Below, piece after piece: positions 1-64,000 of a DNA stretch of 64,000 nt. Below the pieces are notes generated by a model. The model was not told the origin of the DNA. It saw only the letters and a list, made by a program, of their open reading frames with translations, and made no database searches. A program made the translations under genes and the position numbers. The DNA comes from Sphingomonas sp. URHD0057 (GTDB taxonomy: Bacteria; Pseudomonadota; Alphaproteobacteria; Sphingomonadales; Sphingomonadaceae). The DNA is taken from NCBI RefSeq assembly GCF_000620665.1, contig NZ_JIAU01000007.1:1-64000 (forward strand). Direction: 5' to 3'. Each line of letters starts with the position of its first letter. Position 1 is the first letter of the stretch.

Positions 1-364
1 TGACACGTCCACCGACGCGAGGATAAATCAGACATGCGCTGACTAGCCCCGCAGCGGTTCGGATTACCTCTGTCTGGTCGATGTCGTTCCACGCCCAGTG
101 CAATCGCCTCCAACCGAGGTTCTGAGTGATACCTTCGGCGTCAATTGTGAGAGTGCCAGGAAAGCACGCGGCCCAAAGATACCGCAATGCCAGAAGGCCA
201 AAAAACGCCATTCCGACGCGCAAGAATATGACGGCTTTCGTCGCTTCGGCCGGTTGAAGGTTTGACGCCGCAGGCCTGCTGAGCGTCCACAAACAGACCC
301 CGACAAAGGCAACGCAGAGGGCTAGTCGTCCGATTGCTTGAAGGCGAGATTCTTGAACGATCAT
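1..364 (-). CDS. Partial small membrane protein with PH-like C-terminal part
   Basis: The gene starts at ATG 364 on the minus strand and runs off the left edge, so only about 121 residues are visible. They show two hydrophobic segments (about residues 10-28 and 45-66) followed by a strand-rich part with LTIDAEGI and WNDIDQTEV. That arrangement, two membrane helices then a 'turn on the strand, Trp-x-Asp-Ile' sheet, is typical of bacterial PH-like (STM3941-like) proteins of unknown role. It is cargo of the element at tRNA-Leu. Function is not known, and the family call is by pattern only. Confidence 0.6.
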   Translation of the reverse strand, partial: MIVQESRLQAIGRLALCVAFVGVCLWTLSRPAASNLQPAEATKAVIFLRVGMAFFGLLALRYLWAACFPGTLTIDAEGITQNLGWRRLHWAWNDIDQTEVIRTAAGLVSACLIYPRVGGRV

Positions 365-388
365 TGGTGACACGCGGCATTACTAGCG

Positions 389-467
389 AATGTCGCTAAT
401 GGCAGGAATGGGTCGAAGGCAGACCTAAGCCTTGAACGTCAGGAACGGGTGGAAAGCAGACATTGAG
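389..467. repeat. Dispersed repeat, copies 1 and 2
   Basis: Two imperfect copies in the same orientation, with cores AATGGGTCGAAGGCAGAC (about 407-424) and AACGGGTGGAAAGCAGAC (about 444-461). They fill the gap between the divergent starts of the PH-like gene and the DUF5063 gene. The copies match the units at 945, 1709 and 2228. Confidence 0.7.
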
Positions 468-497
468 TTGGCGAGGCCCACGTGCCAGCCACGCGAC

Positions 498-944
498 ATG
501 GACAAGTCTCTGACCGTCGAAGCCGCCCGCCAGTTCCTCTCGGTTGTTTGGGAGGGCGAAAGGCCGACCGACGAGGCGCTACTGATTGCGCTGGACGGCT
601 TGGTCGAGGCTTTTCATCACACACCCGGCGCGGGGCCATCCGACACCAACATAGAGGCACCCCGCGCGGGCGGACCGGCGTTGTATCAGGAGCTTGCGGC
701 GCGTTTCCCCGACTACGGGATGTATCCGGTGTCTGACCCAACCGCGCCTGTTGAAGATGCGGCGATGATGGGCGACGCAATCGATGACCTCGTCGACCTT
801 ACGTTGGACATGCGCGAGGTTCTTTGGCTCGCGGACCACATAGGGGTCGATGACGCCCACTGGTCTTTCCGGCTCCACTACTTCCACTGGGGCCGTCACG
901 CTCGCGAACTGGCGCTCTACCTACATGCCCGTCAGTTCGGTTGA
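498..944 (+). CDS. DUF5063-like protein
   Basis: A 148-residue soluble protein of unknown function. The ATG at 498 is chosen because the upstream in-frame codons lie inside the repeat at 389-467. The C-terminal part, with LWLADHIGVDDAHW then YFHWGRHARELALYLH, resembles the DUF5063 family, whose role is undefined. It is the only cargo gene of the element on the plus strand. Composition is acidic, with no signal peptide or membrane segment. The family name comes from motif resemblance and needs a profile search. Confidence 0.65.
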   Translation: MDKSLTVEAARQFLSVVWEGERPTDEALLIALDGLVEAFHHTPGAGPSDTNIEAPRAGGPALYQELAARFPDYGMYPVSDPTAPVEDAAMMGDAIDDLVDLTLDMREVLWLADHIGVDDAHWSFRLHYFHWGRHARELALYLHARQFG

Positions 945-1015
945 GTCCGCAATGGGTCGGAGGCAGACGGCAGCTTTGGGTGGAAAACGGACACGGCGCC
1001 AATAGCCGTTAGCGA
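945..1015. repeat. Dispersed repeat, copy 3 (double unit)
   Basis: Two half-units head to tail: GTCCGCAATGGGTCGGAGGC near 945-964, then TTTGGGTGGAAAACGGAC near 975-992, ending with GCCGTTAGCG. It begins right after the DUF5063 stop codon and ends one base before the stop codon of the minus-strand gene at 1017. Confidence 0.7.
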
Positions 1016-1016
1016 C

Positions 1017-1658
1017 TCAACTGCGCGCGAACCGGACTAGCATCGCGACTCCGAGGAACGCCGGAACCACCAGCGCCAACACCGAGGGGAAGCCGTCCGG
1101 CTGTGATCGCGACGACAAATAGATGAAGGCACCAAAGAGCCCGCTGATCACGAGCCACTGGATAAGCATCGCCCGCGCTGTCGCTGCCCTGTTCACTGGA
1201 GGAACGTCGGGAAGGGGAACGGTGGCGAGCGGCTTGGCCGCGGCGACCAGCTTGGTCCAGCTCCGCGCGCTAATCTTCAGCGTACCGTTCGGCGGCTTTC
1301 CGAGCTGAAGCTTGACCATCGGAAGGAAGAAGCTGCTGCTCGGTTCAGCCTCGATTTCATTCCAGGGCACCTTGAGCGGCTTCTGGAAGATGCCGAAGAT
1401 GCGCCATATCCCAATTCCCAGACCGGACTGATAAGCGCGCAGCTTAAGGCAGCCGTTCAACGCGACGCCCATGCCCATCGAGCCGGACTGGCTGCGCAGT
1501 CGAAGCAACGGCTCTTCACTGCCGTCGTCGACGTACCACTGCTGAAGACTGAACCAGCCGGACATCAACCCGAGCATGAAGGTCGCGAGGAGCCACATCC
1601 CCACGAAGAAGAAGGGAAAAGCGTAGGGAAACCAGTTGAGGATGTTCTCGTCAGTCAC
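1017..1658 (-). CDS. Membrane protein with PH-like middle region
   Basis: About 213 residues if read from GTG 1658. A longer frame back to TTG 1718 would begin inside the dispersed repeat, so it is less likely. There is a hydrophobic helix near the N-terminus (FFFVGMWLLATFMLGLMSG), a soluble strand-rich middle with VPWNEIEAEP and LQLGKPPNGTLKIS, and two more helices at the C-terminus. The middle looks like a membrane-proximal PH-like fold. Function is unknown. It is cargo of the tRNA-Leu element, with the repeat at both ends. Confidence 0.6.
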   Translation of the reverse strand: MTDENILNWFPYAFPFFFVGMWLLATFMLGLMSGWFSLQQWYVDDGSEEPLLRLRSQSGSMGMGVALNGCLKLRAYQSGLGIGIWRIFGIFQKPLKVPWNEIEAEPSSSFFLPMVKLQLGKPPNGTLKISARSWTKLVAAAKPLATVPLPDVPPVNRAATARAMLIQWLVISGLFGAFIYLSSRSQPDGFPSVLALVVPAFLGVAMLVRFARS

Positions 1659-1708
1659 GAGGTGTGGATAGCAAAAGAACAAGGGCGCCCCAACACGACG
1701 CCCCCGGA

Positions 1709-1767
1709 ATGTCCGCAATAGATCGATAGCTGTCGCGGCAGGTTTGGGTGGAAAGCGGACGTTAGCG
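1709..1767. repeat. Dispersed repeat, copy 4
   Basis: Contains ATGTCCGC near 1709-1716 and its near inverse GCGGACGT near 1755-1762, so the unit can fold back on itself. The core is TTTGGGTGGAAAGCGGAC. Its last bases (GTTAG) include the stop codon of the minus-strand DUF7832 gene, so the repeat abuts the coding sequence. Confidence 0.7.
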
Positions 1768-2205
1768 TTGGCTGCTGCGCCAAGCCTCTAAACGGCTGCT
1801 CAGCCTGGGTGCGAGCGCGTCGAAGGAACCCCAGCCATCGTTAACGTCATATAATGAACCCGCCTTCGGAAACGTCTCGCAGTAGTCATCGAGGTAAGAC
1901 CCGTCGGTGTTGTGAAGGCCCTCTCCGCTCCCATAGTAGCTTGCGGCGAACGAATTGCCTTCGTTGTTCAGGTCTTCGTTCGTAAACTTTTCATCACAGG
2001 CACGGATGAACCATTCGGTTGGTGTAACCTCGCGCTTCTGGAGCAGCGCGAAATCATCGGCGGCGTCTTTGGTGTGAAACTCACCAGCCAACCCGCTCAT
2101 GACGGCCCATGCAACGAACATGGCAATGTGTGTGGCACCAGCTTCGCGTGGCAACTCGGCTGGAAAGTCACCCCCATAATGCCAAGACGCATCATCGTAC
2201 TTCAT
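1762..2205 (-). CDS. DUF7832-like protein
   Basis: A 147-residue soluble, acidic protein starting at ATG 2205. The N-terminus MKYDDASWHYGGDFP and the following THIAMFVAWAVMSGLAGEF match my memory of the DUF7832 family, which has no assigned function. The C-terminal half carries DDYCETFPKAGSLYDVNDGW. No signal peptide or membrane helix is present. It sits between two repeat copies in the integrated element and reads in the same direction as the integrase. Confidence 0.65.
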   Translation of the reverse strand: MKYDDASWHYGGDFPAELPREAGATHIAMFVAWAVMSGLAGEFHTKDAADDFALLQKREVTPTEWFIRACDEKFTNEDLNNEGNSFAASYYGSGEGLHNTDGSYLDDYCETFPKAGSLYDVNDGWGSFDALAPRLSSRLEAWRSSQR

Positions 2206-2227
2206 GTGCGGACCTTCGCAGCAGCGC

Positions 2228-2261
2228 CTAATGTCTGCAATGGGTCGAAAGCGGACGTTAG
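2228..2261. repeat. Dispersed repeat, copy 5, with hairpin
   Basis: The cleanest copy. The left arm CTAATGTCTGC (2228-2238) can pair with GCGGACGTTAG (2251-2261) over all 11 positions if two G-U pairs are allowed, around a 12-base loop holding the core GGGTCGAAA. It lies 12 bases beyond the integrase stop codon. Confidence 0.7.
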
Positions 2262-2273
2262 CGCCGCGAGCCG

Positions 2274-3491
2274 TCAGGCTTGCTTCGCGAAGGCCAGCAC
2301 TTCACCTCCTGTGCGCAGGACATCCACGTGATCGCTCCACCACTGCGCCATCTCGAGACGTTCCGGCCAATGCGCACCGCGATGGTAGGCAGCGCGGACT
2401 TGATTGCCGTCGGCGTGCGACAGGGCACGCTCGATCGCGTCGCCGCTCCATTTGCCGCTTTCGTTCAACAGCGATGAAGCAGTCGAGCGAAACCCGTGCG
2501 CCGTCATATCGTTCGAACCGTAGCCCATGCGCCGCAACGCCCCGTTGATCGCATTCTCGCACATTGGCTTCAGCGGCGATCCTAATTTGGGGAATATGTA
2601 GCGCCCACCCCCACTCAATTCGGACGCTTCTCGCAAGATCGCTACAGCCTGTCGGGACAGCGGGACGCGGTGCGGCTGGCGTTGCTTCATGCGTTCGGCC
2701 GGGATCGTCCATAGTGCCTTGTCGAAATCAATTTCGCTCCATTCCGCCTTTCGTATCTCACCCGGCCGCTGATACACGTGCGGGGTAAAGCGAAGCGCCA
2801 GCTTGGTCACCGGCTGGCCAGAATAGGATTCAATCGACCGCAACAGCGTCCCGAAAGCGGCGGGATCGGTGATTGCCGCGTGATGCTTGGCGACCGGCGA
2901 AACCAATGCACCCTGCAACGGCTGCGCTGGATCGACTGATGCCCGCGCTGTTGCCACCGCATAACGGAAAACTCGGCTGGAAAAGGACCGCAGACGCCGC
3001 GCGGTTTCGCGATGCCCCGCCTGCTCGGCCTTCTTCAACACGGCCAGCAGTTCATGAGGGCTGATTTCGGCTATGGGACGCGCGCCCAGTGCTGGTGATA
3101 GCTTGCTCAGGAGCCAGCGCGTCTTCCCGATAGTGACAGGTGCCCTGCCTTCCGCTTCCAGCTTGGCGATATACTCGTCCGCAATCCCGGCGAACGTAGT
3201 GGCGGCGGCAATTCGATTAGCAATTCGCGCTTCGCGCTTGGCGACGGACGGATCGTTCCCGGCCTGTGCGGACTGGCGCGCAGCGTCGCGGCGCGCGCGG
3301 GCATCCTTCAAACCCACTTCGGGATAGCTGCCCAAAGCCAGCTTCTTCTCCTTGCCGCCAATCCGATACTTTAACCGCCACAGCTTCGATCCAGTTGTCG
3401 TGACGAGCAAATAGAGACCCTTGCTGTCGGCGAGTTTTCGATCCCTGGTTTCGGCCTTTGCCAGCCGGATCGCCGTATCCGTCAATGCCAT
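2274..3491 (-). CDS. Tyrosine-type site-specific integrase
   Basis: A 405-residue phage-type integrase that would cut and join DNA at a tRNA-Leu attachment site. The N-terminal arm-binding domain (DUF4102, about 1-85, with DSKGLYLLV and YRIGGKEKKLALGSYP) is followed by a SAM-like core-binding region and the catalytic domain. Catalytic residues are visible: Arg in RPGEIRKAEW, His-Arg in HGFRSTASS, and the final His and Tyr in LSHADGNQVRAAYHR. Length fits the P4/DUF4102 integrase family. The start ATG 3491 faces the 3' end of tRNA-Leu 175 bases away, the usual layout for a tRNA-targeting element. It appears intact. Confidence 0.92.
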   Translation of the reverse strand: MALTDTAIRLAKAETRDRKLADSKGLYLLVTTTGSKLWRLKYRIGGKEKKLALGSYPEVGLKDARARRDAARQSAQAGNDPSVAKREARIANRIAAATTFAGIADEYIAKLEAEGRAPVTIGKTRWLLSKLSPALGARPIAEISPHELLAVLKKAEQAGHRETARRLRSFSSRVFRYAVATARASVDPAQPLQGALVSPVAKHHAAITDPAAFGTLLRSIESYSGQPVTKLALRFTPHVYQRPGEIRKAEWSEIDFDKALWTIPAERMKQRQPHRVPLSRQAVAILREASELSGGGRYIFPKLGSPLKPMCENAINGALRRMGYGSNDMTAHGFRSTASSLLNESGKWSGDAIERALSHADGNQVRAAYHRGAHWPERLEMAQWWSDHVDVLRTGGEVLAFAKQA

Positions 3492-3665
3492 GATGTTCGC
3501 GCCCCCTCGCCACAGAAATGGACCACCTCAAAGGCCCCCGAATAGGCCCCCAAATTTTCGCGATTGTCAGCGAACGCCAGCAACCGATAGCGGTCAATTC
3601 GAGCTAAAAGTAGCTGATTTCTAGGGATTTTTCAACCCATGCACGAATGCTGGCGGATTGAGAAA

Positions 3666-3710
3666 TGGTGCCCAGGAGAGGACTCGAACCTCCACGCCCT
3701 TGCGAGCGCC
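3666..3710. other. Predicted attachment site (att) in tRNA-Leu 3' end
   Basis: DUF4102 integrases normally recombine within the 3' part of a tRNA gene, regenerating it. Here the integrase lies just beyond the tRNA 3' end, so the core site should be in the T-arm/acceptor bases. The second copy is not in the window; the element continues to the left. The exact core is inferred, not seen. Confidence 0.4.
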
Positions 3711-3752
3711 AGCACCTGAAGCTGGTGCGTCTACCAATTCCGCCACCTGGGC
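3666..3752 (-). tRNA. tRNA-Leu(CAG)
   Basis: The minus strand reads GCCCAGGTGGCGGAATTGG at the 5' end and closes with CCTGGGCACCA, so the seven-base acceptor stem pairs perfectly and CCA is encoded. The anticodon stem CCAGC/GCTGG holds the loop TTCAGGT (anticodon CAG). The long variable arm GCGCTCGCAAGGGCGT fits leucine. The T-loop is GGTTCGAGTCC. Confidence 0.96.
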
Positions 3753-3808
3753 ACAGGGGCATCGCTTTTCGGCAGGGGGCGGCGCTTAAAGGGAGCGCCC
3801 GCGCGCTG

Positions 3809-4030
3809 TCAACGATTCGTCGTTTGGTCGGGCTCGTAGTCCAGAATATCCCCCGGCGTGCAGGCGAGTTCCTCGCAGATCGCCTCGAGGGTGGCGAAGC
3901 GGACTCCCTTCACCTTGCCGGACTTGAGCAGCGACAGATTGGCTTCGGTGATGCCGATCGCGGCGGCGAGGTCCTTCGAGCGGACCTTCCGCAGCGCGAG
4001 CATCACATCGAGCCGGACGACGATCGGCAT
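3809..4030 (-). CDS. Small XRE-family transcriptional regulator
   Basis: A 73-residue protein that is essentially one helix-turn-helix domain (Cro/C1, YozG-like): KDLAAAIGITEANLSLLKSG is the HTH, followed by FATLEAICEELACTPGDIL. Its start codon overlaps the stop of the DUF2975 gene as TGATG, so the two are translationally coupled. Such one-domain regulators are commonly paired with DUF2975 membrane proteins. It probably binds the divergent region at 4534-4591, but that is inference. Confidence 0.88.
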   Translation of the reverse strand: MPIVVRLDVMLALRKVRSKDLAAAIGITEANLSLLKSGKVKGVRFATLEAICEELACTPGDILDYEPDQTTNR

Positions 4031-4533
4031 CAGACGAACTCGCGCATTTCGTCATCGAGCCGCCGAGCGCGCTCGAGCAGCCTCGCGAGCAGGAAGAGGA
4101 GCAGAGTGATGGCGACGGTCAGCGCATCGCGAAGGTCGATGTTCAGGCGCAGCAGGTGGGAGCGGCTGGCGCTCGCCGCGGTGAACATCGCGACAATCGG
4201 AGCGGCGAATTCGAACAATGCCATCGCCAGCAACCATGACGCGAAGCCGCGAAAGTGGCGAACGACATTCACGCCGAACATCTCGCCCGCGGCGATCAGC
4301 CCCAGCATCCGCGTCAAATGGAATAGCGCAATCAGCAGCAGCGCCACGCTGCCCGCCGCAGTCCACTGCTCGTAGGGCGTCCCATGCAGACGATATTCGA
4401 CGTGCGCATGCGCCAGCTGAAGATTCAGGCGGGCGGCGACATAGACCAATGCGATCATCGACATGGCCGCGAAGACGAAGACTCGCAGCCGGCGCGCCGA
4501 ACGCCGAATGGGATCGTCCGACATGTTTGACAT
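4030..4533 (-). CDS. DUF2975 membrane protein
   Basis: About 167 residues from ATG 4533 (MSNMSDDP); upstream in-frame codons are in the AT-rich promoter region. Four hydrophobic segments are visible: near LRVFVFAAMSMIALVYVAA, AAGSVALLLIALFHLTRML, FASWLLAMALFEFAAPIVAMF, and ALTVAITLLLFLLARLLE. The tail RRLDDEMREFV is typical of DUF2975 proteins, which are of unknown function and usually coupled to a small XRE regulator, as here. Confidence 0.85.
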   Translation of the reverse strand: MSNMSDDPIRRSARRLRVFVFAAMSMIALVYVAARLNLQLAHAHVEYRLHGTPYEQWTAAGSVALLLIALFHLTRMLGLIAAGEMFGVNVVRHFRGFASWLLAMALFEFAAPIVAMFTAASASRSHLLRLNIDLRDALTVAITLLLFLLARLLERARRLDDEMREFV

Positions 4534-4591
4534 AATTATTGTCCTACGATAATATATCACTATTCTACGAATAATATCCGAGGATCACAAC
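4534..4591. promoter_or_regulatory. Divergent promoter with paired repeats
   Basis: A 58-base AT-rich stretch in otherwise GC-rich DNA, between the DUF2975 and retropepsin start codons. It carries TACGATAATAT at 4545-4555 and TACGAATAATAT at 4566-4577, two near-identical direct repeats with starts 21 bases apart, plus an inverse half ATTATTGT near 4534-4543. They could be operators for the XRE protein. A GAGG ribosome site at 4580 serves the plus-strand gene. Confidence 0.5.
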
Positions 4592-5788
4592 ATGCATCGC
4601 GCCAAGCTTGGACTGCTCACGAGTGCCACCATCGCCGTGCTTGCCGCGGCCGGCCTTGCCATCGCGCACCCCGGCCATCCGCCGATCACTCCGCCCGAGA
4701 TGACGTTCGCGGCCCATGCGGAGACGATTCCCTTCCAGCTCTTCCGCGGCAACCGCATCGTTATTCCCGTCACGGTTGGCGGTCATCGGACACAAGCCAT
4801 TCTCGATACCGGCGCGAGCATGACAACGCTTGATCGATCCTACGCCCGCTCGATCGGGCTGCCCGAAGGCTTGAAAATCCAGGGCAAGGGGACCGGCGGG
4901 ACGGTCGATGCAGAGCTGGTCACCGGCGTGACGATCGATGTCGGTGCGACGCGGCTGGCGAACATGAGCATCGGGGTGATGGATCTCTCCGCCGTCACCC
5001 GCAGTCTCGGTCGGCCAATGACGGTGGTTCTCGGCCGAGACTTCTTCAATGCGACGGTCGTTTCAATCGATTGGGCGGCGAGCACCTTGGAAGTGCGCTC
5101 ACCATCCGCTTTCGCGCCCGCGCCGGGAGCCGCCGCTCTGCCCCTCGCCCGCAAGGGGCCATTCAATACGATCTCGATCTCGGTGGCCGCGGGCAAGCCG
5201 ATCGAAGCCCTTTTTGACCTCGGCAGCGACGGGGCGTTGGCGCTGCCTCGCAGCTATTGGGAAACGCGCCCCGACATCGCCAACCTGCGTTGGGCGGAAG
5301 CTCGCAGCGGCGGGGTCGGTGGGTTAACCCCGGCGCGAAGGGCGACGGTTCCCGAAGTGACGCTCGCCGGGCGGACTTTCAGAGCCGTCCCGACGACCTT
5401 GTCCGAAGCGGGGAATGACACAGACCCGACCCAGATGGCCAACGTCGGGATCCAGTTCCTCAAGCAATTCCGGCTTGATCTGGACCTCGGCCGCGATCGC
5501 GTATTCCTGACGCCGCGGTCCGACGCTCCGGGCTTCGACCGCGACCGGGCAGGCGCGCGCTTCGACCTTGCAGGCGACCGCCTGAAGGCTGTCTTTGTCT
5601 CTCCGCAGGGACCGGCGGCGCAGGCCGGCCTCAAGACCGGAGATGAGGTGGTCGCCGTCGATGGCATGAAGGTCGATGCGAGCTTCTATCAGCGCGCTGA
5701 CTGGACGCGCGGGCCGGTCGGGCACACGGTCGCGCTTGCTCGCGCCGACGGGTCGACGGTGAAGGTCACGCTCGCCGATTATTTCTAG
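4592..5788 (+). CDS. Exported retropepsin-like aspartyl protease with PDZ domain
   Basis: A 398-residue protein with an N-terminal signal sequence (about residues 1-25, ending GLAIA-HP). The first protease lobe has the catalytic motif AILDTGASMTTL (Asp72). A second lobe has the degenerate version ALFDLGSDGALAL. A PDZ domain (about 320-395) follows, with VSPQGPAAQAGLKTGDEVVAVDG. Single-chain proteins with two retropepsin-like lobes and a PDZ are known in proteobacteria, probably acting in the periplasm; substrates are unknown. It is divergent from the DUF2975/XRE pair and separated from the next gene by 58 bases. Confidence 0.85.
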   Translation: MHRAKLGLLTSATIAVLAAAGLAIAHPGHPPITPPEMTFAAHAETIPFQLFRGNRIVIPVTVGGHRTQAILDTGASMTTLDRSYARSIGLPEGLKIQGKGTGGTVDAELVTGVTIDVGATRLANMSIGVMDLSAVTRSLGRPMTVVLGRDFFNATVVSIDWAASTLEVRSPSAFAPAPGAAALPLARKGPFNTISISVAAGKPIEALFDLGSDGALALPRSYWETRPDIANLRWAEARSGGVGGLTPARRATVPEVTLAGRTFRAVPTTLSEAGNDTDPTQMANVGIQFLKQFRLDLDLGRDRVFLTPRSDAPGFDRDRAGARFDLAGDRLKAVFVSPQGPAAQAGLKTGDEVVAVDGMKVDASFYQRADWTRGPVGHTVALARADGSTVKVTLADYF

Positions 5789-5846
5789 GGGCATTACCGC
5801 CGGCCCCGCCTTGTCAACGCCGCGCCGCCAGGGCTAGGGCGGGGGC

Positions 5847-6803
5847 ATGATCGAGCGCCCGGACGAGCAGGTGACGGTGTTCGGCGGCGGTGGCTTCATC
5901 GGCCGCTACCTCTGCGAATATCTGTTCCAGAGCGGCGTTCGGGTGCGCATCGCCTCGCGCAATCCGCGCCACGCTTACAGCGTCCAGCCGTTGAGCCAAG
6001 TCGGTCAGCTGGGCTTCTTCCAGGCCGACATCGGCAACCGCGCCAGCGTCGAGCATGCGGTCCGCGATGCCACCGCGGTCGTCAATCTGTGCGGCGTGTT
6101 CGGCAAGGGAATGCAGGCCGTCCATGTCGACGGTGCCCGCAACGTGGCCGAAGTCGCGAAGAAGGCGGGCGCAGCGGCGGTCGTCCACATCTCGGCGATC
6201 GGCGCCGACCCCGGCTCAGAGTCCAATTACGGCCGCACCAAAAGCGAGGGCGAAGCGGCCGTCCGCAAGGCTTTTCCCAAGGCGACGATCGTCCGTCCGT
6301 CGCTGGTGTTCGGGCCGGAGGACGACCTCACCAACCGCTTTGCGGCAATGGCCGGCCTGCCGCTCCTGCCCGTGCTCGCCGCGAAGACCAACTTCCAGCC
6401 GGTCTATGTCCGCGACCTCGCCCAGGCGATCGCCAAGGCGGCGCTCCAGCCGCGGGCCCATGGCGGGAAGGTCTATGAGATCGGCGGACCGCAGGTGATG
6501 AGCATGGTCGAGCTGATCCGCGCCATCCTCGAGCTCAGCGGGCAGAAGACCGAGGTAGTCGAGCTGCCCGACTTCGCCGGCGATCTCATCTCGAAGCTCG
6601 GCTGGCTGCCGGGCTCGCCGCTGACCCGCGACCAGTGGCTGATGCTCCAGCGCGACAACGTTCCAGCGAAGAATGCGCCGGGGCTGGCGGCGTTCGGGAT
6701 CCGCCCGACACCGCTCGCGGCGGTCGCCTACGAATGGCTCGGCCGGTTCCATCGCGGCGGCAAGTTCGCCGGCCGCCGAATTAATTTGACCGCGACCAGC
6801 TGA
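5847..6803 (+). CDS. NDUFA9-like NAD(P)-binding SDR protein
   Basis: A 318-residue atypical short-chain dehydrogenase of the complex I NDUFA9 type. The N-terminal Rossmann motif VFGGGGFIGRYLCEYL is clear, with ISAIGADPGSESNYGRTKSEGE (Tyr-x3-Lys region) in the middle and PSLVFGPEDDLTNRF further on. Alphaproteobacteria commonly carry such a gene; it may bind NAD(P)H and assist respiratory complex I or act on ubiquinone-related substrates. It lies 18 bases before uppP and probably shares its transcript. Confidence 0.82.
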   Translation: MIERPDEQVTVFGGGGFIGRYLCEYLFQSGVRVRIASRNPRHAYSVQPLSQVGQLGFFQADIGNRASVEHAVRDATAVVNLCGVFGKGMQAVHVDGARNVAEVAKKAGAAAVVHISAIGADPGSESNYGRTKSEGEAAVRKAFPKATIVRPSLVFGPEDDLTNRFAAMAGLPLLPVLAAKTNFQPVYVRDLAQAIAKAALQPRAHGGKVYEIGGPQVMSMVELIRAILELSGQKTEVVELPDFAGDLISKLGWLPGSPLTRDQWLMLQRDNVPAKNAPGLAAFGIRPTPLAAVAYEWLGRFHRGGKFAGRRINLTATS

Positions 6804-6821
6804 GCCCGGACTACCCCTTCC

Positions 6822-7634
6822 ATGCCAATCCTTCTGATCGCGATCATCCTCGGCATCGTCGAGGGCGTTACCGAATTCATCCCGGTGTCCTCGACCGGCC
6901 ACCTGATCCTCGCCACCGAGCTGCTGGGCTTCGACGCGGACAAATGGGCCGCGTTCAACGTCATCATCCAGCTCGGGGCGATCCTCGCCATCGTCGTGCT
7001 TTATTGGCGGACGTTCTGGGCGGTGCTCGAAGGTATGCTCAGGGGCCAGGCGGTGTCGTGGCGCTTCGTGCGCAACATCCTCATCGCCTTCTTGCCCTCG
7101 GCCATCCTCGGCTTCCTCCTGATCAACCGGATCGAAGCGCTGCTCGGCAACGGCCTCGTCGTCGCCGTGGCGTTCATCCTCGGCGGCATTGCGATCCTGG
7201 TGATCGAGAGACTGGTGAAGCCGGGGCAGATCGTCGGGGTCGCCGAAATGCCGATGAAGCAGGTGGTCGGCGTCGGGCTCATCCAGTGCCTCGCCATGGT
7301 TCCCGGAGTCAGCCGCTCCGGCGCAACCATTCTCGGCGGCCTGTCGCTCGGGGTCGAACGGCGCACCGCGGCCGAGTTCAGCTTCTTCCTCGCCATTCCG
7401 ACCATGCTCGGCGCGACGACGCTCGAGCTGGTCAAGCATCGCGACACCTTGATGGCGGGCGCCAGCGGAGTTGGGTTCGGGACGGTCGCGGTCGGCTTCG
7501 TCGTCAGCTTCGTCGTCGCCATCGTCGTCGTCAAAGCCTTCGTCCATTACATCTCGCGTCACGGCTTCGCGCCCTTTGCCTGGTATCGCATCCTCGTCGG
7601 AGCGGCAGCGCTGGTCTGGCTGATGACGCGCTAA
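6822..7634 (+). CDS. uppP: Undecaprenyl-diphosphatase UppP (BacA)
   Basis: A 270-residue polytopic inner-membrane enzyme that dephosphorylates undecaprenyl pyrophosphate to recycle the lipid carrier of peptidoglycan and other polymers. Family motifs are intact: EGVTEFIPVSSTGHL near residue 14 and MVPGVSRSGATILGG in the middle, the two catalytic segments. About eight membrane helices are apparent and the length is normal. It follows the NDUFA9-like gene closely. Such proteins also give low-level bacitracin resistance. Confidence 0.95.
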   Translation: MPILLIAIILGIVEGVTEFIPVSSTGHLILATELLGFDADKWAAFNVIIQLGAILAIVVLYWRTFWAVLEGMLRGQAVSWRFVRNILIAFLPSAILGFLLINRIEALLGNGLVVAVAFILGGIAILVIERLVKPGQIVGVAEMPMKQVVGVGLIQCLAMVPGVSRSGATILGGLSLGVERRTAAEFSFFLAIPTMLGATTLELVKHRDTLMAGASGVGFGTVAVGFVVSFVVAIVVVKAFVHYISRHGFAPFAWYRILVGAAALVWLMTR

Positions 7635-7671
7635 GGTTTGTCACCCGCGCGAGCGGTGCTAGACTGCCGGC

Positions 7672-8100
7672 ATGCGTAAGAGTCTGATTCTGCTTCCCCT
7701 CTTGTTCACGGCAGCGCCGGCCATGGCGCAGACTGCGCCGCCGAGCGTTCCCCCCGAGCTCCAGGATCCGCGGGTTGCGGATCGCATCGCGGATGCGGTG
7801 CAGGGGGTCTCGCAGGCGATGCTCAGCATGAAGGTTGGCGCCGTCCAAGCGGCGATCGAGGGCCGCGAGCCGACCGCCGCCGAGAAGAAAATGACGGTGC
7901 GCGATCTCGGCCGCCGGGACGATCCCGATTTCGACCGCAACTTCCACGAACGAATGGCGCAGGTCCGGCCGACGATTGAGCGGGGGATGAAGACGCTGAA
8001 CACGGCGCTGCCGGCAATGATGAAGGCGCTCGGCGAGGCGAGCGAGGCAATCGACCGCGCTGCGGCAAATATGCCCGATCCGACCTATCCCAAGCGCTAG
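7672..8100 (+). CDS. Exported hypothetical protein
   Basis: A 142-residue protein with a clear signal peptide (MRKSLILLPLLFTAAPAMA, cleavage before QTAPP). The mature part is mostly helical and charged, with AAEKKMTVRDLGRRDDPDFD and no recognised domain. No cysteine pair or metal motif is present. It lies between uppP and the FzlA-like gene, 34 bases before the latter. A periplasmic role is likely; nothing more can be said. Confidence 0.75.
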   Translation: MRKSLILLPLLFTAAPAMAQTAPPSVPPELQDPRVADRIADAVQGVSQAMLSMKVGAVQAAIEGREPTAAEKKMTVRDLGRRDDPDFDRNFHERMAQVRPTIERGMKTLNTALPAMMKALGEASEAIDRAAANMPDPTYPKR

Positions 8101-8134
8101 ACGAGTCGCGCCCACTCGCTAAAGCTGCCCTGCC

Positions 8135-8806
8135 ATGTGGCAGCTCTTCCAGTTCCCGTTGTGCCCCTTTTCGCGCAAGGTCCGCCTGGTCCTCGCCGAG
8201 AAGGGCGTCGGCCATGAGCTGGTGCGCGAAAATCCGTGGGAGAAGCGCGACGAGTTCGTCGATTTGAACCCGGCCGGTGAAACGCCAGTGATGGTCGAGG
8301 CCGACCAGGGCGTCACGCTGATCGGGTCGCAGCCGATCGTCGAATATTTCGACGAGACCGTCGACCGCATGCCGATGATCCACGGCAACGCCGTGCTTCG
8401 GGCCGAAATCCGCCGCGTGACCGAATGGTTCGACATCAAGCTCTATCGCGAGGCGGTCGAGCCGCTGATGAACGAGCGCATGCGCAAGCGCCTCGTCAAC
8501 CGCGAGAGTCCCGACACCCGCGTGTTGCGCGAGGCGATGCGGGTCGCCTCCGAGCACCTCGACTATATCGATTACCTGCTCGACCATCGCCGCTGGCTCG
8601 CCGGGCCGGGCCTCAGCCTCGCCGACTTCACCGCCGCCGCGCATTTGAGCGTCATCGATTATTTGGGCGCGCTCGACTGGCGGGGGCACAAGCAGACCAA
8701 GGATTGGTATGCGGTGATGAAGTCGCGGCCCTGCTTCCGCCCGCTGCTCGGCGAACGGATGGAAGTGATCGTGCCGCCTGGTCATTATGACAAGGTCGAT
8801 TTCTAG
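8135..8806 (+). CDS. fzlA: FzlA-type GST-fold FtsZ-binding protein
   Basis: A 223-residue glutathione-S-transferase fold protein: thioredoxin-like N-domain (FQFPLCPFSRKVRLVLAEKG, NPAGETPVMVE) and helical C-domain. The tail KSRPCFRPLLGERMEV followed by HYDKVDF matches FzlA of alphaproteobacteria, a GST-like division protein that binds FtsZ filaments and regulates septal wall synthesis in Caulobacter. Its last 20 bases overlap lysA, so the two are probably co-transcribed. The GST fold is certain; the FzlA identity is by resemblance. Confidence 0.78.
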   Translation: MWQLFQFPLCPFSRKVRLVLAEKGVGHELVRENPWEKRDEFVDLNPAGETPVMVEADQGVTLIGSQPIVEYFDETVDRMPMIHGNAVLRAEIRRVTEWFDIKLYREAVEPLMNERMRKRLVNRESPDTRVLREAMRVASEHLDYIDYLLDHRRWLAGPGLSLADFTAAAHLSVIDYLGALDWRGHKQTKDWYAVMKSRPCFRPLLGERMEVIVPPGHYDKVDF

Positions 8807-10079
8807 GGTTGCCGACCCGTTCGAGCTGCGCGGCGGCGTTCTCCATTGCGAGGACGTGCCGCTGCCCGAGATCGCGGCGTCGGTCGGGACGCCGGTCTAT
8901 ATCTATTCGTCGTTGGCGATGCGCGACCATGCGCGAGCGCTGCGAGAGGCGCTGTCCGGGCTCGGCGACCCGCTCATTGCCTACGCGGTCAAGGCCAACC
9001 CCAATGCCGCGGTGATCGCAACCCTGGGCGCGGAGGGGCTCGGCGCCGACATCGTCTCGGGCGGCGAACTCGCGCGCGCTCTGGCCGCGGGAATCCCGGC
9101 CGACAAGATTGTGTTCTCCGGTGTCGGCAAGACGCGCGAGGAGATGGGCCAAGCGCTCGAAGCGGGGATTTGCCAGTTCAACCTCGAGTCCGGCGCCGAG
9201 GCCGAGTTGCTGTCCGAAGTCGCCACAGCGCTCGGGCGGGAGGCGCGCGCCGGTTTCCGCGTCAATCCCGGAGTCGAGCCCGGCACCCACGCCAAGATCT
9301 CGACCGGCGCCGCCGAGAGCAAGTTCGGAATCCAGGCGTCGGAGGCACTGGCCGAATATGCCAAGGCCGCGGCGCTGCCGGGCCTCAGGATGCAGGGCAT
9401 CGCGGTCCACATCGGTAGCCAGCTGACCTCGCTTGCGCCATTCGAGCAGGCCTTCGCCACGGTCGGCGCGCTCATCGCCGAGCTTCGCATCGCCGGCCAC
9501 GACATCACCCTTGCCGACCTCGGCGGCGGGCTCGGAGTTCGCTATGACCCGGCTCCTCCCGCGCCGCCCAGTCCCGCCGATTACGGCGCGATGGTCGAGC
9601 GTCTGACCCGCGGCTGGGACGTCCGCCTGGTGTTTGAGCCCGGCCGGTTCCTCGTCGCCAATGCCGGCGTGCTGCTGACCGAGGTCATCCGCGTGAAGCC
9701 CGGCGTCACGCACCCGTTCGTGATCGTCGACGCGGCGATGAACGACCTCATGCGGCCGACGCTTTATGACGCCTGGCACGCGATTGAGGCGGTGCGGCCG
9801 TCGGGCCGTCGCATCACGACCAATGTTGTCGGGCCCGTGTGCGAGACCGGCGACACCTTCGCCCTCGCGCGCGAAATGGATGCGGTCGAAGCGGGCGACC
9901 TCGTCGTGTTCCGCTCTGCCGGCGCCTATGCGGCGACGATGGCCAGCACCTACAACAGCCGGCCGCTCACGCCCGAGGTGCTGGTCGACGGCGACAAATG
10001 GGCGATCATCCGTCCGCGGATCGACGTCGCGCGCCTGATCGCCGGCGACGTCATCCCGGAATGGCTCGCCCACGATTGA
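8787..10079 (+). CDS. lysA: Diaminopimelate decarboxylase LysA
   Basis: A 430-residue PLP enzyme that decarboxylates meso-diaminopimelate to L-lysine, the last step of lysine synthesis. The alanine racemase-like barrel has the PLP lysine in AYAVKANPN, then HIGSQL and DLGGGLGV. The C-domain carries the CETGDTFALAREM motif (active-site Cys) and FRSAGAYAATMAS. Length is normal. The start ATG 8787 lies inside the 3' end of fzlA. Together with lysC at 14.1 kb it serves the aspartate/lysine pathway. Confidence 0.95.
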   Translation: MTRSISRVADPFELRGGVLHCEDVPLPEIAASVGTPVYIYSSLAMRDHARALREALSGLGDPLIAYAVKANPNAAVIATLGAEGLGADIVSGGELARALAAGIPADKIVFSGVGKTREEMGQALEAGICQFNLESGAEAELLSEVATALGREARAGFRVNPGVEPGTHAKISTGAAESKFGIQASEALAEYAKAAALPGLRMQGIAVHIGSQLTSLAPFEQAFATVGALIAELRIAGHDITLADLGGGLGVRYDPAPPAPPSPADYGAMVERLTRGWDVRLVFEPGRFLVANAGVLLTEVIRVKPGVTHPFVIVDAAMNDLMRPTLYDAWHAIEAVRPSGRRITTNVVGPVCETGDTFALAREMDAVEAGDLVVFRSAGAYAATMASTYNSRPLTPEVLVDGDKWAIIRPRIDVARLIAGDVIPEWLAHD

Positions 10080-10126
10080 CGGCGGTTCGCCAACGGCTAG
10101 CTTCGGGCCGCAAAGGGGAGGGATTC

Positions 10127-12190
10127 ATGCCGGGACTGTTTCGCGTTGCGCTGGTGGGCGGGTTGCTTGCGCTGCCTAGTCCGGTTGTCGCGCGGCCGTT
10201 CACCGCCAAGGATCTTGCCTCGCTCGATCGGATCTCTTCTCCCAGCATTTCGCCTGACGGACGCTACGTCGCTTATGCACTGCGAAGCACCGATTGGGAC
10301 GGCAATAAGGGTGTCAACGCGCTTAACGTCATAGACCTTCACGGCGACGCTTCGAAACCGCTGGTGTTGCTCAGCGGGGAGAAGGGCGGCCCGAGCCCGA
10401 GCTGGTCGGCGGACGGCCAGTGGCTCTATTTCGTCTCGGGCAAATCGGGGTCGGCCCAGGTGTGGCGAGCAAATCCCGACGGCTCGGTGCGCCAGCAGCT
10501 GACGTCGTTCCCAGTCGATGTCGCGGCGTTCAAGTTGGCGCCGAACCTGCATACGCTCGTCGTCGTCGCCGGAGTCTATCCGGACTGCGGCACGCTTGCC
10601 TGCACCAAGGCGCGAGACGACGCGAAGGCCAAGGAAAAAGGCAGCGGAATCGAAATCAAGTCCGGCGCAGCGCGCTGGTTCGATGCCTATCTCGACGACA
10701 AGCGCCTGAGCCTGTTTAGTGTTGACCTCGCGCAGCCCGGCGCGCCGTCTGAAGGCATTGCGCTCCTCAAGGACTTCGCAGCGAACGTGCCGGCCGACGG
10801 CGACACCAATGCGCTCGTGCTCTCGCGCGACGGACGGATGCTATATTTTGAGAGCATTCCGCCCGGATCCGATCGCGGCGCCCAATCCTTTTCCCGAATT
10901 TATGCCGTCCCGACTGACGGCTCGGCGCGGCCCCGTGTTTTGGTCGAGAGCGGTGGGACTGCCCTTGGGTCGCCCGCGCTTTCGCCCGACGGCAGCCGCC
11001 TCGCCTACCTCGCGGTCAGCGCGCCGGTCTACACGCCGGGTCGCGCTGCCCTGATGATGATGGACCTGAAAGCCGGTCGGACCCGGGAGCTAGCCGCCGG
11101 CGGCGACTGGGAGTTCAATCGGCTTGCCTGGTCCGCGGACGGCCAGAGCCTGCTCGCCACCGGCCCGGCCCGCGGACAGGTTGCACTGTACCGGATCGAT
11201 CCCGCCAGCGGGCGGGTCGCGACAATCACCACCGATGGCTCGATCAGCGATTTCGACAGTGCCCAGGGTTCGCTCGCCTACGTCAACGAGAGCCTCGGCT
11301 CGCCGCAGCAACTGTTCGTGCAGCAGGGGTCGGCGCCGCCTCGCCAGCTTACCCGTGCCGGCGCGGCAATCCTCGCTGAAACCCCCCTCAGCACGTCGGA
11401 ACAGTTCAGCTTCGCCGGCTGGAACAACGAGACCGTCTACGGCTATGTGATCAAGCCGTACGGCTTCACCGATGACCGCAAGTATCCGGTTGCCTTTCTG
11501 ATCCACGGCGGGCCGCAGGGCAGCTTCGGCAATGCGTGGAGCTACCGCTGGAATCCGCAGGTCTGGGCCGGCATGGGCTATGCGGTCGTCATGGTCGATT
11601 TCCACGGCTCGACCGGTTACGGCACGCCGTTCGCCCAGGCGATTACCGCGCATTGGGGCGACCGCCCGCTCGAAGATCTTCAAAAGGGGTGGGCGGCCGC
11701 TTTGTCCCGCTATTCGTTCCTTGACGGCAACCGCGCCTGCGCGCTGGGCGGCTCCTACGGCGGCTATATGATCGACTGGATGGCAAGCCAGTGGAGCGAT
11801 CCGTGGAAGTGCCTCGTCAGTCACGCCGGCGTGTTCGACGTCCGCTCCCAGGCCTGGGTGATGGACGTCGGCTCGTTCGTCGACGTCCAGTTCGGATCGG
11901 TCGCCGACATCAAGGATTGGGAGCGTTTCAATCCGGCTGCTTACGCGAACCGGTGGAAGAAGCCGATCCTGGTGATCCATGGCGGCAAGGATTTCCGCGT
12001 CCCAACCGAAGAGGGAATCGCGGCCTACAACGCCGCACGGCGCGCCGGAGCGCCGACCGAGCTGGTGATCTTTCCCGACGAGAACCACTGGATCCTGAAA
12101 CCGCAGAACTCGGTCCAATGGTATCGGGTGGTGGAGGCGTGGCTCGACCGCTGGACCCACGGCGGCGCCGCGGCGTCCGCCGGCAAATAG
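10127..12190 (+). CDS. Secreted S9-family prolyl oligopeptidase-like peptidase
   Basis: A 687-residue protein from ATG 10127, which has a GGGGAGGG ribosome site. The open frame extends further upstream but overlaps lysA. It has a signal peptide (MPGLFRVALVGGLLALPSPVVA), a beta-propeller with WD40-like SPDGRYVAY and SADGQWLYF repeats, and an alpha/beta hydrolase domain with the nucleophile in GGSYGGYM, Asp in HGGKDFRVP and His in DENHWI. It resembles the dipeptidyl/acylaminoacyl peptidases that are abundant in sphingomonads and probably degrades peptides in the periplasm. Confidence 0.92.
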   Translation: MPGLFRVALVGGLLALPSPVVARPFTAKDLASLDRISSPSISPDGRYVAYALRSTDWDGNKGVNALNVIDLHGDASKPLVLLSGEKGGPSPSWSADGQWLYFVSGKSGSAQVWRANPDGSVRQQLTSFPVDVAAFKLAPNLHTLVVVAGVYPDCGTLACTKARDDAKAKEKGSGIEIKSGAARWFDAYLDDKRLSLFSVDLAQPGAPSEGIALLKDFAANVPADGDTNALVLSRDGRMLYFESIPPGSDRGAQSFSRIYAVPTDGSARPRVLVESGGTALGSPALSPDGSRLAYLAVSAPVYTPGRAALMMMDLKAGRTRELAAGGDWEFNRLAWSADGQSLLATGPARGQVALYRIDPASGRVATITTDGSISDFDSAQGSLAYVNESLGSPQQLFVQQGSAPPRQLTRAGAAILAETPLSTSEQFSFAGWNNETVYGYVIKPYGFTDDRKYPVAFLIHGGPQGSFGNAWSYRWNPQVWAGMGYAVVMVDFHGSTGYGTPFAQAITAHWGDRPLEDLQKGWAAALSRYSFLDGNRACALGGSYGGYMIDWMASQWSDPWKCLVSHAGVFDVRSQAWVMDVGSFVDVQFGSVADIKDWERFNPAAYANRWKKPILVIHGGKDFRVPTEEGIAAYNAARRAGAPTELVIFPDENHWILKPQNSVQWYRVVEAWLDRWTHGGAAASAGK

Positions 12191-12195
12191 CTCCT

Positions 12196-13272
<1,077 letters not shown>

Positions 13273-13360
13273 TCAAAGGCTTACGCCGGTGGGCGAGCGC
13301 GGCCAGTAGCATTAAGAGGCGTTAAACGCAGACCGTTCGGGACACGCGTTGAAGCGAAAG

Positions 13361-14089
13361 TTACTGCGGCGGAACGAGTATCGCGGTGACGAGATAGTTC
13401 AGCCGCACGTCGTCGCTGAGATGGAGGCCGCGGGTCGGCGACCAGGCGATGCCCTCGACGTCGAGGCATTGGAGGCCGGCGTCGGCGAGCAGGACTTTCA
13501 TTTGCTCGGGTGAAATGAACTTGTCGAAATCGTGCGTGCCTTTGGGGATTTGGCCGAGGCCTTCGGCCACGGTGATCATCATCAACTTCGACCAGCCGGT
13601 AGCGTTGGGCGTCGAGAGGATCAGCAATCCGCCGGGCGCGAGCCGCGCCGCCAGTGCCTTAAGGAACTGGGCGGGGTCGACGACATGCTCGATCACCTCC
13701 AGCGAGGTGACGAGATCGAATTGGCCTTCGAGGTCCTGAACGTCGCCCGCGCGATAGTCGATCGCGAGGCCGGTCGCGGCGGCATGGTCGCGGGCAACTG
13801 CGATGACCTCCGGCGAGGCGTCGATGCCGGTGACGGTCGCGCCCAGCCGCGCCAGCGGCTCGGCGAGCAGGCCCGCGCCGCAGCCGACGTCCAACGCGGT
13901 CTTGCCGGCGAGTGGCGTGCGACTGCATTCGTCGCACTGCCAGTGCTGGTCGATCTGGTCGCGGATATATTTGAGTCGCACCGGATTGAGCTTGTGCAGC
14001 ATCGCCGAGGCGCCGTCCGGGTCCCACCAGTCGGCGGCGAGCTTCCCGAACAGTTCGGCCTCTTCAGGCAGGATGCTTGTCTGCGCCAT
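13361..14089 (-). CDS. ubiG: Ubiquinone O-methyltransferase UbiG
   Basis: A 242-residue SAM-dependent methyltransferase carrying out both O-methylations of ubiquinone synthesis. Motif I is TALDVGCGAGLLAEPLARLG; the UbiG-type N-terminus EAELFGKLAADWWDPDGASAMLHKLNPVRL and the C-terminal KGTHDFDKFISP are diagnostic. Length is normal. It is divergent from lysC with only 44 bases between starts. Like coq7 at 31.3 kb it belongs to the quinone pathway. Confidence 0.94.
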   Translation of the reverse strand: MAQTSILPEEAELFGKLAADWWDPDGASAMLHKLNPVRLKYIRDQIDQHWQCDECSRTPLAGKTALDVGCGAGLLAEPLARLGATVTGIDASPEVIAVARDHAAATGLAIDYRAGDVQDLEGQFDLVTSLEVIEHVVDPAQFLKALAARLAPGGLLILSTPNATGWSKLMMITVAEGLGQIPKGTHDFDKFISPEQMKVLLADAGLQCLDVEGIAWSPTRGLHLSDDVRLNYLVTAILVPPQ

Positions 14090-14133
14090 GCGCGCCTCCT
14101 AACAGTCCGCGACCCTTGACCCAAGGAGATGGA

Positions 14134-15381
14134 TTGGCCCGCATCGTGATGAAATTCGGCGGCACGTCGATGGCGGGCATCGAGCGCATCCGCTCGGTCG
14201 CCGGACGCGTGCGGCGCGAGGCCGAGGCGGGAAACGAGGTGCTGGTGGTGGTCTCGGCGATGGCGGGCGAAACCGACCGGCTGGTGCAGCTGTGCCGCGA
14301 GGCCGCGGCGCTCCATGACCCGACCGAATATGACGTGGTAGTGGCGAGCGGCGAGCAGGTGACGGCCGGGCTTCTCGCCATGACCCTGCAGAACATGGGT
14401 TTGAAGGCGCGCAGCTTCATGGGCTGGCAATTGGTTCGCGCGTCGGGCGTGCACGGCAACGCCCGGGTCGACGCAGTCGAAGCCGCCACGCTCGACGAAG
14501 CGCTGAGCGGCGGCACGATCGCAGTCATTCCCGGCTTCCAGGGCGTATCCGACGACGGGCGGCTGGCGACGCTGGGGCGCGGCGGATCGGACACCTCGGC
14601 GGTAGCAATCGCCGCGGGGGTCAAGGCCGACCGCTGCGACATCTACACCGACGTCGACGGGGTCTATACGACCGACCCGCGGCTCGTGCCCCAGGCGCGC
14701 AAGCTCTCCCAGGTGACCTTCGAGGAGATGCTCGAGCTTGCAGGCGTCGGCGCCAAGGTGCTGCAGGTCCGTTCGGTCGGCCTTGCCATGCGCGAGAATC
14801 TGCCCTTGCGCGTGCTGTCGGCATTCGAGGACAAGCCCGGTACCGACATCGTCGCCGAGCTGTCAGGAGCAGATATGGAAAGAAACCTGATCGCGGGCAT
14901 CGCCGCCGACCGCAACGAGGCGCGGATAACCCTGACCGGAGTTCCCGATCAGCCGGGCACGGTCGCTGCGGTGATCGGTCCCATTGCCGAAGCCGGGATT
15001 CCGCTCGACATGATCGTCCACGCGGCGACTCCTGATACGGGCTCCTCGGACCTGACCTTCACGGTCCCGCGCGCAAGCCTGGCGCAGGCGATGGCGGTGA
15101 TCGAGCAGCGCAAGAGTGCAATCGGCTATGCCAAGCTGGTGACCGACGACGCGGTCGCCAAGGTCAGCATCGTTGGCGTCGGCATCCGCTCCAACCCGCA
15201 GCTTGCCGCGACGATGTTCGACACGCTCGCCGAGCGAAAGATCAACCTGCTCGCGGTGTCGACGAGCGAGATCAAGGTCAGCGCCTTGATCGCCGAGAGC
15301 GAGCTCGACCTCGCGGTGCGGGTGCTTCACAGCGCCTTCGGGCTCGACGCCGCGGCACAGTCGGCAGGGCAGGCGGCATGA
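14134..15381 (+). CDS. lysC: Aspartate kinase LysC
   Basis: A 415-residue enzyme phosphorylating aspartate, the first step toward lysine, threonine, methionine and diaminopimelate. The kinase domain begins ARIVMKFGGTSMAG and includes GRGGSDTSAVAIAAG and TDVDGVYTTDPR; two ACT domains follow for feedback control. The TTG at 14134 is chosen as start because AAGGAG lies just upstream and the family begins M-A-R-I-V-M-K-F-G-G. An ATG at 14077 would overlap the divergent ubiG. The stop overlaps the next start as ATGA. Confidence 0.93.
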   Translation: MARIVMKFGGTSMAGIERIRSVAGRVRREAEAGNEVLVVVSAMAGETDRLVQLCREAAALHDPTEYDVVVASGEQVTAGLLAMTLQNMGLKARSFMGWQLVRASGVHGNARVDAVEAATLDEALSGGTIAVIPGFQGVSDDGRLATLGRGGSDTSAVAIAAGVKADRCDIYTDVDGVYTTDPRLVPQARKLSQVTFEEMLELAGVGAKVLQVRSVGLAMRENLPLRVLSAFEDKPGTDIVAELSGADMERNLIAGIAADRNEARITLTGVPDQPGTVAAVIGPIAEAGIPLDMIVHAATPDTGSSDLTFTVPRASLAQAMAVIEQRKSAIGYAKLVTDDAVAKVSIVGVGIRSNPQLAATMFDTLAERKINLLAVSTSEIKVSALIAESELDLAVRVLHSAFGLDAAAQSAGQAA

Positions 15382-16436
15382 GCGGCGAGGGCCTGATCGC
15401 CGAGCCGCGGGCGGTCCACGCTTCGGTCGGGCATGAGCGCCTCAGGGAGCTGATGCACCGCGGCACCGAATTCCTCGGCTGCGACATCGCGATCATGGGC
15501 GGCGCGATGAGCTGGATTTCGGAGCGTCACCTCGTCGCCGCGATCTCCGACGCCGGCGGCTTCGGCGTGATCGCCTGCGGTGCGATGGGCCCCGAGCTGC
15601 TCGATGCCGAGATTGCCGCGACCAAGGCGCGCACGGAGCGGCCATTCGGCGTCAACCTCATCACTATGCACCCGCAGCTTTCGGAGCTGATCGACGTCTG
15701 CGCCAGGCATGAGGTCAGCCATGTTGTCCTCGCCGGCGGGCTTCCGCCGGGCGGAGCGATCGAGCGGATCAAGGCCAGCGGCGCCCGGCTCGTCTGCTTC
15801 GCGCCCGCACTCGCGCTGGCGAAGAAATTGATGCGCTCGGGCGCCGACGCGCTGGTGATCGAGGGCATGGAGGCGGGGGGGCATATCGGCCCGGTGTCGA
15901 CCTCGGTCCTGGCCCAGGAGATCCTGCCCGTCGTGTCAAAGGACATCCCGGTGTTCGTGGCCGGCGGGATCGGCCGCGGCGAGGCGATCGCCGCCTATCT
16001 CGAAATGGGCGCAGTCGGCGTGCAGCTGGGGACGCGCTTCGTCTGTGCGCAGGAATGCATCGCCCACCCCAACTTCAAGAAGGCATTCATCCGCGCCTCG
16101 GCCCGCGACGCGATCCCGTCAGTTCAGATCGACCCCCGCCTGCCGGTCATCCCGGTGCGCGCGCTCAAGAACCAGGAAATGGTCAACTTCGCCGCCAAGC
16201 AGCGCGAGGTCGCGCAGAGGCTCGACGAGGGCGCGATCGAGATGGCCGAGGCTCAACTGCAGATCGAGCATTACTGGGCCGGTGCGCTCAAGCGCGCGGT
16301 GATCGACGGCGATGTCGAGTCCGGTTCGGTCATGGCGGGCCAGTCGGTCGGGATGGTCAATCGCGAGGAACCGGTCGCCGCGATCATCCAGGAGCTGGTC
16401 GATGAAGCGGCCGCCGCGCTCGAAAGCCGCGGCTGA
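15378..16436 (+). CDS. Nitronate monooxygenase-family flavoprotein
   Basis: A 352-residue TIM-barrel FMN protein of the 2-nitropropane dioxygenase/nitronate monooxygenase family. Motifs include MGGAMSWISERHLVAAISDAGGFGV, EGMEAGGHIGP and FVAGGIGRG then VGVQLGTRF, the flavin phosphate site. Members oxidise alkyl nitronates, though many homologues have other roles, including enoyl reductase activity. It is translationally coupled to lysC by ATGA, so they share an mRNA; the reason for that pairing is not obvious. Confidence 0.88.
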   Translation: MSGEGLIAEPRAVHASVGHERLRELMHRGTEFLGCDIAIMGGAMSWISERHLVAAISDAGGFGVIACGAMGPELLDAEIAATKARTERPFGVNLITMHPQLSELIDVCARHEVSHVVLAGGLPPGGAIERIKASGARLVCFAPALALAKKLMRSGADALVIEGMEAGGHIGPVSTSVLAQEILPVVSKDIPVFVAGGIGRGEAIAAYLEMGAVGVQLGTRFVCAQECIAHPNFKKAFIRASARDAIPSVQIDPRLPVIPVRALKNQEMVNFAAKQREVAQRLDEGAIEMAEAQLQIEHYWAGALKRAVIDGDVESGSVMAGQSVGMVNREEPVAAIIQELVDEAAAALESRG

Positions 16437-16445
16437 GCCAAGCTG

Positions 16446-16467
16446 ATGGCGCCGTGTTGCGCCATCT
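16446..16467. terminator. Perfect hairpin, possible terminator or processing site
   Basis: GATGGCGC (16446-16453) and GCGCCATC (16460-16467) form an 8-bp stem with a 6-base loop, 10 bases after the nitronate monooxygenase stop and 15 before the ptsP start. There is no T-tract, so it is not a typical intrinsic terminator; it may end or protect the upstream mRNA. Confidence 0.4.
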
Positions 16468-16482
16468 GTTAGCGATCCGCCC

Positions 16483-18750
16483 ATGCCGCAGTCCGCCGCA
16501 GCCTCCGCTCGCGAGATCCTGACCGGCCTCCACGAGGTGATGGCCAAGCGCGGCTCGGCGCAGGCCAAGCTCGACCGCGTCGTCGACCTGATCGCCGAGG
16601 CAATGGCGAGCGAGGTCTGCTCGATCTACCTTCTGCGCGACAATCAGCTCGAACTGTTCGCGACCCACGGCCTGCGCAAGGAAGCGGTGCACGTGACCCG
16701 GCTGCGCATGGGCGAGGGCCTGGTCGGCACGATCGCTGCCGCGGGCCGCATCCTCAATCTCGCCGAAGCCGCCGAGCACCCGGCATTCGCCTACCGGCCC
16801 GAAACCGGCGAGGAGCGCTTTCACAGCTTTGCAGGTGTTCCGATTGTCCGCCTCGAAAGCCCGATCGGGGTGCTCGCCGTGCAGCACGCCGAACCGCGGC
16901 GCTACGAGGATGTCGAGATCGAGGCGCTGCAGACCGTCGCCATGGTCCTGTCGGAGATGATCGCCGCGGCGCGGCTGGTCGACGGCGCGCGGCGGGGCAG
17001 GCTGCGCGGCGCCGGGCCTCTGCGGTTGTCGGGACTCAAGCTCGTCGCCGGCATGGCCAAGGGCCAAGCGGTGTTTCACGAGCCGCGAGTTGTTGTCGAG
17101 CACACCGTCGCCGACGATATCGAGGCCGAGCGCGCGCGCGTCTATTCGGCCTTCCGCAAGATGCGCGAGCAGATCGACACCATGACCCGCGAGGCGGAAT
17201 TCGGGACCGCCGGCGAGCATCAGGAGATTCTCGAGACCTATCGCATGTTCGCCTACGACGAGGGCTGGTCGCGGCGGATCAACGAAGCGATCGACAGCGG
17301 CCTCACCGCCGAAGCGGCCATCGAGCGGGTGCAGCAACGGACCCGCGCCCGCATGCAGGAAATCGACGACCCGCTGTTGCAAGAACGGATGCACGATCTC
17401 GAGGACCTGTCCAACCGGCTGCTCCGCATCGTTTCGGGGCGGATGGGGACGGCCGCGCAGACCGGCCTGACCCACGACGCGGTGCTGATCGCCCGCAACC
17501 TCGGGCCCGCCGAATTATTGGAATATGATCGCCGCCGGCTGAAGGGTGTGCTGCTCGAGGAAGGCTCGCTGACCTCGCACATGACGATCGTCGCCCGGGC
17601 CATCGGCGTGCCGGTGATCGGGCGCCTCAACGACATTCGCCACAGCGTCGAGGACGGCGAGCCGATCCTCGTCGATGGCGACAACGGCAGCATCATCATC
17701 CGTCCCAATCGCGCGCTGCTGTCGGGCTTCGAGCACCGCATGGCGCTGAGCCAGAAGCGCCGCGCCGAGTTCGCCGCGGGCAAGAGCTTGCCCGCCAAAA
17801 CCAAGGACGGGGTCAAGGTCAGCGTGATGGTCAACGCCGGCCTGGCCGAGGACGCCGCCGCTCTGTCGATGAGCGGCGCCGACGGCATCGGCCTGTTCCG
17901 CACCGAGTTCCAGTTCCTGATCTCGGCCACCATGCCGGGCCGGGATCGCCAGCTTCGACTATATTCGAAGGTGCTGGAAGCCGCTGGCGACAAGCCCGTG
18001 GTGTTCCGCACGGTCGACATCGGCGGCGACAAGGCCTTGCCCTATCTCGCCGACGTTCACGAGGAAGCGGAAAATCCGGCAATGGGCTGGCGCGCGCTGC
18101 GCCTGTCGCTCGAGCGCTCGACGCTGATGAAGGCGCAGGCGCGCTCGCTGATCGAAGCGTCGGGCGGCAGGGTCTTGCGGGTGATGTTCCCGATGGTCTC
18201 CGAGCCGTGGGAATATGAGGAGGCGCGGGCGCTGTTCGAAGAGCAGGTCGAATGGGCGCGCAAGAGCCACCGCAAGCTTCCGAGCCGCATCGAGTTCGGC
18301 GCCATGCTCGAGGTGCCGAGCCTGGCCGAGATGCTCGACCAGCTCCTGCCGCGCGTCGACTTCCTGTCGGTGGGGACCAACGACCTCACCCAGTTCCTGT
18401 TCGCCGCTGACCGTTCGGACCCGCGCCTGGCCGAGCGCTACGACTGGTTGAGTCCCGCCATCCTTCGGTTCCTCAAGCGCGTTCTCGATGCCGCCCGTGC
18501 CCACGGCGTGCCGGCGCGGATCTGCGGCGAGATGGGCGGCCGGCCGCTCGAAGCGATGGCGCTGATTGGACTTGGGGCTGAGAATTTCTCGATCACTCCG
18601 GCGGCGGTCGGGCCCATCAAGGCGATGGTCCGCTCGCTGGATGCAGCGGCGGTGCGCGCCCGGGTGGAGCAACTGCTCGAACATCCGCCCAAAGACATGC
18701 GGCGGACGCTTGGCGACTGGGCTCGCAGGCATTCGGTCACAATTGGTTGA
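16483..18750 (+). CDS. ptsP: PTS phosphotransferase EI-Ntr (PtsP)
   Basis: A 755-residue enzyme I of the nitrogen PTS. A GAF domain (about 15-160) precedes the N-terminal phospho-His domain, with the active-site His in LTSHMTIVARAIGVPVIG. The PEP-binding barrel has GLFRTEFQFL, VFRTVDIGGDKALPYL, MLEVPSLAEMLDQLLP, SVGTNDLTQFLFAADRSDP and CGEMGGRP. It passes phosphate from PEP to NPr, regulating carbon, nitrogen and potassium responses. Length is normal. No partner npr gene is in the window. Confidence 0.95.
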   Translation: MPQSAAASAREILTGLHEVMAKRGSAQAKLDRVVDLIAEAMASEVCSIYLLRDNQLELFATHGLRKEAVHVTRLRMGEGLVGTIAAAGRILNLAEAAEHPAFAYRPETGEERFHSFAGVPIVRLESPIGVLAVQHAEPRRYEDVEIEALQTVAMVLSEMIAAARLVDGARRGRLRGAGPLRLSGLKLVAGMAKGQAVFHEPRVVVEHTVADDIEAERARVYSAFRKMREQIDTMTREAEFGTAGEHQEILETYRMFAYDEGWSRRINEAIDSGLTAEAAIERVQQRTRARMQEIDDPLLQERMHDLEDLSNRLLRIVSGRMGTAAQTGLTHDAVLIARNLGPAELLEYDRRRLKGVLLEEGSLTSHMTIVARAIGVPVIGRLNDIRHSVEDGEPILVDGDNGSIIIRPNRALLSGFEHRMALSQKRRAEFAAGKSLPAKTKDGVKVSVMVNAGLAEDAAALSMSGADGIGLFRTEFQFLISATMPGRDRQLRLYSKVLEAAGDKPVVFRTVDIGGDKALPYLADVHEEAENPAMGWRALRLSLERSTLMKAQARSLIEASGGRVLRVMFPMVSEPWEYEEARALFEEQVEWARKSHRKLPSRIEFGAMLEVPSLAEMLDQLLPRVDFLSVGTNDLTQFLFAADRSDPRLAERYDWLSPAILRFLKRVLDAARAHGVPARICGEMGGRPLEAMALIGLGAENFSITPAAVGPIKAMVRSLDAAAVRARVEQLLEHPPKDMRRTLGDWARRHSVTIG

Positions 18751-18809
18751 CAGCGCGCGCGCAGCCCTCAAACACTGACAAAATCCGGGGCGGGCGATAA
18801 GGCGAGGCG

Positions 18810-19628
18810 ATGGACGAAGATCTGGTCGAACCGGAGATGCCGACAGTAGGCGAGCGGCTGCGTGTCGCGCGCGAGGAAAAAGGCCTCAGCCTCGAGGATA
18901 TCGCGGCCCAGACTCGAATCCCCCAACGGCATCTGGAAAGCATCGAAACGGCGGAGTGGGACAAGCTGCCGGCGCCCACGTACACGACCGGTTTCGCCAA
19001 GAGCTACGCCAGCGCGGTCGGGCTGGACCGGGTCGAGATCGGCGAGCAACTGCGCGCCGAAATGGGCGGCCAGCGCTCGCCCAACATGACGACCGAAGTA
19101 TTCGAGCCCGCCGATCCCGCCCGGACCATGCCCAAATCGCTGGTGATTGCGATGATCGCGGCGGTGATCCTGCTCGTCGTCGTGATGAGCTGGCTCAACC
19201 GCCGTTCGCTCGACCAGTCGGATGATCCGAACGCCGTCGCGGCCGAGCAGACCGCTGCGTCCGCTTCACAGACGCCGGCAGCGCCCGCCCAACGACCGGC
19301 GCCGCCGCCGGCCCAGGCCGCGCAGGGACCGGTTGTGGTGACCGCGATCGGCCCGGCGTGGGTGCGGGTGACGGACCAGGGCAATGTTCTGTTCGAAAGT
19401 ACCATGCAGCCTGGGCAGACCTACCAGGTGCCGCCGACGGCATCCGCGCCGATGCTGCGGGTGGGCGCGCCCGAAGCCGTTCGGATCACTGTCGGCAATG
19501 CCGTGGCGCCGCCCGTCGGCCCGGCCGGCCAGGTGACCTCCAACGTCAGCCTCAAGCCCGCTGACCTGATGCGTGGGCCGGCCCAGCCGAACGGGGCGCC
19601 TGCTGCCGTGCCCGGTCCCGTGCGGTAG
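18810..19628 (+). CDS. RodZ-like membrane HTH protein (DUF4115)
   Basis: A 272-residue single-pass inner-membrane protein. The N-terminal cytoplasmic HTH (VGERLRVAREEKGLSLEDIA) is of the HTH_25 type, followed by the transmembrane helix LVIAMIAAVILLVVVMSWL (about 112-130), an Ala/Pro/Gln-rich linker, and a C-terminal DUF4115 domain (VVTAIGPAWVRVTDQGNVL). This is the layout of RodZ, which links MreB to the wall machinery. It lies about 5.6 kb from the solitary mreB. Tail is proline-rich. Confidence 0.85.
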   Translation: MDEDLVEPEMPTVGERLRVAREEKGLSLEDIAAQTRIPQRHLESIETAEWDKLPAPTYTTGFAKSYASAVGLDRVEIGEQLRAEMGGQRSPNMTTEVFEPADPARTMPKSLVIAMIAAVILLVVVMSWLNRRSLDQSDDPNAVAAEQTAASASQTPAAPAQRPAPPPAQAAQGPVVVTAIGPAWVRVTDQGNVLFESTMQPGQTYQVPPTASAPMLRVGAPEAVRITVGNAVAPPVGPAGQVTSNVSLKPADLMRGPAQPNGAPAAVPGPVR

Positions 19629-19690
19629 GATTCAGCTTGGCGAAAGGCGGCGCGGCGCAGTCTGAACACGAGAGCTTGGGGAATTTGTTC

Positions 19691-20608
19691 GTGAAATTTC
19701 TACGTCCGATCATCGCGCTGGCGGCGACCACCGCCATCGCCTCGCTCACCCCTTCGGTTGCGCTCGCGCAGCGGCAGGCCCCACCAAGTCCGGAGCAGCG
19801 CCTCGACCGGCTTGAGCGCCAGGTCGAGCAGGTTCAGCGACAGGTCTTCCCGAAAGGCCGCCCGGCCGACACGGCGGGCTTCTCGAACGACCCGGCGGCG
19901 ACTCAATCGTCGGTCGTGACGCTCGATCAGCGTCTGGACTCGCTTGAGCGGCAGGTGGCGGACATGCTCCGTCAGTCCGAGGAAAACGGGCATCGGCTGC
20001 AGACCATCGAGTCCGATGTCGGTCGCTTTCGCGCGGACCAGGAACAGCGGTTTTCAACGCTCGAGCAGCGGTTGAACGATGCCGCCTCGGCTGCCGCGGC
20101 GACGGCGCCGCCAATCCAGCAGCCGCCGGTCGCCACAACGCGCCCCACAGGAAAACCGAAGCCGGACGCCGCCCTACCCGCCGTTTCGACTGCCACCACA
20201 GCGACCATTCCCGAGGGCGACCCGGCCGAAGATGCGTACAGCGAGGGTTTCCACTTGTGGGAATCGGGCCAGTACGACCAGGCCATCACGACGCTCCGCG
20301 CGTTCACCTCGGCCTATCCCAAGCACCGCCGCGCGAGCTACGCCAACAACCTCATCGGCCGCGCCTTGCTCGACAAGGGCGACACTCGGGGAGCAGCTCA
20401 GGCCTTGCTAGCCAACTACCGGAACAACCCGAAGGGCGAGCGCGCCCCGGACAGCCTGCTCTACCTCGGCCAGGCGCTGATGAAGCTCGGTCAGCCGAGC
20501 CAGGCGTGCAAGGCCTATGCCGAGCTCGACGCCGTTTATGGCTCCGCCGTTCGCTCCGACCTCAAGAAGCTCGAAGCGGACGCCAAGGCGCAGGCCCAAT
20601 GCAGCTGA
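19691..20608 (+). CDS. cpoB: Cell division coordinator CpoB/YbgF
   Basis: A 305-residue periplasmic protein. GTG 19691 is chosen because GGGGA lies 8 bases upstream and it gives a clean signal peptide (KFLRPIIALAATTAIASLTPSVALA). The mature protein has N-terminal coiled-coil heptads (RLDRLERQVEQVQRQ; LDQRLDSLERQVADML), a Pro/Thr linker, and C-terminal TPR-like repeats beginning DPAEDAYSEGFHLWESGQYDQAI. CpoB coordinates Tol-Pal constriction with peptidoglycan synthesis. The tol-pal genes are not directly upstream here. Confidence 0.9.
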   Translation: MKFLRPIIALAATTAIASLTPSVALAQRQAPPSPEQRLDRLERQVEQVQRQVFPKGRPADTAGFSNDPAATQSSVVTLDQRLDSLERQVADMLRQSEENGHRLQTIESDVGRFRADQEQRFSTLEQRLNDAASAAAATAPPIQQPPVATTRPTGKPKPDAALPAVSTATTATIPEGDPAEDAYSEGFHLWESGQYDQAITTLRAFTSAYPKHRRASYANNLIGRALLDKGDTRGAAQALLANYRNNPKGERAPDSLLYLGQALMKLGQPSQACKAYAELDAVYGSAVRSDLKKLEADAKAQAQCS

Positions 20609-20707
20609 CGCGCGCCTGACTCGTTTCGTCGCGCTTCTTTGCGATGTCATTCGGGCGTAAGCGCCAGTCCATGTGGACCGTGGCACCGGCGCGCCTGAAT
20701 TGGCAAT

Positions 20708-21703
20708 ATGGAGGTCAAGGTGGCGACCCAGGAGCTGGTTGAACCTCAGGCGGAGGCGATCGAGCGCTTTCGCCATGACCTCGATGCGCTGATCGGCGCG
20801 CAAGGCCTCGTCGGGGTGGCGGTGTCGGGCGGACCCGACAGCCTCGCCTTGCTTGCCCTCACCGCTGCGGCGCGCCCGGGCTCGATCGAGGCGGCGACCG
20901 TCGATCACGCTTTGCGCCCCGGAGCCAGGGCCGAGGCCGACATGGTGGCGCGGGTGTGCCGCACGCTCGGCGTGCCGCACCAGACGTTGACGGTGAAATG
21001 GGCGACCACGCCGGAAACTGCGCTGCAGGAGCGGGCGCGAGCCGAGCGCTACAATCTCCTCAGCAAGTGGGCGAAGGACCGCGGGCTGCATGCGATCCTC
21101 ACTGCCCACCATCTCGACGACCAGGCGGAAACCTTCATGATGCGGCTGACGCGGGGGGCAGGGGTCCGAGGCCTCGCCGGGATGCGCCGCTCGGCTCCGG
21201 TTCCGGGCTCGGACATGCCGCTGCTTCGCCCACTGCTCGGCTGGCGGCGGATGGAGCTCGAGCAAATCTGCGCGGACTTCGGCCTGACCCCGATCGCCGA
21301 CCCGAGCAACGTGGACGAGCAGTTCGAGCGCGTAAGGGTGCGGCGCGCCCTGGCCGGGTCCGGCTGGCTCAATTCGCGCGGCGTTGCGGCAAGCGCGCAA
21401 AACCTCGCCGAGGCGGACGGCGCGCTAGGCTGGGCGACGACTCAGGCGTGGGCGCGGGCGGTCAGCGAAGGCGAAGGCGAAATCCGGTTCGTGCCCGCCG
21501 ACATGCCGCGCGAAATTCGCCGCCGCATCGTCCTTCGCGCCGTCGCTCGGCTGGCCACCGAAGGGGCCGGCGCCGAACTGCGGGGTCGGGAGATCGATCG
21601 CCTCCTCACCACGCTGGCTGGCGGCGGACAGGCGACCGTCCGCGGCGTGTTGTGCAGCGGAGGCAAGGAGTGGCGCTTTTCGCCGGCGCCGCCCCGCAGA
21701 TGA
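20708..21703 (+). CDS. tilS: tRNA(Ile)-lysidine synthetase TilS
   Basis: A 331-residue ATP-dependent enzyme that converts C34 of the AUA-reading tRNA-Ile to lysidine. The PP-loop motif VAVSGGPDSLALLALTA is near residue 37; TVDHALRPGARAEADMVARV and HHLDDQAETFMMRLTRGAG follow. Length fits the short alphaproteobacterial form lacking a long C-terminal domain. It sits between cpoB and ftsH, the usual alphaproteobacterial order, but with a convergent glycosyltransferase inserted before ftsH. Confidence 0.93.
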   Translation: MEVKVATQELVEPQAEAIERFRHDLDALIGAQGLVGVAVSGGPDSLALLALTAAARPGSIEAATVDHALRPGARAEADMVARVCRTLGVPHQTLTVKWATTPETALQERARAERYNLLSKWAKDRGLHAILTAHHLDDQAETFMMRLTRGAGVRGLAGMRRSAPVPGSDMPLLRPLLGWRRMELEQICADFGLTPIADPSNVDEQFERVRVRRALAGSGWLNSRGVAASAQNLAEADGALGWATTQAWARAVSEGEGEIRFVPADMPREIRRRIVLRAVARLATEGAGAELRGREIDRLLTTLAGGGQATVRGVLCSGGKEWRFSPAPPRR

Positions 21704-21706
21704 CGT

Positions 21707-22714
21707 TCAGCGCGCCGCTTTCAGGCCGATTCGCCGGTCGACCGGCGATGGCAGCGCCGGCGCCCGAATTCCAAGCGCTCGCTGGGCGCCCTCGGGTGAG
21801 CGCATCGCCCACCGCTGGCCCGCATACCGAAGGAGATAATAAGCGCGGCCGAGCGCCTTCGCGGCGACGATTTCCCGCCGCCCGACGCTGACATGAGCGA
21901 GCCTGCTCTCCACTCGAAGGTGAAGGTTGGCGAGCTGGTGGCTCAGCTCCCCCCGCGCAGCTTCGGCCGGCTGGCCGGCGAGGCGCGCACGCATGACGAG
22001 ATCATATCCCTCGCTGAGCGCGCGATGGACGAAGTGCCGTGGGCTTGGCGGGGGATGACGAACCCGCGCGTCGGTCTGCTGGAACAAGCGCACGCCGTTC
22101 CGGCGCAGCCGGTCGGCCAGAAGCTTGCACTGCCCCCGGTACAACGGCAGCTCTTCGAACCGATACGCCAGGAACAGGTCGCGCCTGAAGATGACGTTGT
22201 TGGCGTAAAAGTAGCCGACCTCCCTTAGCCCCATCGACTCCGAGCGAACGGGAAAGAACCAGAAGAGGCCGAACGCTCGTCCAAAGAAGGACTGGGTCTC
22301 CACGTAGGTGCCGCCGCCAACGACGTCGACGCCAGGCCTTAAAGACTCGATGAGGGACCGCAGCCAGCCGGGCTCCGGTATGACGTCGCTATCGAGAAAC
22401 AGCACGTACCTGCGGGAAGCGAGCTGGGCGCCCTCATTCTTCTGACCGTAATAATCCGACCCTTCGGTCGCATGGATGAGCAGCTCGCACGGAGGTTCGG
22501 TGCCGCACGCTTTGCTCACCGCCCGCTCGACCACAAGCCGAGGGACAATTTGTTGTTCGTGGAGCACGATGAGCTGTGGCGGGCGCACGAGGTCGCCGGA
22601 CAGCTCGCGCACCTGGGACATAAGCTCGTGCAGCGCGCGCCCGGCCCGTTCGGCCCCCGACAGCCGGGCGTTCTCCCACTCGACCACAATCGAAAAGCTC
22701 GGGTAGCGAGCCAT
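21707..22714 (-). CDS. Family 2 glycosyltransferase
   Basis: About 335 residues from ATG 22714, which has AGAGGAG five bases upstream; a TTG at 22732 is possible but lacks a site. The GT-A fold is recognised from [12 protein letters not shown] at the N-terminus and the metal-binding [16 protein letters not shown]. Acceptor and sugar are unknown. A short hydrophobic stretch [12 protein letters not shown] follows. It is convergent with tilS and divergent from ftsH, so it interrupts an otherwise conserved block. Confidence 0.85.
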
Positions 22715-22813
22715 CCGCACTCCTCTTCTCAATGCCTAATGCCCGCCGAGCCGATTGCACGCAACGCGAGGCTCCTCATCCCGGCGCTCGTTCACCGCTT
22801 TCTAAGCTCCACA

Positions 22814-22841
22814 TTGTTATTGGCCCTGATGAGCCTATTTT
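22814..22841 (+). promoter_or_regulatory. Putative ftsH promoter
   Basis: TTGTTA (22814-22819) and TATTTT (22836-22841) with a 16-base spacer fit a sigma-70-type promoter in a locally AT-richer stretch, 35 bases before the ftsH ATG. Not tested; a heat-shock sigma site is an alternative. Confidence 0.4.
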
Positions 22842-22875
22842 ACAGGCAACGGCGTTTTGCCCTCTGGAAGACGAG

Positions 22876-24831
<1,956 letters not shown>

Positions 24832-24832
24832 C

Positions 24833-25876
24833 TCAGCTCGCGCCGATCGCCACCGCCGTCACCATGAAGATGCCGGCGGCCGCGAAGGCGAAGCCGACCA
24901 GCGCCGAGGTGCGAACGATCGCGCTGAACTTCCCCAGCTGGTAGGAGCCCTTGAGGTGCCGGTACATGTGGAATGGCGGCACGAAAAAAAGCAGGGTGCC
25001 GAGGCCCGACAGGCCGGCCGCGGTCAGCAGGCTCCAGGCGATCACCAGCAGCATCATGAACGATAGCGAGTAAGTGACGAACACCGTGTGGTCGTAGGTA
25101 TTGTAGCGCCGCCGGAACGGGAACAGCAGCCACATGAACGGCACCGACAGCGGGATCAGCAGCCAGCTGTACTTCGACGCCGCTTCCTGCACCTTCAATG
25201 AGACCATTTCGGGATTGTCGCGGGCGTTCTCGATGAACGGCTTGATCCAGCTCGGCGTCTCGTCGCCGGCGTCGGCGGTGATGAGGCCCTTGCCGGTGTT
25301 CAGCGCTTTCTGAGTTTCGGCGATGTCGGCCTTGCGCTTGGCAATCCGGCGATCGAGATCCGCGACGTCCTTGTGAGCCGCCACGGCTGCCTGGTGCTTG
25401 GCCTCGAGCCTGGCCAGGCCGGCCTGCTCCTCCTTGATGCTGGTCGCGATCTGCCCCGACAGGTTCTTGCCCGAACCGGCGGTCCAGGTGCCGGTGAAGT
25501 TGAGCACCGCGAACATCGCGAAAACCGTGAACAGATATAGCGCGACCGGCGAGATGAACCGCGCGCGTTCCCCGGCAATGTAGCGCCGGGTCATCTCGCC
25601 AGGCCGCCAGACGAGCATCGGCAGCGTGTGCCAAAACTTCCCTTCGAAGTTGAAGAGGCCTTGCGCGAAATCCTGCAGGAAGCCCCGGACCGAGCGGTGA
25701 ACGTGCGCCCTCTGGCCGCATGTGGCGCAGTAGGGCCCCGTCAGCGGATCGCCGCAGTTGAGACAATTCTTCTCATGGGTATGGCTGTCCGACCCGGCCT
25801 CGCCGGCCGTGGGTTCGACCGCGCGGGCCAGCAATCCGCCCGTCACCGCGTCGCCGACCGCTTCGATTCCGTCCAT
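24833..25876 (-). CDS. DUF3667 membrane protein with zinc ribbon
   Basis: About 347 residues from ATG 25876, which has AAGGGGG upstream. The N-terminal part carries a four-cysteine zinc ribbon (CLNCGDPLTGPYCATCGQR), followed by the DUF3667 signature RSVRGFLQDFAQGLFNFEGKFWHTL and WRPGEMTRRYIAGERARFISPV. Membrane segments flank a charged helical coil (about 190-245) and continue to the C-terminus. Function is unknown. It is convergent with ftsH and divergent from nadD. Confidence 0.85.
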   Translation of the reverse strand: MDGIEAVGDAVTGGLLARAVEPTAGEAGSDSHTHEKNCLNCGDPLTGPYCATCGQRAHVHRSVRGFLQDFAQGLFNFEGKFWHTLPMLVWRPGEMTRRYIAGERARFISPVALYLFTVFAMFAVLNFTGTWTAGSGKNLSGQIATSIKEEQAGLARLEAKHQAAVAAHKDVADLDRRIAKRKADIAETQKALNTGKGLITADAGDETPSWIKPFIENARDNPEMVSLKVQEAASKYSWLLIPLSVPFMWLLFPFRRRYNTYDHTVFVTYSLSFMMLLVIAWSLLTAAGLSGLGTLLFFVPPFHMYRHLKGSYQLGKFSAIVRTSALVGFAFAAAGIFMVTAVAIGAS

Positions 25877-25932
25877 CAACGCCCCCTTGCCGGATATTAG
25901 GCGCGCTTGCCGGCCCATGCTAGCTGCCGGCC

Positions 25933-26595
25933 ATGGCCCGCATCGGTCTCCTCGGCGGTTCGTTCAACCCGGCGCATCGCGGGCACCGGCGCATCAGCCT
26001 GCAGGCGCTGAAGAAGCTGGGGCTGGACGAGGTGTGGTGGCTCGTGTCTCCGGGCAATCCATTGAAGGACGGCGTCAAGGACATGGCGCCGTTCGGCGAG
26101 CGCCTTGAATCAGCCGCGCGCCTCGCCCGTGGTGGACGTATTCGAGTCAGCGACTTCGAGCAGCAAGAGGGGACGCGCTACACGATCGATACGGTGCGCC
26201 GCGTCAAGCAACGTTATCCACAAGATCGGTTCATCTGGTTGCTCGGAAGCGACACCGTGCCAAATTTTCACAAATGGCGTGATTGGAGGGGGTTAGCCCG
26301 CGAAGTGCCGATTGCGGTGATTCGCCGCCCGGGCTATGATTCACTTGCTCACGCGGCGCGCGCGATGAGTTGGCTCAGGAGGTTCGTCCGTCCTTCGGGC
26401 CAGGCGAAACATTGGACGGAGTGGAGTGCACCGGCGATCATTTTCCTTCGCCTGCCGCCCGACGCTACGTCCGCGACCGCCATTCGCGCGCATTTCCCCA
26501 GTTGGCATCGCCGTTCCTCATCGCCGCGCGGGCGAAGCTTAAGGATCGCCTTGCCGTTATCCGCCAGGAGACCCCTTGACCGAACGTCCCGCTGA
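25933..26595 (+). CDS. nadD: Nicotinate-nucleotide adenylyltransferase NadD
   Basis: A 220-residue enzyme joining nicotinate mononucleotide to ATP in NAD synthesis. The nucleotidyltransferase motif GLLGGSFNPAHRGHRRIS (an HxGH-like HRGH) is at the N-terminus; WWLVSPGNPLK, FIWLLGSDTVPNFHKW and SATAIRAHFP are conserved family segments. The last 20 bases overlap rsfS. This begins the run nadD-rsfS-(bla-like)-rlmH-envC-ctpA. Confidence 0.93.
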   Translation: MARIGLLGGSFNPAHRGHRRISLQALKKLGLDEVWWLVSPGNPLKDGVKDMAPFGERLESAARLARGGRIRVSDFEQQEGTRYTIDTVRRVKQRYPQDRFIWLLGSDTVPNFHKWRDWRGLAREVPIAVIRRPGYDSLAHAARAMSWLRRFVRPSGQAKHWTEWSAPAIIFLRLPPDATSATAIRAHFPSWHRRSSSPRGRSLRIALPLSARRPLDRTSR

Positions 26596-26980
26596 GACCG
26601 TCGGCACCGCCGACCGCACTCCTATCGACGTCGAAGAGCTCCACGCCCTTGTTCTCCAGTCGCTCGACGACGACCAGGCGCAGGAGGTCGTTTCGATCCC
26701 CCTCGCCGGCAAGTCCAACATCGCGGACCATATGGTGATCGCGTCGGGCCGCTCGACCCGGCAGGTGGCCTCGATGGCGGTTAAGCTTGCAGACAAGATC
26801 AAGGAGCGATTTGGCAGGAACGTTCGGCTCGAAGGGCTCCCGGCCGCGGACTGGGTGCTGCTCGATGCCGACGACGTCATCGTTCACATTTTCCGTCCCG
26901 AAGTGAGAAATTTTTACAATTTGGAACGAATGTGGGCGTTTGGCGATGATTCGAATGTAAGCGCGGCAGCGCGCGGGTGA
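26576..26980 (+). CDS. rsfS: Ribosomal silencing factor RsfS
   Basis: A 134-residue protein of the Iojap family that binds ribosomal protein L14 and blocks subunit joining when nutrients are scarce. The TTG start at 26576 has AGGAG five bases upstream. Key segments are IADHMVIASGRSTRQVASMA, EGLPAADWVLLDADDVIVHIF and RNFYNLERMW. The C-terminus overlaps a possible GTG start of the next gene. Coupling with nadD is conserved across bacteria. Confidence 0.94.
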   Translation: MTERPAETVGTADRTPIDVEELHALVLQSLDDDQAQEVVSIPLAGKSNIADHMVIASGRSTRQVASMAVKLADKIKERFGRNVRLEGLPAADWVLLDADDVIVHIFRPEVRNFYNLERMWAFGDDSNVSAAARG

Positions 26981-26985
26981 GGGCA

Positions 26986-27825
26986 ATGCGTTTCACGGCG
27001 ATCTTATTGTCGTTGCTGGCGTTTTCGGCGCAGCCGGCCGTCGCGGCCTCGTCCCCGAGCCTGTCGGCGCTCGAGCAGCAGCTGAGCGCGATGGTGTCCG
27101 GCAAGTCCGCCGATATCGGCATCGCCGCGCTTGACCTCAACACCGGGGAAACGGTCAGCATCAAAGGCAATACGCCGTTCCCGATGGCGAGTACGGTCAA
27201 GGTCGCGGTCGCCGCGCTCTATCTCGCGCAGGTCGATCACGGACGCCGCTCGCTCGATGACACCATCAACGGGGTTTCGGCGCGCAGCCTGATGAAGCGC
27301 ATGCTGATTCACAGCGACAATCGAGCGACCGACATCCTGCTCAAGGATTTGGGCGGCCCGTCCGCGCTTCATGACTGGCTGCAGCAAAGCGGGGTCAACG
27401 GGCTTCGCGTCGATCGCACGATCGCTCAGCTGCTGTCGGCCAAGCGCGACCTCTGGGACCGCCGCGATTCGAGCACGCCGACGGCGATGGTGGACCTGCT
27501 TCGCCGGATCTATCGGGCCGAGCTGATCCGGCCGAAGAGCCGCGATTATTTGCTCGACCTGATGGCGCAATGCGAAACCGGAAAGAACCGGATGAAGGCC
27601 CTGCTGCCGGGCGTTCCGATCGAGCACAAGACCGGCACCCTCGACGGCCTCACCGACGACGTCGGGTTCATCTCCATGCCCGACGGGCATCGCGTTGCAG
27701 TGGCGATCTTCACTCGCGGCGGCAGCGACCGCCCGCGCGCCATCGCCCAGGCGGCGCGCGCGATCTACGACGGATTCAAGACGGCGCTCACCTGGCCGTT
27801 CAGCCCCGCGCTCACCGCGCGCTAG
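26986..27825 (+). CDS. Class A beta-lactamase-like serine hydrolase lacking Glu166
   Basis: A 279-residue exported protein (signal MRFTAILLSLLAFSAQPAVA). ATG 26986 is used; GTG 26977 overlapping rsfS is an alternative. The penicilloyl-serine motifs are present: STVK (Ser69-Lys72), SDN (110-112) and HKTGT (Lys215). But in the omega loop, VDRTIAQLL aligns with the usual LDRWEPELN, so the deacylating Glu is Ile146 and the Asn is Leu; no Glu occurs in residues 139-165. It may therefore bind but not efficiently hydrolyse beta-lactams, or act on peptidoglycan. The stop overlaps rlmH as TAGTG. Confidence 0.85.
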   Translation: MRFTAILLSLLAFSAQPAVAASSPSLSALEQQLSAMVSGKSADIGIAALDLNTGETVSIKGNTPFPMASTVKVAVAALYLAQVDHGRRSLDDTINGVSARSLMKRMLIHSDNRATDILLKDLGGPSALHDWLQQSGVNGLRVDRTIAQLLSAKRDLWDRRDSSTPTAMVDLLRRIYRAELIRPKSRDYLLDLMAQCETGKNRMKALLPGVPIEHKTGTLDGLTDDVGFISMPDGHRVAVAIFTRGGSDRPRAIAQAARAIYDGFKTALTWPFSPALTAR

Positions 27826-28247
27826 TGCTTCTCCACATCGTTGCGCGTGGAAAGATCGGCAGCTCTCCGGAGGCCGAGCTGGTCGATCGTTACCTGAAGC
27901 GCATCCAGTGGCCGACGAAGGTCACCGAGCTTCCGGAAACTGGCGGAACGATCCCGGCGCTGCCGGCGAACAGCGTGACGATCGTGCTGGACGAGCGCGG
28001 CAAGAGCCTTAGCTCCACCGGCCTCTCCAAATCCCTCGAAACATGGCGCGACGGCGGCAAACGCGAAGCGCGCTTCATGATCGGGGCGCATTCCGGGCAT
28101 GATGAGGAGCAGCGCACCAGCGCCGACCTGCTGCTCTCGTTCGGCTCGGCGACGTGGCCGCACCTGCTGGTTCGCGCGATGCTCGCCGAGCAGCTGTTCC
28201 GGGCGACGTCGATCCTTGCGAACCATCCCTATCATCGGGAAGGGTAG
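27825..28247 (+). CDS. rlmH: 23S rRNA pseudouridine-1915 N3-methyltransferase RlmH
   Basis: A 140-residue SPOUT methyltransferase. The GTG start at 27825 overlaps the previous stop (TAGTG) and gives LLHIVARGKIGSSPEAELVDRYLKR, the family N-terminus. Other signatures are VTIVLDERGKSLSS, RFMIGAHSGHD (SAM-binding glycine-rich loop) and LSFGSATWPHLLVRAMLAEQLFRA, ending HPYHREG. It modifies helix 69 of 23S rRNA. Length is normal. Confidence 0.94.
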   Translation: MLLHIVARGKIGSSPEAELVDRYLKRIQWPTKVTELPETGGTIPALPANSVTIVLDERGKSLSSTGLSKSLETWRDGGKREARFMIGAHSGHDEEQRTSADLLLSFGSATWPHLLVRAMLAEQLFRATSILANHPYHREG

Positions 28248-28248
28248 G

Positions 28249-29433
28249 GTGAGCCGGCTCATCCTCGTCTTGATCGGAGCGCCATTGCTTGCCGCCGCGA
28301 GCGTCCCCGCTGCGCCGGTCGCGGCGCCGATCAATGATGAGCTGGCGCAGGCCAAGGCCGAGCAGAGAACGGCCGAGGCCGAGACCGCGCGGCTCGAAAA
28401 GGCCGCCGCGGAAGCGCGCGATGAAGCTACGCGCCTGCGCGCCCAGCAAGATGCCGCGGCCCAGGCAATCGACGCCGCCGAGGCGCGCATCAGCTCCTCT
28501 GACGCGGCCCTGCGGCTTGCCTCCGCCTATGTCGCCAACCATCGCCGCGAGCTCGATCGGCAGCAGCGCCCGGTCGCGTTGCTCCTGGCCGGGCTGGCGA
28601 CGATGGCCGAGCGCCCGCCGCTGTTAGCGCTGGCCGACCGTGGCGGCACCGATGAGCTGGTCAAGGTCCGCATCCTGCTCGATTCTACCATGCCGGTGAT
28701 CCGTCGGCGGACGGCGGCGTTGTCCGCTCGGCTGGCCGAAGGTCAGCGGCTCGAGCGCTCGGTCATCGCGGCCCGTGCCGACGTGGTGAAGAGCCGGCAG
28801 GACCTGTCGGCCAAGCGGCAACAATTCGCATCGCTCGAGCAACGCTCGATCGAGCGCGCCCTGGCGTCCGGAAGCCGAGCGCTCGGGACCGGTGACACGG
28901 CGATCGCCGCCGGGGAGAATGTCGAACGGCTGCGCGGTGCCGAAGTCAGCAGCCGCGACGCGGTGCGCCTAGCAGCCGAGGTCGCCGCACTGGATCCCGC
29001 GCCGCCGCGCCCGGCTGAAGCCGAGCCGGGGCCGGGAGCGGGCGCACCATTCGCCTATCGGCTTCCAGCTGAGGCGCGGGTGACCGAGGGTCTCGGTTCG
29101 GTCAACGACAGCGGCGTCCAGTCGCGCGGCCTGACGTTGGCAACTGCGCGCGGCACGCAATTGTCCGCGCCCGCTTCCGGCACCGTCCGCTTCTCCGGCC
29201 CGTTCCGCGATTATGACGGCATCCTGGTTCTCGACCACGGCAACGGATGGATGACCCTGATCGTCAATCTGTCCTCGCCGCTCGCGGCTGGCGCCCGGGT
29301 AAGTCTCGGCGATCCGGTCGGCCGTGCCCTCGGGCCAATCCAGGTCGAATTGTCCCAAAACGGGCGGCGAGTCTCGCCCGCTCTCATCGCAGGTTCATCT
29401 GCAACTCTGTCAAAGGACAGCAAAGGCAGATAA
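28249..29433 (+). CDS. envC: EnvC-like murein hydrolase activator with degenerate LytM domain
   Basis: A 394-residue periplasmic protein from GTG 28249, one base after the rlmH stop, with GGGAAGGG upstream. It has a signal peptide, a long coiled coil (about 25-130 and 150-215) and a C-terminal M23/LytM domain. The zinc ligands of active M23 peptidases are absent: SRGLTLA stands for HxGID, LIVNLSS for xYxHLS, and GPIQVELSQNG for GPHLHFE. EnvC homologues are catalytically dead activators of septal amidases, so this fits. It precedes ctpA as usual. Confidence 0.9.
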   Translation: MSRLILVLIGAPLLAAASVPAAPVAAPINDELAQAKAEQRTAEAETARLEKAAAEARDEATRLRAQQDAAAQAIDAAEARISSSDAALRLASAYVANHRRELDRQQRPVALLLAGLATMAERPPLLALADRGGTDELVKVRILLDSTMPVIRRRTAALSARLAEGQRLERSVIAARADVVKSRQDLSAKRQQFASLEQRSIERALASGSRALGTGDTAIAAGENVERLRGAEVSSRDAVRLAAEVAALDPAPPRPAEAEPGPGAGAPFAYRLPAEARVTEGLGSVNDSGVQSRGLTLATARGTQLSAPASGTVRFSGPFRDYDGILVLDHGNGWMTLIVNLSSPLAAGARVSLGDPVGRALGPIQVELSQNGRRVSPALIAGSSATLSKDSKGR

Positions 29434-29466
29434 AGGCGTGCCCGCCGCCGCTACAGGACGCGAACT

Positions 29467-30801
29467 ATGAATATGACGAAACTGCTCCCGCCGCTCGCGC
29501 TCGTCGGGGCGCTCTCCCTGGTTCCGGTCACCGCCAGCTCGCTCGCTGCCGCGGACACCACCAATTACCAGGAGCTCGAGAAGTTCATGAGCGTCTATGA
29601 GCGGGTCAAGGCCAATTACGTCGACAAGGTCGACGACCACACTCTGATCAAGGGCGCGATCGACGGCATGCTGTCGGCGCTCGATCCTCACTCATCCTAT
29701 GCCGAGGCGAGCGACTTCGACCAGCTGAAGACGACGACCGACGGCAATTACGGCGGGCTTGGCCTCAGCGTCTCGATCGAGGACGGGGCGGTCAAAGTGA
29801 TTGCCCCGACCGAGGACACGCCGGCGTGGCGCGCCGGGGTCAAAGCGGGCGACTACATCACCCACATCAACGGCGAGCTGATGTACGGGCTGTCGCTCGA
29901 CGAAGCGGTGGAAAAGATGCGCGGCGCCCCGGGCACGCCGATCAAGGTGACGATCGTGCGCCCCGGCCGCGACAAGCCGCTCGAGCTGTCGATGGTCCGC
30001 GAACGGATCGAAGTCCACAACGTCAAGTGGGAAATCAAGGAAGGCATCGGCTACCTCAACATCAACACCTTCGGCGGCAACGTCGCCGACCAAACCAAGG
30101 CGGCGCTGGTCGCGATCGACAAGGCGACCGGCGGCCATCCCCTCGGCTACATCGTCGACCTTCGCTCCAACCCGGGCGGGTTGCTCGACCAGGCGGTCGA
30201 GATCAGCGACGCCTTCCTCGAGAGCGGCGAGATCGTTTCCCAGCGCGGCCGCGATAAGGACGATATCGAGCGCTATTATGCGCGCCCGGGCGACATGGCC
30301 CACGGCCTTCCGGTGATCGTGCTGGTCGACGCCGGCACGGCGTCGGCGTCGGAAATCGTTGCCGGCGCGCTGCAGGATCATCGCCGCGCGCTGATCATGG
30401 GCGAAAAGAGCTTCGGCAAGGGCTCCGTGCAGACCGTCGTGCAGACCGGTCCGGAGGCCGCGCTGCGGCTAACGACCGCGCGCTATTACACGCCCTCGGG
30501 CCGCTCGGTTCAGGCCGGCGGGATCGAGCCGGACATCAACGTCCCGCAGCTCTCGGACGAGGATTACAAGGACCGTCCGCGTATTCGCGAGGCCGACCTG
30601 CGGCGCCACCTGCTCGCGCAGTCCAAGGTCGAGGATAAGCTGCTCGAGGCCGACGACACGCCCGATCCACGATTCCTGATGACCTACGCCGAGCTCGAGA
30701 AGAAGGGCGTCAAGGACTTCCAGCTCGACTATGCGATCAAGACGCTGAAGCGGCTCGCGGGCCCGACGTCGATCGCCATGGCTGCTCCGAAGAAGTCGTA
30801 A
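29467..30801 (+). CDS. ctpA: S41-family C-terminal processing peptidase
   Basis: A 444-residue periplasmic protease with a signal peptide (ending ASSLAAA). The PDZ domain spans about 88-170 (GGLGLSVSIEDG; DTPAWRAGVKAGDYITHING). The S41 domain has YIVDLRSNPGGLLDQAV, the nucleophile in TASASEIVAG (Ser295) and general base Lys318 in KSFGKGSVQ. CtpA enzymes trim proteins at C-termini and often control peptidoglycan endopeptidases. It follows envC and overlaps dsbB as TAATG. Confidence 0.94.
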   Translation: MNMTKLLPPLALVGALSLVPVTASSLAAADTTNYQELEKFMSVYERVKANYVDKVDDHTLIKGAIDGMLSALDPHSSYAEASDFDQLKTTTDGNYGGLGLSVSIEDGAVKVIAPTEDTPAWRAGVKAGDYITHINGELMYGLSLDEAVEKMRGAPGTPIKVTIVRPGRDKPLELSMVRERIEVHNVKWEIKEGIGYLNINTFGGNVADQTKAALVAIDKATGGHPLGYIVDLRSNPGGLLDQAVEISDAFLESGEIVSQRGRDKDDIERYYARPGDMAHGLPVIVLVDAGTASASEIVAGALQDHRRALIMGEKSFGKGSVQTVVQTGPEAALRLTTARYYTPSGRSVQAGGIEPDINVPQLSDEDYKDRPRIREADLRRHLLAQSKVEDKLLEADDTPDPRFLMTYAELEKKGVKDFQLDYAIKTLKRLAGPTSIAMAAPKKS

Positions 30802-31328
30802 TGGCCGAGGCGGTTGCTGCCGGTCCGAGCCAGTCGGCAGGAATGAGCACATCGGCAATCGCGCGGGCAATCGCCCTGCTGTTGCCGCTCGCGCTGCTCG
30901 GCGGCGCGCTCGGCTCTCAATATCTCGGCGGCCTTTATCCGTGCGAGATGTGTTACTGGCAGCGCTGGCCGCATGGGGTCGCGATCGGTCTGGCGCTGGT
31001 CGCCTTCACCGCACCGGCGGACTCGAGCCGTTCGCGAAGTTTCACGCTCCTGGCGGCGCTGGGAATCGCGATCTCGGGTGCGATCGGCGTCTATCACGCC
31101 GGGGTCGAAGCGAAGATCTTCGAAGGTTTCACGACCTGCACTGCGATGGCTAGCGGGGGATCGACCGCCGACCTTTTGAAGCAGATTACCCATGCGCCGC
31201 TGATCCGCTGCGACCAGGTCCAGTTCCGCTTCCTCGGCATTTCGATGGCGGGCTGGAACGCGATCCTGTCGCTGGGCGGCGCGGCGTTGGTCTTGATCCT
31301 GCTCAGTCGGAAGCCAGCGCGGTCATGA
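30801..31328 (+). CDS. dsbB: Disulfide bond formation protein DsbB
   Basis: A 175-residue four-helix inner-membrane protein that reoxidises DsbA and passes electrons to quinone. The first periplasmic cysteine pair is CEMC (YPCEMCYWQRWPH), the second pair Cys in TTCTAM and LIRCDQVQFRFLGISMAGWN. An alternative start at Met15 (MSTSAIARA) is equally good. Its start overlaps ctpA and its stop overlaps coq7. A DsbA-like lipoprotein occurs at 43.3 kb. Confidence 0.92.
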   Translation: MAEAVAAGPSQSAGMSTSAIARAIALLLPLALLGGALGSQYLGGLYPCEMCYWQRWPHGVAIGLALVAFTAPADSSRSRSFTLLAALGIAISGAIGVYHAGVEAKIFEGFTTCTAMASGGSTADLLKQITHAPLIRCDQVQFRFLGISMAGWNAILSLGGAALVLILLSRKPARS

Positions 31329-31861
31329 GCGGCTGGCGCCCCGGCGACCGCAAGGCCGATACGGCATCGATGCTGCGCGTCGACCAGGCGGGCGAATATG
31401 GGGCGACGCGCATCTATGCCGGCCAATTGGCGGTCCTCCGCGCCAATTGTCCCGAAGCCAAGCTGGTCGCACGCATGGCGGCACAGGAAGAGCGCCATTT
31501 GCGGCGGTTCAACGCGCTGATGACCGAGCGCCGCGTGCGCCCGACGGCGCTCCAGCCGCTGTGGAACGTTGCCGGTTTCGCGCTCGGCGCGGCGACCGCT
31601 CTGATGTCGGAGCAAGCCGCGCTGGCCTGCACCGACGCGGTGGAAACCGAAATCGACCGCCACTACGGTGAGCAGCTTGCCGAATTGGGCGACGACGACC
31701 CCGAGCTTGCCGCCGATATCGAGGAATTTCGCGCCGAGGAGCTCGATCATCGCAACGCTGCCCGTTCCGCCGGCGCAACCAATGTCCCGGGCTATCCCCT
31801 CTTGACGGCGGCGATCCGTGCGGGTTGCAGGGTGGCGATCGGGCTTTCGAAGCGAGTCTAG
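31325..31861 (+). CDS. coq7: Demethoxyubiquinone hydroxylase Coq7
   Basis: A 178-residue di-iron enzyme hydroxylating demethoxyubiquinone in the aerobic ubiquinone pathway. Iron ligands are seen in DQAGEYGATRIY, AQEERHLRRF, VETEIDRHYGEQL and EELDHRN, the two repeated ExxH-type helices. Length and motif spacing match Coq7. It overlaps dsbB as ATGA and closes the operon. Confidence 0.94.
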   Translation: MSGWRPGDRKADTASMLRVDQAGEYGATRIYAGQLAVLRANCPEAKLVARMAAQEERHLRRFNALMTERRVRPTALQPLWNVAGFALGAATALMSEQAALACTDAVETEIDRHYGEQLAELGDDDPELAADIEEFRAEELDHRNAARSAGATNVPGYPLLTAAIRAGCRVAIGLSKRV

Positions 31862-31910
31862 GGAACCGGCGGTGGGCTCACCCGCTTAAGATGTTGAAAG
31901 GACGTAAGAT

Positions 31911-32312
31911 ATGATCAGGCTGATAACCGCCCTTTCAGCGACCGCGGCGATCGCTGTTGGCGCAGCCGCGCTACCTGCTCCGGCGCAAGCGCAAGCCGCG
32001 AGCAGCGAGGTGGTGGTGTTTGGTACCGACCCTTGCCCACGCGCCAGCGATGACCAGATCGTCGTCTGCCGCCGGCTCCCCGAGACTATGCGTTATCGCT
32101 TGCCGGAGAATTATCGCCCCAGCGGCACACGGCAAGAGAAGCAGGCGTGGGCGAACAAGGCCCGCTCGATGCAGAACATCGGTGCGACGGGAACCAACAG
32201 CTGTTCGGCGGTCGGACCGGGCGGCTTTACCGGCTGCCTGACGCAGCAGATCCAGCAGGCCCGGCGCGAGACTCGCGAACGGAACGATCAAAGCGTCGTC
32301 CCCGAGGAGTGA
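31911..32312 (+). CDS. Exported hypothetical protein with four cysteines
   Basis: A 133-residue protein with a signal peptide (about 1-28, ending APAQAQA). The mature part is short, with CPRASDDQIVVCRRLPE and CSAVGPGGFTGC, whose four cysteines could form two disulfides, and a charged C-terminal helix. No known domain is recognised. Similar small exported proteins are common in sphingomonads. It is followed by a strong hairpin and probably has its own short transcript. Confidence 0.75.
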   Translation: MIRLITALSATAAIAVGAAALPAPAQAQAASSEVVVFGTDPCPRASDDQIVVCRRLPETMRYRLPENYRPSGTRQEKQAWANKARSMQNIGATGTNSCSAVGPGGFTGCLTQQIQQARRETRERNDQSVVPEE

Positions 32313-32320
32313 TCGATCGC

Positions 32321-32339
32321 GGCGGGACGTGGTCCCGCC
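32321..32339 (+). terminator. Hairpin after the exported hypothetical gene
   Basis: GGCGGGAC (32321-32328) pairs perfectly with GTCCCGCC (32332-32339) around a GTG loop. The bases that follow (CGTCGAAATTTGC) have only a short T run, so this is a plausible but weak intrinsic terminator. Confidence 0.5.
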
Positions 32340-32410
32340 CGTCGAAATTTGCTTGCTGCGCGGGCCCGGGCTGTTAGCCATTGCCCCTTGGCGTGTTGGG
32401 GAGCCGTTGA

Positions 32411-33787
32411 TTGACCGCAGCGCAGGCGACGGCCGACTTTCCCGCGACCGATGACGATAGCTTCCTCGGTCATCCCAAGGGGCTCGCTTATCTCGCTTTC
32501 ACCGAAGCATGGGAGCGCTTCTCCTATTACGGGATGAGCGCGCTCGTCGTCCTGTACATGGTCAACCAGTTGCTGCTGCCGGGCCACGTCGAGCATGTCG
32601 CCGGGTTCGCAACCTTCCGGGGCATCATCGAAGGCACCTTCGGGTCGCTTTCGACGCAGGCGCTCGCTTCACAAATCTTCGGTCTTTATTCGGGCTTCGT
32701 TTACTTCACGCCGGTGATCGGCGGCTGGCTCGGCGACCGCATCGGCCAGCGCAGCGCGGTTGTTATCGGGGGGCTGTCGATGGCTGGCGGCCATCTCTCC
32801 ATGGCGTTTGACCAAAGCTTCCTGCTCGCGCTTCTTCTGCTGATTATCGGATCGGGGCTGCTCAAGGGCAATATTTCGGCGCAGGTCGGCGGACTCTACC
32901 CGACTGAGGACGAAGAGCGGCGGTCGCGCGGCTTTGCGATCTTCAGCACCGCGATCAATTTCGGCGCGGTGGTCGGGCCGCTCCTGTGCGGCTTTCTTGG
33001 CGAGCGTTACGGTTGGCACATTGGTTTCGGTGCGGCCGCTTTGTTCATGCTCGCTGGGGTGGCGACCTATCTCACCGGCTATCGCTATCTGCCGGCCCGG
33101 ATCGAGCGAAAGACGCGCGCAGCCGTCGCGATGACGTCCGATGACCGCAAGGTGATCGCCGCGCTGCTCGGGGTCATGGCGATCACGATCCTACCGCATA
33201 TCGCTTACTACCAGCTGTCGAACGTCCTTCCCGTGTGGATCGAGGGCCATGCCGACATGAACGCCGGCGGGTTCCAGGTCCCGGTGCCCTGGTTCCAGTC
33301 GATCGACCCGTTGTTCAGCATTCTTTGCGTCCCGCTGCTGTTCCGCCTGTGGCAGTGGCAAGGACGCGGCAGCGGCGAGCCGTCCGAGATCCGGAAGATC
33401 GGCGCGGGCGCGTTGATTTGCGGCGGCGCGAACCTGATCCTGGTTGCCGCGATCCTGCTTTCACCGGGCCGCGTGCTGTGGATCTGGCCGTTCCTGTTCT
33501 GCGCCGTTCAAGGTGTCGGGTTCATGTATTTCTGGCCGCCATTCCTCGCGCTTGTCTCGCGGACCGCACCGCCGAAGATCAACGCGACGATGATGGGCGG
33601 CGCCTTCCTCGTGCTGTTTGTGGCCAACAATCTGATCGGCTGGATAGGGACTTTCTACGAGCAACTGGGGCCGCTCGCCTTCTGGTTTCTCCATGCCGCA
33701 ATTGGCGGCGCCGGAGGCATTCTCGCCTTCTTCTACAGCCGGACCGCCGGCCGGATTCTGGAACCTCAACCCAACGCAGGGGCTTAA
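32411..33787 (+). CDS. POT-family proton-coupled peptide transporter (first of two)
   Basis: A 458-residue major-facilitator protein of the POT/PTR2 family, importing di- or tripeptides with protons. TTG 32411 has GGGGAG upstream. The ExxER proton-coupling motif is in FTEAWERFSYYGMSALVVLYMVN; KGNISAQVGGLY and STAINFGAVVGPLL are POT signatures. About 12-14 membrane helices. A paralogue follows 31 bases downstream, so the two are probably one transcript. Confidence 0.9.
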   Translation: MTAAQATADFPATDDDSFLGHPKGLAYLAFTEAWERFSYYGMSALVVLYMVNQLLLPGHVEHVAGFATFRGIIEGTFGSLSTQALASQIFGLYSGFVYFTPVIGGWLGDRIGQRSAVVIGGLSMAGGHLSMAFDQSFLLALLLLIIGSGLLKGNISAQVGGLYPTEDEERRSRGFAIFSTAINFGAVVGPLLCGFLGERYGWHIGFGAAALFMLAGVATYLTGYRYLPARIERKTRAAVAMTSDDRKVIAALLGVMAITILPHIAYYQLSNVLPVWIEGHADMNAGGFQVPVPWFQSIDPLFSILCVPLLFRLWQWQGRGSGEPSEIRKIGAGALICGGANLILVAAILLSPGRVLWIWPFLFCAVQGVGFMYFWPPFLALVSRTAPPKINATMMGGAFLVLFVANNLIGWIGTFYEQLGPLAFWFLHAAIGGAGGILAFFYSRTAGRILEPQPNAGA

Positions 33788-33818
33788 GCCCAGGAAGTAT
33801 GACCGAGGAGGTCGAACC

Positions 33819-35366
33819 ATGACCGTCGCCGATGCCACCCCCGACTTCGAGCAAGTCGATCGGAACGACCGCGCGTTTCTCGGCCATCCCAAGGGCCTCG
33901 GCTTCCTCGGCTTCACCGAGGCGTGCGAGCGCTTCTCTTATTACTCCATGCAGACTCTGCTCACGCTCTACATGGTCAATTATCTCCTGCTGGCGGGCCA
34001 CATCGACGGCGTCGCGGGGCTGAGTTGGCTGAGGGCGTGGCACTATCCGGGTCTCGAGGGCCAGCCGCTCGCATCCGCCATCTTCGGCGATTACACGTCG
34101 CTCGTTTACCTGATGCCGATCCTCGGCGGGATCATCGCCGACAAGCTGACCGGACGCCGGATCGCGCTGATCGCCGGCGGGCTGGTGATGGCCCTCGGTC
34201 ACTTCCTGATGGCGGTCGAAGGCGCGTTCCTGTTCGCGCTGCTGGCGCTGATCGTCGGCGTCGGCCTGTTCAAAGGCAATATCGCGACCCAGGTCGGCGA
34301 GCTGTACGGCGAGAACGACCTGCGCCGGGCGATGGCGTTCCAGATCTTCTACATCTTCATCAACGTCAGCGTGATCGCTGCCCCGCTGATTTCGGGCACG
34401 CTCGGGCAGGAGGTCGGCTGGCACTATGGCTTCGGCTGCGCCGGCGTGGTGATGGTGCTCGGTCTGGCCATCTATTTGTCCGGCCAGAAGTGGTTGCCGG
34501 CCGACCTCGGCATCGCCGATCAGGATCGCGGCAAACTCGTCGGCCGGGTCGTCGCCGGCGCCATTGGCATCGCCGCGCTGGTCGTCGGTTGGCTGATGGT
34601 TTCCGGAATCCTGTTCTCGTCGTGGACTGTGGGAACGATTTCCGCGCTGGTGCTGATCGGCGCTCTCTATTGGTTCCTGACTCGTAACCTCAGCCGAGAG
34701 GACCGTTTCTGCGTCCTCACGCTGTGCATCCTCATTCCGGTGCTGGCGATCGCGCTGCTGACCAACCAGGAAATCTTCAACGCTTACCTCGTCTGGGGCG
34801 ACCAGCAGTTCAACCTGACGTTCATGGGAAGGACCCTGCCGTCGAGCTGGCTGATCACTCTCGACGCAATCCTCAGCTTCTCGATGCTGGTCGCCGTCGC
34901 GGCGTTCTGGAAGTGGTGGAGCCTCAAGCGGCGTGAGCCGGACGAAATCAGCAAGATGATCATCGGCAGCCTGTTCACCATCGCCGGCGGCGCGTGCCTG
35001 TTCATGGCCGCGCTGACGCAGCCGGCGGGCGGCAAGATCGGCCTGTTCTGGCCGTTCCTGTTCCACCTCTTCAACAGCATCGGCTTCGCGCACATCCTGC
35101 CGATCAGCCTCGCCCTGTTCACCAAAATCGCGCCGAAACAGATCACGGCGACGGTGATCGGGCTCTACTATCTAGCGTTCTTCGCGGCGAACAAGACGGT
35201 CGGCTATGTCGGCGGCCTCTATTCGAGCCTGCCGACCACCACCTTCTGGTTGCTCCATATCGCCAGCGCCGCCTTTGGCCTCGTCGCGTTCGTCGTCTTC
35301 AAGATGGTGCTGGGCAAGCGCATGGCCGGGACGGGCGTTCGGGAGCAGGTTGAAGCCCTGGGCTAA
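33819..35366 (+). CDS. POT-family proton-coupled peptide transporter (second of two)
   Basis: A 515-residue paralogue of the preceding gene, from ATG 33819 with GAGGAG upstream. It shares FLGHPKGLGFLGFTEACERFSYYSM (Cys in place of Trp before the ExxER pair), FKGNIATQVGELYGEND and FYIFINVSVIAAPLISG. It is longer than its neighbour, partly in the central and C-terminal helices. Tandem duplicates suggest different peptide preference. Confidence 0.9.
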   Translation: MTVADATPDFEQVDRNDRAFLGHPKGLGFLGFTEACERFSYYSMQTLLTLYMVNYLLLAGHIDGVAGLSWLRAWHYPGLEGQPLASAIFGDYTSLVYLMPILGGIIADKLTGRRIALIAGGLVMALGHFLMAVEGAFLFALLALIVGVGLFKGNIATQVGELYGENDLRRAMAFQIFYIFINVSVIAAPLISGTLGQEVGWHYGFGCAGVVMVLGLAIYLSGQKWLPADLGIADQDRGKLVGRVVAGAIGIAALVVGWLMVSGILFSSWTVGTISALVLIGALYWFLTRNLSREDRFCVLTLCILIPVLAIALLTNQEIFNAYLVWGDQQFNLTFMGRTLPSSWLITLDAILSFSMLVAVAAFWKWWSLKRREPDEISKMIIGSLFTIAGGACLFMAALTQPAGGKIGLFWPFLFHLFNSIGFAHILPISLALFTKIAPKQITATVIGLYYLAFFAANKTVGYVGGLYSSLPTTTFWLLHIASAAFGLVAFVVFKMVLGKRMAGTGVREQVEALG

Positions 35367-35425
35367 ACCTCTCCCGCTGGCCGGTTGGCGCTTCCTTAAC
35401 CATGATTCCGTAAGGACGACGGGCG

Positions 35426-36943
35426 ATGAACGCCCCGGGCCGAGTTCTACCATTAGACAAACCAGTCGCGGTTCCAGCGCGGTGGCAGGAGCGCGCGATC
35501 GTCGCATACCCGCTGCTGCTTTTGCTCGCGGCCGCGCTGGTCATCCGCCCCCCGCTGGGTCCCACGGTGCTCCATGACAGCCTCGCGATTTACTGGGTAT
35601 GGGCCGACCAGTTCACCGCCGAGCTCGCCCGCGGCACTCTGTATCCGCGCTGGTTGACCGCTTCGGACGCGGGCCTCGGGACTTCGGTATTCTATTTTTA
35701 TCCGCCCTTGGCATTTTACCTGACGGGCCTATTCGGACTTGCCGGGCTTTCGACCTACGCGAGCCTCATCGCTACTTTTGGGAGCGCATTCGCAGCCTCG
35801 GGGATCGCGTGCTGGCACTGGCTGAAGGGCCGCTCGAACCATCCGCTCCTTGCCGCGGCTTTCTTCATGGCGGCGCCGTATCACCTGCTCAACTACACCG
35901 ATCGCGGCGCCCTCGCGGAGTCGCTCGCAACTGCATTCATTCCGTTAATCGCGATCGGTTTGCGGAGGATCGCCGAGAGGCGCGGCGGCCTCTTGTGCAC
36001 GGCTCTCGCTTACGCGGCCATGATCGGCACGCACCTGCCGCTGGCGCTGCTCGTCGGCATCTTCCTGATCGTGCCCTACGCGCTTCTGCACCGGAAGCGC
36101 ATCGTCGAGTTCGCGGCCGCCATCGTGGCCGGCATCGGACTGGCCGCCATTTATCTCGTGCCGGCCCTGATGCTCGGGCGCTATCACGATCTCGCCCAAC
36201 TCTATCGAACGCCCAATCTGCGCACCGATTATTGGAGTGTCTTCAGCGGCAACTGGAGCGACGTGACCTTCGGGATGGTGTTCGTGATGGTGGCGGCAAT
36301 CGCCGCCGCCGCGGCACTGCCGGCGCTCCGTCAGCGCGATCGCTGGGCGGTTCATGCCATCGCGGTCGCGGTCGTGGTCACCGGCCTGATCCCGTTCGTC
36401 TGGTCGCTGCCTCTGCTGAGAGACGTCCAATTCCCGTTTCGCGCGCTGCCCATCGCGGAGTTCGCTTTGGCAACGGCGTTGGCGCGCATGCCGCGTGACC
36501 CCGGACTCGGTGTTGGAACGGCCGCGCTTCCGTTGCTGGTTTCGCTGATCGTGCTGCCGGGCTTTCACACCGCGAGCAAGGATCTCCAGCGGCTCCAGGC
36601 GGTGCATCCGGACGTATACGAATATCTGCCCAAGGGGGTCATGAAACCCGGTCAGACGAGCGCGGAGCTGAGCGATGTGCTCGCTCCGCGCGTCCCTCCG
36701 CCGCACGTCGCGGGAATGATTGTCGAGCCGGTATTCTACTTTCCGGCGTGGACATGTGGGGTGCCCGAGCCGCGCACCCAATTGCTGATGCACCGGCCTG
36801 ATTGCCGGCCGCGGCTCGCCTGGACGTTTGCGGAGCGGATCGGCGCCTCGATCAGTTTCAGTATGGCCTTGGCGCTGCTCCTCTTTTCCTGCGCGGTCGG
36901 CTGGCGCCGCCGCAAGTTCTCCCGACCTGCCGCACGGACTTAA
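35426..36943 (+). CDS. Polytopic membrane protein, GT-C-like, unknown function
   Basis: A 505-residue protein with about ten or more hydrophobic segments. An early loop holds HDSLAIYWVWADQFTAELARGTLYPRW, and ADQF...G.LYPRW...GLG...F.FYPPLAFY resembles the conserved region of '6-pyruvoyl-tetrahydropterin synthase-related' membrane proteins, which look like GT-C glycosyltransferases. No substrate is known. A cysteine-containing loop near the end (FPAWTCGVPEPRTQLLMHRPDCRPRL) may be disulfide-linked. The UdgX gene begins 38 bases downstream. Confidence 0.7.
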   Translation: MNAPGRVLPLDKPVAVPARWQERAIVAYPLLLLLAAALVIRPPLGPTVLHDSLAIYWVWADQFTAELARGTLYPRWLTASDAGLGTSVFYFYPPLAFYLTGLFGLAGLSTYASLIATFGSAFAASGIACWHWLKGRSNHPLLAAAFFMAAPYHLLNYTDRGALAESLATAFIPLIAIGLRRIAERRGGLLCTALAYAAMIGTHLPLALLVGIFLIVPYALLHRKRIVEFAAAIVAGIGLAAIYLVPALMLGRYHDLAQLYRTPNLRTDYWSVFSGNWSDVTFGMVFVMVAAIAAAAALPALRQRDRWAVHAIAVAVVVTGLIPFVWSLPLLRDVQFPFRALPIAEFALATALARMPRDPGLGVGTAALPLLVSLIVLPGFHTASKDLQRLQAVHPDVYEYLPKGVMKPGQTSAELSDVLAPRVPPPHVAGMIVEPVFYFPAWTCGVPEPRTQLLMHRPDCRPRLAWTFAERIGASISFSMALALLLFSCAVGWRRRKFSRPAART

Positions 36944-36981
36944 CCGCGCAACATCCCCATGGTTCGCTCGTTGCATGGGCA

Positions 36982-37656
36982 ATGACCGATGTCGCAACCG
37001 AAGGGGTGCGCCTCGCGCTCGAAGCGGAGCGGGCGATTGAGCCGGGCAGCAACCTGCGCTCGTCGTGGGAAGCGCTGTTCAAGGAGGCGCGGGTCTGCAC
37101 TCGCTGTGATTTGTACAAGTACGCGACGCAGACGGTGTTCGGCGAAGGGCCGCTGGATGCCTCGATCATGTTCGTCGGCGAGCAGCCGGGGGACCAGGAG
37201 GATCTTGCCGGGCGGCCGTTCGTCGGTCCCGCGGGCGCGGTGTTCGATGCGGCGCTGGAGAAAGCCGGGATCGACCGCTCGACCGTCTACGTCACCAACG
37301 CCGTCAAGCACTTCAAATTCATCCAGCGCGGCAAGCGCCGCATCCATAATAAGCCCGATGCCGGCGAGGTCGAGGCGTGCCGCTGGTGGATCGAGCATGA
37401 GCGCGCGCTGATCAAGCCGCCGGTCACTGTCGCGCTCGGCGCCACCGCGGCGCGTTCGCTGATCGGCAAGATCGTCACCATCGGCAAGGTGCGGGGCGCG
37501 CCGCTGGCGCTCGCCGACGGCAGCGAATGTTGGGTCACGGTGCACCCGAGCTCGCTGCTCCGCATGCCTGACGAACAAGCGCGGCGCGAGGGCCGGGCGC
37601 TGTTCCTCCGCGACCTCAAGCGCATCAAGGCACGCGCCGAACAGTTGGCGCGCTAG
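36982..37656 (+). CDS. udgX: UdgX-type uracil-DNA binding protein/glycosylase
   Basis: A 224-residue family 4-related uracil-DNA glycosylase. Motif A is MFVGEQPGDQEDL and motif B is VTVHPSSLLR. The insertion GKRRIHNKP (Arg-Arg-Ile-His122) is the signature of UdgX, where the His attacks the sugar and leaves the protein covalently bound to DNA after uracil excision. Iron-sulfur cysteines include CTRC near residues 39-42. ATG 36982 is the likely start; the frame is open further upstream over the previous gene. Its last four bases overlap the convergent receptor gene. Confidence 0.92.
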   Translation: MTDVATEGVRLALEAERAIEPGSNLRSSWEALFKEARVCTRCDLYKYATQTVFGEGPLDASIMFVGEQPGDQEDLAGRPFVGPAGAVFDAALEKAGIDRSTVYVTNAVKHFKFIQRGKRRIHNKPDAGEVEACRWWIEHERALIKPPVTVALGATAARSLIGKIVTIGKVRGAPLALADGSECWVTVHPSSLLRMPDEQARREGRALFLRDLKRIKARAEQLAR

Positions 37657-39779
37657 AAGCGGTAGCCGACCGTCGCTTTGAGCGTACGCGGCGCTCCGGG
37701 CGCGATGTTGTTATCGGCGTTGGCGGTCGGGAAATAGTGCGCGCCGAGCAGATTCTCGAAATTGACCTGCGCCTCGACGCCATGCGGAAGGCGATAGAAT
37801 AACGCGGCGTCGAGGCGCGCGTAGCCGGGCAGTGTCACCGCGTTGCTGATCGTCGCATAGGACTTGGTCCGTGCGATGAGTCCGAGGCCCGCGCCGATCG
37901 CCGGGGTGAAATCGTAGCGGTTCCACAGTGAGAAACTGTGGCGCGGCACCAGCGGGACTTCGCGCCCCTTGGGTGCAGCGGTTGTGGTCTTGGCGATCTC
38001 GGCCTTTTGCAGCGTGTAGCCAACCGAGACGAGCCAGCGGCTGGTGACGCTTCGTTCCAGGCCCAGCTCGAGCCCGCGGCTGCGTTGGGCGCCGGTAAGG
38101 ACCGTGTGGGTCGGCTCATTGGGGTCGGTCGCGCGCGTGTTGCCGCGGTCCAGCTGGTAGAGCGCCGCCGTGGCGAGCAACCCGTCGAGGATTTCCCACT
38201 TCGCTCCCACTTCATAATTGTCGAAGCGCTCCGGCTTCAGGCCCTCGGTGATGTCGCTGAGGCCGCTGAATTGGTCGCCCGACTGCGGCAGATAGGAGCG
38301 GCTGTAGCTGGCATAGAGCGAGAGATCGTCTGCCGGCTTGGCGATCAATCCCAGACGCGGCGACCACAGGCGGTCGCGCCGGCCGAACTCGCCGCCGCCC
38401 ACGGTCCGCAAATCATCGACCCTCATCTTAAAGCTGTCGAAGCGGACGCCGGCAACGATCTCGATCATCGGGGAAATGCGGATCTGGTCCTGGACATAGG
38501 CGGCGGCGACGGTTGCGTGCACGCGATTGTTGGCGTCGCTGGCGATCGGTGCCCAGATCACCTCGACGTCGGTCGTCGGGTCGCTCAGCGGGACCGCATT
38601 GCCGTCGATGAGGTCGGAACCGGACAGCGTGCCGGTGTTGCGCAGATTGCGCGACTTCTGGCGGCCGACCTCGAACCCGACCAGCAGCGTTTGGTCGAGG
38701 CCGCCGAGGGGGTTTTCCCACACGAGGTCGGTCTGGCTGAACAGGTTCGTGCGGTCGTTGCGGTTGTTGTACGCGCTAAGCCGCACGCGTTCCGGCAGGG
38801 TTGGGGTTGCGGGAAGCACCGCGCTGTTGGCGAAGATGTTCTGGTAGAATTTATCGTAAGTGCCGAACAGCGTGTGGTTCTTGAGCGTCAGGCCTTGGCC
38901 GAGCTGATGCTCGGCGCCAAAAGTGACGATATCGACGTCCGCCCTGGCGAAGCTCTTGCCGGGATCGCCAAAGAACGTCCGCGTGAATCCCTCGACGGGT
39001 TCGCCGTCAAACGACGGGACGCCGCGATCGGCGGTGCGGCGGTCGTGGAAATGCTCGTAGCTGAGGTCGAACCGCGTCGCCGGACCGGCGAGGATCGCGA
39101 CCGTGGGATTGATCCCATAACGCTTCAGATCGATGTGGTGGCGGAAGCTGTCGCCATCCTCGTACATCGCGTTCACGCGGATGCCGAGGTCTCCGCTCAG
39201 CGGCTGGTCGACGTCTCCCGTCACCCGATAGCCGCCGAACCCGTCGCCGGACGCGGTGAGGCTGCGGCCGTCGTTCAGGCCCGGCCGCTTGAGCACGCGG
39301 TTGACGATGCCGCCGCCGCCGCCGCGGCCGAAAATCATCGCGTTCGGGCCCTTCAGGACCTCGACCCGGTCGATGTTGTAGAAGTCGCGGAAATATTGGA
39401 CGTCGTCACGCACCCCATCGATGAAGAAATCAGCCGTGCTCGAATTGCCGCGAAGCACGATTGTGTCGCGATTGCCTTCGCCCGAATTGTAGGAGGCTCC
39501 TGGGACGAACAGGAGCAAGTCGCTGACCGAGCGCAGCTGCTGGTCCTCGATCTGCGCGCTGGAGATCACGCTCAGCGCCTGCGGGATGTCCTTGATGTCG
39601 GTGTCGGTCTTGGTCCCGCTACTGGTTCGTTTGACGCCATATTTTACGCGGTCGCCGACGACGACGATGTCGGTGCTGGCGGCGACTGTTGCCGTGGTTG
39701 GCTGGCCGTCCGCGGCCAAGACAGGTTGCGAGGCAGCGAGAGTCATCCCCGCGCAAGTGAGTGCGAATGCCCTGGTCAT
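37653..39779 (-). CDS. TonB-dependent siderophore receptor
   Basis: A 708-residue outer-membrane receptor. The signal peptide is followed by a plug domain with KDIPQALSVISSAQIEDQQL, VLRGNSSTADFFIDGVRDDV and RVEVLKGPNAMIFGRG, then a barrel ending in aromatic F (VGYRF). The plug sequence places it with catecholate/ferrichrome-type receptors. Substrate is unknown. A Fur-box-like sequence lies 22 bases before the start, so iron regulation is likely. Confidence 0.92.
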   Translation of the reverse strand: MTRAFALTCAGMTLAASQPVLAADGQPTTATVAASTDIVVVGDRVKYGVKRTSSGTKTDTDIKDIPQALSVISSAQIEDQQLRSVSDLLLFVPGASYNSGEGNRDTIVLRGNSSTADFFIDGVRDDVQYFRDFYNIDRVEVLKGPNAMIFGRGGGGGIVNRVLKRPGLNDGRSLTASGDGFGGYRVTGDVDQPLSGDLGIRVNAMYEDGDSFRHHIDLKRYGINPTVAILAGPATRFDLSYEHFHDRRTADRGVPSFDGEPVEGFTRTFFGDPGKSFARADVDIVTFGAEHQLGQGLTLKNHTLFGTYDKFYQNIFANSAVLPATPTLPERVRLSAYNNRNDRTNLFSQTDLVWENPLGGLDQTLLVGFEVGRQKSRNLRNTGTLSGSDLIDGNAVPLSDPTTDVEVIWAPIASDANNRVHATVAAAYVQDQIRISPMIEIVAGVRFDSFKMRVDDLRTVGGGEFGRRDRLWSPRLGLIAKPADDLSLYASYSRSYLPQSGDQFSGLSDITEGLKPERFDNYEVGAKWEILDGLLATAALYQLDRGNTRATDPNEPTHTVLTGAQRSRGLELGLERSVTSRWLVSVGYTLQKAEIAKTTTAAPKGREVPLVPRHSFSLWNRYDFTPAIGAGLGLIARTKSYATISNAVTLPGYARLDAALFYRLPHGVEAQVNFENLLGAHYFPTANADNNIAPGAPRTLKATVGYRF

Positions 39780-39800
39780 GAACCGAGGGGCTAGCGCTAT

Positions 39801-39821
39801 TGATAGTCATTCGCAATATCA
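39801..39821 (-). promoter_or_regulatory. Putative Fur box
   Basis: A 21-base near-palindrome (TGATA ... TATCA; the minus strand reads TGATATTGCGAATGACTATCA in full span, abbreviated here) just upstream of the receptor start. It has the ATGA/TCAT core of ferric uptake regulator sites. Fur repression of siderophore receptors is well established; the exact site is inferred. Confidence 0.55.
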
Positions 39822-39882
39822 TCTGGCTCACGCAGCTGTGCCGGTGATGCAAGCCGTTGAACGTTGGGAACTCTTTTTCTGT

Positions 39883-42800
39883 CTATTCCGCCGCGAGCAA
39901 GGTCGCGGCGCCGCCGAGATCGACCGAGACGAGCCGGCTAATGCCCTTCTCGATCATGGTCACGCCATAGAGCCGGTGCATCCGGCTCATCGTCACGGCA
40001 TTGTGGGTGACGATCAAATAGCGGGTGTTGGTTTCCTGCGTCATCCGGTCGAGCAGGTCGCAAAAGCGCTCGACGTTGGCGTCGTCGAGCGGTGCATCAA
40101 CTTCGTCGAGCACGCAGATCGGCGCCAGGTTGGTGAGGAACAAAGCGAAGATCAGCGCGATCGCGGTCAGCGCCTGCTCGCCGCCCGACAGCAGCGTCAG
40201 CGTCGACAGCCGCTTGCCGGGCGGCTGCGCCATGATCTCCAGACCCGCTTCGAGCGGGTCGTCGCTTTCGACCAGCTCCAAATGGGCCTGCCCGCCATCG
40301 AACAGGGTCGTGAACAGCCGGCGGAAGTGGGTGTCGACCTGTTCATAGGCCGCCAGCAGACGAACCCGGCCTTCGCGGTTCAAATTGCCGATCGAGCCGC
40401 GGAGGCGATGGATCGCCTGCGTCAGTTCCTCGGCCTCCTCGGCGCCCTTGGTGCGAGACTCGTCGAGCTCGGCAAGCTCGCGCTCGGCGACCAAATTGAC
40501 GGGGCCGATCCGCTCGCGCTCGCCGCTCAGCCGTTCGAGGGTCGCCGATTCCTCATCTGGGTTGCGCAGGACGTCGGGATCGAAAGCCAGCTTCTCGGGC
40601 AGCCGCTGGGGCACGCATTCGAATTTCTCAACGCAAGTGTGGGCCAGTTCCGCGCTGCGCGCTCGTTGCGCTTCGGCGCGGGCGGCGGCGCCTGCGCGCC
40701 GCTCGCGGGCGTCCGACGAACGCTCATTGGCCGCGGCGACGCCGGCGCCGGCGTCGATCACCGCGCGCTCGGCCTCTCGCTCGGAGACGGAGGCTTCCCC
40801 GATCTGGACCTGGCTGTTGGAATTGGCCCGTTCCAATTCACCGATCTGGCGGTCGAGCTCAAGCGGTTCCTGTTGCAGCGCCGCATGCTCGTCGGCCAGC
40901 TCCTGCTGCCGGTCGACCGCCTGGGCGAGCCGCTGCTCGGCGTCGGCCAGGCGCTTGCGCCAATCGGCCTGCTCGCGCGCGCCAGTGCTCAACCGCTCAC
41001 GATCGGCGGCCGTTTCGCGCGCCTTGGTTGCCGCTTCGGCTCGCTTGTCCGCGACTCTTTGAGCGGCCGTTGCAGCAGCCCCTCGAGCATTCTCGACATC
41101 CTGCTCGAGAGCGGCGGGATTGGGCAAGGCCGCGAACGCACGCTCCGCGGCGCCGACCGAGTCCGCCGCCGCTTCGAGAACTGGAGTGAGGTCGGCCTGC
41201 CGTTGAGATAGGCCGGCGCGCTGCGCTTCGATCCGCTCCAGCGCCGCCGCGGCGGCATCGCTCGCCCGGGCCGCGTCGCGGGCATCCTTTTCGGTGGCGA
41301 GCGCGGCGTGTCGAGCCTGCTCAGCGTCGCTTCGGTATCGCTCGACCGCGGCGAGGACGCCCTCGCGCTCGGCGGATGCTGCTTCGACTGCCGTCTCCAG
41401 TTTGGGGAGCTCGCCGGCCAGCATCGACATGCGGTTCGCGCGCAGCAGGCGCTCCGCCGCAGCGGCCCCGGCACCGACGGCGACGAACCCATCCCAGCGC
41501 CGCAGCCGCCCGTCGCGCGTGACCAGCCGCTGCCCGACGGCCAGCGCCTGGCCCTGGTCCTCGTCGACCACGGCGACCTGCCGCAGCCGCCGCAGAAGCT
41601 CGGGCGGCGCCACGGCGTGATCGGCGAGGCAATCGCAGTGCGCAGGCAAGGCGGGGTCACTGCCGAGAGGTTCGCTGCCCTCCCACCGGCGCGGCCCGTC
41701 CCCTGGCCCCAGTGCGGCTTCGGCGTCTTCGCCGAGCGCTGCCGCAAGCGCTCGTTCGAACCCCGGCTCGGCCTTCAGGCTCGCGATCGCCGCGCCGCCG
41801 GAATGTTCGAGCGCCCGGGCTAGCGCGTCGTGCTCCGACTTCGACGCCGACAGCGCCGCGCGAGCGGACGCGAGCGCGCTTTCGGCGGCGTCGCGTTGCT
41901 CGGCCGCTGACGTCCGCCCCTGTTCGGCTTCCACCCGCCGTGCCTCGGCTGCCGCAAGCGCCTCGGTTGCGGCCTTGGCCCTGGCTGCCTGCTCCTCGCG
42001 CGCGGCAATTTGGTCGGCGCCATCACCGAGCGCCGCATATTGCTCGTGAAGACGAGCATTCTCATGGTCGGTGCGGGCGAGTTGCGCAGTCGCCGCTTCG
42101 AGCGCGGCCTCGGCCACCCGCCGCTCGGCACGCATTGCCGCGTGCCGCGCAAGCAAGTCCGCAAGCGCCGCCTCGGCCGTGCGCGACGTGGCTTCGAGGC
42201 TCGTCAGCTCCCCCGCGATCCGGGCGGCGCGCGCTTCGGAGTCTTCCAGCCGAAGCTCGATCTCGCCGCGTTCCCGGTCGAGCCCCGCGATCGCCTGCGC
42301 GGCGTCGCCCTTGAGCGCTTCCTCGCGGGCGATGTCGGCCATGAGCGAGGCGCCGAGGCTATCGAGCTCGGTAAGCCGGCGGGCGACCGTGTCGCGCCGA
42401 GCGCGGGCCGCCGCGAGCTGATGGGCAAGTTCGTGTCCGTGCTCGCGGGCGCGGGCGAGGGCGTTGCGGCGGTCCGCCAGCTCGGCATTGGCCCGCTCAT
42501 GCGCCGCCTGGGCCTCGGCGATCGCCGTCTGGATCGAAGCGACTTCCTCGGCGGCCGCCTGGGCGTCGGCGTTGGCGGTATCCGCCGCCCGCTCCGCCTC
42601 GGCCCAGCGGGCATAGAGCAGATGCGCTTCAACGCTACGGATCTGCTCGCTCAGCTTGCGGTAGCGCTCGGCCGCGCGCGCCTGCCGGCGCAGCTGAGTT
42701 GCTCGCTGCTCCTGGTCGCTGAGGATCTCACCGAGCCGGGCAAGGTTCGCTTCGGTCGCGCGAAGCTTTTGCTCGGCGTCCTTGCGCCGCGCATGAAGCC

Positions 42801-43302
42801 CGGAGATGCCCGCGGCCTCTTCGAGCAATAGCCGGCGCTCGACCGGCTTGGCCGATATTACGGCGCCGATCTTGCCCTGGCTGACCAGCGCGGGGGAATG
42901 CGCTCCCGTCGCCGCATCGGCGAACAGCAGCGAAACATCCTTCTGACGGACGTCGCGGCCGTCGATCCGGTAGGCCGAGCCGGCGCCGCGCTCGATCCGC
43001 CGCGTGACCTCGCTTTCGCCGGCCCGCTCCTGCTCGTCCGCATCGCGTTCGAGGAGGATCGAGACTTCGGCGAAATCGCGCGGAGGGCGTGAGGCCGTGC
43101 CGGCGAAGATCACGTCGTCCATGCCCCCGCCGCGCAGCGACTTGGGGCTGGATTCGCCCATCGCCCAGCGAATCGCTTCGAGCAGGTTCGATTTGCCGCA
43201 GCCGTTGGGACCGACAATGCCGGTCAGCCCAGGCTCGATCCTGAGCTCAGCCGGCTCGACGAAACTCTTGAAGCCGCTGAGCTTGAGCCGCCTGATGCGC
43301 AA
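39883..43302 (-). CDS. smc: Chromosome segregation ATPase SMC
   Basis: A 1139-residue condensin ATPase. Head N-part: KLSGFKSFVEP and Walker A VGPNGCGKSNLLEAI; long heptad coils; hinge about 490-640; second coil; head C-part with signature LSGGEQALTAIALIFAL and Walker B CVLDEVDAPLDDANVERF. N-terminus and length match alphaproteobacterial SMC. It follows the DsbA-like and dciA genes on the minus strand, as in many alphaproteobacteria. ScpA and ScpB are not in the window. Confidence 0.96.
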   Translation of the reverse strand: MRIRRLKLSGFKSFVEPAELRIEPGLTGIVGPNGCGKSNLLEAIRWAMGESSPKSLRGGGMDDVIFAGTASRPPRDFAEVSILLERDADEQERAGESEVTRRIERGAGSAYRIDGRDVRQKDVSLLFADAATGAHSPALVSQGKIGAVISAKPVERRLLLEEAAGISGLHARRKDAEQKLRATEANLARLGEILSDQEQRATQLRRQARAAERYRKLSEQIRSVEAHLLYARWAEAERAADTANADAQAAAEEVASIQTAIAEAQAAHERANAELADRRNALARAREHGHELAHQLAAARARRDTVARRLTELDSLGASLMADIAREEALKGDAAQAIAGLDRERGEIELRLEDSEARAARIAGELTSLEATSRTAEAALADLLARHAAMRAERRVAEAALEAATAQLARTDHENARLHEQYAALGDGADQIAAREEQAARAKAATEALAAAEARRVEAEQGRTSAAEQRDAAESALASARAALSASKSEHDALARALEHSGGAAIASLKAEPGFERALAAALGEDAEAALGPGDGPRRWEGSEPLGSDPALPAHCDCLADHAVAPPELLRRLRQVAVVDEDQGQALAVGQRLVTRDGRLRRWDGFVAVGAGAAAAERLLRANRMSMLAGELPKLETAVEAASAEREGVLAAVERYRSDAEQARHAALATEKDARDAARASDAAAAALERIEAQRAGLSQRQADLTPVLEAAADSVGAAERAFAALPNPAALEQDVENARGAAATAAQRVADKRAEAATKARETAADRERLSTGAREQADWRKRLADAEQRLAQAVDRQQELADEHAALQQEPLELDRQIGELERANSNSQVQIGEASVSEREAERAVIDAGAGVAAANERSSDARERRAGAAARAEAQRARSAELAHTCVEKFECVPQRLPEKLAFDPDVLRNPDEESATLERLSGERERIGPVNLVAERELAELDESRTKGAEEAEELTQAIHRLRGSIGNLNREGRVRLLAAYEQVDTHFRRLFTTLFDGGQAHLELVESDDPLEAGLEIMAQPPGKRLSTLTLLSGGEQALTAIALIFALFLTNLAPICVLDEVDAPLDDANVERFCDLLDRMTQETNTRYLIVTHNAVTMSRMHRLYGVTMIEKGISRLVSVDLGGAATLLAAE

Positions 43303-43322
43303 TCGGTCCCCCGCCGCGTCCG

Positions 43323-44075
43323 CTAGCCGCGCTCGCCTACGGCCTTGCGAAGCTCAGGCTCCAGCTTGTCCCAGGTCGCGGTCTTGTCCAGCATCGTGCC
43401 GTTCAGGATGAAGGTGGGCGTGCCGGGAAATTCGGGAAACTGGCTCGTCGCGTCGCTGGTCATTTGGACCAGCTGATTGACGCTGTTCTCGTTCGCCAGG
43501 CACTGGTTGGTCTTGGCGACCGGGACACCGCGCGCGGCGGCCCAATCCTGGAAGCCCGCGACCTTGGCAAGCTCGACGAATTGCTGGTTGGGCGGGAGGT
43601 TCTGCAGTTGCTCGATCTGCTCCGGCGGCACCGCCTGGATCTTTGCCACCCAGACCAGCTGATCGTTGTAGAGCGCACGCGACAGCGGGAAGAAGGTCTT
43701 CTCGCCATTGCACCGCGCGACCAGCGAGGCGGCAAGGTCGAACGCGTCGCGCACATAATTTCGGAATTCCCAGCTGACGCGGCCGCTCTTGACGTAATTG
43801 GCGATCAGCGGCGGCACGCCCTTTTCATCGAATTCGCGGCAGTGCGGGCAGGTCAGCGACCCATATTCGATCAGCTTCACCGCCGCGTTGGGGTTGCCCA
43901 TCATGAAACCGCCGGCGGGCGTGGCGGTGACGACGGTCGACCAGTCGCCGCCCTTGGGCGGTGGCACGGCCTTCACCTTGGCGGGGGCGTTGGTGGCGGC
44001 GTCGCCCTGCTTCGAATTGCAGCCCGCGACCGTGACGAGGGCCAGCGCGCAGGCGAGGAAAGTGGTCGGCTTCAT
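43323..44075 (-). CDS. DsbA-family thioredoxin-fold lipoprotein
   Basis: About 250 residues. ATG 44075 is used; GTG 44084, overlapping the dciA stop, is an alternative with GGAG upstream. The N-terminus MKPTTFLACALALVTVAGC has a lipobox with Cys19, so it is probably a membrane-anchored lipoprotein. The thioredoxin active site is YGSLTCPHCREF (CPHC); cis-Pro is in FPGTPTFILNG. It is of the DsbA/Com1-like thiol:disulfide oxidoreductase type and could be recharged by the DsbB at 30.8 kb. Confidence 0.9.
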   Translation of the reverse strand: MKPTTFLACALALVTVAGCNSKQGDAATNAPAKVKAVPPPKGGDWSTVVTATPAGGFMMGNPNAAVKLIEYGSLTCPHCREFDEKGVPPLIANYVKSGRVSWEFRNYVRDAFDLAASLVARCNGEKTFFPLSRALYNDQLVWVAKIQAVPPEQIEQLQNLPPNQQFVELAKVAGFQDWAAARGVPVAKTNQCLANENSVNQLVQMTSDATSQFPEFPGTPTFILNGTMLDKTATWDKLEPELRKAVGERG

Positions 44076-44080
44076 CTGGT

Positions 44081-44638
44081 TCACTTGCTCCGATTGATCA
44101 CGGGAATGACGACTTCGCTCTCCTCAGGCAGCGAAGGCGGCCCGCTAGTAGCGGCAATTCTTCCGGCAAGCGACTCCAGACAGGCGCGAAGCTCGGGGTC
44201 GGCGATCTCGCGGAGGCCTTCGCCCAGCTCCTTAGGGACCGGGCGCAGCTGCGGGCGATCGGGTTTGGCCCGCGCGGCTGGCGGCCTGCCCTGACGAAAC
44301 ACGAGGCGGTTGATGGCGGCATGACCGAAGAAACGGTTGACCCGTTCCATGATCAATGGGCTGAGGTGCTGGATCAGCGGCGCGTGCGCTCCGTCCACGA
44401 GCAGGGTCAGCACGCCCGAGGTCTTGCGCCCGACCGGGAAGCGGATGGATTCCGGCGAGGACACCTTTGCATAGCGCTCGCCGACGATCTCGCTCCAGCG
44501 GCTGACGATCGAGCTCTGGACGAAACCGAAGCGGCGGAACGACTGCCCGCCGATATCGCCCACGAGATCGCCGGCGGCGCGCGGCCGGCAGCTGCGCGGC
44601 GAATCCTCCTGGGCCTGCTTTCGCTTCGTCATCGTCAT
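44081..44638 (-). CDS. dciA: DciA/DUF721 family protein
   Basis: About 185 residues from ATG 44638 (MTMTKRKQ); ATGs at 44632 and 44650 are possible and none has a clear ribosome site. The DUF721 core VQSSIVSRWSEIVGERYAKV followed by LTLLVDGAHAPLIQHLSPLI and ERVNRFFGHAAINRLVFRQG is typical. DciA loads the replicative helicase in bacteria without DnaC. The frame stays open far upstream opposite mutY, but that part is antisense. Divergent from mutY, with the starts 18 bases apart. Confidence 0.85.
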   Translation of the reverse strand: MTMTKRKQAQEDSPRSCRPRAAGDLVGDIGGQSFRRFGFVQSSIVSRWSEIVGERYAKVSSPESIRFPVGRKTSGVLTLLVDGAHAPLIQHLSPLIMERVNRFFGHAAINRLVFRQGRPPAARAKPDRPQLRPVPKELGEGLREIADPELRACLESLAGRIAATSGPPSLPEESEVVIPVINRSK

Positions 44639-44656
44639 CGAGCATGCCATAGCGAA

Positions 44657-45664
44657 ATGGTGACCGCCAATGCCGCAACGCGCCTGATCCAACATTATGT
44701 GGATAACTTCCGGCGTCTTCCGTGGCGGTCTCCGCCAGCCGCGCCGCAGCCCGATCCCTATCGCGTGTGGCTGAGCGAGATCATGCTCCAGCAGACCACC
44801 GTCGCCGCCGTCATGCCGCGGTTCGAGCGCTTCGTCGCGCGGTGGCCGACGGTCGAGGCTTTGGCTGCCGCGCGCGACGAGGACGTGCTGCAGGAATGGG
44901 CCGGCCTCGGCTATTATGCGCGAGCCCGCAACCTGATCGCCTGCGCCCGCGAGATCGCCGCCCGCGGCGCATTCCCGGCAACCGCGGCGGAGCTGCGGGC
45001 GCTGCCCGGCATCGGCGATTATACCGCGGGCGCGATCGCGGCGATCGCATTCGGCGAGCGATCGCCGGCCATCGACACCAATGTCCGCCGCGTGATCGCC
45101 CGGCTCGACGGGCACGAGAGCCCATCGTCGCGGCAAGTTGCGGAGCGCGTGGCGGGTTTGATGTCGCAGGTATCGCCGGGCGACCTGACGCAAGCGATGA
45201 TGGATCTCGCCGCCGCCATCTGCAGCCCCAAGACGCCGCGCTGCGGCGTCTGTCCGTTGAACGCCGACTGCGCCGCCAACGCGAGCGGCGAGCCCGAACG
45301 TTTTCCGATGCGCAAGGCGCGCAAGCCTCGGCCGCTTCCCTACGGAGTCGCCTGGTGGACCGAGCGCGACGGCTGCGTGTGGCTGGTCCGCCGTCCGTCT
45401 AAAGGGATGCTCGGCGGGATGGCTGCGCTTCCCGGCAGCGACTGGGTCGAGGCCGCGCTCAAGCCGCCCGAGGCAATCGGAACGGTACGCCATGTCTTCA
45501 CGCACTTCGCGCTCGATCTCTGCGTGGCACGTCGATCGGCCCCGGTCGGCGAAGGCTGGTGGCAGCCGATCGAGACGCTGGACCGGGCCGGCCTGCCGAC
45601 GCTCTACCGACGCGCGGCGGAGCTCGCTGCGAGCGCTTCCGAAACCCGCCGCGCGGCGGCTTGA
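44657..45664 (+). CDS. mutY: A/G-specific adenine glycosylase MutY
   Basis: A 335-residue enzyme removing adenine opposite 8-oxoguanine. ATG 44657 is chosen because it gives the family N-terminus (LIQHYVDNFRRLPWR). The helix-hairpin-helix/GPD region LPGIGDYTAGAIAAIAFG carries the catalytic Asp in AIDTNVRRVIARL; the iron-sulfur cysteines are CSPKTPRCGVCPLNADC. The C-terminal NUDIX-like domain recognises 8-oxoG (MLGGMAALPGSDW). Length normal. Confidence 0.95.
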   Translation: MVTANAATRLIQHYVDNFRRLPWRSPPAAPQPDPYRVWLSEIMLQQTTVAAVMPRFERFVARWPTVEALAAARDEDVLQEWAGLGYYARARNLIACAREIAARGAFPATAAELRALPGIGDYTAGAIAAIAFGERSPAIDTNVRRVIARLDGHESPSSRQVAERVAGLMSQVSPGDLTQAMMDLAAAICSPKTPRCGVCPLNADCAANASGEPERFPMRKARKPRPLPYGVAWWTERDGCVWLVRRPSKGMLGGMAALPGSDWVEAALKPPEAIGTVRHVFTHFALDLCVARRSAPVGEGWWQPIETLDRAGLPTLYRRAAELAASASETRRAAA

Positions 45665-45735
45665 AGAAGCCCGATCTGACCCTTAAGAGACGCCAAAATC
45701 CTCGCCTCCCGGCTCCGGCACTACAGGGAAAATCC

Positions 45736-46389
45736 ATGACCGATCGCTTCAACACCATTGCCGGCTGGGTGCTGTTTGCAGGGATCGTCGCGCTGTTCTC
45801 GTCGATCGTCGCCGGCGAGCTCTTCCATAGCGAGCGGCCCGAAAAGATGGGCTACCCGATCGCCGGCGTCGAGCAGGAAGGCGCGGGCGGCGCAGCCGCC
45901 GAGCAGCCGATCGAAGCCTATCTGGCCAAGGCCGATCCGGCCAAGGGCCAGCAGGTCTTCAACAAGTGCATGGCCTGCCACAATGACGACAAGGGCGGGG
46001 CCAACCAGCTCGGCCCCAATCTGTGGGACGTGCTCGGCGAGCCGATCGGCAAGGGCAAGGGCTTCGCCTTCTCCGACGCGCTGGCGAAGAAGGGCGGCAC
46101 CTGGAACTGGGATAATCTCAGCCAGTGGCTGAGCAGCCCGCGCGCCTTTGCGCCGGGCACCAAGATGACCTTCGCCGGCCTCGGCAATCCGCAGGACCGC
46201 GCCGACGTGATCGCCTTCCTCAACGCGCACAGTGACGCACCGCTGCCGCTGCCTGCGGCACCGGCGGCCGCCGCGGCGGCCAAGCCCGGCGCCGGCCCGG
46301 ACAACGGACCTCAGAAAGCGGAGAAGGAGCCGTCGCCGGGCGCTCCGGGCGCGACCAAGGCCGCCGATGCGGAGGCCGCGAAGAAGTAA
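45736..46389 (+). CDS. Membrane-anchored cytochrome c
   Basis: A 217-residue class I cytochrome. N-terminal membrane helix IAGWVLFAGIVALFSSIVAG (about 8-27, uncleaved), heme site CMACH (Cys78, Cys81, His82) and Met144 ligand in GTKMTFAG. A C-terminal Ala/Pro/Lys tail follows. This is the layout of the alphaproteobacterial CycM/cytochrome c552 type that carries electrons from the bc1 complex to the oxidase. It is convergent with the LOG gene. Confidence 0.9.
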   Translation: MTDRFNTIAGWVLFAGIVALFSSIVAGELFHSERPEKMGYPIAGVEQEGAGGAAAEQPIEAYLAKADPAKGQQVFNKCMACHNDDKGGANQLGPNLWDVLGEPIGKGKGFAFSDALAKKGGTWNWDNLSQWLSSPRAFAPGTKMTFAGLGNPQDRADVIAFLNAHSDAPLPLPAAPAAAAAAKPGAGPDNGPQKAEKEPSPGAPGATKAADAEAAKK

Positions 46390-46392
46390 GGC

Positions 46393-47289
46393 TTAGCTGC
46401 CGTCGGTAGGGGTCGTTTGAATGGGCCCGCTCGGATCCCACTGATAAAATTCGCAGACATAGTCCCAGGCTTCCTGCGCGCTCTCGCACCAGCGCAGGAG
46501 GTCGAGGTCGTGGGGCGCGATCACGCCTTCCTCGACCAGCGCGTCGAAATTGACCACCCTGGTCCAGAAGTCGCGGCCGAACAGCAGGATGGGCAGCGGC
46601 CGCACCTTCCCCGTCTGGATCAGCGTCAGAAGCTCGAACATCTCGTCGAAGGTCCCGTAGCCGCCGGGGAATACGGCGACCGCGCGGGCGCGAAGCAGGA
46701 AGTGCATCTTCCTCAGCGCAAAATAGTGGAACTGGAAACTCAGGTCCGGCGTGACGTAGGGGTTCGGAAGCTGCTCGTGCGGAAGCACGATGTTGAGGCC
46801 GATCGTCTCGCGCCCTTCCTCGAACGCGCCCCGGTTCGCCGCTTCCATGATCGACGGCCCGCCGCCCGAGCAAACCACGAAGTGGCGGTTGCCTTCGTCG
46901 TCCGGCTCCGATCGGCTGGCCAGCCGCGCCAGCTCGCGCGCGGCTTCGTAATAGCGGGACTTGGCCTTCAGACGTTCGGCGATCGCGCGCTGGGTTTCGT
47001 TGGTCGCGGCTTCGATCAGGGCATCCGCCATGTCCGGCGCCGGGATCCGGGCCGAGCCGTAGAACACCATGGTCGAGCCGATCTTCGCTTCATTGAGCAA
47101 CAGCTCGGGCTTCAGTAATTCGAGTTGGAAGCGGACCGGGCGCAAATCGTCGCGAAGCAGGAACTCGGTGTCCTGGAAGGCGAGCTTATAGGCCTCACTC
47201 TCGGTCTGCGGGATCGAGGGAACGTGCTCGGCGGCACGGGCATCGACTTTCGAAGTCGGGAAAATGCGCTTCGGCGGCGGCTGAGTCAT
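46393..47289 (-). CDS. LOG family protein (Rossmann fold, TIGR00730-like)
   Basis: A 298-residue protein with the motifs of the LONELY GUY/lysine-decarboxylase-like family: VCSGGGPSIMEAANRGAFE (loop for the phosphoribosyl group) and VFPGGYGTFDEMFELLTLIQTGK (PGGxGTxxE). Members hydrolyse nucleoside 5'-monophosphates, releasing cytokinin-like bases or acting in nucleotide salvage. It is longer than the minimal LOG by about 100 residues at the N-terminus. Physiological substrate not known. Confidence 0.87.
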   Translation of the reverse strand: MTQPPPKRIFPTSKVDARAAEHVPSIPQTESEAYKLAFQDTEFLLRDDLRPVRFQLELLKPELLLNEAKIGSTMVFYGSARIPAPDMADALIEAATNETQRAIAERLKAKSRYYEAARELARLASRSEPDDEGNRHFVVCSGGGPSIMEAANRGAFEEGRETIGLNIVLPHEQLPNPYVTPDLSFQFHYFALRKMHFLLRARAVAVFPGGYGTFDEMFELLTLIQTGKVRPLPILLFGRDFWTRVVNFDALVEEGVIAPHDLDLLRWCESAQEAWDYVCEFYQWDPSGPIQTTPTDGS

Positions 47290-47320
47290 GGCCGCCGCCT
47301 AGCGTCAAACGGTCACAGGG

Positions 47321-48712
47321 TCACGCCGCTTCGGGCTCGGTTCTCCGCCCGCCCCAGTCGATCCGCCGCGTCGCATACATGACGCCGGCAAGGGCCGCGA
47401 AGAGCAGCAGCGAGCCGATCAGCAGCGAGAAGGCCTCGAGGCTGAGAAGGATGTAAAGGACCGCATAAAGGCCGACGAGCAGGCCGCCGATGAACGCGGC
47501 GCGGCGCCAGCTTCCGAGCACCGCGGCGGAATAAGCGGTGTTGAGCCCGGCGATCGCGGCAGAGGCAAGGATGTAGGCCGGCGTGAAGCCGATCACCTCG
47601 GCGAAGGCGAGGACAAGCACGAAGAACAGCACCAGTGCCGCGCCCATCAGCAGATATTCGACCGCCGACACGCGCACGCCGCCGATCACGTCGAACATCA
47701 GCAAGGCGAGGAAGGTGAAGCCGATGAACAGGAAACCGTATTTGGTGGCGCGGTTGACCTGCGAATAAAGGTCGACGGGCCGGATCAGGCTGATTTGCGC
47801 GGTCTGGAGACCGCCGCTGGCGGCCATGGCGAGCGCGACGTCCGCGTCCCTGGAAGGCGCCGGAGGACTCGCCGATGCCCCGACATCCGCAGTGCTGACC
47901 AACGAACGGCCGAGCGCGAGATTGCCGATCCGATAAGTGGCATCGAAGCCCTTTGCGCCGACGTGCCTGTCTGCCGGCAGAAAGTCGCCGCCGAAGCTCG
48001 GGCTCGGCCAGATCGAGTGGACCGTCCAACGCGTGTCGCCAGCCTGCGGGGCGAGGCTCAGCGCGGCATTGCCGCGAAAATCGTAGGCGAAATCGACTGC
48101 GATCGGTTGCGAGAGAATACCGGTCGCGTCGACCCAGGCGAAGAATCCATGACCGCCATTGCTCCCGCCGCCTGGCTGGAGGCGAAGTGGCTTGCCGCCA
48201 ACGGTAACGCTCGGGTTGGCCCCGAGCCCGCGAGGATCGCTGAGGCCAAAGCGAAGCTCTGCCCGCGTAAGGTCCATTTGGTCGGGCTGCACGCCGGTGC
48301 GGAACAGGTCGGGCGGAAACGCGAAGCGTGCCTTGCCGGAGGTGCGCGCGTCATAGACCACCACCTCGTAGATCGATCGCTTGCGCAGGTCGGACTTCAG
48401 GTCGGTTGAGAGCTGGATCGCCTCCGGTGCGAGGGTCAGCTCACGGGTCACTTGATTGGAGCGAGTGACGCTCTTGCCGTTTTCAACCACGGTTTCGGTG
48501 GCGGTTGCGCGATAGGGAATGACGAGCACCGGCCCCGACATTGCTTGAGGCCCGCCCCAGCCGGCGGTGATCGAGCGCGCTGCTTCCTCGGACTGCGTCT
48601 GGCGGTCGTAGACGAGCAGCCAGACCGAAAAGAGCGGAATGGTCAGGACCAGCCCGACGACGACCGTCAGGAATAGCTTGAACCCCGGCGTTCGCTCGCT
48701 GTCGAATCTCAT
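47321..48712 (-). CDS. creD: CreD-like inner membrane protein
   Basis: About 463 residues from ATG 48712 (or GTG 48715). An N-terminal helix (FLTVVVGLVLTIPLFSVWLLV) is followed by a large periplasmic domain and a bundle of six or so C-terminal helices, with YGFLFIGFTFLALLMFDVIGG and VEYLLMGAALVLFFVLVLAFAE the CreD signature. CreD belongs to the CreBC regulon in enterics and has an unclear envelope role. No creBC is adjacent. The GGGAG ribosome site is upstream. Confidence 0.9.
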   Translation of the reverse strand: MRFDSERTPGFKLFLTVVVGLVLTIPLFSVWLLVYDRQTQSEEAARSITAGWGGPQAMSGPVLVIPYRATATETVVENGKSVTRSNQVTRELTLAPEAIQLSTDLKSDLRKRSIYEVVVYDARTSGKARFAFPPDLFRTGVQPDQMDLTRAELRFGLSDPRGLGANPSVTVGGKPLRLQPGGGSNGGHGFFAWVDATGILSQPIAVDFAYDFRGNAALSLAPQAGDTRWTVHSIWPSPSFGGDFLPADRHVGAKGFDATYRIGNLALGRSLVSTADVGASASPPAPSRDADVALAMAASGGLQTAQISLIRPVDLYSQVNRATKYGFLFIGFTFLALLMFDVIGGVRVSAVEYLLMGAALVLFFVLVLAFAEVIGFTPAYILASAAIAGLNTAYSAAVLGSWRRAAFIGGLLVGLYAVLYILLSLEAFSLLIGSLLLFAALAGVMYATRRIDWGGRRTEPEAA

Positions 48713-48928
48713 CACGATGTCTTTCTCCCTGTCATTGGAGCGACGAGTTGTGCGGCGGGAATGCGGTGAACGTCATGAGCAAGTCCTGAGCATTCGATGA
48801 GAGGTTTTGCTCAATTCGTCTATGGAAGTGCACGGTTCACCGCAAGCCATGGTCACACGACTGACACTTGAAGGCGGCCCCGGCGGAGCCCAATTTCTTC
48901 CCAACCGTCCACCTTCAGGGGCAAACAA

Positions 48929-49621
48929 ATGATCGATGTCCGCAAATTCACTTCGCTCGGCCATGCTGACCACGGATGGCTCAACGCCCGCCACCATTTC
49001 TCGTTTGCGAGCTATCACGACCCCAAGCGCATGGGCTGGGGTCGCATCCGCGTTTGGAACGACGACCAGATCGGTCCGAAGAGCGGATTTCCGCCGCACC
49101 CGCATCGCGACATGGAGATCGTGACCTACGTTCGTACCGGCGCGATCACCCACCAGGATTCCATGGGCAACAAGGGGCGCACCGGAGCCGGCGACGTCCA
49201 GGTCATGAGCGCCGGTTCCGGCGTTACGCACGCCGAATATAATCTCGAGGATGAGGCGACGACCCTGTTCCAGATCTGGATCGAGACCGACCAGCCGGGA
49301 GTCGAGCCGGGCTGGGGTGCGAAGCCCTTCCCAAAGGATTCGCGCGAGGGCGCGTTCCAGCTGCTTGCCAGCGGCAACGCCGACGACGGCGCGCTGACCA
49401 TTCACGCCGACGCGCGCATCCTTGGCGCGACCTTGAAAGCGGGTAGCTCCATCGCGATCGAGGCAGACCCTCAACGCCACCTCTATCTCGTGCCGAGCGG
49501 CCGGGTTCGCGTGAACGGGGTCGAGGCCGGGCCGCGGGACGGCATTGCGATCACCGGCGAATCGGAGCTGAGCATCGAAGCGGATGACGACGCGGAGCTG
49601 GTCCTGGTCGACGCACGCTAG
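48929..49621 (+). CDS. Pirin family bicupin protein
   Basis: A 230-residue cupin protein. The N-cupin has the metal-binding stretch FPPHPHRDMEIVTYVRTGAI (His-Pro-His and Glu) and VMSAGSGVTHAEYN, then the C-cupin. It is close to the YhhW type, which can oxidise quercetin-like flavonols; many homologues act as redox sensors instead. ATG 48929 follows a GGGGCAAAC region. The gap 48713-48928 before it holds no recognisable gene; presumably promoters. Confidence 0.9.
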   Translation: MIDVRKFTSLGHADHGWLNARHHFSFASYHDPKRMGWGRIRVWNDDQIGPKSGFPPHPHRDMEIVTYVRTGAITHQDSMGNKGRTGAGDVQVMSAGSGVTHAEYNLEDEATTLFQIWIETDQPGVEPGWGAKPFPKDSREGAFQLLASGNADDGALTIHADARILGATLKAGSSIAIEADPQRHLYLVPSGRVRVNGVEAGPRDGIAITGESELSIEADDDAELVLVDAR

Positions 49622-49704
49622 CACAGCGCGGGTGAATTCCGCTCTCATTCATCTTCGCAATGCTTGAATAGCGGGCGATTGGGAGGCATGGGCTCCTCGC
49701 GCAT

Positions 49705-50943
49705 ATGGCGCGATTCACCAGCAAAAAGCGGGAGTTGATGAGGGCGGTCTGGCGCTTGGGGATATTGGTTTTCGGAGCCGGGCTTGCGCTCGGCCCGGCG
49801 CCCGCGCTCGCCCAGGACGTAGGCACGCCAAGCACCACGCCGGCGACCGACCCGATTGGTCCGCGCGACCTCCAGAACTTCACCCTCAACGGAACGGTCA
49901 CGCGTCCGGCTGACCCGGTCGCGGCGCCGTCGCGTTCGAATGCCCGGCAGACAGCCCAGCCCCCGCGACAGGAGCCAACGGCAACCACCGCCGCAGCACA
50001 GCCTCAACCTCGACCCTCGCCACCAACACAGCGGCCGATCGAGCGCGAACCGACCCGGGTCGCGGACGCGCAAGCTGCAAGGCAGGTGATCCCATCCCCC
50101 CAAGCGGCGTTGACGCCAACCGCGCGACCCTCGTCCTCGGTGACCACCTCGCTTCCGCCGATCGACGACGCGCCGGTGTCGACGGCAGCCGCGTCTTCGG
50201 CGCTCGCGACAACCGCTGACGGGTTGGCGGCGGAGCACCGCCTGCTGCTGTGGCCCTGGCTCCTGGCTGCCATCGCGCTCGGCGCCGGCGGCGCGTTCCT
50301 GTTCTTGCGCAACCGTTCGCGCCACGCCTTTGCCGGCGGGCCGCAGCTCGATGCTTTCGTTGCGCCGGAGCCGGCGCCGCGCCCGATACCTGCTCCTGCG
50401 CCGCCCAAGGCCCCTCCGGCTGTGCCGGTGGGAATCGTGTCCACCCGGCTTCGGCCCTGGGTCGAGCTGGCGTTCCAGCCTGGACGGTGCATCGTCGAGG
50501 ACGATCGCGTGACGCTCGAGTTCGAGCTTTCGCTGCAGAATTCCGGCAGTGCCCCGGCGCGTGCGGTGCTGGTCGAGGCGACTCTCATGAATGCCGGTCC
50601 CTATCAAGACCAGGAGATTTCGAACTTCTACGGGACTCCGGTCGGGGAGGGTGAGCGGATCACCACCATCCCGCCGCTCAAGACGGTGGTGGTGAAGACC
50701 AAGGTGGTTGCGCCCCGCGCCAATGTGCAGCTCGTCGAAATCGGCGGCCGGCGGGTGTTCGTTCCGTTGATCGCCTTCAACGCACTCTACAGCTGGAGCT
50801 CGGGCGAAGGGCAGACGTCGGCGAGCTATCTGCTTGGCCGTGACGGCAAGGGCGACAAGATGGGGCCGTTCCGCCTCGACCTTGGTCCGCGCGTGTTCCG
50901 CAACGTCGGCGCGCGCATGCTGCCGATCGCCGTTCGCAAATAG
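49705..50943 (+). CDS. Exported/membrane hypothetical protein with proline-rich region
   Basis: A 412-residue protein. It has a signal-like N-terminus (ILVFGAGLALGPAPALAQD), a disordered Pro/Thr/Arg-rich segment (about 70-165), a transmembrane helix near 180-195 (LLWPWLLAAIALGAGGAFLF), and a C-terminal strand-rich domain with RPWVELAFQPGRCIVEDDRV and GPFRLDLGPRVFRNVGARML. The start may be ATG 49705 or ATG 49738, the latter with GGGAG three bases upstream. Function unknown; the C-terminal domain should be checked against DUF profiles. Confidence 0.75.
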   Translation: MARFTSKKRELMRAVWRLGILVFGAGLALGPAPALAQDVGTPSTTPATDPIGPRDLQNFTLNGTVTRPADPVAAPSRSNARQTAQPPRQEPTATTAAAQPQPRPSPPTQRPIEREPTRVADAQAARQVIPSPQAALTPTARPSSSVTTSLPPIDDAPVSTAAASSALATTADGLAAEHRLLLWPWLLAAIALGAGGAFLFLRNRSRHAFAGGPQLDAFVAPEPAPRPIPAPAPPKAPPAVPVGIVSTRLRPWVELAFQPGRCIVEDDRVTLEFELSLQNSGSAPARAVLVEATLMNAGPYQDQEISNFYGTPVGEGERITTIPPLKTVVVKTKVVAPRANVQLVEIGGRRVFVPLIAFNALYSWSSGEGQTSASYLLGRDGKGDKMGPFRLDLGPRVFRNVGARMLPIAVRK

Positions 50944-50946
50944 GGC

Positions 50947-51564
50947 CTAAAGCACCGCCGAATTGTAGCTGTGCCACGCCAGCACCGCGGCGGCTCCGCG
51001 ATAGGGGCGCCACGGTTCGGCCAACTCGCGCAACTGCTTCTCGCTCGGCTTCTCGGGCAATCCGAGCAAGCGGCCGATCTCCACCAGCACCGCGAGGTCG
51101 CCGGCGGGGAACACATCGGCGCGGCCTTCGGCGAACAACAGATAGATTTCGGCCGACCAGCGCCCGATGCCTTTGATCTTGGTCAGCAGGGCAATCGCCT
51201 CTTCATCGTCCTCCGGCAGCTTGCCGAGCTCGAGCTCGCCCGCCAGCACCAACCCCGCCAGGCTCCGAATGTACCCCGCCTTCTGCCGCGACATGCCGGC
51301 CGCGCGCATCTCCTCGTCGGTGGCGTTCAGAAGCATGGACAGGTCGGGTGGGGAGCCGAAGGTGGCTTCCAGCTTGGCCCACATCGAGCGCGCCGCGGCG
51401 ACGCTCACCTGCTGGCCAACGATGGTGCGGAGGAGAGTCTGGGCGCCGCGATCGCTGCTTCGCGGCTCCGGGACGCCGTGCTTCGCCACGACGCGCGCGA
51501 AGGCAGCTTCGCGCTCGGCCAGTGCCTCGACGGCGGCCCGGATGCTTTGCGTGGTTCGAACCAT
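50947..51564 (-). CDS. DNA-3-methyladenine glycosylase II (AlkA-like)
   Basis: A 205-residue HhH-GPD glycosylase that removes alkylated bases. ATG 51564 overlaps the rlmB stop (TGATG). Motifs are TLLRTIVGQQVSVAAARSMWAKLE, LTKIKGIGRWSAEIYLLFAEG (HhH) and DVFPAGDLAVLVEIGRL, where the Asp of GDLA is catalytic. It lacks the E. coli AlkA N-terminal domain, matching the short bacterial type. Confidence 0.9.
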   Translation of the reverse strand: MVRTTQSIRAAVEALAEREAAFARVVAKHGVPEPRSSDRGAQTLLRTIVGQQVSVAAARSMWAKLEATFGSPPDLSMLLNATDEEMRAAGMSRQKAGYIRSLAGLVLAGELELGKLPEDDEEAIALLTKIKGIGRWSAEIYLLFAEGRADVFPAGDLAVLVEIGRLLGLPEKPSEKQLRELAEPWRPYRGAAAVLAWHSYNSAVL

Positions 51565-52307
51565 CAGGCGATGCTCGCTGCGTAAAGCGCGACCGCGGCC
51601 GCGTTGGAGACGTTGAGGCTTTCGACGGCGTTGGTGATGGGCAGCCGTGCGAGGGCATCGCAATGTTCGCGCGTATTGGGCCGCAAGCCCGCGCCCTCGG
51701 CGCCGAGTGTCAGCGCCACGCGCGGCGGGCCGAGCGCCTCGGCAAGGTCCGTCTCCGCGTCCCCCGCCAGGCCGATGCGCCAGAAGCCCGCTTCGCCGAT
51801 CTCTTCCAGGGCCCGCGCCAGGTTCACGACGCGCACCCAGGGCACGCGTTCGAGCGCGCCCGAGGCGGACTTGGCGACGACCCCGCTCTCCGGCGGCGAA
51901 TGCCGGTCCTGGGTCACAATTCCGGCCGCGCCGAATGCCGCGGCCGAGCGGAGGATCGCGCCGACGTTATGGGGATCGGTCACCTGGTCGAGGACCAGCA
52001 GGACCGATCGCCCCGACGCGCCCTGAAGAATTTCCTCCAGCCATAGTTCCTCGAGCGGTTCGACTTCGACTACCACGCCCTGGTGCGGCGCATCGTGCGG
52101 GACCAGCCGTCCCAGGTCGGCGACGTCGGCCAGCGTGACCGCCACCTCTTTGGGGAAGTTCAGCAACGCGGCGGCTTCGCGGGTCGCCCATGCCCGGAGC
52201 ACCTTGCGGTCCGGATTGTCGAGCGCGGCCGAAACCGCATGCTTGCCCCAGAAGCGCGGGCGATTGGCCGTGCCATGGCTTTGGTGCGATTTCTTCCGGC
52301 GCGACAT
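51564..52307 (-). CDS. rlmB: 23S rRNA (guanosine-2'-O)-methyltransferase RlmB
   Basis: A 247-residue SpoU-family methyltransferase modifying G2251 of 23S rRNA. ATG 52307 (MSRRKKSHQS) gives the family start. SPOUT motifs are LVLDQVTDPHNVGAILRSAAAFG, ALTLGAEGAGLRP and VESLNVSNAAAVALY. A substrate-binding domain occupies the N-terminus. It lies near tRNA-Tyr and tRNA-Gly, a known alphaproteobacterial neighbourhood, although three small genes intervene here. Confidence 0.94.
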   Translation of the reverse strand: MSRRKKSHQSHGTANRPRFWGKHAVSAALDNPDRKVLRAWATREAAALLNFPKEVAVTLADVADLGRLVPHDAPHQGVVVEVEPLEELWLEEILQGASGRSVLLVLDQVTDPHNVGAILRSAAAFGAAGIVTQDRHSPPESGVVAKSASGALERVPWVRVVNLARALEEIGEAGFWRIGLAGDAETDLAEALGPPRVALTLGAEGAGLRPNTREHCDALARLPITNAVESLNVSNAAAVALYAASIA

Positions 52308-52344
52308 AGGGTCCAAATGGAAGGGACGGGCCGGTAGCGCAACC

Positions 52345-52779
52345 TCAGGATGCGGCGGTTGCCCGACGTTGGGATTTGACGCGGCGGTGCGCGCGCCACG
52401 AGCCGACCGCCAAGATGATGAGGATGGGATAGCTCCAGAAGCGGACGGCCAGGCCATAGGCATAAGGAATCAGGTGAGGATCGATCGCTTTCAGGAAATG
52501 CGCGATGCTGGTCGTCAATTGCAGCCCCGCAACCCACAACGGCCAGAAGCGATCGGAGTGGAGCGCGACCGCGATGAACGCGGCGAGCACGGCGAGATCG
52601 ACCACCAAGGCCCCGCCCTCGACATGAACGTACATTCGGTTGACCGGGGAGTTCACGACGACCGTCGCGAGCGTGCCCAAAAGGCAGACCGCGGCCACGA
52701 GCCGCTCGTAGCGGCCTCCCCGATAAAAGGCGTAGCCGCAGCTGAGCGCCAGCAGCGCGATGTAGAGACTCGGGCTCAT
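52345..52779 (-). CDS. Small four-helix membrane protein, unknown function
   Basis: A 144-residue protein from ATG 52779 (MSPSLYIALLALSCGYAFY). Four hydrophobic segments are evident, with ERLVAAVCLLGTLATVVVNS and FWPLWVAGLQLTTSIAHFLKAIDPHLIPYAYG. No enzymatic motif is seen. Similar small membrane proteins are frequent in sphingomonads. It lies 37 bases upstream of rlmB on the same strand. Confidence 0.7.
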   Translation of the reverse strand: MSPSLYIALLALSCGYAFYRGGRYERLVAAVCLLGTLATVVVNSPVNRMYVHVEGGALVVDLAVLAAFIAVALHSDRFWPLWVAGLQLTTSIAHFLKAIDPHLIPYAYGLAVRFWSYPILIILAVGSWRAHRRVKSQRRATAAS

Positions 52780-52825
52780 CGGGCGAGGACCGGACCAGCC
52801 GAAGCCGGTCCGGTCAATCTCCGTC

Positions 52826-53170
52826 TCAGGCGACGATGCGAAGGTCGGCCGATCCGGTCTTCTTCGGGCATTCGTCGGCATCGCCGAACGACACCGTGCG
52901 AAGACCAGGCACGAACTGCTTGGCTTCGGCGATCGCAGCGTGGCAGCCGCCGATGCTGCCGCGGGCGGCGATGAGGCTAGCGGTGGTCGCCGACAGCTGG
53001 TCGAACGCACCCTGGGCGCGGACGTGGGAGATGCCGGTCACGCCAACGGTGCGGACCAGCCGTGACTGGAGCTCGGCGAGCTCGGCGAGCGCGCCGTCGA
53101 TCACATCTTCGACTTCGCGAACCTGGGTAGCGAGTTCATAAGCGGATTTTTCGATCATTTCCCTGCGCAT
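52826..53170 (-). CDS. Small hypothetical helical protein
   Basis: A 114-residue protein from ATG 53170, which has AAGGAG five bases upstream. It is rich in helix-forming residues (IEKSAYELATQVREVEDVIDGALAELAELQ), then GGCHAAIAEAKQFVPGLRTVSFGDADECPKKTG with two cysteines. No domain recognised. It is downstream of the LuxR-type regulator on the same strand and may share its transcript. Confidence 0.65.
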   Translation of the reverse strand: MRREMIEKSAYELATQVREVEDVIDGALAELAELQSRLVRTVGVTGISHVRAQGAFDQLSATTASLIAARGSIGGCHAAIAEAKQFVPGLRTVSFGDADECPKKTGSADLRIVA

Positions 53171-53237
53171 GATTGCTCCTTCCCCGGCGCTGCTCACGCC
53201 GGAGTGGCTGTCGGCCTGGTCTGAGGGTCGGCGCCGC

Positions 53238-53840
53238 TTAGTAGAGCCGCGCGAAGCTTTCGAGCCCGGCGAGATACATGCCCGCCGAGAACGCTGCTCC
53301 GATCGCGATTGCCGCGATCCAAAACAGTCTCTGGCCAACACTCATCTCATTCCGGGGGTTGCTCCTCGTTGCGAACGGCAAAGGCAGGGAAGGCCGGAAT
53401 GAGGCGGGCCTCTGCTCGGTAAGGAAACCTGCTCCCCCAACCTTCCCTGCGCGGTCAGCGTGCCGAATCTGAATGCTGGCCGCGGCGTCTGGGTGGCCGG
53501 GTTCGTTAAGTGCCTCAATGTACGGCGATTGATGTATCAAACGCTGATATGGGCCGCTGTACTGCGCGACCAGGCGGGCCGCCTGCGCGCGCCGCTCGAC
53601 GCCAAGCGTATGCAGCGCCTGGCGGATCCGCTGATCGACCGTGTGCGGAGAGATTCCGAGCTCCGTCGCAATCTCCTTGGACGATAGATGTTGGTCGACG
53701 AGGCGCAGGCAATCGAGCTGTCCTTCGGTCAGCTTCGCGATCCTCGCCCTGATCACGTCCTCAGTTGACTGCGGCCCGTTATTCCCGGGCTCAGGCACGC
53801 GTAATTCATCCTTCAAAACTTGCACCACCCCGCACGCCAT
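53238..53840 (-). CDS. LuxR-type HTH regulator with C-terminal membrane helix
   Basis: A 200-residue protein from ATG 53840, preceded by GGGAGGGG. The DNA-binding domain is N-terminal (about 40-98): LTEGQLDCLRLVDQHLSSKEIATELGISPHTVDQRIRQALHTLGV, the LuxR/GerE HTH, here broken into helix-turn-helix parts. No receiver or sensor domain precedes it. The C-terminus ends in a hydrophobic helix LFWIAAIAIGAAFSAGMYLAG (about 172-192), so it may be tail-anchored in the membrane. Known sphingomonad genomes carry such proteins; targets are unknown. Confidence 0.85.
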   Translation of the reverse strand: MACGVVQVLKDELRVPEPGNNGPQSTEDVIRARIAKLTEGQLDCLRLVDQHLSSKEIATELGISPHTVDQRIRQALHTLGVERRAQAARLVAQYSGPYQRLIHQSPYIEALNEPGHPDAAASIQIRHADRAGKVGGAGFLTEQRPASFRPSLPLPFATRSNPRNEMSVGQRLFWIAAIAIGAAFSAGMYLAGLESFARLY

Positions 53841-53984
53841 GGCGCCCCTCCCGAGCACGAGTCTGGACCATGCTTATGTCATCTCGCGGCTTTTCACCAG
53901 ATTTCGGGCGATTCCAGCCATTTCGGACAAATCGTATCCGAGAAGCCACATCGACCGCGCGTTGGGCCGCCAAGGTGTGGAGGA

Positions 53985-54070
53985 TGGTGGAGAGGGCTGG
54001 ATTCGAACCAGCGTACGCTTGCGCGGGCAGATTTACAGTCTGCTGCCTTTAACCACTCGGCCACCTCTCC
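53985..54070 (-). tRNA. tRNA-Tyr(GTA)
   Basis: The minus strand reads GGAGAGGTGGCCGAGTGG, with anticodon loop CTGTAAA (GTA) and long variable arm, closing with CCTCTCCACCA. The seven-base acceptor stem pairs perfectly and CCA is encoded. It lies between tRNA-Gly and the LuxR-type gene on the same strand. Confidence 0.95.
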
Positions 54071-54202
54071 AGGTGCAGGCAGGCGCGCCACATGGCGGCG
54101 CCGCTGCGGAGTGTCAACGCGCTCCAATGACGGGTGTGCCGGTCGCCCCTCGCTGCCGCTCGGGCGCTCCAAATTCCAACAGTCCACCGGACTGTCAAAA
54201 TT

Positions 54203-54276
54203 TGGAGCGGGTGAAGGGAATCGAACCCTCGTCGTAAGCTTGGAAGGCTTCTGCTCTACCATTGAGCTACACCCGC
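54203..54276 (-). tRNA. tRNA-Gly(TCC)
   Basis: The minus strand reads GCGGGTGTAGCTCAATGG, with anticodon loop CTTCCAA (TCC) and T-loop GGTTCGATTCC, ending CACCCGCTCCA. Stems are complete and CCA is encoded. It is 132 bases upstream of tRNA-Tyr on the same strand. Confidence 0.95.
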
Positions 54277-54326
54277 TCGAGCGCTGCCCAATGGCATTTG
54301 GGGATCGAAGGCGTCAACCGCCAGCG

Positions 54327-54356
54327 TTGACCCGGGCCAATCCATTGCACTAGGAT
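54327..54356 (+). promoter_or_regulatory. Putative trp operon promoter
   Basis: TTGACC at 54327-54332 and TAGGAT at 54351-54356 with an 18-base spacer fit a sigma-70-type promoter. A start about 7 bases beyond the -10 box would fall at 54363-54366, at or just before the ATG of the leader peptide, so the leader mRNA would be nearly leaderless. Confidence 0.6.
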
Positions 54357-54365
54357 TCGATTCGC

Positions 54366-54452
54366 ATGACGAACCTGGTCGCCATCGCCGCAGCAACGAC
54401 CGCTCACCTCTGGTGCGGCGAATTCACGCATGCGGCGCGATGGCGCGACTGA
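54366..54452 (+). CDS. trpL: Putative trp leader peptide TrpL
   Basis: A 28-codon open frame (MTNLVAIAAATTAHLWCGEF, then THAARWRD) with Trp at codons 16 and 26, ending at TGA 54450-54452. No ribosome site precedes the ATG, but the promoter start would place it at the mRNA 5' end; alphaproteobacterial trpL of Sinorhizobium is also read from a leaderless start. A terminator lies 28 bases downstream of its stop and 16 bases before trpD. Two Trp codons is a weaker signal than the consecutive Trp of Rhizobium trpL. Inferred, not proven. Confidence 0.6.
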   Translation: MTNLVAIAAATTAHLWCGEFTHAARWRD

Positions 54453-54480
54453 TCGAATAGCATCCGATCATCGACTGCCC

Positions 54481-54504
54481 GCCCGCCATCCGGCGGGCTT
54501 TTTT
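54481..54504 (+). terminator. Intrinsic terminator (candidate attenuator) before trpD
   Basis: GCCCGCC (54481-54487) pairs with GGCGGGC (54492-54498) around ATCC, followed by six T residues (54499-54504). It stands between the leader peptide and trpD. A competing pairing, GATGGCG (54439-54445) with CGCCATC (54484-54490), would break the terminator's left arm, as an antiterminator should. Confidence 0.8.
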
Positions 54505-54520
54505 GTTTCCAGGTGAATTC

Positions 54521-55591
54521 ATGAGCCACATTCTGTCTTTCGCCCGCGATTCCGTCGCTGCGCCGGCACCTGCCGATCCCGCCGCGGAAGCGCCGATCAT
54601 GCGCCTTCTCGACGGCGAAAACCTCGACCGGGCCGAGGCGCGCGAGCTGTTCGCTCGAATCGTCGAGGGAAGCCTCAGCGACCCGTTGATGGCGGCCGCG
54701 TTCGTCGCGCTGCGGGTCAAGGGTGAGACTGCCGACGAACTGATCGGCGCCGCCGAGGCACTGCGCTCGGCAGCGCGCCGGTTCCCATCCCCCGCCACCC
54801 TGTTCGCCGACAGCTGCGGTACCGGCGGGGACTTTTCGGGGTCGATCAACGTCTCGACCGCCGCTGGCCTGGTCGCTGCCGCGTGCGGCCTGCCGGTCGT
54901 CAAGCACGGCAACCGCTCCTTCACCTCGCAATGCGGCTCGGCCGACGTCCTCGAAGCGCTTGGCGCAAGGCTCGATCTCAGCCCGCTCGAATCGCGCGAG
55001 ATCTTCGACCAGACCGGATTCTGCTTCCTGCTCGCTCCTTACTATCACCCCGGGATCGCCCACGCCGGGCCGGTGCGCCGGGCGCTCAAGGTGCGGACGA
55101 TCATGAATCTGCTCGGGCCTTGCCTGAACCCGGCCCAACCCAAAGTTCAGCTGCTCGGAGTCGCCGATCCCAAGCTGCTGCGGCCGATCGCCGAGACGCT
55201 GCGGGCGCTCGGGGTCGAACGGGCGCTGGTGGTCCACGGCTCGGGTCTCGACGAGATCGCGCCGCACGGCGTCACGCAGGCCGTCTCGCTCGCCGACGGC
55301 GATCTTGAGGATCTCGAAATTACGCCTGAACAGGCTGGCCTCGCCCGTCAGGCGGTGCGGCAAATCGCTGGCGGCTCGCCCGCCGACAATGCGCGGAGGC
55401 TCACGGACATCGTCGCGGGAGTCGGGGGAACGGCCGACATCTCGGTTGTCGCGCTGAATGCCGGAGCGCTGCTGATGACCGCTGGCAAGGTGGCCGACCT
55501 CAAAGACGGCGTCGGCTGCGCGATGGAGGCAATGCGCTCGCGTCGCGCACTTCGGGTTCTCGATGCTTTCGTCGAGGCGAGCCGTGGCTGA
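54521..55591 (+). CDS. trpD: Anthranilate phosphoribosyltransferase TrpD
   Basis: A 356-residue enzyme adding phosphoribose to anthranilate in tryptophan synthesis. AGGTGA lies just upstream of ATG 54521. Family motifs are FADSCGTGGDFSGSINVSTA, VVKHGNRSFTSQCGSADVLEALG and IMNLLGPCLNP. The first 27 residues (SFARDSVAAPAPADPAAEA) are an Ala/Pro-rich extension not needed for the fold. Sequence is closer in feel to enteric TrpD than to the usual alphaproteobacterial one. It overlaps trpCF. Confidence 0.93.
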   Translation: MSHILSFARDSVAAPAPADPAAEAPIMRLLDGENLDRAEARELFARIVEGSLSDPLMAAAFVALRVKGETADELIGAAEALRSAARRFPSPATLFADSCGTGGDFSGSINVSTAAGLVAAACGLPVVKHGNRSFTSQCGSADVLEALGARLDLSPLESREIFDQTGFCFLLAPYYHPGIAHAGPVRRALKVRTIMNLLGPCLNPAQPKVQLLGVADPKLLRPIAETLRALGVERALVVHGSGLDEIAPHGVTQAVSLADGDLEDLEITPEQAGLARQAVRQIAGGSPADNARRLTDIVAGVGGTADISVVALNAGALLMTAGKVADLKDGVGCAMEAMRSRRALRVLDAFVEASRG

Positions 55592-56966
55592 GTTGCCCGG
55601 AATTCTCGGCGCGATTGCCGCAGCAAAGCGCGAGGAGCTGGCCAGCCGCTATGTCGGTGTGTCGCTCGATGGCTTGCGCGCCCAGGCGCAGCCGACCGGT
55701 CAAAGCCTGATGGACGCGATCGCGCAGGATGGCGCCCGCTTCATTCTCGAGATCAAGAAGTCCTCGCCATCGGCGGGTCCGATCCGACTTCACGCCGACG
55801 CTGCAGCGCTGGCGCGCGGCTTCGCCGGCGTCGCCGATGCGCTGAGCGTGCTTTGCGATGCCCCACATTTCGGCGGTTCGCTCGAAGACCTCGCGGCAGC
55901 GCGCCGCGAATTCGACGGCCCGATCCTCGCCAAGGACTTCTTCATTGATCCGCGCCAGGTCGCGGAGGCCCGGATCGCCGGCGCGGACGCCATCCTCGTG
56001 ATGCTTTCGCTGCTCGACGATGGCGCCGCGCGCGCGATGACCGCCGAAGCGCGCCGCTTCGGCATGGACGTGTTGGTCGAGGTTCACGATGAGCTCGAGA
56101 TGCGCCGTGCGCTGGCGCTCGGTGCGCCGCTGATCGGGATCAACAATCGCGACCTCCGGGATTTCTCGGTCGACCTCTCCGCGACGGAGCGGCTGGCGCG
56201 GTTTGCGCCCGACCGTGTGCTCGTATCCGAATCCGGGATCGCGGGCCGCGCAGACGTTGAGCGGCTTGCGCCGTTGGTCGACGGCTTCCTGATCGGCTCG
56301 TCGGTGATGCGCTCCGCCGATCCGGCGCGGGCTGCGCGCGAGCTGATCTTCGGCCGCACCAAGCTGTGCGGCTTGAACCGGTCGGCGGACTTCCAGGGCG
56401 CGCGTCCAGCGACCCACATCGGCCTGGTGTTCGTTCCGGAAAGCCCGCGCGCAGTGACGCTCGGCCAGGCCCTATCGCTGGCTGGTCTTCATCCGGCACC
56501 GGTCGGCGTGTTCCGCGATGCGGCGCTGGACGACGTCGGCGCGACCGCGACCATGCTCGGTCTCGCTGCGGTCCAGCTGCACGGTGGGGAAAGCGCCGCC
56601 TACGTCCGAGCATTGGCGCGGCGCTTGCCGGCGGATTGCGAAATGTGGAAGGCGATCCACGTCGGCTCGTCGGCGCCGGATCGATTCGACGCCGCCGACC
56701 GGCTGCTGTTCGACAGTGGCCGCGGTGGGACGGGCCAAAGCTTCGACTGGTCATTGGTCCGCGATCATCCCTCGCTCGGCAGCGCGCTGATCGCGGGCGG
56801 GATCGGTCCGCATATCGCTCGCGCCGCCCAGCGCCTCGGCGCCTATGCGATCGACGTTGGCTCGTCGGTCGACGCCGCGCCTGGACGAAAGTCGCCCGAG
56901 AAGATCGCCGCCTTGTTCGACGCGCTCCGTCCCGAGTCGCGCATCAGGCTTCGCGCATGCGCCTGA
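55584..56966 (+). CDS. trpCF: Bifunctional TrpC-TrpF (IGPS/PRAI)
   Basis: A 460-residue fusion. GTG 55584 overlaps the trpD stop by eight bases. The N-half (about 1-255) is indole-3-glycerol-phosphate synthase ([47 protein letters not shown]). The C-half is phosphoribosylanthranilate isomerase ([43 protein letters not shown]). Separate trpC and trpF are usual in alphaproteobacteria; the fusion is typical of enteric bacteria. It overlaps trpB. Confidence 0.93.
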
Positions 56967-58108
56967 ACAGCCGCTTTGGACGGTACGGCGGAACCTATGT
57001 CTCCGAAATCCTGGTGCCCGCGCTCGAGCAGCTCGAGTCGGCGTTCATCGACTCAAAGGAGGACCCGGCGTTCGCCGAGGAGCTCAACGGCCTGCTCGCC
57101 AACTACGCCGGCCGGCCGACCCCTCTGACCCGCTGCCGCAACCTGCCCCGCAACATCTATCTCAAGCGCGAGGACCTGCTCCATGGCGGAGCGCACAAGA
57201 CCAACCAGGTGCTGGCGCAAGGCCTGCTCGCGAAACGCATGGGCAAGACCCGGCTGATCGCCGAGACCGGGGCTGGGCAACATGGCGTCGCGACCGCAAT
57301 GGCCGGCGCGCTGCTCGACTTCGAGACCGTCGTCTATATGGGCGCCGAGGATGTCGAGCGGCAGCAGCTCAACGTCTTCCGCATGGAGCTGATGGGTGCG
57401 GAGGTGGTGGCGGTCGAATGCGGCGCCCGCACCTTGAAGGACGCGATCAACGAAGCGCTGCGCGACTGGTCGGCGAGCTTCGAGCACACCCATTATCTGC
57501 TCGGCACCGCAGCCGGCCCACACCCATTTCCGACGATGGTTCGCGAATTCCAGCGACTCATCGGCCGCGAGGCGCGCGCGCAGATTCTCAACCAGCTCGG
57601 CCACTTGCCCGACGCCGTTGTCGCCTGCGTTGGCGGGGGGTCGAACGCGATCGGCTTGTTCGCCGACTTCCTCGACGATGACGTACGCCTGATCGGCGTC
57701 GAGGCCGCTGGCAAGGGGCTGGACGGCGACGAGCATGGCGCGACCCTGCTCCGCGGCACGCCGGGAATTCTCCATGGAGCCGAGACCTATGTGCTGCAGA
57801 ATGGCGATGGGCAGATCGCCGACACCTGGTCGGTCTCGGCCGGCCTCGACTATCCCGCGGTCGGACCCGAGCATGCCTATCTCAAGGACAGCGGCCGCGC
57901 CGAATATGTCGGCGCCACGGACTTGGAGGCACTCGCGGCGTTCAAAATGCTCGCCGAGGAGGAGGGCATAATCTGCGCGTTCGAATCCGCCCACGCACTC
58001 GCGCATGCGCTGAAGCTTGCTGAAGCGGAGCCCGACAGCGCGATCCTCGTCGGCCTGTCGGGCCGCGGCGACAAGGACGTCGCTCAAGCCCAGGCGCTGC
58101 TCGCTTGA
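56957..58108 (+). CDS. trpB: Tryptophan synthase beta chain TrpB
   Basis: A 383-residue PLP enzyme joining indole and serine. ATG 56957 lies in the 3' end of trpCF. The PLP lysine is in [30 protein letters not shown] and [10 protein letters not shown] bind the cofactor phosphate. The sequence [15 protein letters not shown] and [12 protein letters not shown] is the enteric form; typical alphaproteobacterial TrpB reads xDELNHTGAHKxNN. This supports transfer of the operon. Overlaps trpA. Confidence 0.94.
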
Positions 58109-58887
58109 GCCGCTACGCGGCAATGTTCGAGCGGCTCGGCGGCGAGGGCGCGTTCGGCGCGTTCCTGATGCTCGGCGACCCTGACCTCGCTACCAGCACT
58201 CGTCTGCTGGACGCGGTGGTCGACGGCGGCGCGGATATGGTCGAGGTCGGCATTCCATTCTCGGACCCGGTCGCCGACGGTCCGGTGATTCAGGCGGCCG
58301 CGCAGCGCGCGCTGGCAGCCGGCGTGACCGTCGGCGACTGCCTGGAGCTAATTTCCGGGTTCCGGAAACGCCACCCGGACGTGCCCGTCGGCATCCTTAC
58401 CTACGCGAATATCGTGATGGCGCGGCCTGGGTTCATGCGCGACCTCGCCGAGTCCGGTGCCGACAGCCTGCTCATCGCCGACGTTCCCGTGCTTGAGGCC
58501 GGGCACTTCACGCCCGACATGGAGCGGGCCGGGATCGCGCAGGTGCTGATCGCCGCCCCCAATACGCCCGATGCGACACTTCGCCGCATCGCGGGCTTGT
58601 CCAAGGCCTATACTTACTGCGTCAGCCGCGCGGGAATCACCGGCACGCATGCCGCGGGCCGGTTCGACAGCCGTCTCATTCAGGGACTGCGCCAGGCCGG
58701 CGCCCCCCCGCCGATCTACGGTTTCGGTATCTCCCAACCCGAACATGTGAGGGCAGCGCTGGAGGCCGGCGCGGCCGGCGTAATTTGCGGCTCGGCGATC
58801 GTGGATTCGGCTGCGCGCGGGGAAGATGTTACGCTGCTGGTACGAATCTTGAAGGCGGCGACGCGGAACGACTCGGCGCCGCAGTGA
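58105..58887 (+). CDS. trpA: Tryptophan synthase alpha chain TrpA
   Basis: A 260-residue TIM barrel that cleaves indole-3-glycerol phosphate. TTG 58105 overlaps the trpB stop (TTGA). Catalytic Glu is in [19 protein letters not shown] and Asp in LLIADVPV; phosphate loops are [11 protein letters not shown] and [10 protein letters not shown]. Last gene of the trp cluster; Ku begins 30 bases later. Confidence 0.94.
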
Positions 58888-58917
58888 ATTGAATCCGTTT
58901 CTACGGGAGATATTTGT

Positions 58918-59790
58918 ATGGCTGCGCGTCCCATCTGGAGGGGTCAAATCCGGCTCGCTTTGGTCTCGATTCCGGTCGAGCTCTACCCCGCGACCCGAAG
59001 CGGCGCCTCGATTCAATTCCACCAAGTGCACGAGCCTTCGGGCAAGCGCATCAAATATGAGAAGGTCGTGCCCGGCATCGGCCCGGTCGACCGTGACGAG
59101 ATCGTCAAGGGCTATGAAGTGTCCAAGGGGCACTATGTCCTGCTCGACCCCGAGGAGATCGAAAGCGTCAAGCTCGAGAGCCGCAAGACGCTCGACCTGG
59201 TCCAGTTCGTCGACGACGACGACATCGACGCGATGTATTTCGACAAGCCTTATTACGTCGTGCCGGCCGACGACTTGGCAGAAGAGGCCTATGTCGTCCT
59301 GCGCGATGCACTGAAGGCCGCGAACAAGGTCGGCGTCGGCCAGCTCGCGATGCGCGGGCAGGAATATGTCGTCGCGCTGAAGCCGTGCGGCCGCGGCATC
59401 CTGCTCGAAACACTGCGCTACGCCGACGAAGTCCACAAATCGACTGGGTTCTTCCGCGACATCGGCGAGGCTAAGCCCGATCCGGACCTGCTCGACATGG
59501 CCTCGATGCTGATCGAGCGCAAAGCCGGCGAGTTCGACCCCGCCGACTTCCACAACCGCTACGTCGATGCGCTCCACGAGCTCATCGAGAAGAAGCAGAA
59601 AGCCAAGGGCGAGAAGATCATCGAACAGCCCGAGGAAGCGCCGCCCAAGGGCTCCAACGTCATCGACCTGATGGCTGCGCTGAAAAAGAGCCTCGGCGAC
59701 GAAAAGCGCGCCAAGGCCGAGAGCAGGCCGAAGAAGGCGGCGGCGAGGAAGACTGCCGCCAAGAAAGAACCGGCACGCAAGCGAGCGTAA
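58918..59790 (+). CDS. ku: Non-homologous end-joining protein Ku
   Basis: A 290-residue bacterial Ku that binds DNA ends as a homodimer and recruits LigD. The N-terminus AARPIWRGQIRLALVSIPVELY and the core KYEKVVPGIGPVDRDEIVKGYE are diagnostic; KPYYVVPADDLAEEAYVVL and TLRYADEVHK follow. The C-terminal 50 residues are Lys/Ala-rich (KRAKAESRPKKAAARKTA), typical of Ku tails that bind DNA. It is followed 47 bases later by ligD. Confidence 0.95.
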   Translation: MAARPIWRGQIRLALVSIPVELYPATRSGASIQFHQVHEPSGKRIKYEKVVPGIGPVDRDEIVKGYEVSKGHYVLLDPEEIESVKLESRKTLDLVQFVDDDDIDAMYFDKPYYVVPADDLAEEAYVVLRDALKAANKVGVGQLAMRGQEYVVALKPCGRGILLETLRYADEVHKSTGFFRDIGEAKPDPDLLDMASMLIERKAGEFDPADFHNRYVDALHELIEKKQKAKGEKIIEQPEEAPPKGSNVIDLMAALKKSLGDEKRAKAESRPKKAAARKTAAKKEPARKRA

Positions 59791-59837
59791 TGAGTTTCGT
59801 CATTGCAAGAGTGCAAATGACGAGGAGCAGTTGAGGC

Positions 59838-62321
59838 GTGCCGACCCGCAAGCTCGACATCGCAACTTACAACGAGAAGCGCGACTTCTCGAAGACGAAG
59901 GAGCCCAAGGGCCGCAAGCTCAAGGGCAAGGGCGACAGCTTCGTCGTCCAGAAGCACGATGCCTCGCGGCTCCATTGGGACTTCCGCCTCGAGCTCGACG
60001 GCGTCCTCAAGAGCTGGGCGGTGCCCAAGGGGCCGAGCCTCGATCCGGGCGAAAACCGCCTCGCCATGCGCACCGAGGACCATCCGCTCGACTACGGCAG
60101 TTTTGAGGGCACCATTCCCAAGGGCGAATATGGCGGTGGCACGGTGATGCTGTGGGACCAGGGGCGGTGGATCCCCGACCCGCGCAAGGATCCGAGCAAG
60201 ACGATCGACGAGGGCCACCTCCACTTCACCCTCGAAGGCGACCGGATGAAGGGCGAGTGGGTGATGTTCCGCCTGAAGCCCAAGCCGGGCGAGAAGGCGC
60301 AGCCGTGGATGCTGAAGAAGGTCACCGACGATTTCGCCGACCCCGCCGATGGCGATGCGCTGGTCGACAATTGCGTGACCAGCGTCACCACCGGCCGGAC
60401 GATGGCGGAGATCGCGGTCGGCAAGGACATGTGGCGGTCCAATCGCGGCGGCCAGAAGGGCGGGCGCGCGAAGAAATCGGCCTCGAAGGCGCCGCCGCCG
60501 TTCCTCGAGCCGCAGCTCGCCACCCTGGTCGACGAGGTGCCGACCGGAAATGCGTGGCTCCACGAGATCAAATATGACGGCTATCGCCTGCTGCTCGCGG
60601 TCGGCGACGGGGTGGCCACGGCGTGGACGCGCAACGGGCTCGACTGGAGCGACAAGTTCAAGGCGCTGGTCAAGGCTGCCGCGAAGCTGCCCGCCGGCTG
60701 CCTGATCGACGGCGAGGCGGTCGCCATCGACGACGAGGGCCGGCCGAGCTTCCAGTTGCTGCAATCGACCCTCAAGGATCAGCGCGGCGCCAATCTTGCT
60801 TTCTACGCTTTCGATCTGCTGGTCGACCGTGGCGAAGACATCCGCAAGCTGCCCAACCTGGAGCGCAAGGAACGGCTCGCGGCGCTCCTTGAAGGCGTAT
60901 CGCCGCCGATCCTCTACGGGGATCACGTCGTCGGTCGCGGCGAGGACATGTTCGAGGCGGTTTGCAAGCAAGGCGGCGAAGGCATCATCTCGAAGAAAGC
61001 GGGCGCGGCCTACAGCGGCACGCGCACGCGCAACTGGCTGAAGATCAAGTGCATCCAGCGCCAGGAGTTCGTGATCGTCGGCTGGTCGGAGAGCGACAAG
61101 CGCCGTGGCTTCCGCTCACTCCTCCTCGCGTCGCGGGACGGGCGAGCGCTTACGTATGTCGGCAAGGTCGGCACCGGCTTCACCGCCGACCTCATCGAAG
61201 ACCTGATGGAGCGCATGGAGCCGCTCGCGGTCGACAAGGCCCCGGTCGAGGTCCCGCGTCCCGACCGCAAGGGGGCGCACTGGATCGCGCCCAAGCTGGT
61301 CGCCGAGATCGCCTTCGCCCAGTTCACCGGCGACGGGATCCTGCGCCACCCGAGCTTCATGGGTCTGCGCGAGGACAAGCCGGCATCGAAGGTAGTGCGC
61401 GAAGTGCCAAAGCATCTGACCAAGTCCGAGAAAAAGCCGAAGCACGCGACGGCGGACAGCTTCGGCATCGAGATCAGCAGCCCCGAGCGGATCATCTTCC
61501 CCGAGCTTGGCCTCACCAAGAAGGACCTCGCGGATTATTATGCGGCGGTCGAGCCGCTGATCATGATCGATGCGGCCGACCGCCCGATGACCATCATTCG
61601 CTTCCCGAGCGGCCGCACCGGCGAAGGATTCTTCCAGAAGCACGACAAGGGCACCTTCGGCCCGCACGTGAAGCAGATCCCGATCAAGGAGAAGGACGGC
61701 CATTTCGAGGATTATCTCTACTTCGACGACATACAGGGCCTGCTCGCGTGCGTGCAGATGGGCACGATCGAGTTCCACGGCTGGGGCAGCAAGGTCGACA
61801 GGGTCGAATATCCCGACCGCCTGGTGTTCGACCTCGACCCCGACGTCGGCCTCGACTTCGAGAAGGTGAAGGCGGCGGCGGTCCGGTTGAAGGCCTTGTT
61901 GGAAGACCTCGGGCTGAAGAGCTTCCCACTGCTGTCGGGCGGCAAGGGGATCCACGTCGTGGTGCCGCTCGACCGGTCGAAGGACTGGCCGACTGTGAAG
62001 AGCTTCGCCGACCGCTTCAGCCGCGCGATCTCAGAAGCCGAGCCGCAGACCTTCACCGCCAACATCCGCAAGGTCGAGCGCAAAGGACGCATCTTCCTCG
62101 ACTGGCTGCGCAATCAGCGAGGGGCGACCGCGGTCATGCCGTTCTCGGCGCGCGCCCGCGAAGGGGCGCCCGTCGCCGCGCCGGTCGCATGGAGCGAGCT
62201 CGGCAAATATGAGAGCGGACATCACTTCAGCATCCGCGACGCCGACCAGCTGCTGAAGCGCGCGAGCTCGAAGGTGCTTGCAGGTTGGGGCAAGGCCAAG
62301 CAAGCCTTGCCCGATGCATAA
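59838..62321 (+). CDS. ligD: Multidomain DNA ligase LigD
   Basis: An 827-residue end-joining enzyme. GTG 59838 with GAGG upstream is the start. Order is 3'-phosphoesterase (about 35-170: KHDASRLHWDFRLELDGVLK, MRTEDHPLDYGSFEGTIPKGEYGGG), ATP-dependent ligase (about 220-520: nucleophile Lys245 in HEIKYDGYRLLL), and polymerase/primase (about 545-820: FPELGLTKKDLADYY, GGKGIHVVVPLDRSKDW). This PE-LIG-POL order is as in Pseudomonas, unlike mycobacteria. Partner of Ku. Confidence 0.95.
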   Translation: MPTRKLDIATYNEKRDFSKTKEPKGRKLKGKGDSFVVQKHDASRLHWDFRLELDGVLKSWAVPKGPSLDPGENRLAMRTEDHPLDYGSFEGTIPKGEYGGGTVMLWDQGRWIPDPRKDPSKTIDEGHLHFTLEGDRMKGEWVMFRLKPKPGEKAQPWMLKKVTDDFADPADGDALVDNCVTSVTTGRTMAEIAVGKDMWRSNRGGQKGGRAKKSASKAPPPFLEPQLATLVDEVPTGNAWLHEIKYDGYRLLLAVGDGVATAWTRNGLDWSDKFKALVKAAAKLPAGCLIDGEAVAIDDEGRPSFQLLQSTLKDQRGANLAFYAFDLLVDRGEDIRKLPNLERKERLAALLEGVSPPILYGDHVVGRGEDMFEAVCKQGGEGIISKKAGAAYSGTRTRNWLKIKCIQRQEFVIVGWSESDKRRGFRSLLLASRDGRALTYVGKVGTGFTADLIEDLMERMEPLAVDKAPVEVPRPDRKGAHWIAPKLVAEIAFAQFTGDGILRHPSFMGLREDKPASKVVREVPKHLTKSEKKPKHATADSFGIEISSPERIIFPELGLTKKDLADYYAAVEPLIMIDAADRPMTIIRFPSGRTGEGFFQKHDKGTFGPHVKQIPIKEKDGHFEDYLYFDDIQGLLACVQMGTIEFHGWGSKVDRVEYPDRLVFDLDPDVGLDFEKVKAAAVRLKALLEDLGLKSFPLLSGGKGIHVVVPLDRSKDWPTVKSFADRFSRAISEAEPQTFTANIRKVERKGRIFLDWLRNQRGATAVMPFSARAREGAPVAAPVAWSELGKYESGHHFSIRDADQLLKRASSKVLAGWGKAKQALPDA

Positions 62322-64000
62322 ATCCTCGGCGCTTCTCCCGCTCCTTTTCGTCCTCACCGCTGCTTCGCCGCCCGAGTCTTCGCGCTGGCGCGCCGAAGCG
62401 TCTCGCGTGACGATCACTCGCGACGATTGGGGCATCGCGCACGTCCACGGACAGACGGACGCCGACGCGGTGTTCGGAATGATCTACGCGCAGGCCGAAG
62501 ACGACTTCCCGCGGATCGAGGCGAACTATCTCACCAACCTCGGCCGAACCGCCGAAGCCGACGGCGAAAAAGCCATCTGGCAGGACCTCCGCGCCCGCCT
62601 GTACGTCAGCGACGCCAAGCTCAAGGACGAATATGCCAAAAGTCCGGAGCCGATGCGCAAGCTCATGGACGCCTGGGCCGACGGGCTGAACTACTTCCTC
62701 GCGACCCACCCCGACGTTCACCCACGGGCGATCAAGCGGTTCGAGCCTTGGATGGTGCTGAGCTTCACCGAAGGCAGCATCGGCGGCGACATCGAACGCA
62801 TCGACCTGGACGCGTTGCAAGACTTCTACTCACCCGCTTCGCCGTCCGCGGGAGAAAGAGCGGATCGCTCACCCAGTCCCGAAGAGCGCGACGCGAAAGA
62901 ACTGCAGGGGTCGAATGGCATTGCGATCGCGCCGTCACTGACCAGCGGCGGTCACGCGCTCCTGCTGATCAACCCGCACACCAGTCACTATTTTCGTTCG
63001 GAACAGCAGGTCACCAGCGACGAAGGGCTGAACGTCTACGGCGCGGCGACCTGGGGCCAGTTCTTCATCTACCAGGGCTTCAACGCCCATGCGGGCTGGA
63101 TGCACACGTCGAGCGGCGTCGATAATGTCGACGAGTTCTCCGAGGTGGTGGAGCAGAAGGGCAAGGGCCGCTGTTATCGTTACGGCGCGACCTGTCGTCC
63201 GCTCGGCGTTCGCCTTGTCACCATTCGGTACAAGCTGCCCAACGGGCGAATGACCACGCGCACGGTTACCACCTATTACACCCATCGCGGCCCGATCGTT
63301 CGCGCCGCGAACGGCCGCTGGATCGCGTTCGCAATGATGGATCGCCCGATTGAAGCGCTGCAGCAGAGCTTCAATCGCACCAAGGCCACCGATCTCGCCT
63401 CGTTCATGGAGGTCGCGCAACTGAAGGCCAACAGCTCGAACGACACTGTGTTCGCCGACGACAAGGGCGCGATCGCTTATCTTCATCCGCAGTTCGTGCC
63501 GAGCCGGGATGACCGCTTCGATTTCACCAAGCCGGTCGACGGCAGCAATCCGGTCACCGACTGGGGGAACCTGCACCGCCTGAGCTCGCTGCCCAACAGC
63601 ATCAGCCCGCCCAACGGCTGGGTACAGAACACCAATACCTGGCCCTATCGCGCCGCCGGCGCCTACAGCCCGGATCCGCGCTACTTCCCCAAATATATGG
63701 ATACGGTTGGGGAGAACTTTCGCGGCATCCACGTCCAGAAGCTGCTCACCGGAAGCCGCGGCTGGACGATCGAGCGGCTCCAGGGCGCTGCCTTCGATTC
63801 GTTTCAGCCCGGGTTCGCCGAGCTCGTGCCCGCGCTGGTTCGCGCTTACGATTTCTTGCCAACGAACGATCCGCGACGAGGGCGATTGGAGGCGCCGGTC
63901 GCGCTGTTGCGGTCGTGGGATTACCGGTGGAGCGCGGACTCGGTGGCGCAAACCGTCGCAACCTTGTCGGGCAACGCCCTCATCGTCGCGCTCAACCCGC
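62314..64000 (+). CDS. Penicillin acylase-family Ntn hydrolase, cut by window end
   Basis: ATG 62314 overlaps the ligD stop by eight bases; 562 codons are visible and the gene runs off the right edge. A signal peptide (KSSALLPLLFVLTAASP) is followed by the alpha chain, then the autoprocessing site LQGSNGIAIAPS with the nucleophile Ser200, a spacer upstream, and the beta chain (GHALLLINPHTSHY, YTHRGPIVRAANG). Such periplasmic enzymes hydrolyse acyl-amides such as penicillin side chains or acyl-homoserine lactones. Substrate unknown. Confidence 0.88.
   Translation, partial: MHKSSALLPLLFVLTAASPPESSRWRAEASRVTITRDDWGIAHVHGQTDADAVFGMIYAQAEDDFPRIEANYLTNLGRTAEADGEKAIWQDLRARLYVSDAKLKDEYAKSPEPMRKLMDAWADGLNYFLATHPDVHPRAIKRFEPWMVLSFTEGSIGGDIERIDLDALQDFYSPASPSAGERADRSPSPEERDAKELQGSNGIAIAPSLTSGGHALLLINPHTSHYFRSEQQVTSDEGLNVYGAATWGQFFIYQGFNAHAGWMHTSSGVDNVDEFSEVVEQKGKGRCYRYGATCRPLGVRLVTIRYKLPNGRMTTRTVTTYYTHRGPIVRAANGRWIAFAMMDRPIEALQQSFNRTKATDLASFMEVAQLKANSSNDTVFADDKGAIAYLHPQFVPSRDDRFDFTKPVDGSNPVTDWGNLHRLSSLPNSISPPNGWVQNTNTWPYRAAGAYSPDPRYFPKYMDTVGENFRGIHVQKLLTGSRGWTIERLQGAAFDSFQPGFAELVPALVRAYDFLPTNDPRRGRLEAPVALLRSWDYRWSADSVAQTVATLSGNALIVALNP

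Follow-up and report, generated by a model that had tools for sequence, protein, structure and literature searches.

A predicted leaderless tryptophan attenuator before trpD in Sphingomonas sp. URHD0057 and its counterparts in related genomes

How is a trp operon controlled when it begins with trpD and the genome appears to lack trpE? This question is raised by a locus in the first 64,000 nucleotides of contig NZ_JIAU01000007.1 of Sphingomonas sp. URHD0057, a stretch which we call the window at its full length. An earlier note on this DNA had placed a leaderless Trp attenuator directly before trpD. This claim is strongly supported by the spacing, Trp codons, arm and terminator that are conserved in relatives, and positions 54327-54504 very probably constitute a ribosome-mediated, leaderless tryptophan attenuator for trpD-trpCF-trpB-trpA. 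Our confidence in the attenuator excludes the salvage reading of the operon, which is graded separately below. The element and the genes behind it comprise the following parts.

54327-54332, forward strand: -35 hexamer TTGACC (pattern scan; TTGAC spacing kept in relatives)
54351-54356, forward strand: -10 hexamer TAGGAT (pattern scan)
54366-54452, forward strand: leader ORF MTNLVAIAAATTAHLWCGEFTHAARWRD, 28 codons and TGA (54450-54452), read from the sequence
54411-54416, forward strand: putative sensor codons 16-17, TGG TGC (tandem Trp at the same place in most relatives)
54432-54455, forward strand: arm GCGGCGCGATGGCGCGAC and stop region, 5′ side of the predicted antiterminator (window fold; 13-nt arm conserved)
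54465-54486, forward strand: 3′ side of the predicted antiterminator (window fold), taking six of the seven bases of the terminator left arm
54481-54504, forward strand: intrinsic terminator, 54481-54487 paired with 54492-54498, six T to 54504 (scan, folding, conservation)
54521-55591, forward strand: trpD, anthranilate phosphoribosyltransferase (TIGR01245, 375.8 bits)
55563-56966, forward strand: trpC-trpF fusion (NF006945, 460.1 bits)
56954-58108, forward strand: trpB, start approximate (TIGR00263, 580.5 bits)
58105-58887, forward strand: trpA (TIGR00262, 249 bits)

The matches of all four genes exceed the NCBIfam cut-offs. On the 3′ side of trpA, at 58918-62321, lie ORFs which we take, by resemblance, to be Ku and DNA ligase D (LigD). 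ORFs of the same presumed identity follow trpA in the same order in G005, G015, G023 and G068.

The promoter hexamers and the leader ATG stand where the earlier note had put them, and the same promoter was returned by the scan. Direct reading of the sequence also confirms the 28-codon leader with Trp codons (TGG) at positions 16 and 26, as well as the strong terminator with six T just before trpD. The stem-loop GCCCGCC-AUCC-GGCGGGC (54481-54498) lies upstream of the trpD ATG at 54521, and its helix is kept across the 26 leaders aligned below. Taken alone, the promoter and terminator matches are weak evidence against chance, because one promoter was found in the region against 0.2 expected in shuffles and one terminator against 0.9; it is conservation that beats chance. 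The Rfam family RF00513 (Trp_leader) gives 20.2 bits, below its gathering cut-off of 41, and the 17 matches listed up to E = 10 include none to the T-box family.

TrpD was searched for in 120 genomes, the window genome included, of which 112 gave a match, and in named contigs. In G010, G041 and G057 the match is in two pieces. For model building, the stretches 5′ of trpD were read in 31 genomes; 26 loci, along with an additional copy elsewhere in the window genome, gave Trp-rich leaders good enough for use. The covariance model R1, built from 26 leaders and run against the genomes of 120 relatives, has matches at E <= 0.1 in 66 of the 120, false matches included. By position, compiled by hand, a leader lies directly 5′ of trpD and on the same strand in 51 of 71 same-genus genomes (24 with leaders in the model, 27 with leaders outside it). 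In the relatives the usual peptide has the form ...WW...AARWR(D or GW)*, followed by a GC-rich terminator.

The extracted leaders form 47 rows, 46 of them distinct; 46 rows stand before trpD and one before a TauE-like gene of the window genome. The rows are related sequences and not independent trials. L002 comes from the same contig as L084 and was dropped from counts over 46 leaders, being kept in the 47 rows used for spacing and folding; L088 and L002 were excluded from alignment A1. The motif TTGAC lies 35-40 nt 5′ of the leader start in 46 of the 47 rows, the start having been chosen among in-frame candidates for this count in several leaders. The last row, L239, has a distance of 44 nt, or 35 nt with an upstream in-frame ATG. 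Eight leaders with a single possible start (window, L095, L099, L105, L107, L108, L109 and L112) show a spacing of 35-39 nt. This promoter spacing suggests that the transcript starts on the leader ATG (54366-54368) or a few bases from it. A start far upstream of the ATG is unlikely, since the distance from TTGAC to the leader is fixed.

The earlier note had named the loss of Trp codons in relatives as its refutation, and such loss did not occur: clustered Trp codons are kept in 44 of 46 leaders, the exceptions being the window leader and L088. In the window leader the second Trp of the tandem is lost (TGG TGC, W16 and C17) whereas the relatives have tandem Trp. Of the 46 leaders, 37 carry the 13-nt arm GCGGCGCGATGGC without any change. 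Furthermore, the Arg of the ARW motif is encoded by CGA in 41 of 41 cases, a codon used for only 15 of 218 Arg residues in seven window genes. The exact arm and the rare codon argue for a constraint that acts on the nucleic acid and not only on the peptide.

The arrangement is common in the genus and not universal. Twenty of the 71 same-genus genomes have no R1 match directly before trpD, and ten of these carry a leader before the trpE operon instead (G001, G006, G018, G035, G052, G055 and G058 by R1; G002, G013 and G044 seen by eye). In G007, a leader precedes aroF-trpE and a degenerate copy stands before trpD (L088, with a single HWRR and a weak T-run). In the remaining nine no leader was found before trpD, or trpD itself is missing or partial; their trpE upstream stretches were partly read. 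Beyond the genus, Sphingosinicella sp. LHD-64 has such a leader before trpD (L003), and so do three genomes of family f2 (G073, G091 and G107) among the 20 that were examined. In 17 of these 20 outside genomes the trpD match lies no more than about 200 nt from the end of a trpG-like ORF. Outside the genus R1 gave six matches at E <= 0.1, and the four that were read (L210-L213) are not leaders. A scan of 20 trpE upstream stretches outside the genus returned no plausible attenuator and two spurious peptides far upstream.

The folding test assumed a ribosome footprint of 9 nt and an RNA that ends ahead of the right arm of the terminator. When a ribosome occupies codon 16, the window RNA left free is predicted to pair 54432-54455 with 54465-54486. 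Across the 47 rows, the mean probability that the terminator left arm is taken by upstream RNA is 0.77 with the ribosome at the sensor versus 0.17 with the ribosome at the stop; with shuffled upstream RNA, which is likewise GC-rich and often pre-empts the arm, the mean is 0.57. Pre-emption at the sensor exceeds that at the stop in all 47 rows (46 distinct; Wilcoxon 2e-9), including L237, whose terminator was mis-parsed and which is near zero in both states. In 44 rows the value lies above the row's own shuffle mean; L093, L237 and L241 fall below. For the rows L002, L083, L084, L087 and L110, folding used the hairpin in the adjacent GCCCGCC register. For the window leader, the probabilities are 0.86 at the sensor and 0.19 at the stop, and 3 of 40 shuffles pre-empt the left arm equally well.

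The earlier note had drawn the antiterminator as a 7-bp helix between 54439-54445 and 54484-54490. The perfect complement does exist in the window and its GGCG/CGCC core is kept, but the rest is not conserved: 76.6% of cells pair across 26 aligned leaders, and these show no covariation beyond shuffles. The terminator helix pairs in 99.5% of cells across the 26 leaders, with one pair changed on both sides. The longer, imperfect helix of 54432-54455 with 54465-54486 is predicted to fit the antiterminator better. Trp codon 26 (54441-54443) falls inside its 5′ side; a ribosome stalled there would cover the arm and favour termination, so that only codon 16 could serve as the sensor in the window leader. 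When the whole window RNA is free to fold, the terminator form wins, and antitermination would therefore have to be kinetic.

We infer the start site, the stall and the Trp response of the leader in the following scheme. Transcription would start at or next to the leader ATG, and the ribosome would begin on the 5′ end of the RNA. When charged tRNA-Trp is scarce, the ribosome would stall at codon 16 and leave the arm 54432-54455 free to pair with 54465-54486; the terminator could then not form and the operon would be read. When Trp is plentiful, a ribosome at the stop would cover the arm, the terminator would form and transcription would end before trpD. The response of the window leader to Trp may be weak, because one Trp of the sensor tandem is lost.

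This loss is also the starting point for an alternative to which we give a small share of belief: the window copy could be a decaying attenuator that, with a single sensor codon remaining, now restrains trpD mostly at a constant level. TGG TGC in place of the relatives' tandem speaks for it, as does a second leader with an intact WW elsewhere in the genome, before the TauE-like gene. However, the promoter, start, arm, terminator and all four genes are intact in the window, and L088 of G007 illustrates what real decay looks like, with its single HWRR and weak T-run. Another conceivable role, which we regard as very improbable, is that the terminated leader RNA or the peptide acts mainly in trans and that control in cis is secondary. 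Such action would resemble that of rnTrpL/peTrpL in Sinorhizobium meliloti, where rnTrpL is reported to begin with the trpL ATG and to lower the stability of trpDC mRNA in trans (PMC7298713). Against this, the leader stands in cis before trpD and its constraint fits a switch between terminator and antiterminator. A last alternative is an ordinary upstream terminator with a small ORF that arose by chance. The region indeed holds no more terminators than shuffled sequence does, but 51 of 71 same-genus genomes repeat the arrangement at a constant promoter spacing and with clustered Trp codons, which already contradicts this alternative; its probability is negligible. By all the sequence evidence, the leader appears to be a real ribosome-mediated Trp attenuator in an unusual place.

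Which substrate would the attenuated operon use? The window genome is 99.85% complete in 11 contigs, and its search for TrpE gave no match to TIGR00565, PF00425 or the TrpE of a relative. The PF00425 search found a match in 14 of 14 control genomes. The window genome (G000) is without any PF00425 protein, so PabB (p-aminobenzoate) seems to be missing besides TrpE. Among same-genus genomes, 36 of 71 gave a TrpE match (E <= 3.3e-117). Nine genomes that lack it consist of a single contig and are 98-100% complete (G015, G022, G023, G024, G025, G030, G039, G057 and G069). When the TrpE label is mapped onto a TrpD tree with 31 rows, it has to change seven times, and at least two of these changes are forced by well-supported branches; TrpE was therefore probably lost repeatedly in the genus.

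Kynureninase (KynU) is present in the window genome (285.4 bits, cut-off 246.4). At a threshold of at least 199 bits it occurs in 29 of 35 TrpE-less versus 4 of 36 TrpE-bearing genomes (Fisher 6e-10, genomes treated as independent), weak matches in the TrpE-bearing G003, G027 (fragment) and G045 being scored absent. Six TrpE-less genomes of the genus are also without KynU. For the 53 genomes with a completeness of 90% or more and a contamination of 5% or less, the counts are 20 of 25 versus 1 of 28. Since KynU and TrpE occur together in most genomes outside the genus, KynU is probably an old gene that was retained where TrpE was lost. Outside the genus, G073 (99% complete) has KynU and is absent from the PF00425-bearing genomes. 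Neighbours of KynU in most loci read are ORFs which we presume, by resemblance, to be dcd, dnaB or rnr; in G054 a divergent KynU lies next to leader-trpD, and in G049 KynU adjoins leader-tauE.

The window genome therefore has trpD, C, F, B and A and kynU without trpE, as in Chlamydia-like kynurenine salvage. Because no TrpE was found, we lean slightly towards an operon that turns anthranilate, probably from kynureninase, into Trp. We infer this salvage reading from gene content and co-occurrence. KynU could instead serve Trp breakdown, since TDO is present in the window genome (and in 67 of 71 same-genus genomes in all). A role in an NAD route is not favoured, as 3-HAO was found in none of the 71 same-genus genomes searched; the same search also gave nothing in its 14 control genomes, and five order-level genomes pass the cut-off.

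Copies of the leader occur at other genes. In the window genome, the second leader MTHLNAIAASSTFRLWWRGATLAARWRD precedes a TauE-like gene (PF01925, 1.7e-10), and leader and TauE-like gene are also paired in G038, G041 and G064. Close TauE homologs (at least 233 bits) are found in 19 of 35 TrpE-less versus 2 of 36 TrpE-bearing genomes (Fisher 5e-6, genomes treated as independent), weak matches below 21 bits in G023, G062, G066 and G069 being scored absent. An upstream scan of 20 TauE loci gave four with a leader, one after trpA and 15 without a leader; in G054 tauE directly follows trpA. In G049 (L216/L188), a trpA-like remnant was seen by eye between the Trp leader and tauE, and it looks as if an attenuated trp operon had lost its trp genes and kept the transporter.

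The same type of leader precedes aroF-trpE-trpG. A further R1 match lies upstream of trpE elsewhere in 16 of the 51 genomes with a leader before trpD, and aroF stands between leader and trpE wherever this was read (L174, L200-L203 and three more loci). Reading of 26 extra same-genus loci placed five leaders before TauE-like genes, three before TonB receptors, one before aroF-trpE (L174), one before aroA (L197) and one before a FadL-like gene (L190), together with three that have Tyr codons. L174 was rejected as a separate DAHP-synthase target, as TrpE follows; it is the aroF-trpE operon of G004. L197 (E = 0.09) is possibly a Trp leader before aroA. The other loci were five tRNA regions (L178, L180, L181, L191 and L194) and seven without an accepted leader (L176, L177, L182 with a WDW peptide, L187, L195, L196 and L198).

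Some of these loci deserve description of their own. The Trp leaders before TonB-dependent receptors (L179, L183 and L184) belong to G022, G031 and G036, all TrpE-less; the receptor was scanned with Pfam in L179, and L183 and L184 are alike by eye. L190 (G052:C1:2420750-2420872) has the conserved arm with ACCWRC in place of the Trp tandem, before a FadL-like outer membrane protein, and may have a changed specificity. Short leaders with Tyr codons and a terminator occur in the window genome (L113, G000:C4:196440-196521, minus strand) and in three relatives (L175, L189 and L199). Their peptides contain, by eye, VYYYP, IYAYG, AAYAAPMY and SYHYP, and they precede phenylalanine-4-hydroxylase-like genes (by a Pfam scan for L113, by resemblance to the eye for the rest). 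These four represent a possible Tyr attenuator.

As a tentative picture, which we hold somewhat short of an even chance, the Trp leaders could define a salvage regulon in this sphingomonad genus, from which trpE would have disappeared several times. Copies of one leaderless attenuator would then govern trpD-CF-B-A, for which kynureninase would provide the anthranilate. The regulon would also include a TauE-like transporter, and in some species a TonB receptor, for the uptake of kynurenine, anthranilate or Trp.

The consulted part of a survey of marine trp genes describes split operons and leaves leader peptides unmentioned (PMC2395257). In the titles and abstracts found by our literature search, whose scope did not extend to the main surveys, no trp attenuator before trpD or TauE appeared. 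The class of mechanism is known; the placement and the regulon appear to be new. If the readings given here are true, a split trp operon carries an attenuator at a new position in the pathway, and this attenuator has survived the loss of the first step. Many of these bacteria would then make Trp only from kynurenine or anthranilate, and regulation alone would give candidate functions to TauE-like and TonB-receptor genes.

In E. coli, trpL is found before trpE, is translated from a ribosome-binding site and works in addition to a repressor. That system shares with the scheme proposed here the principle that ribosome stalling at Trp codons picks antiterminator or terminator. Unlike it, the leader described here stands before trpD and scores below the RF00513 cut-off.

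Another parallel is trpL-trpE(G) of S. meliloti, which is likewise alphaproteobacterial, with Trp codons and a terminator before a trp gene. It is also leaderless, its RNA starting with the trpL ATG according to the part of the source consulted (PMC7298713), a property suggested here by promoter spacing. The same part describes only trpE(G) as attenuated, with the leader RNA acting on trpDC in trans (PMC7298713), whereas here trpD has its own predicted cis attenuator and no TrpE was found in the genome. The 14-residue peTrpL is half the length of the leader peptide here. Compared with this account of S. meliloti, the placement before trpD is unusual, as the earlier note had supposed, but within the genus it is common (51 of 71). 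For the gene set, the nearest parallel is Chlamydia pecorum, which in the part of the report consulted has trpD, C, F, B and A without trpE/G, plus kynU, and for which anthranilate is proposed to come from kynurenine through KynU (PMC3932018). Both systems combine trp genes without trpE with kynU; in that account of C. pecorum, however, trpR is part of the operon and kynurenine comes from the host cell, whereas here, in a member of the order of Sphingosinicella, control by attenuation is predicted.
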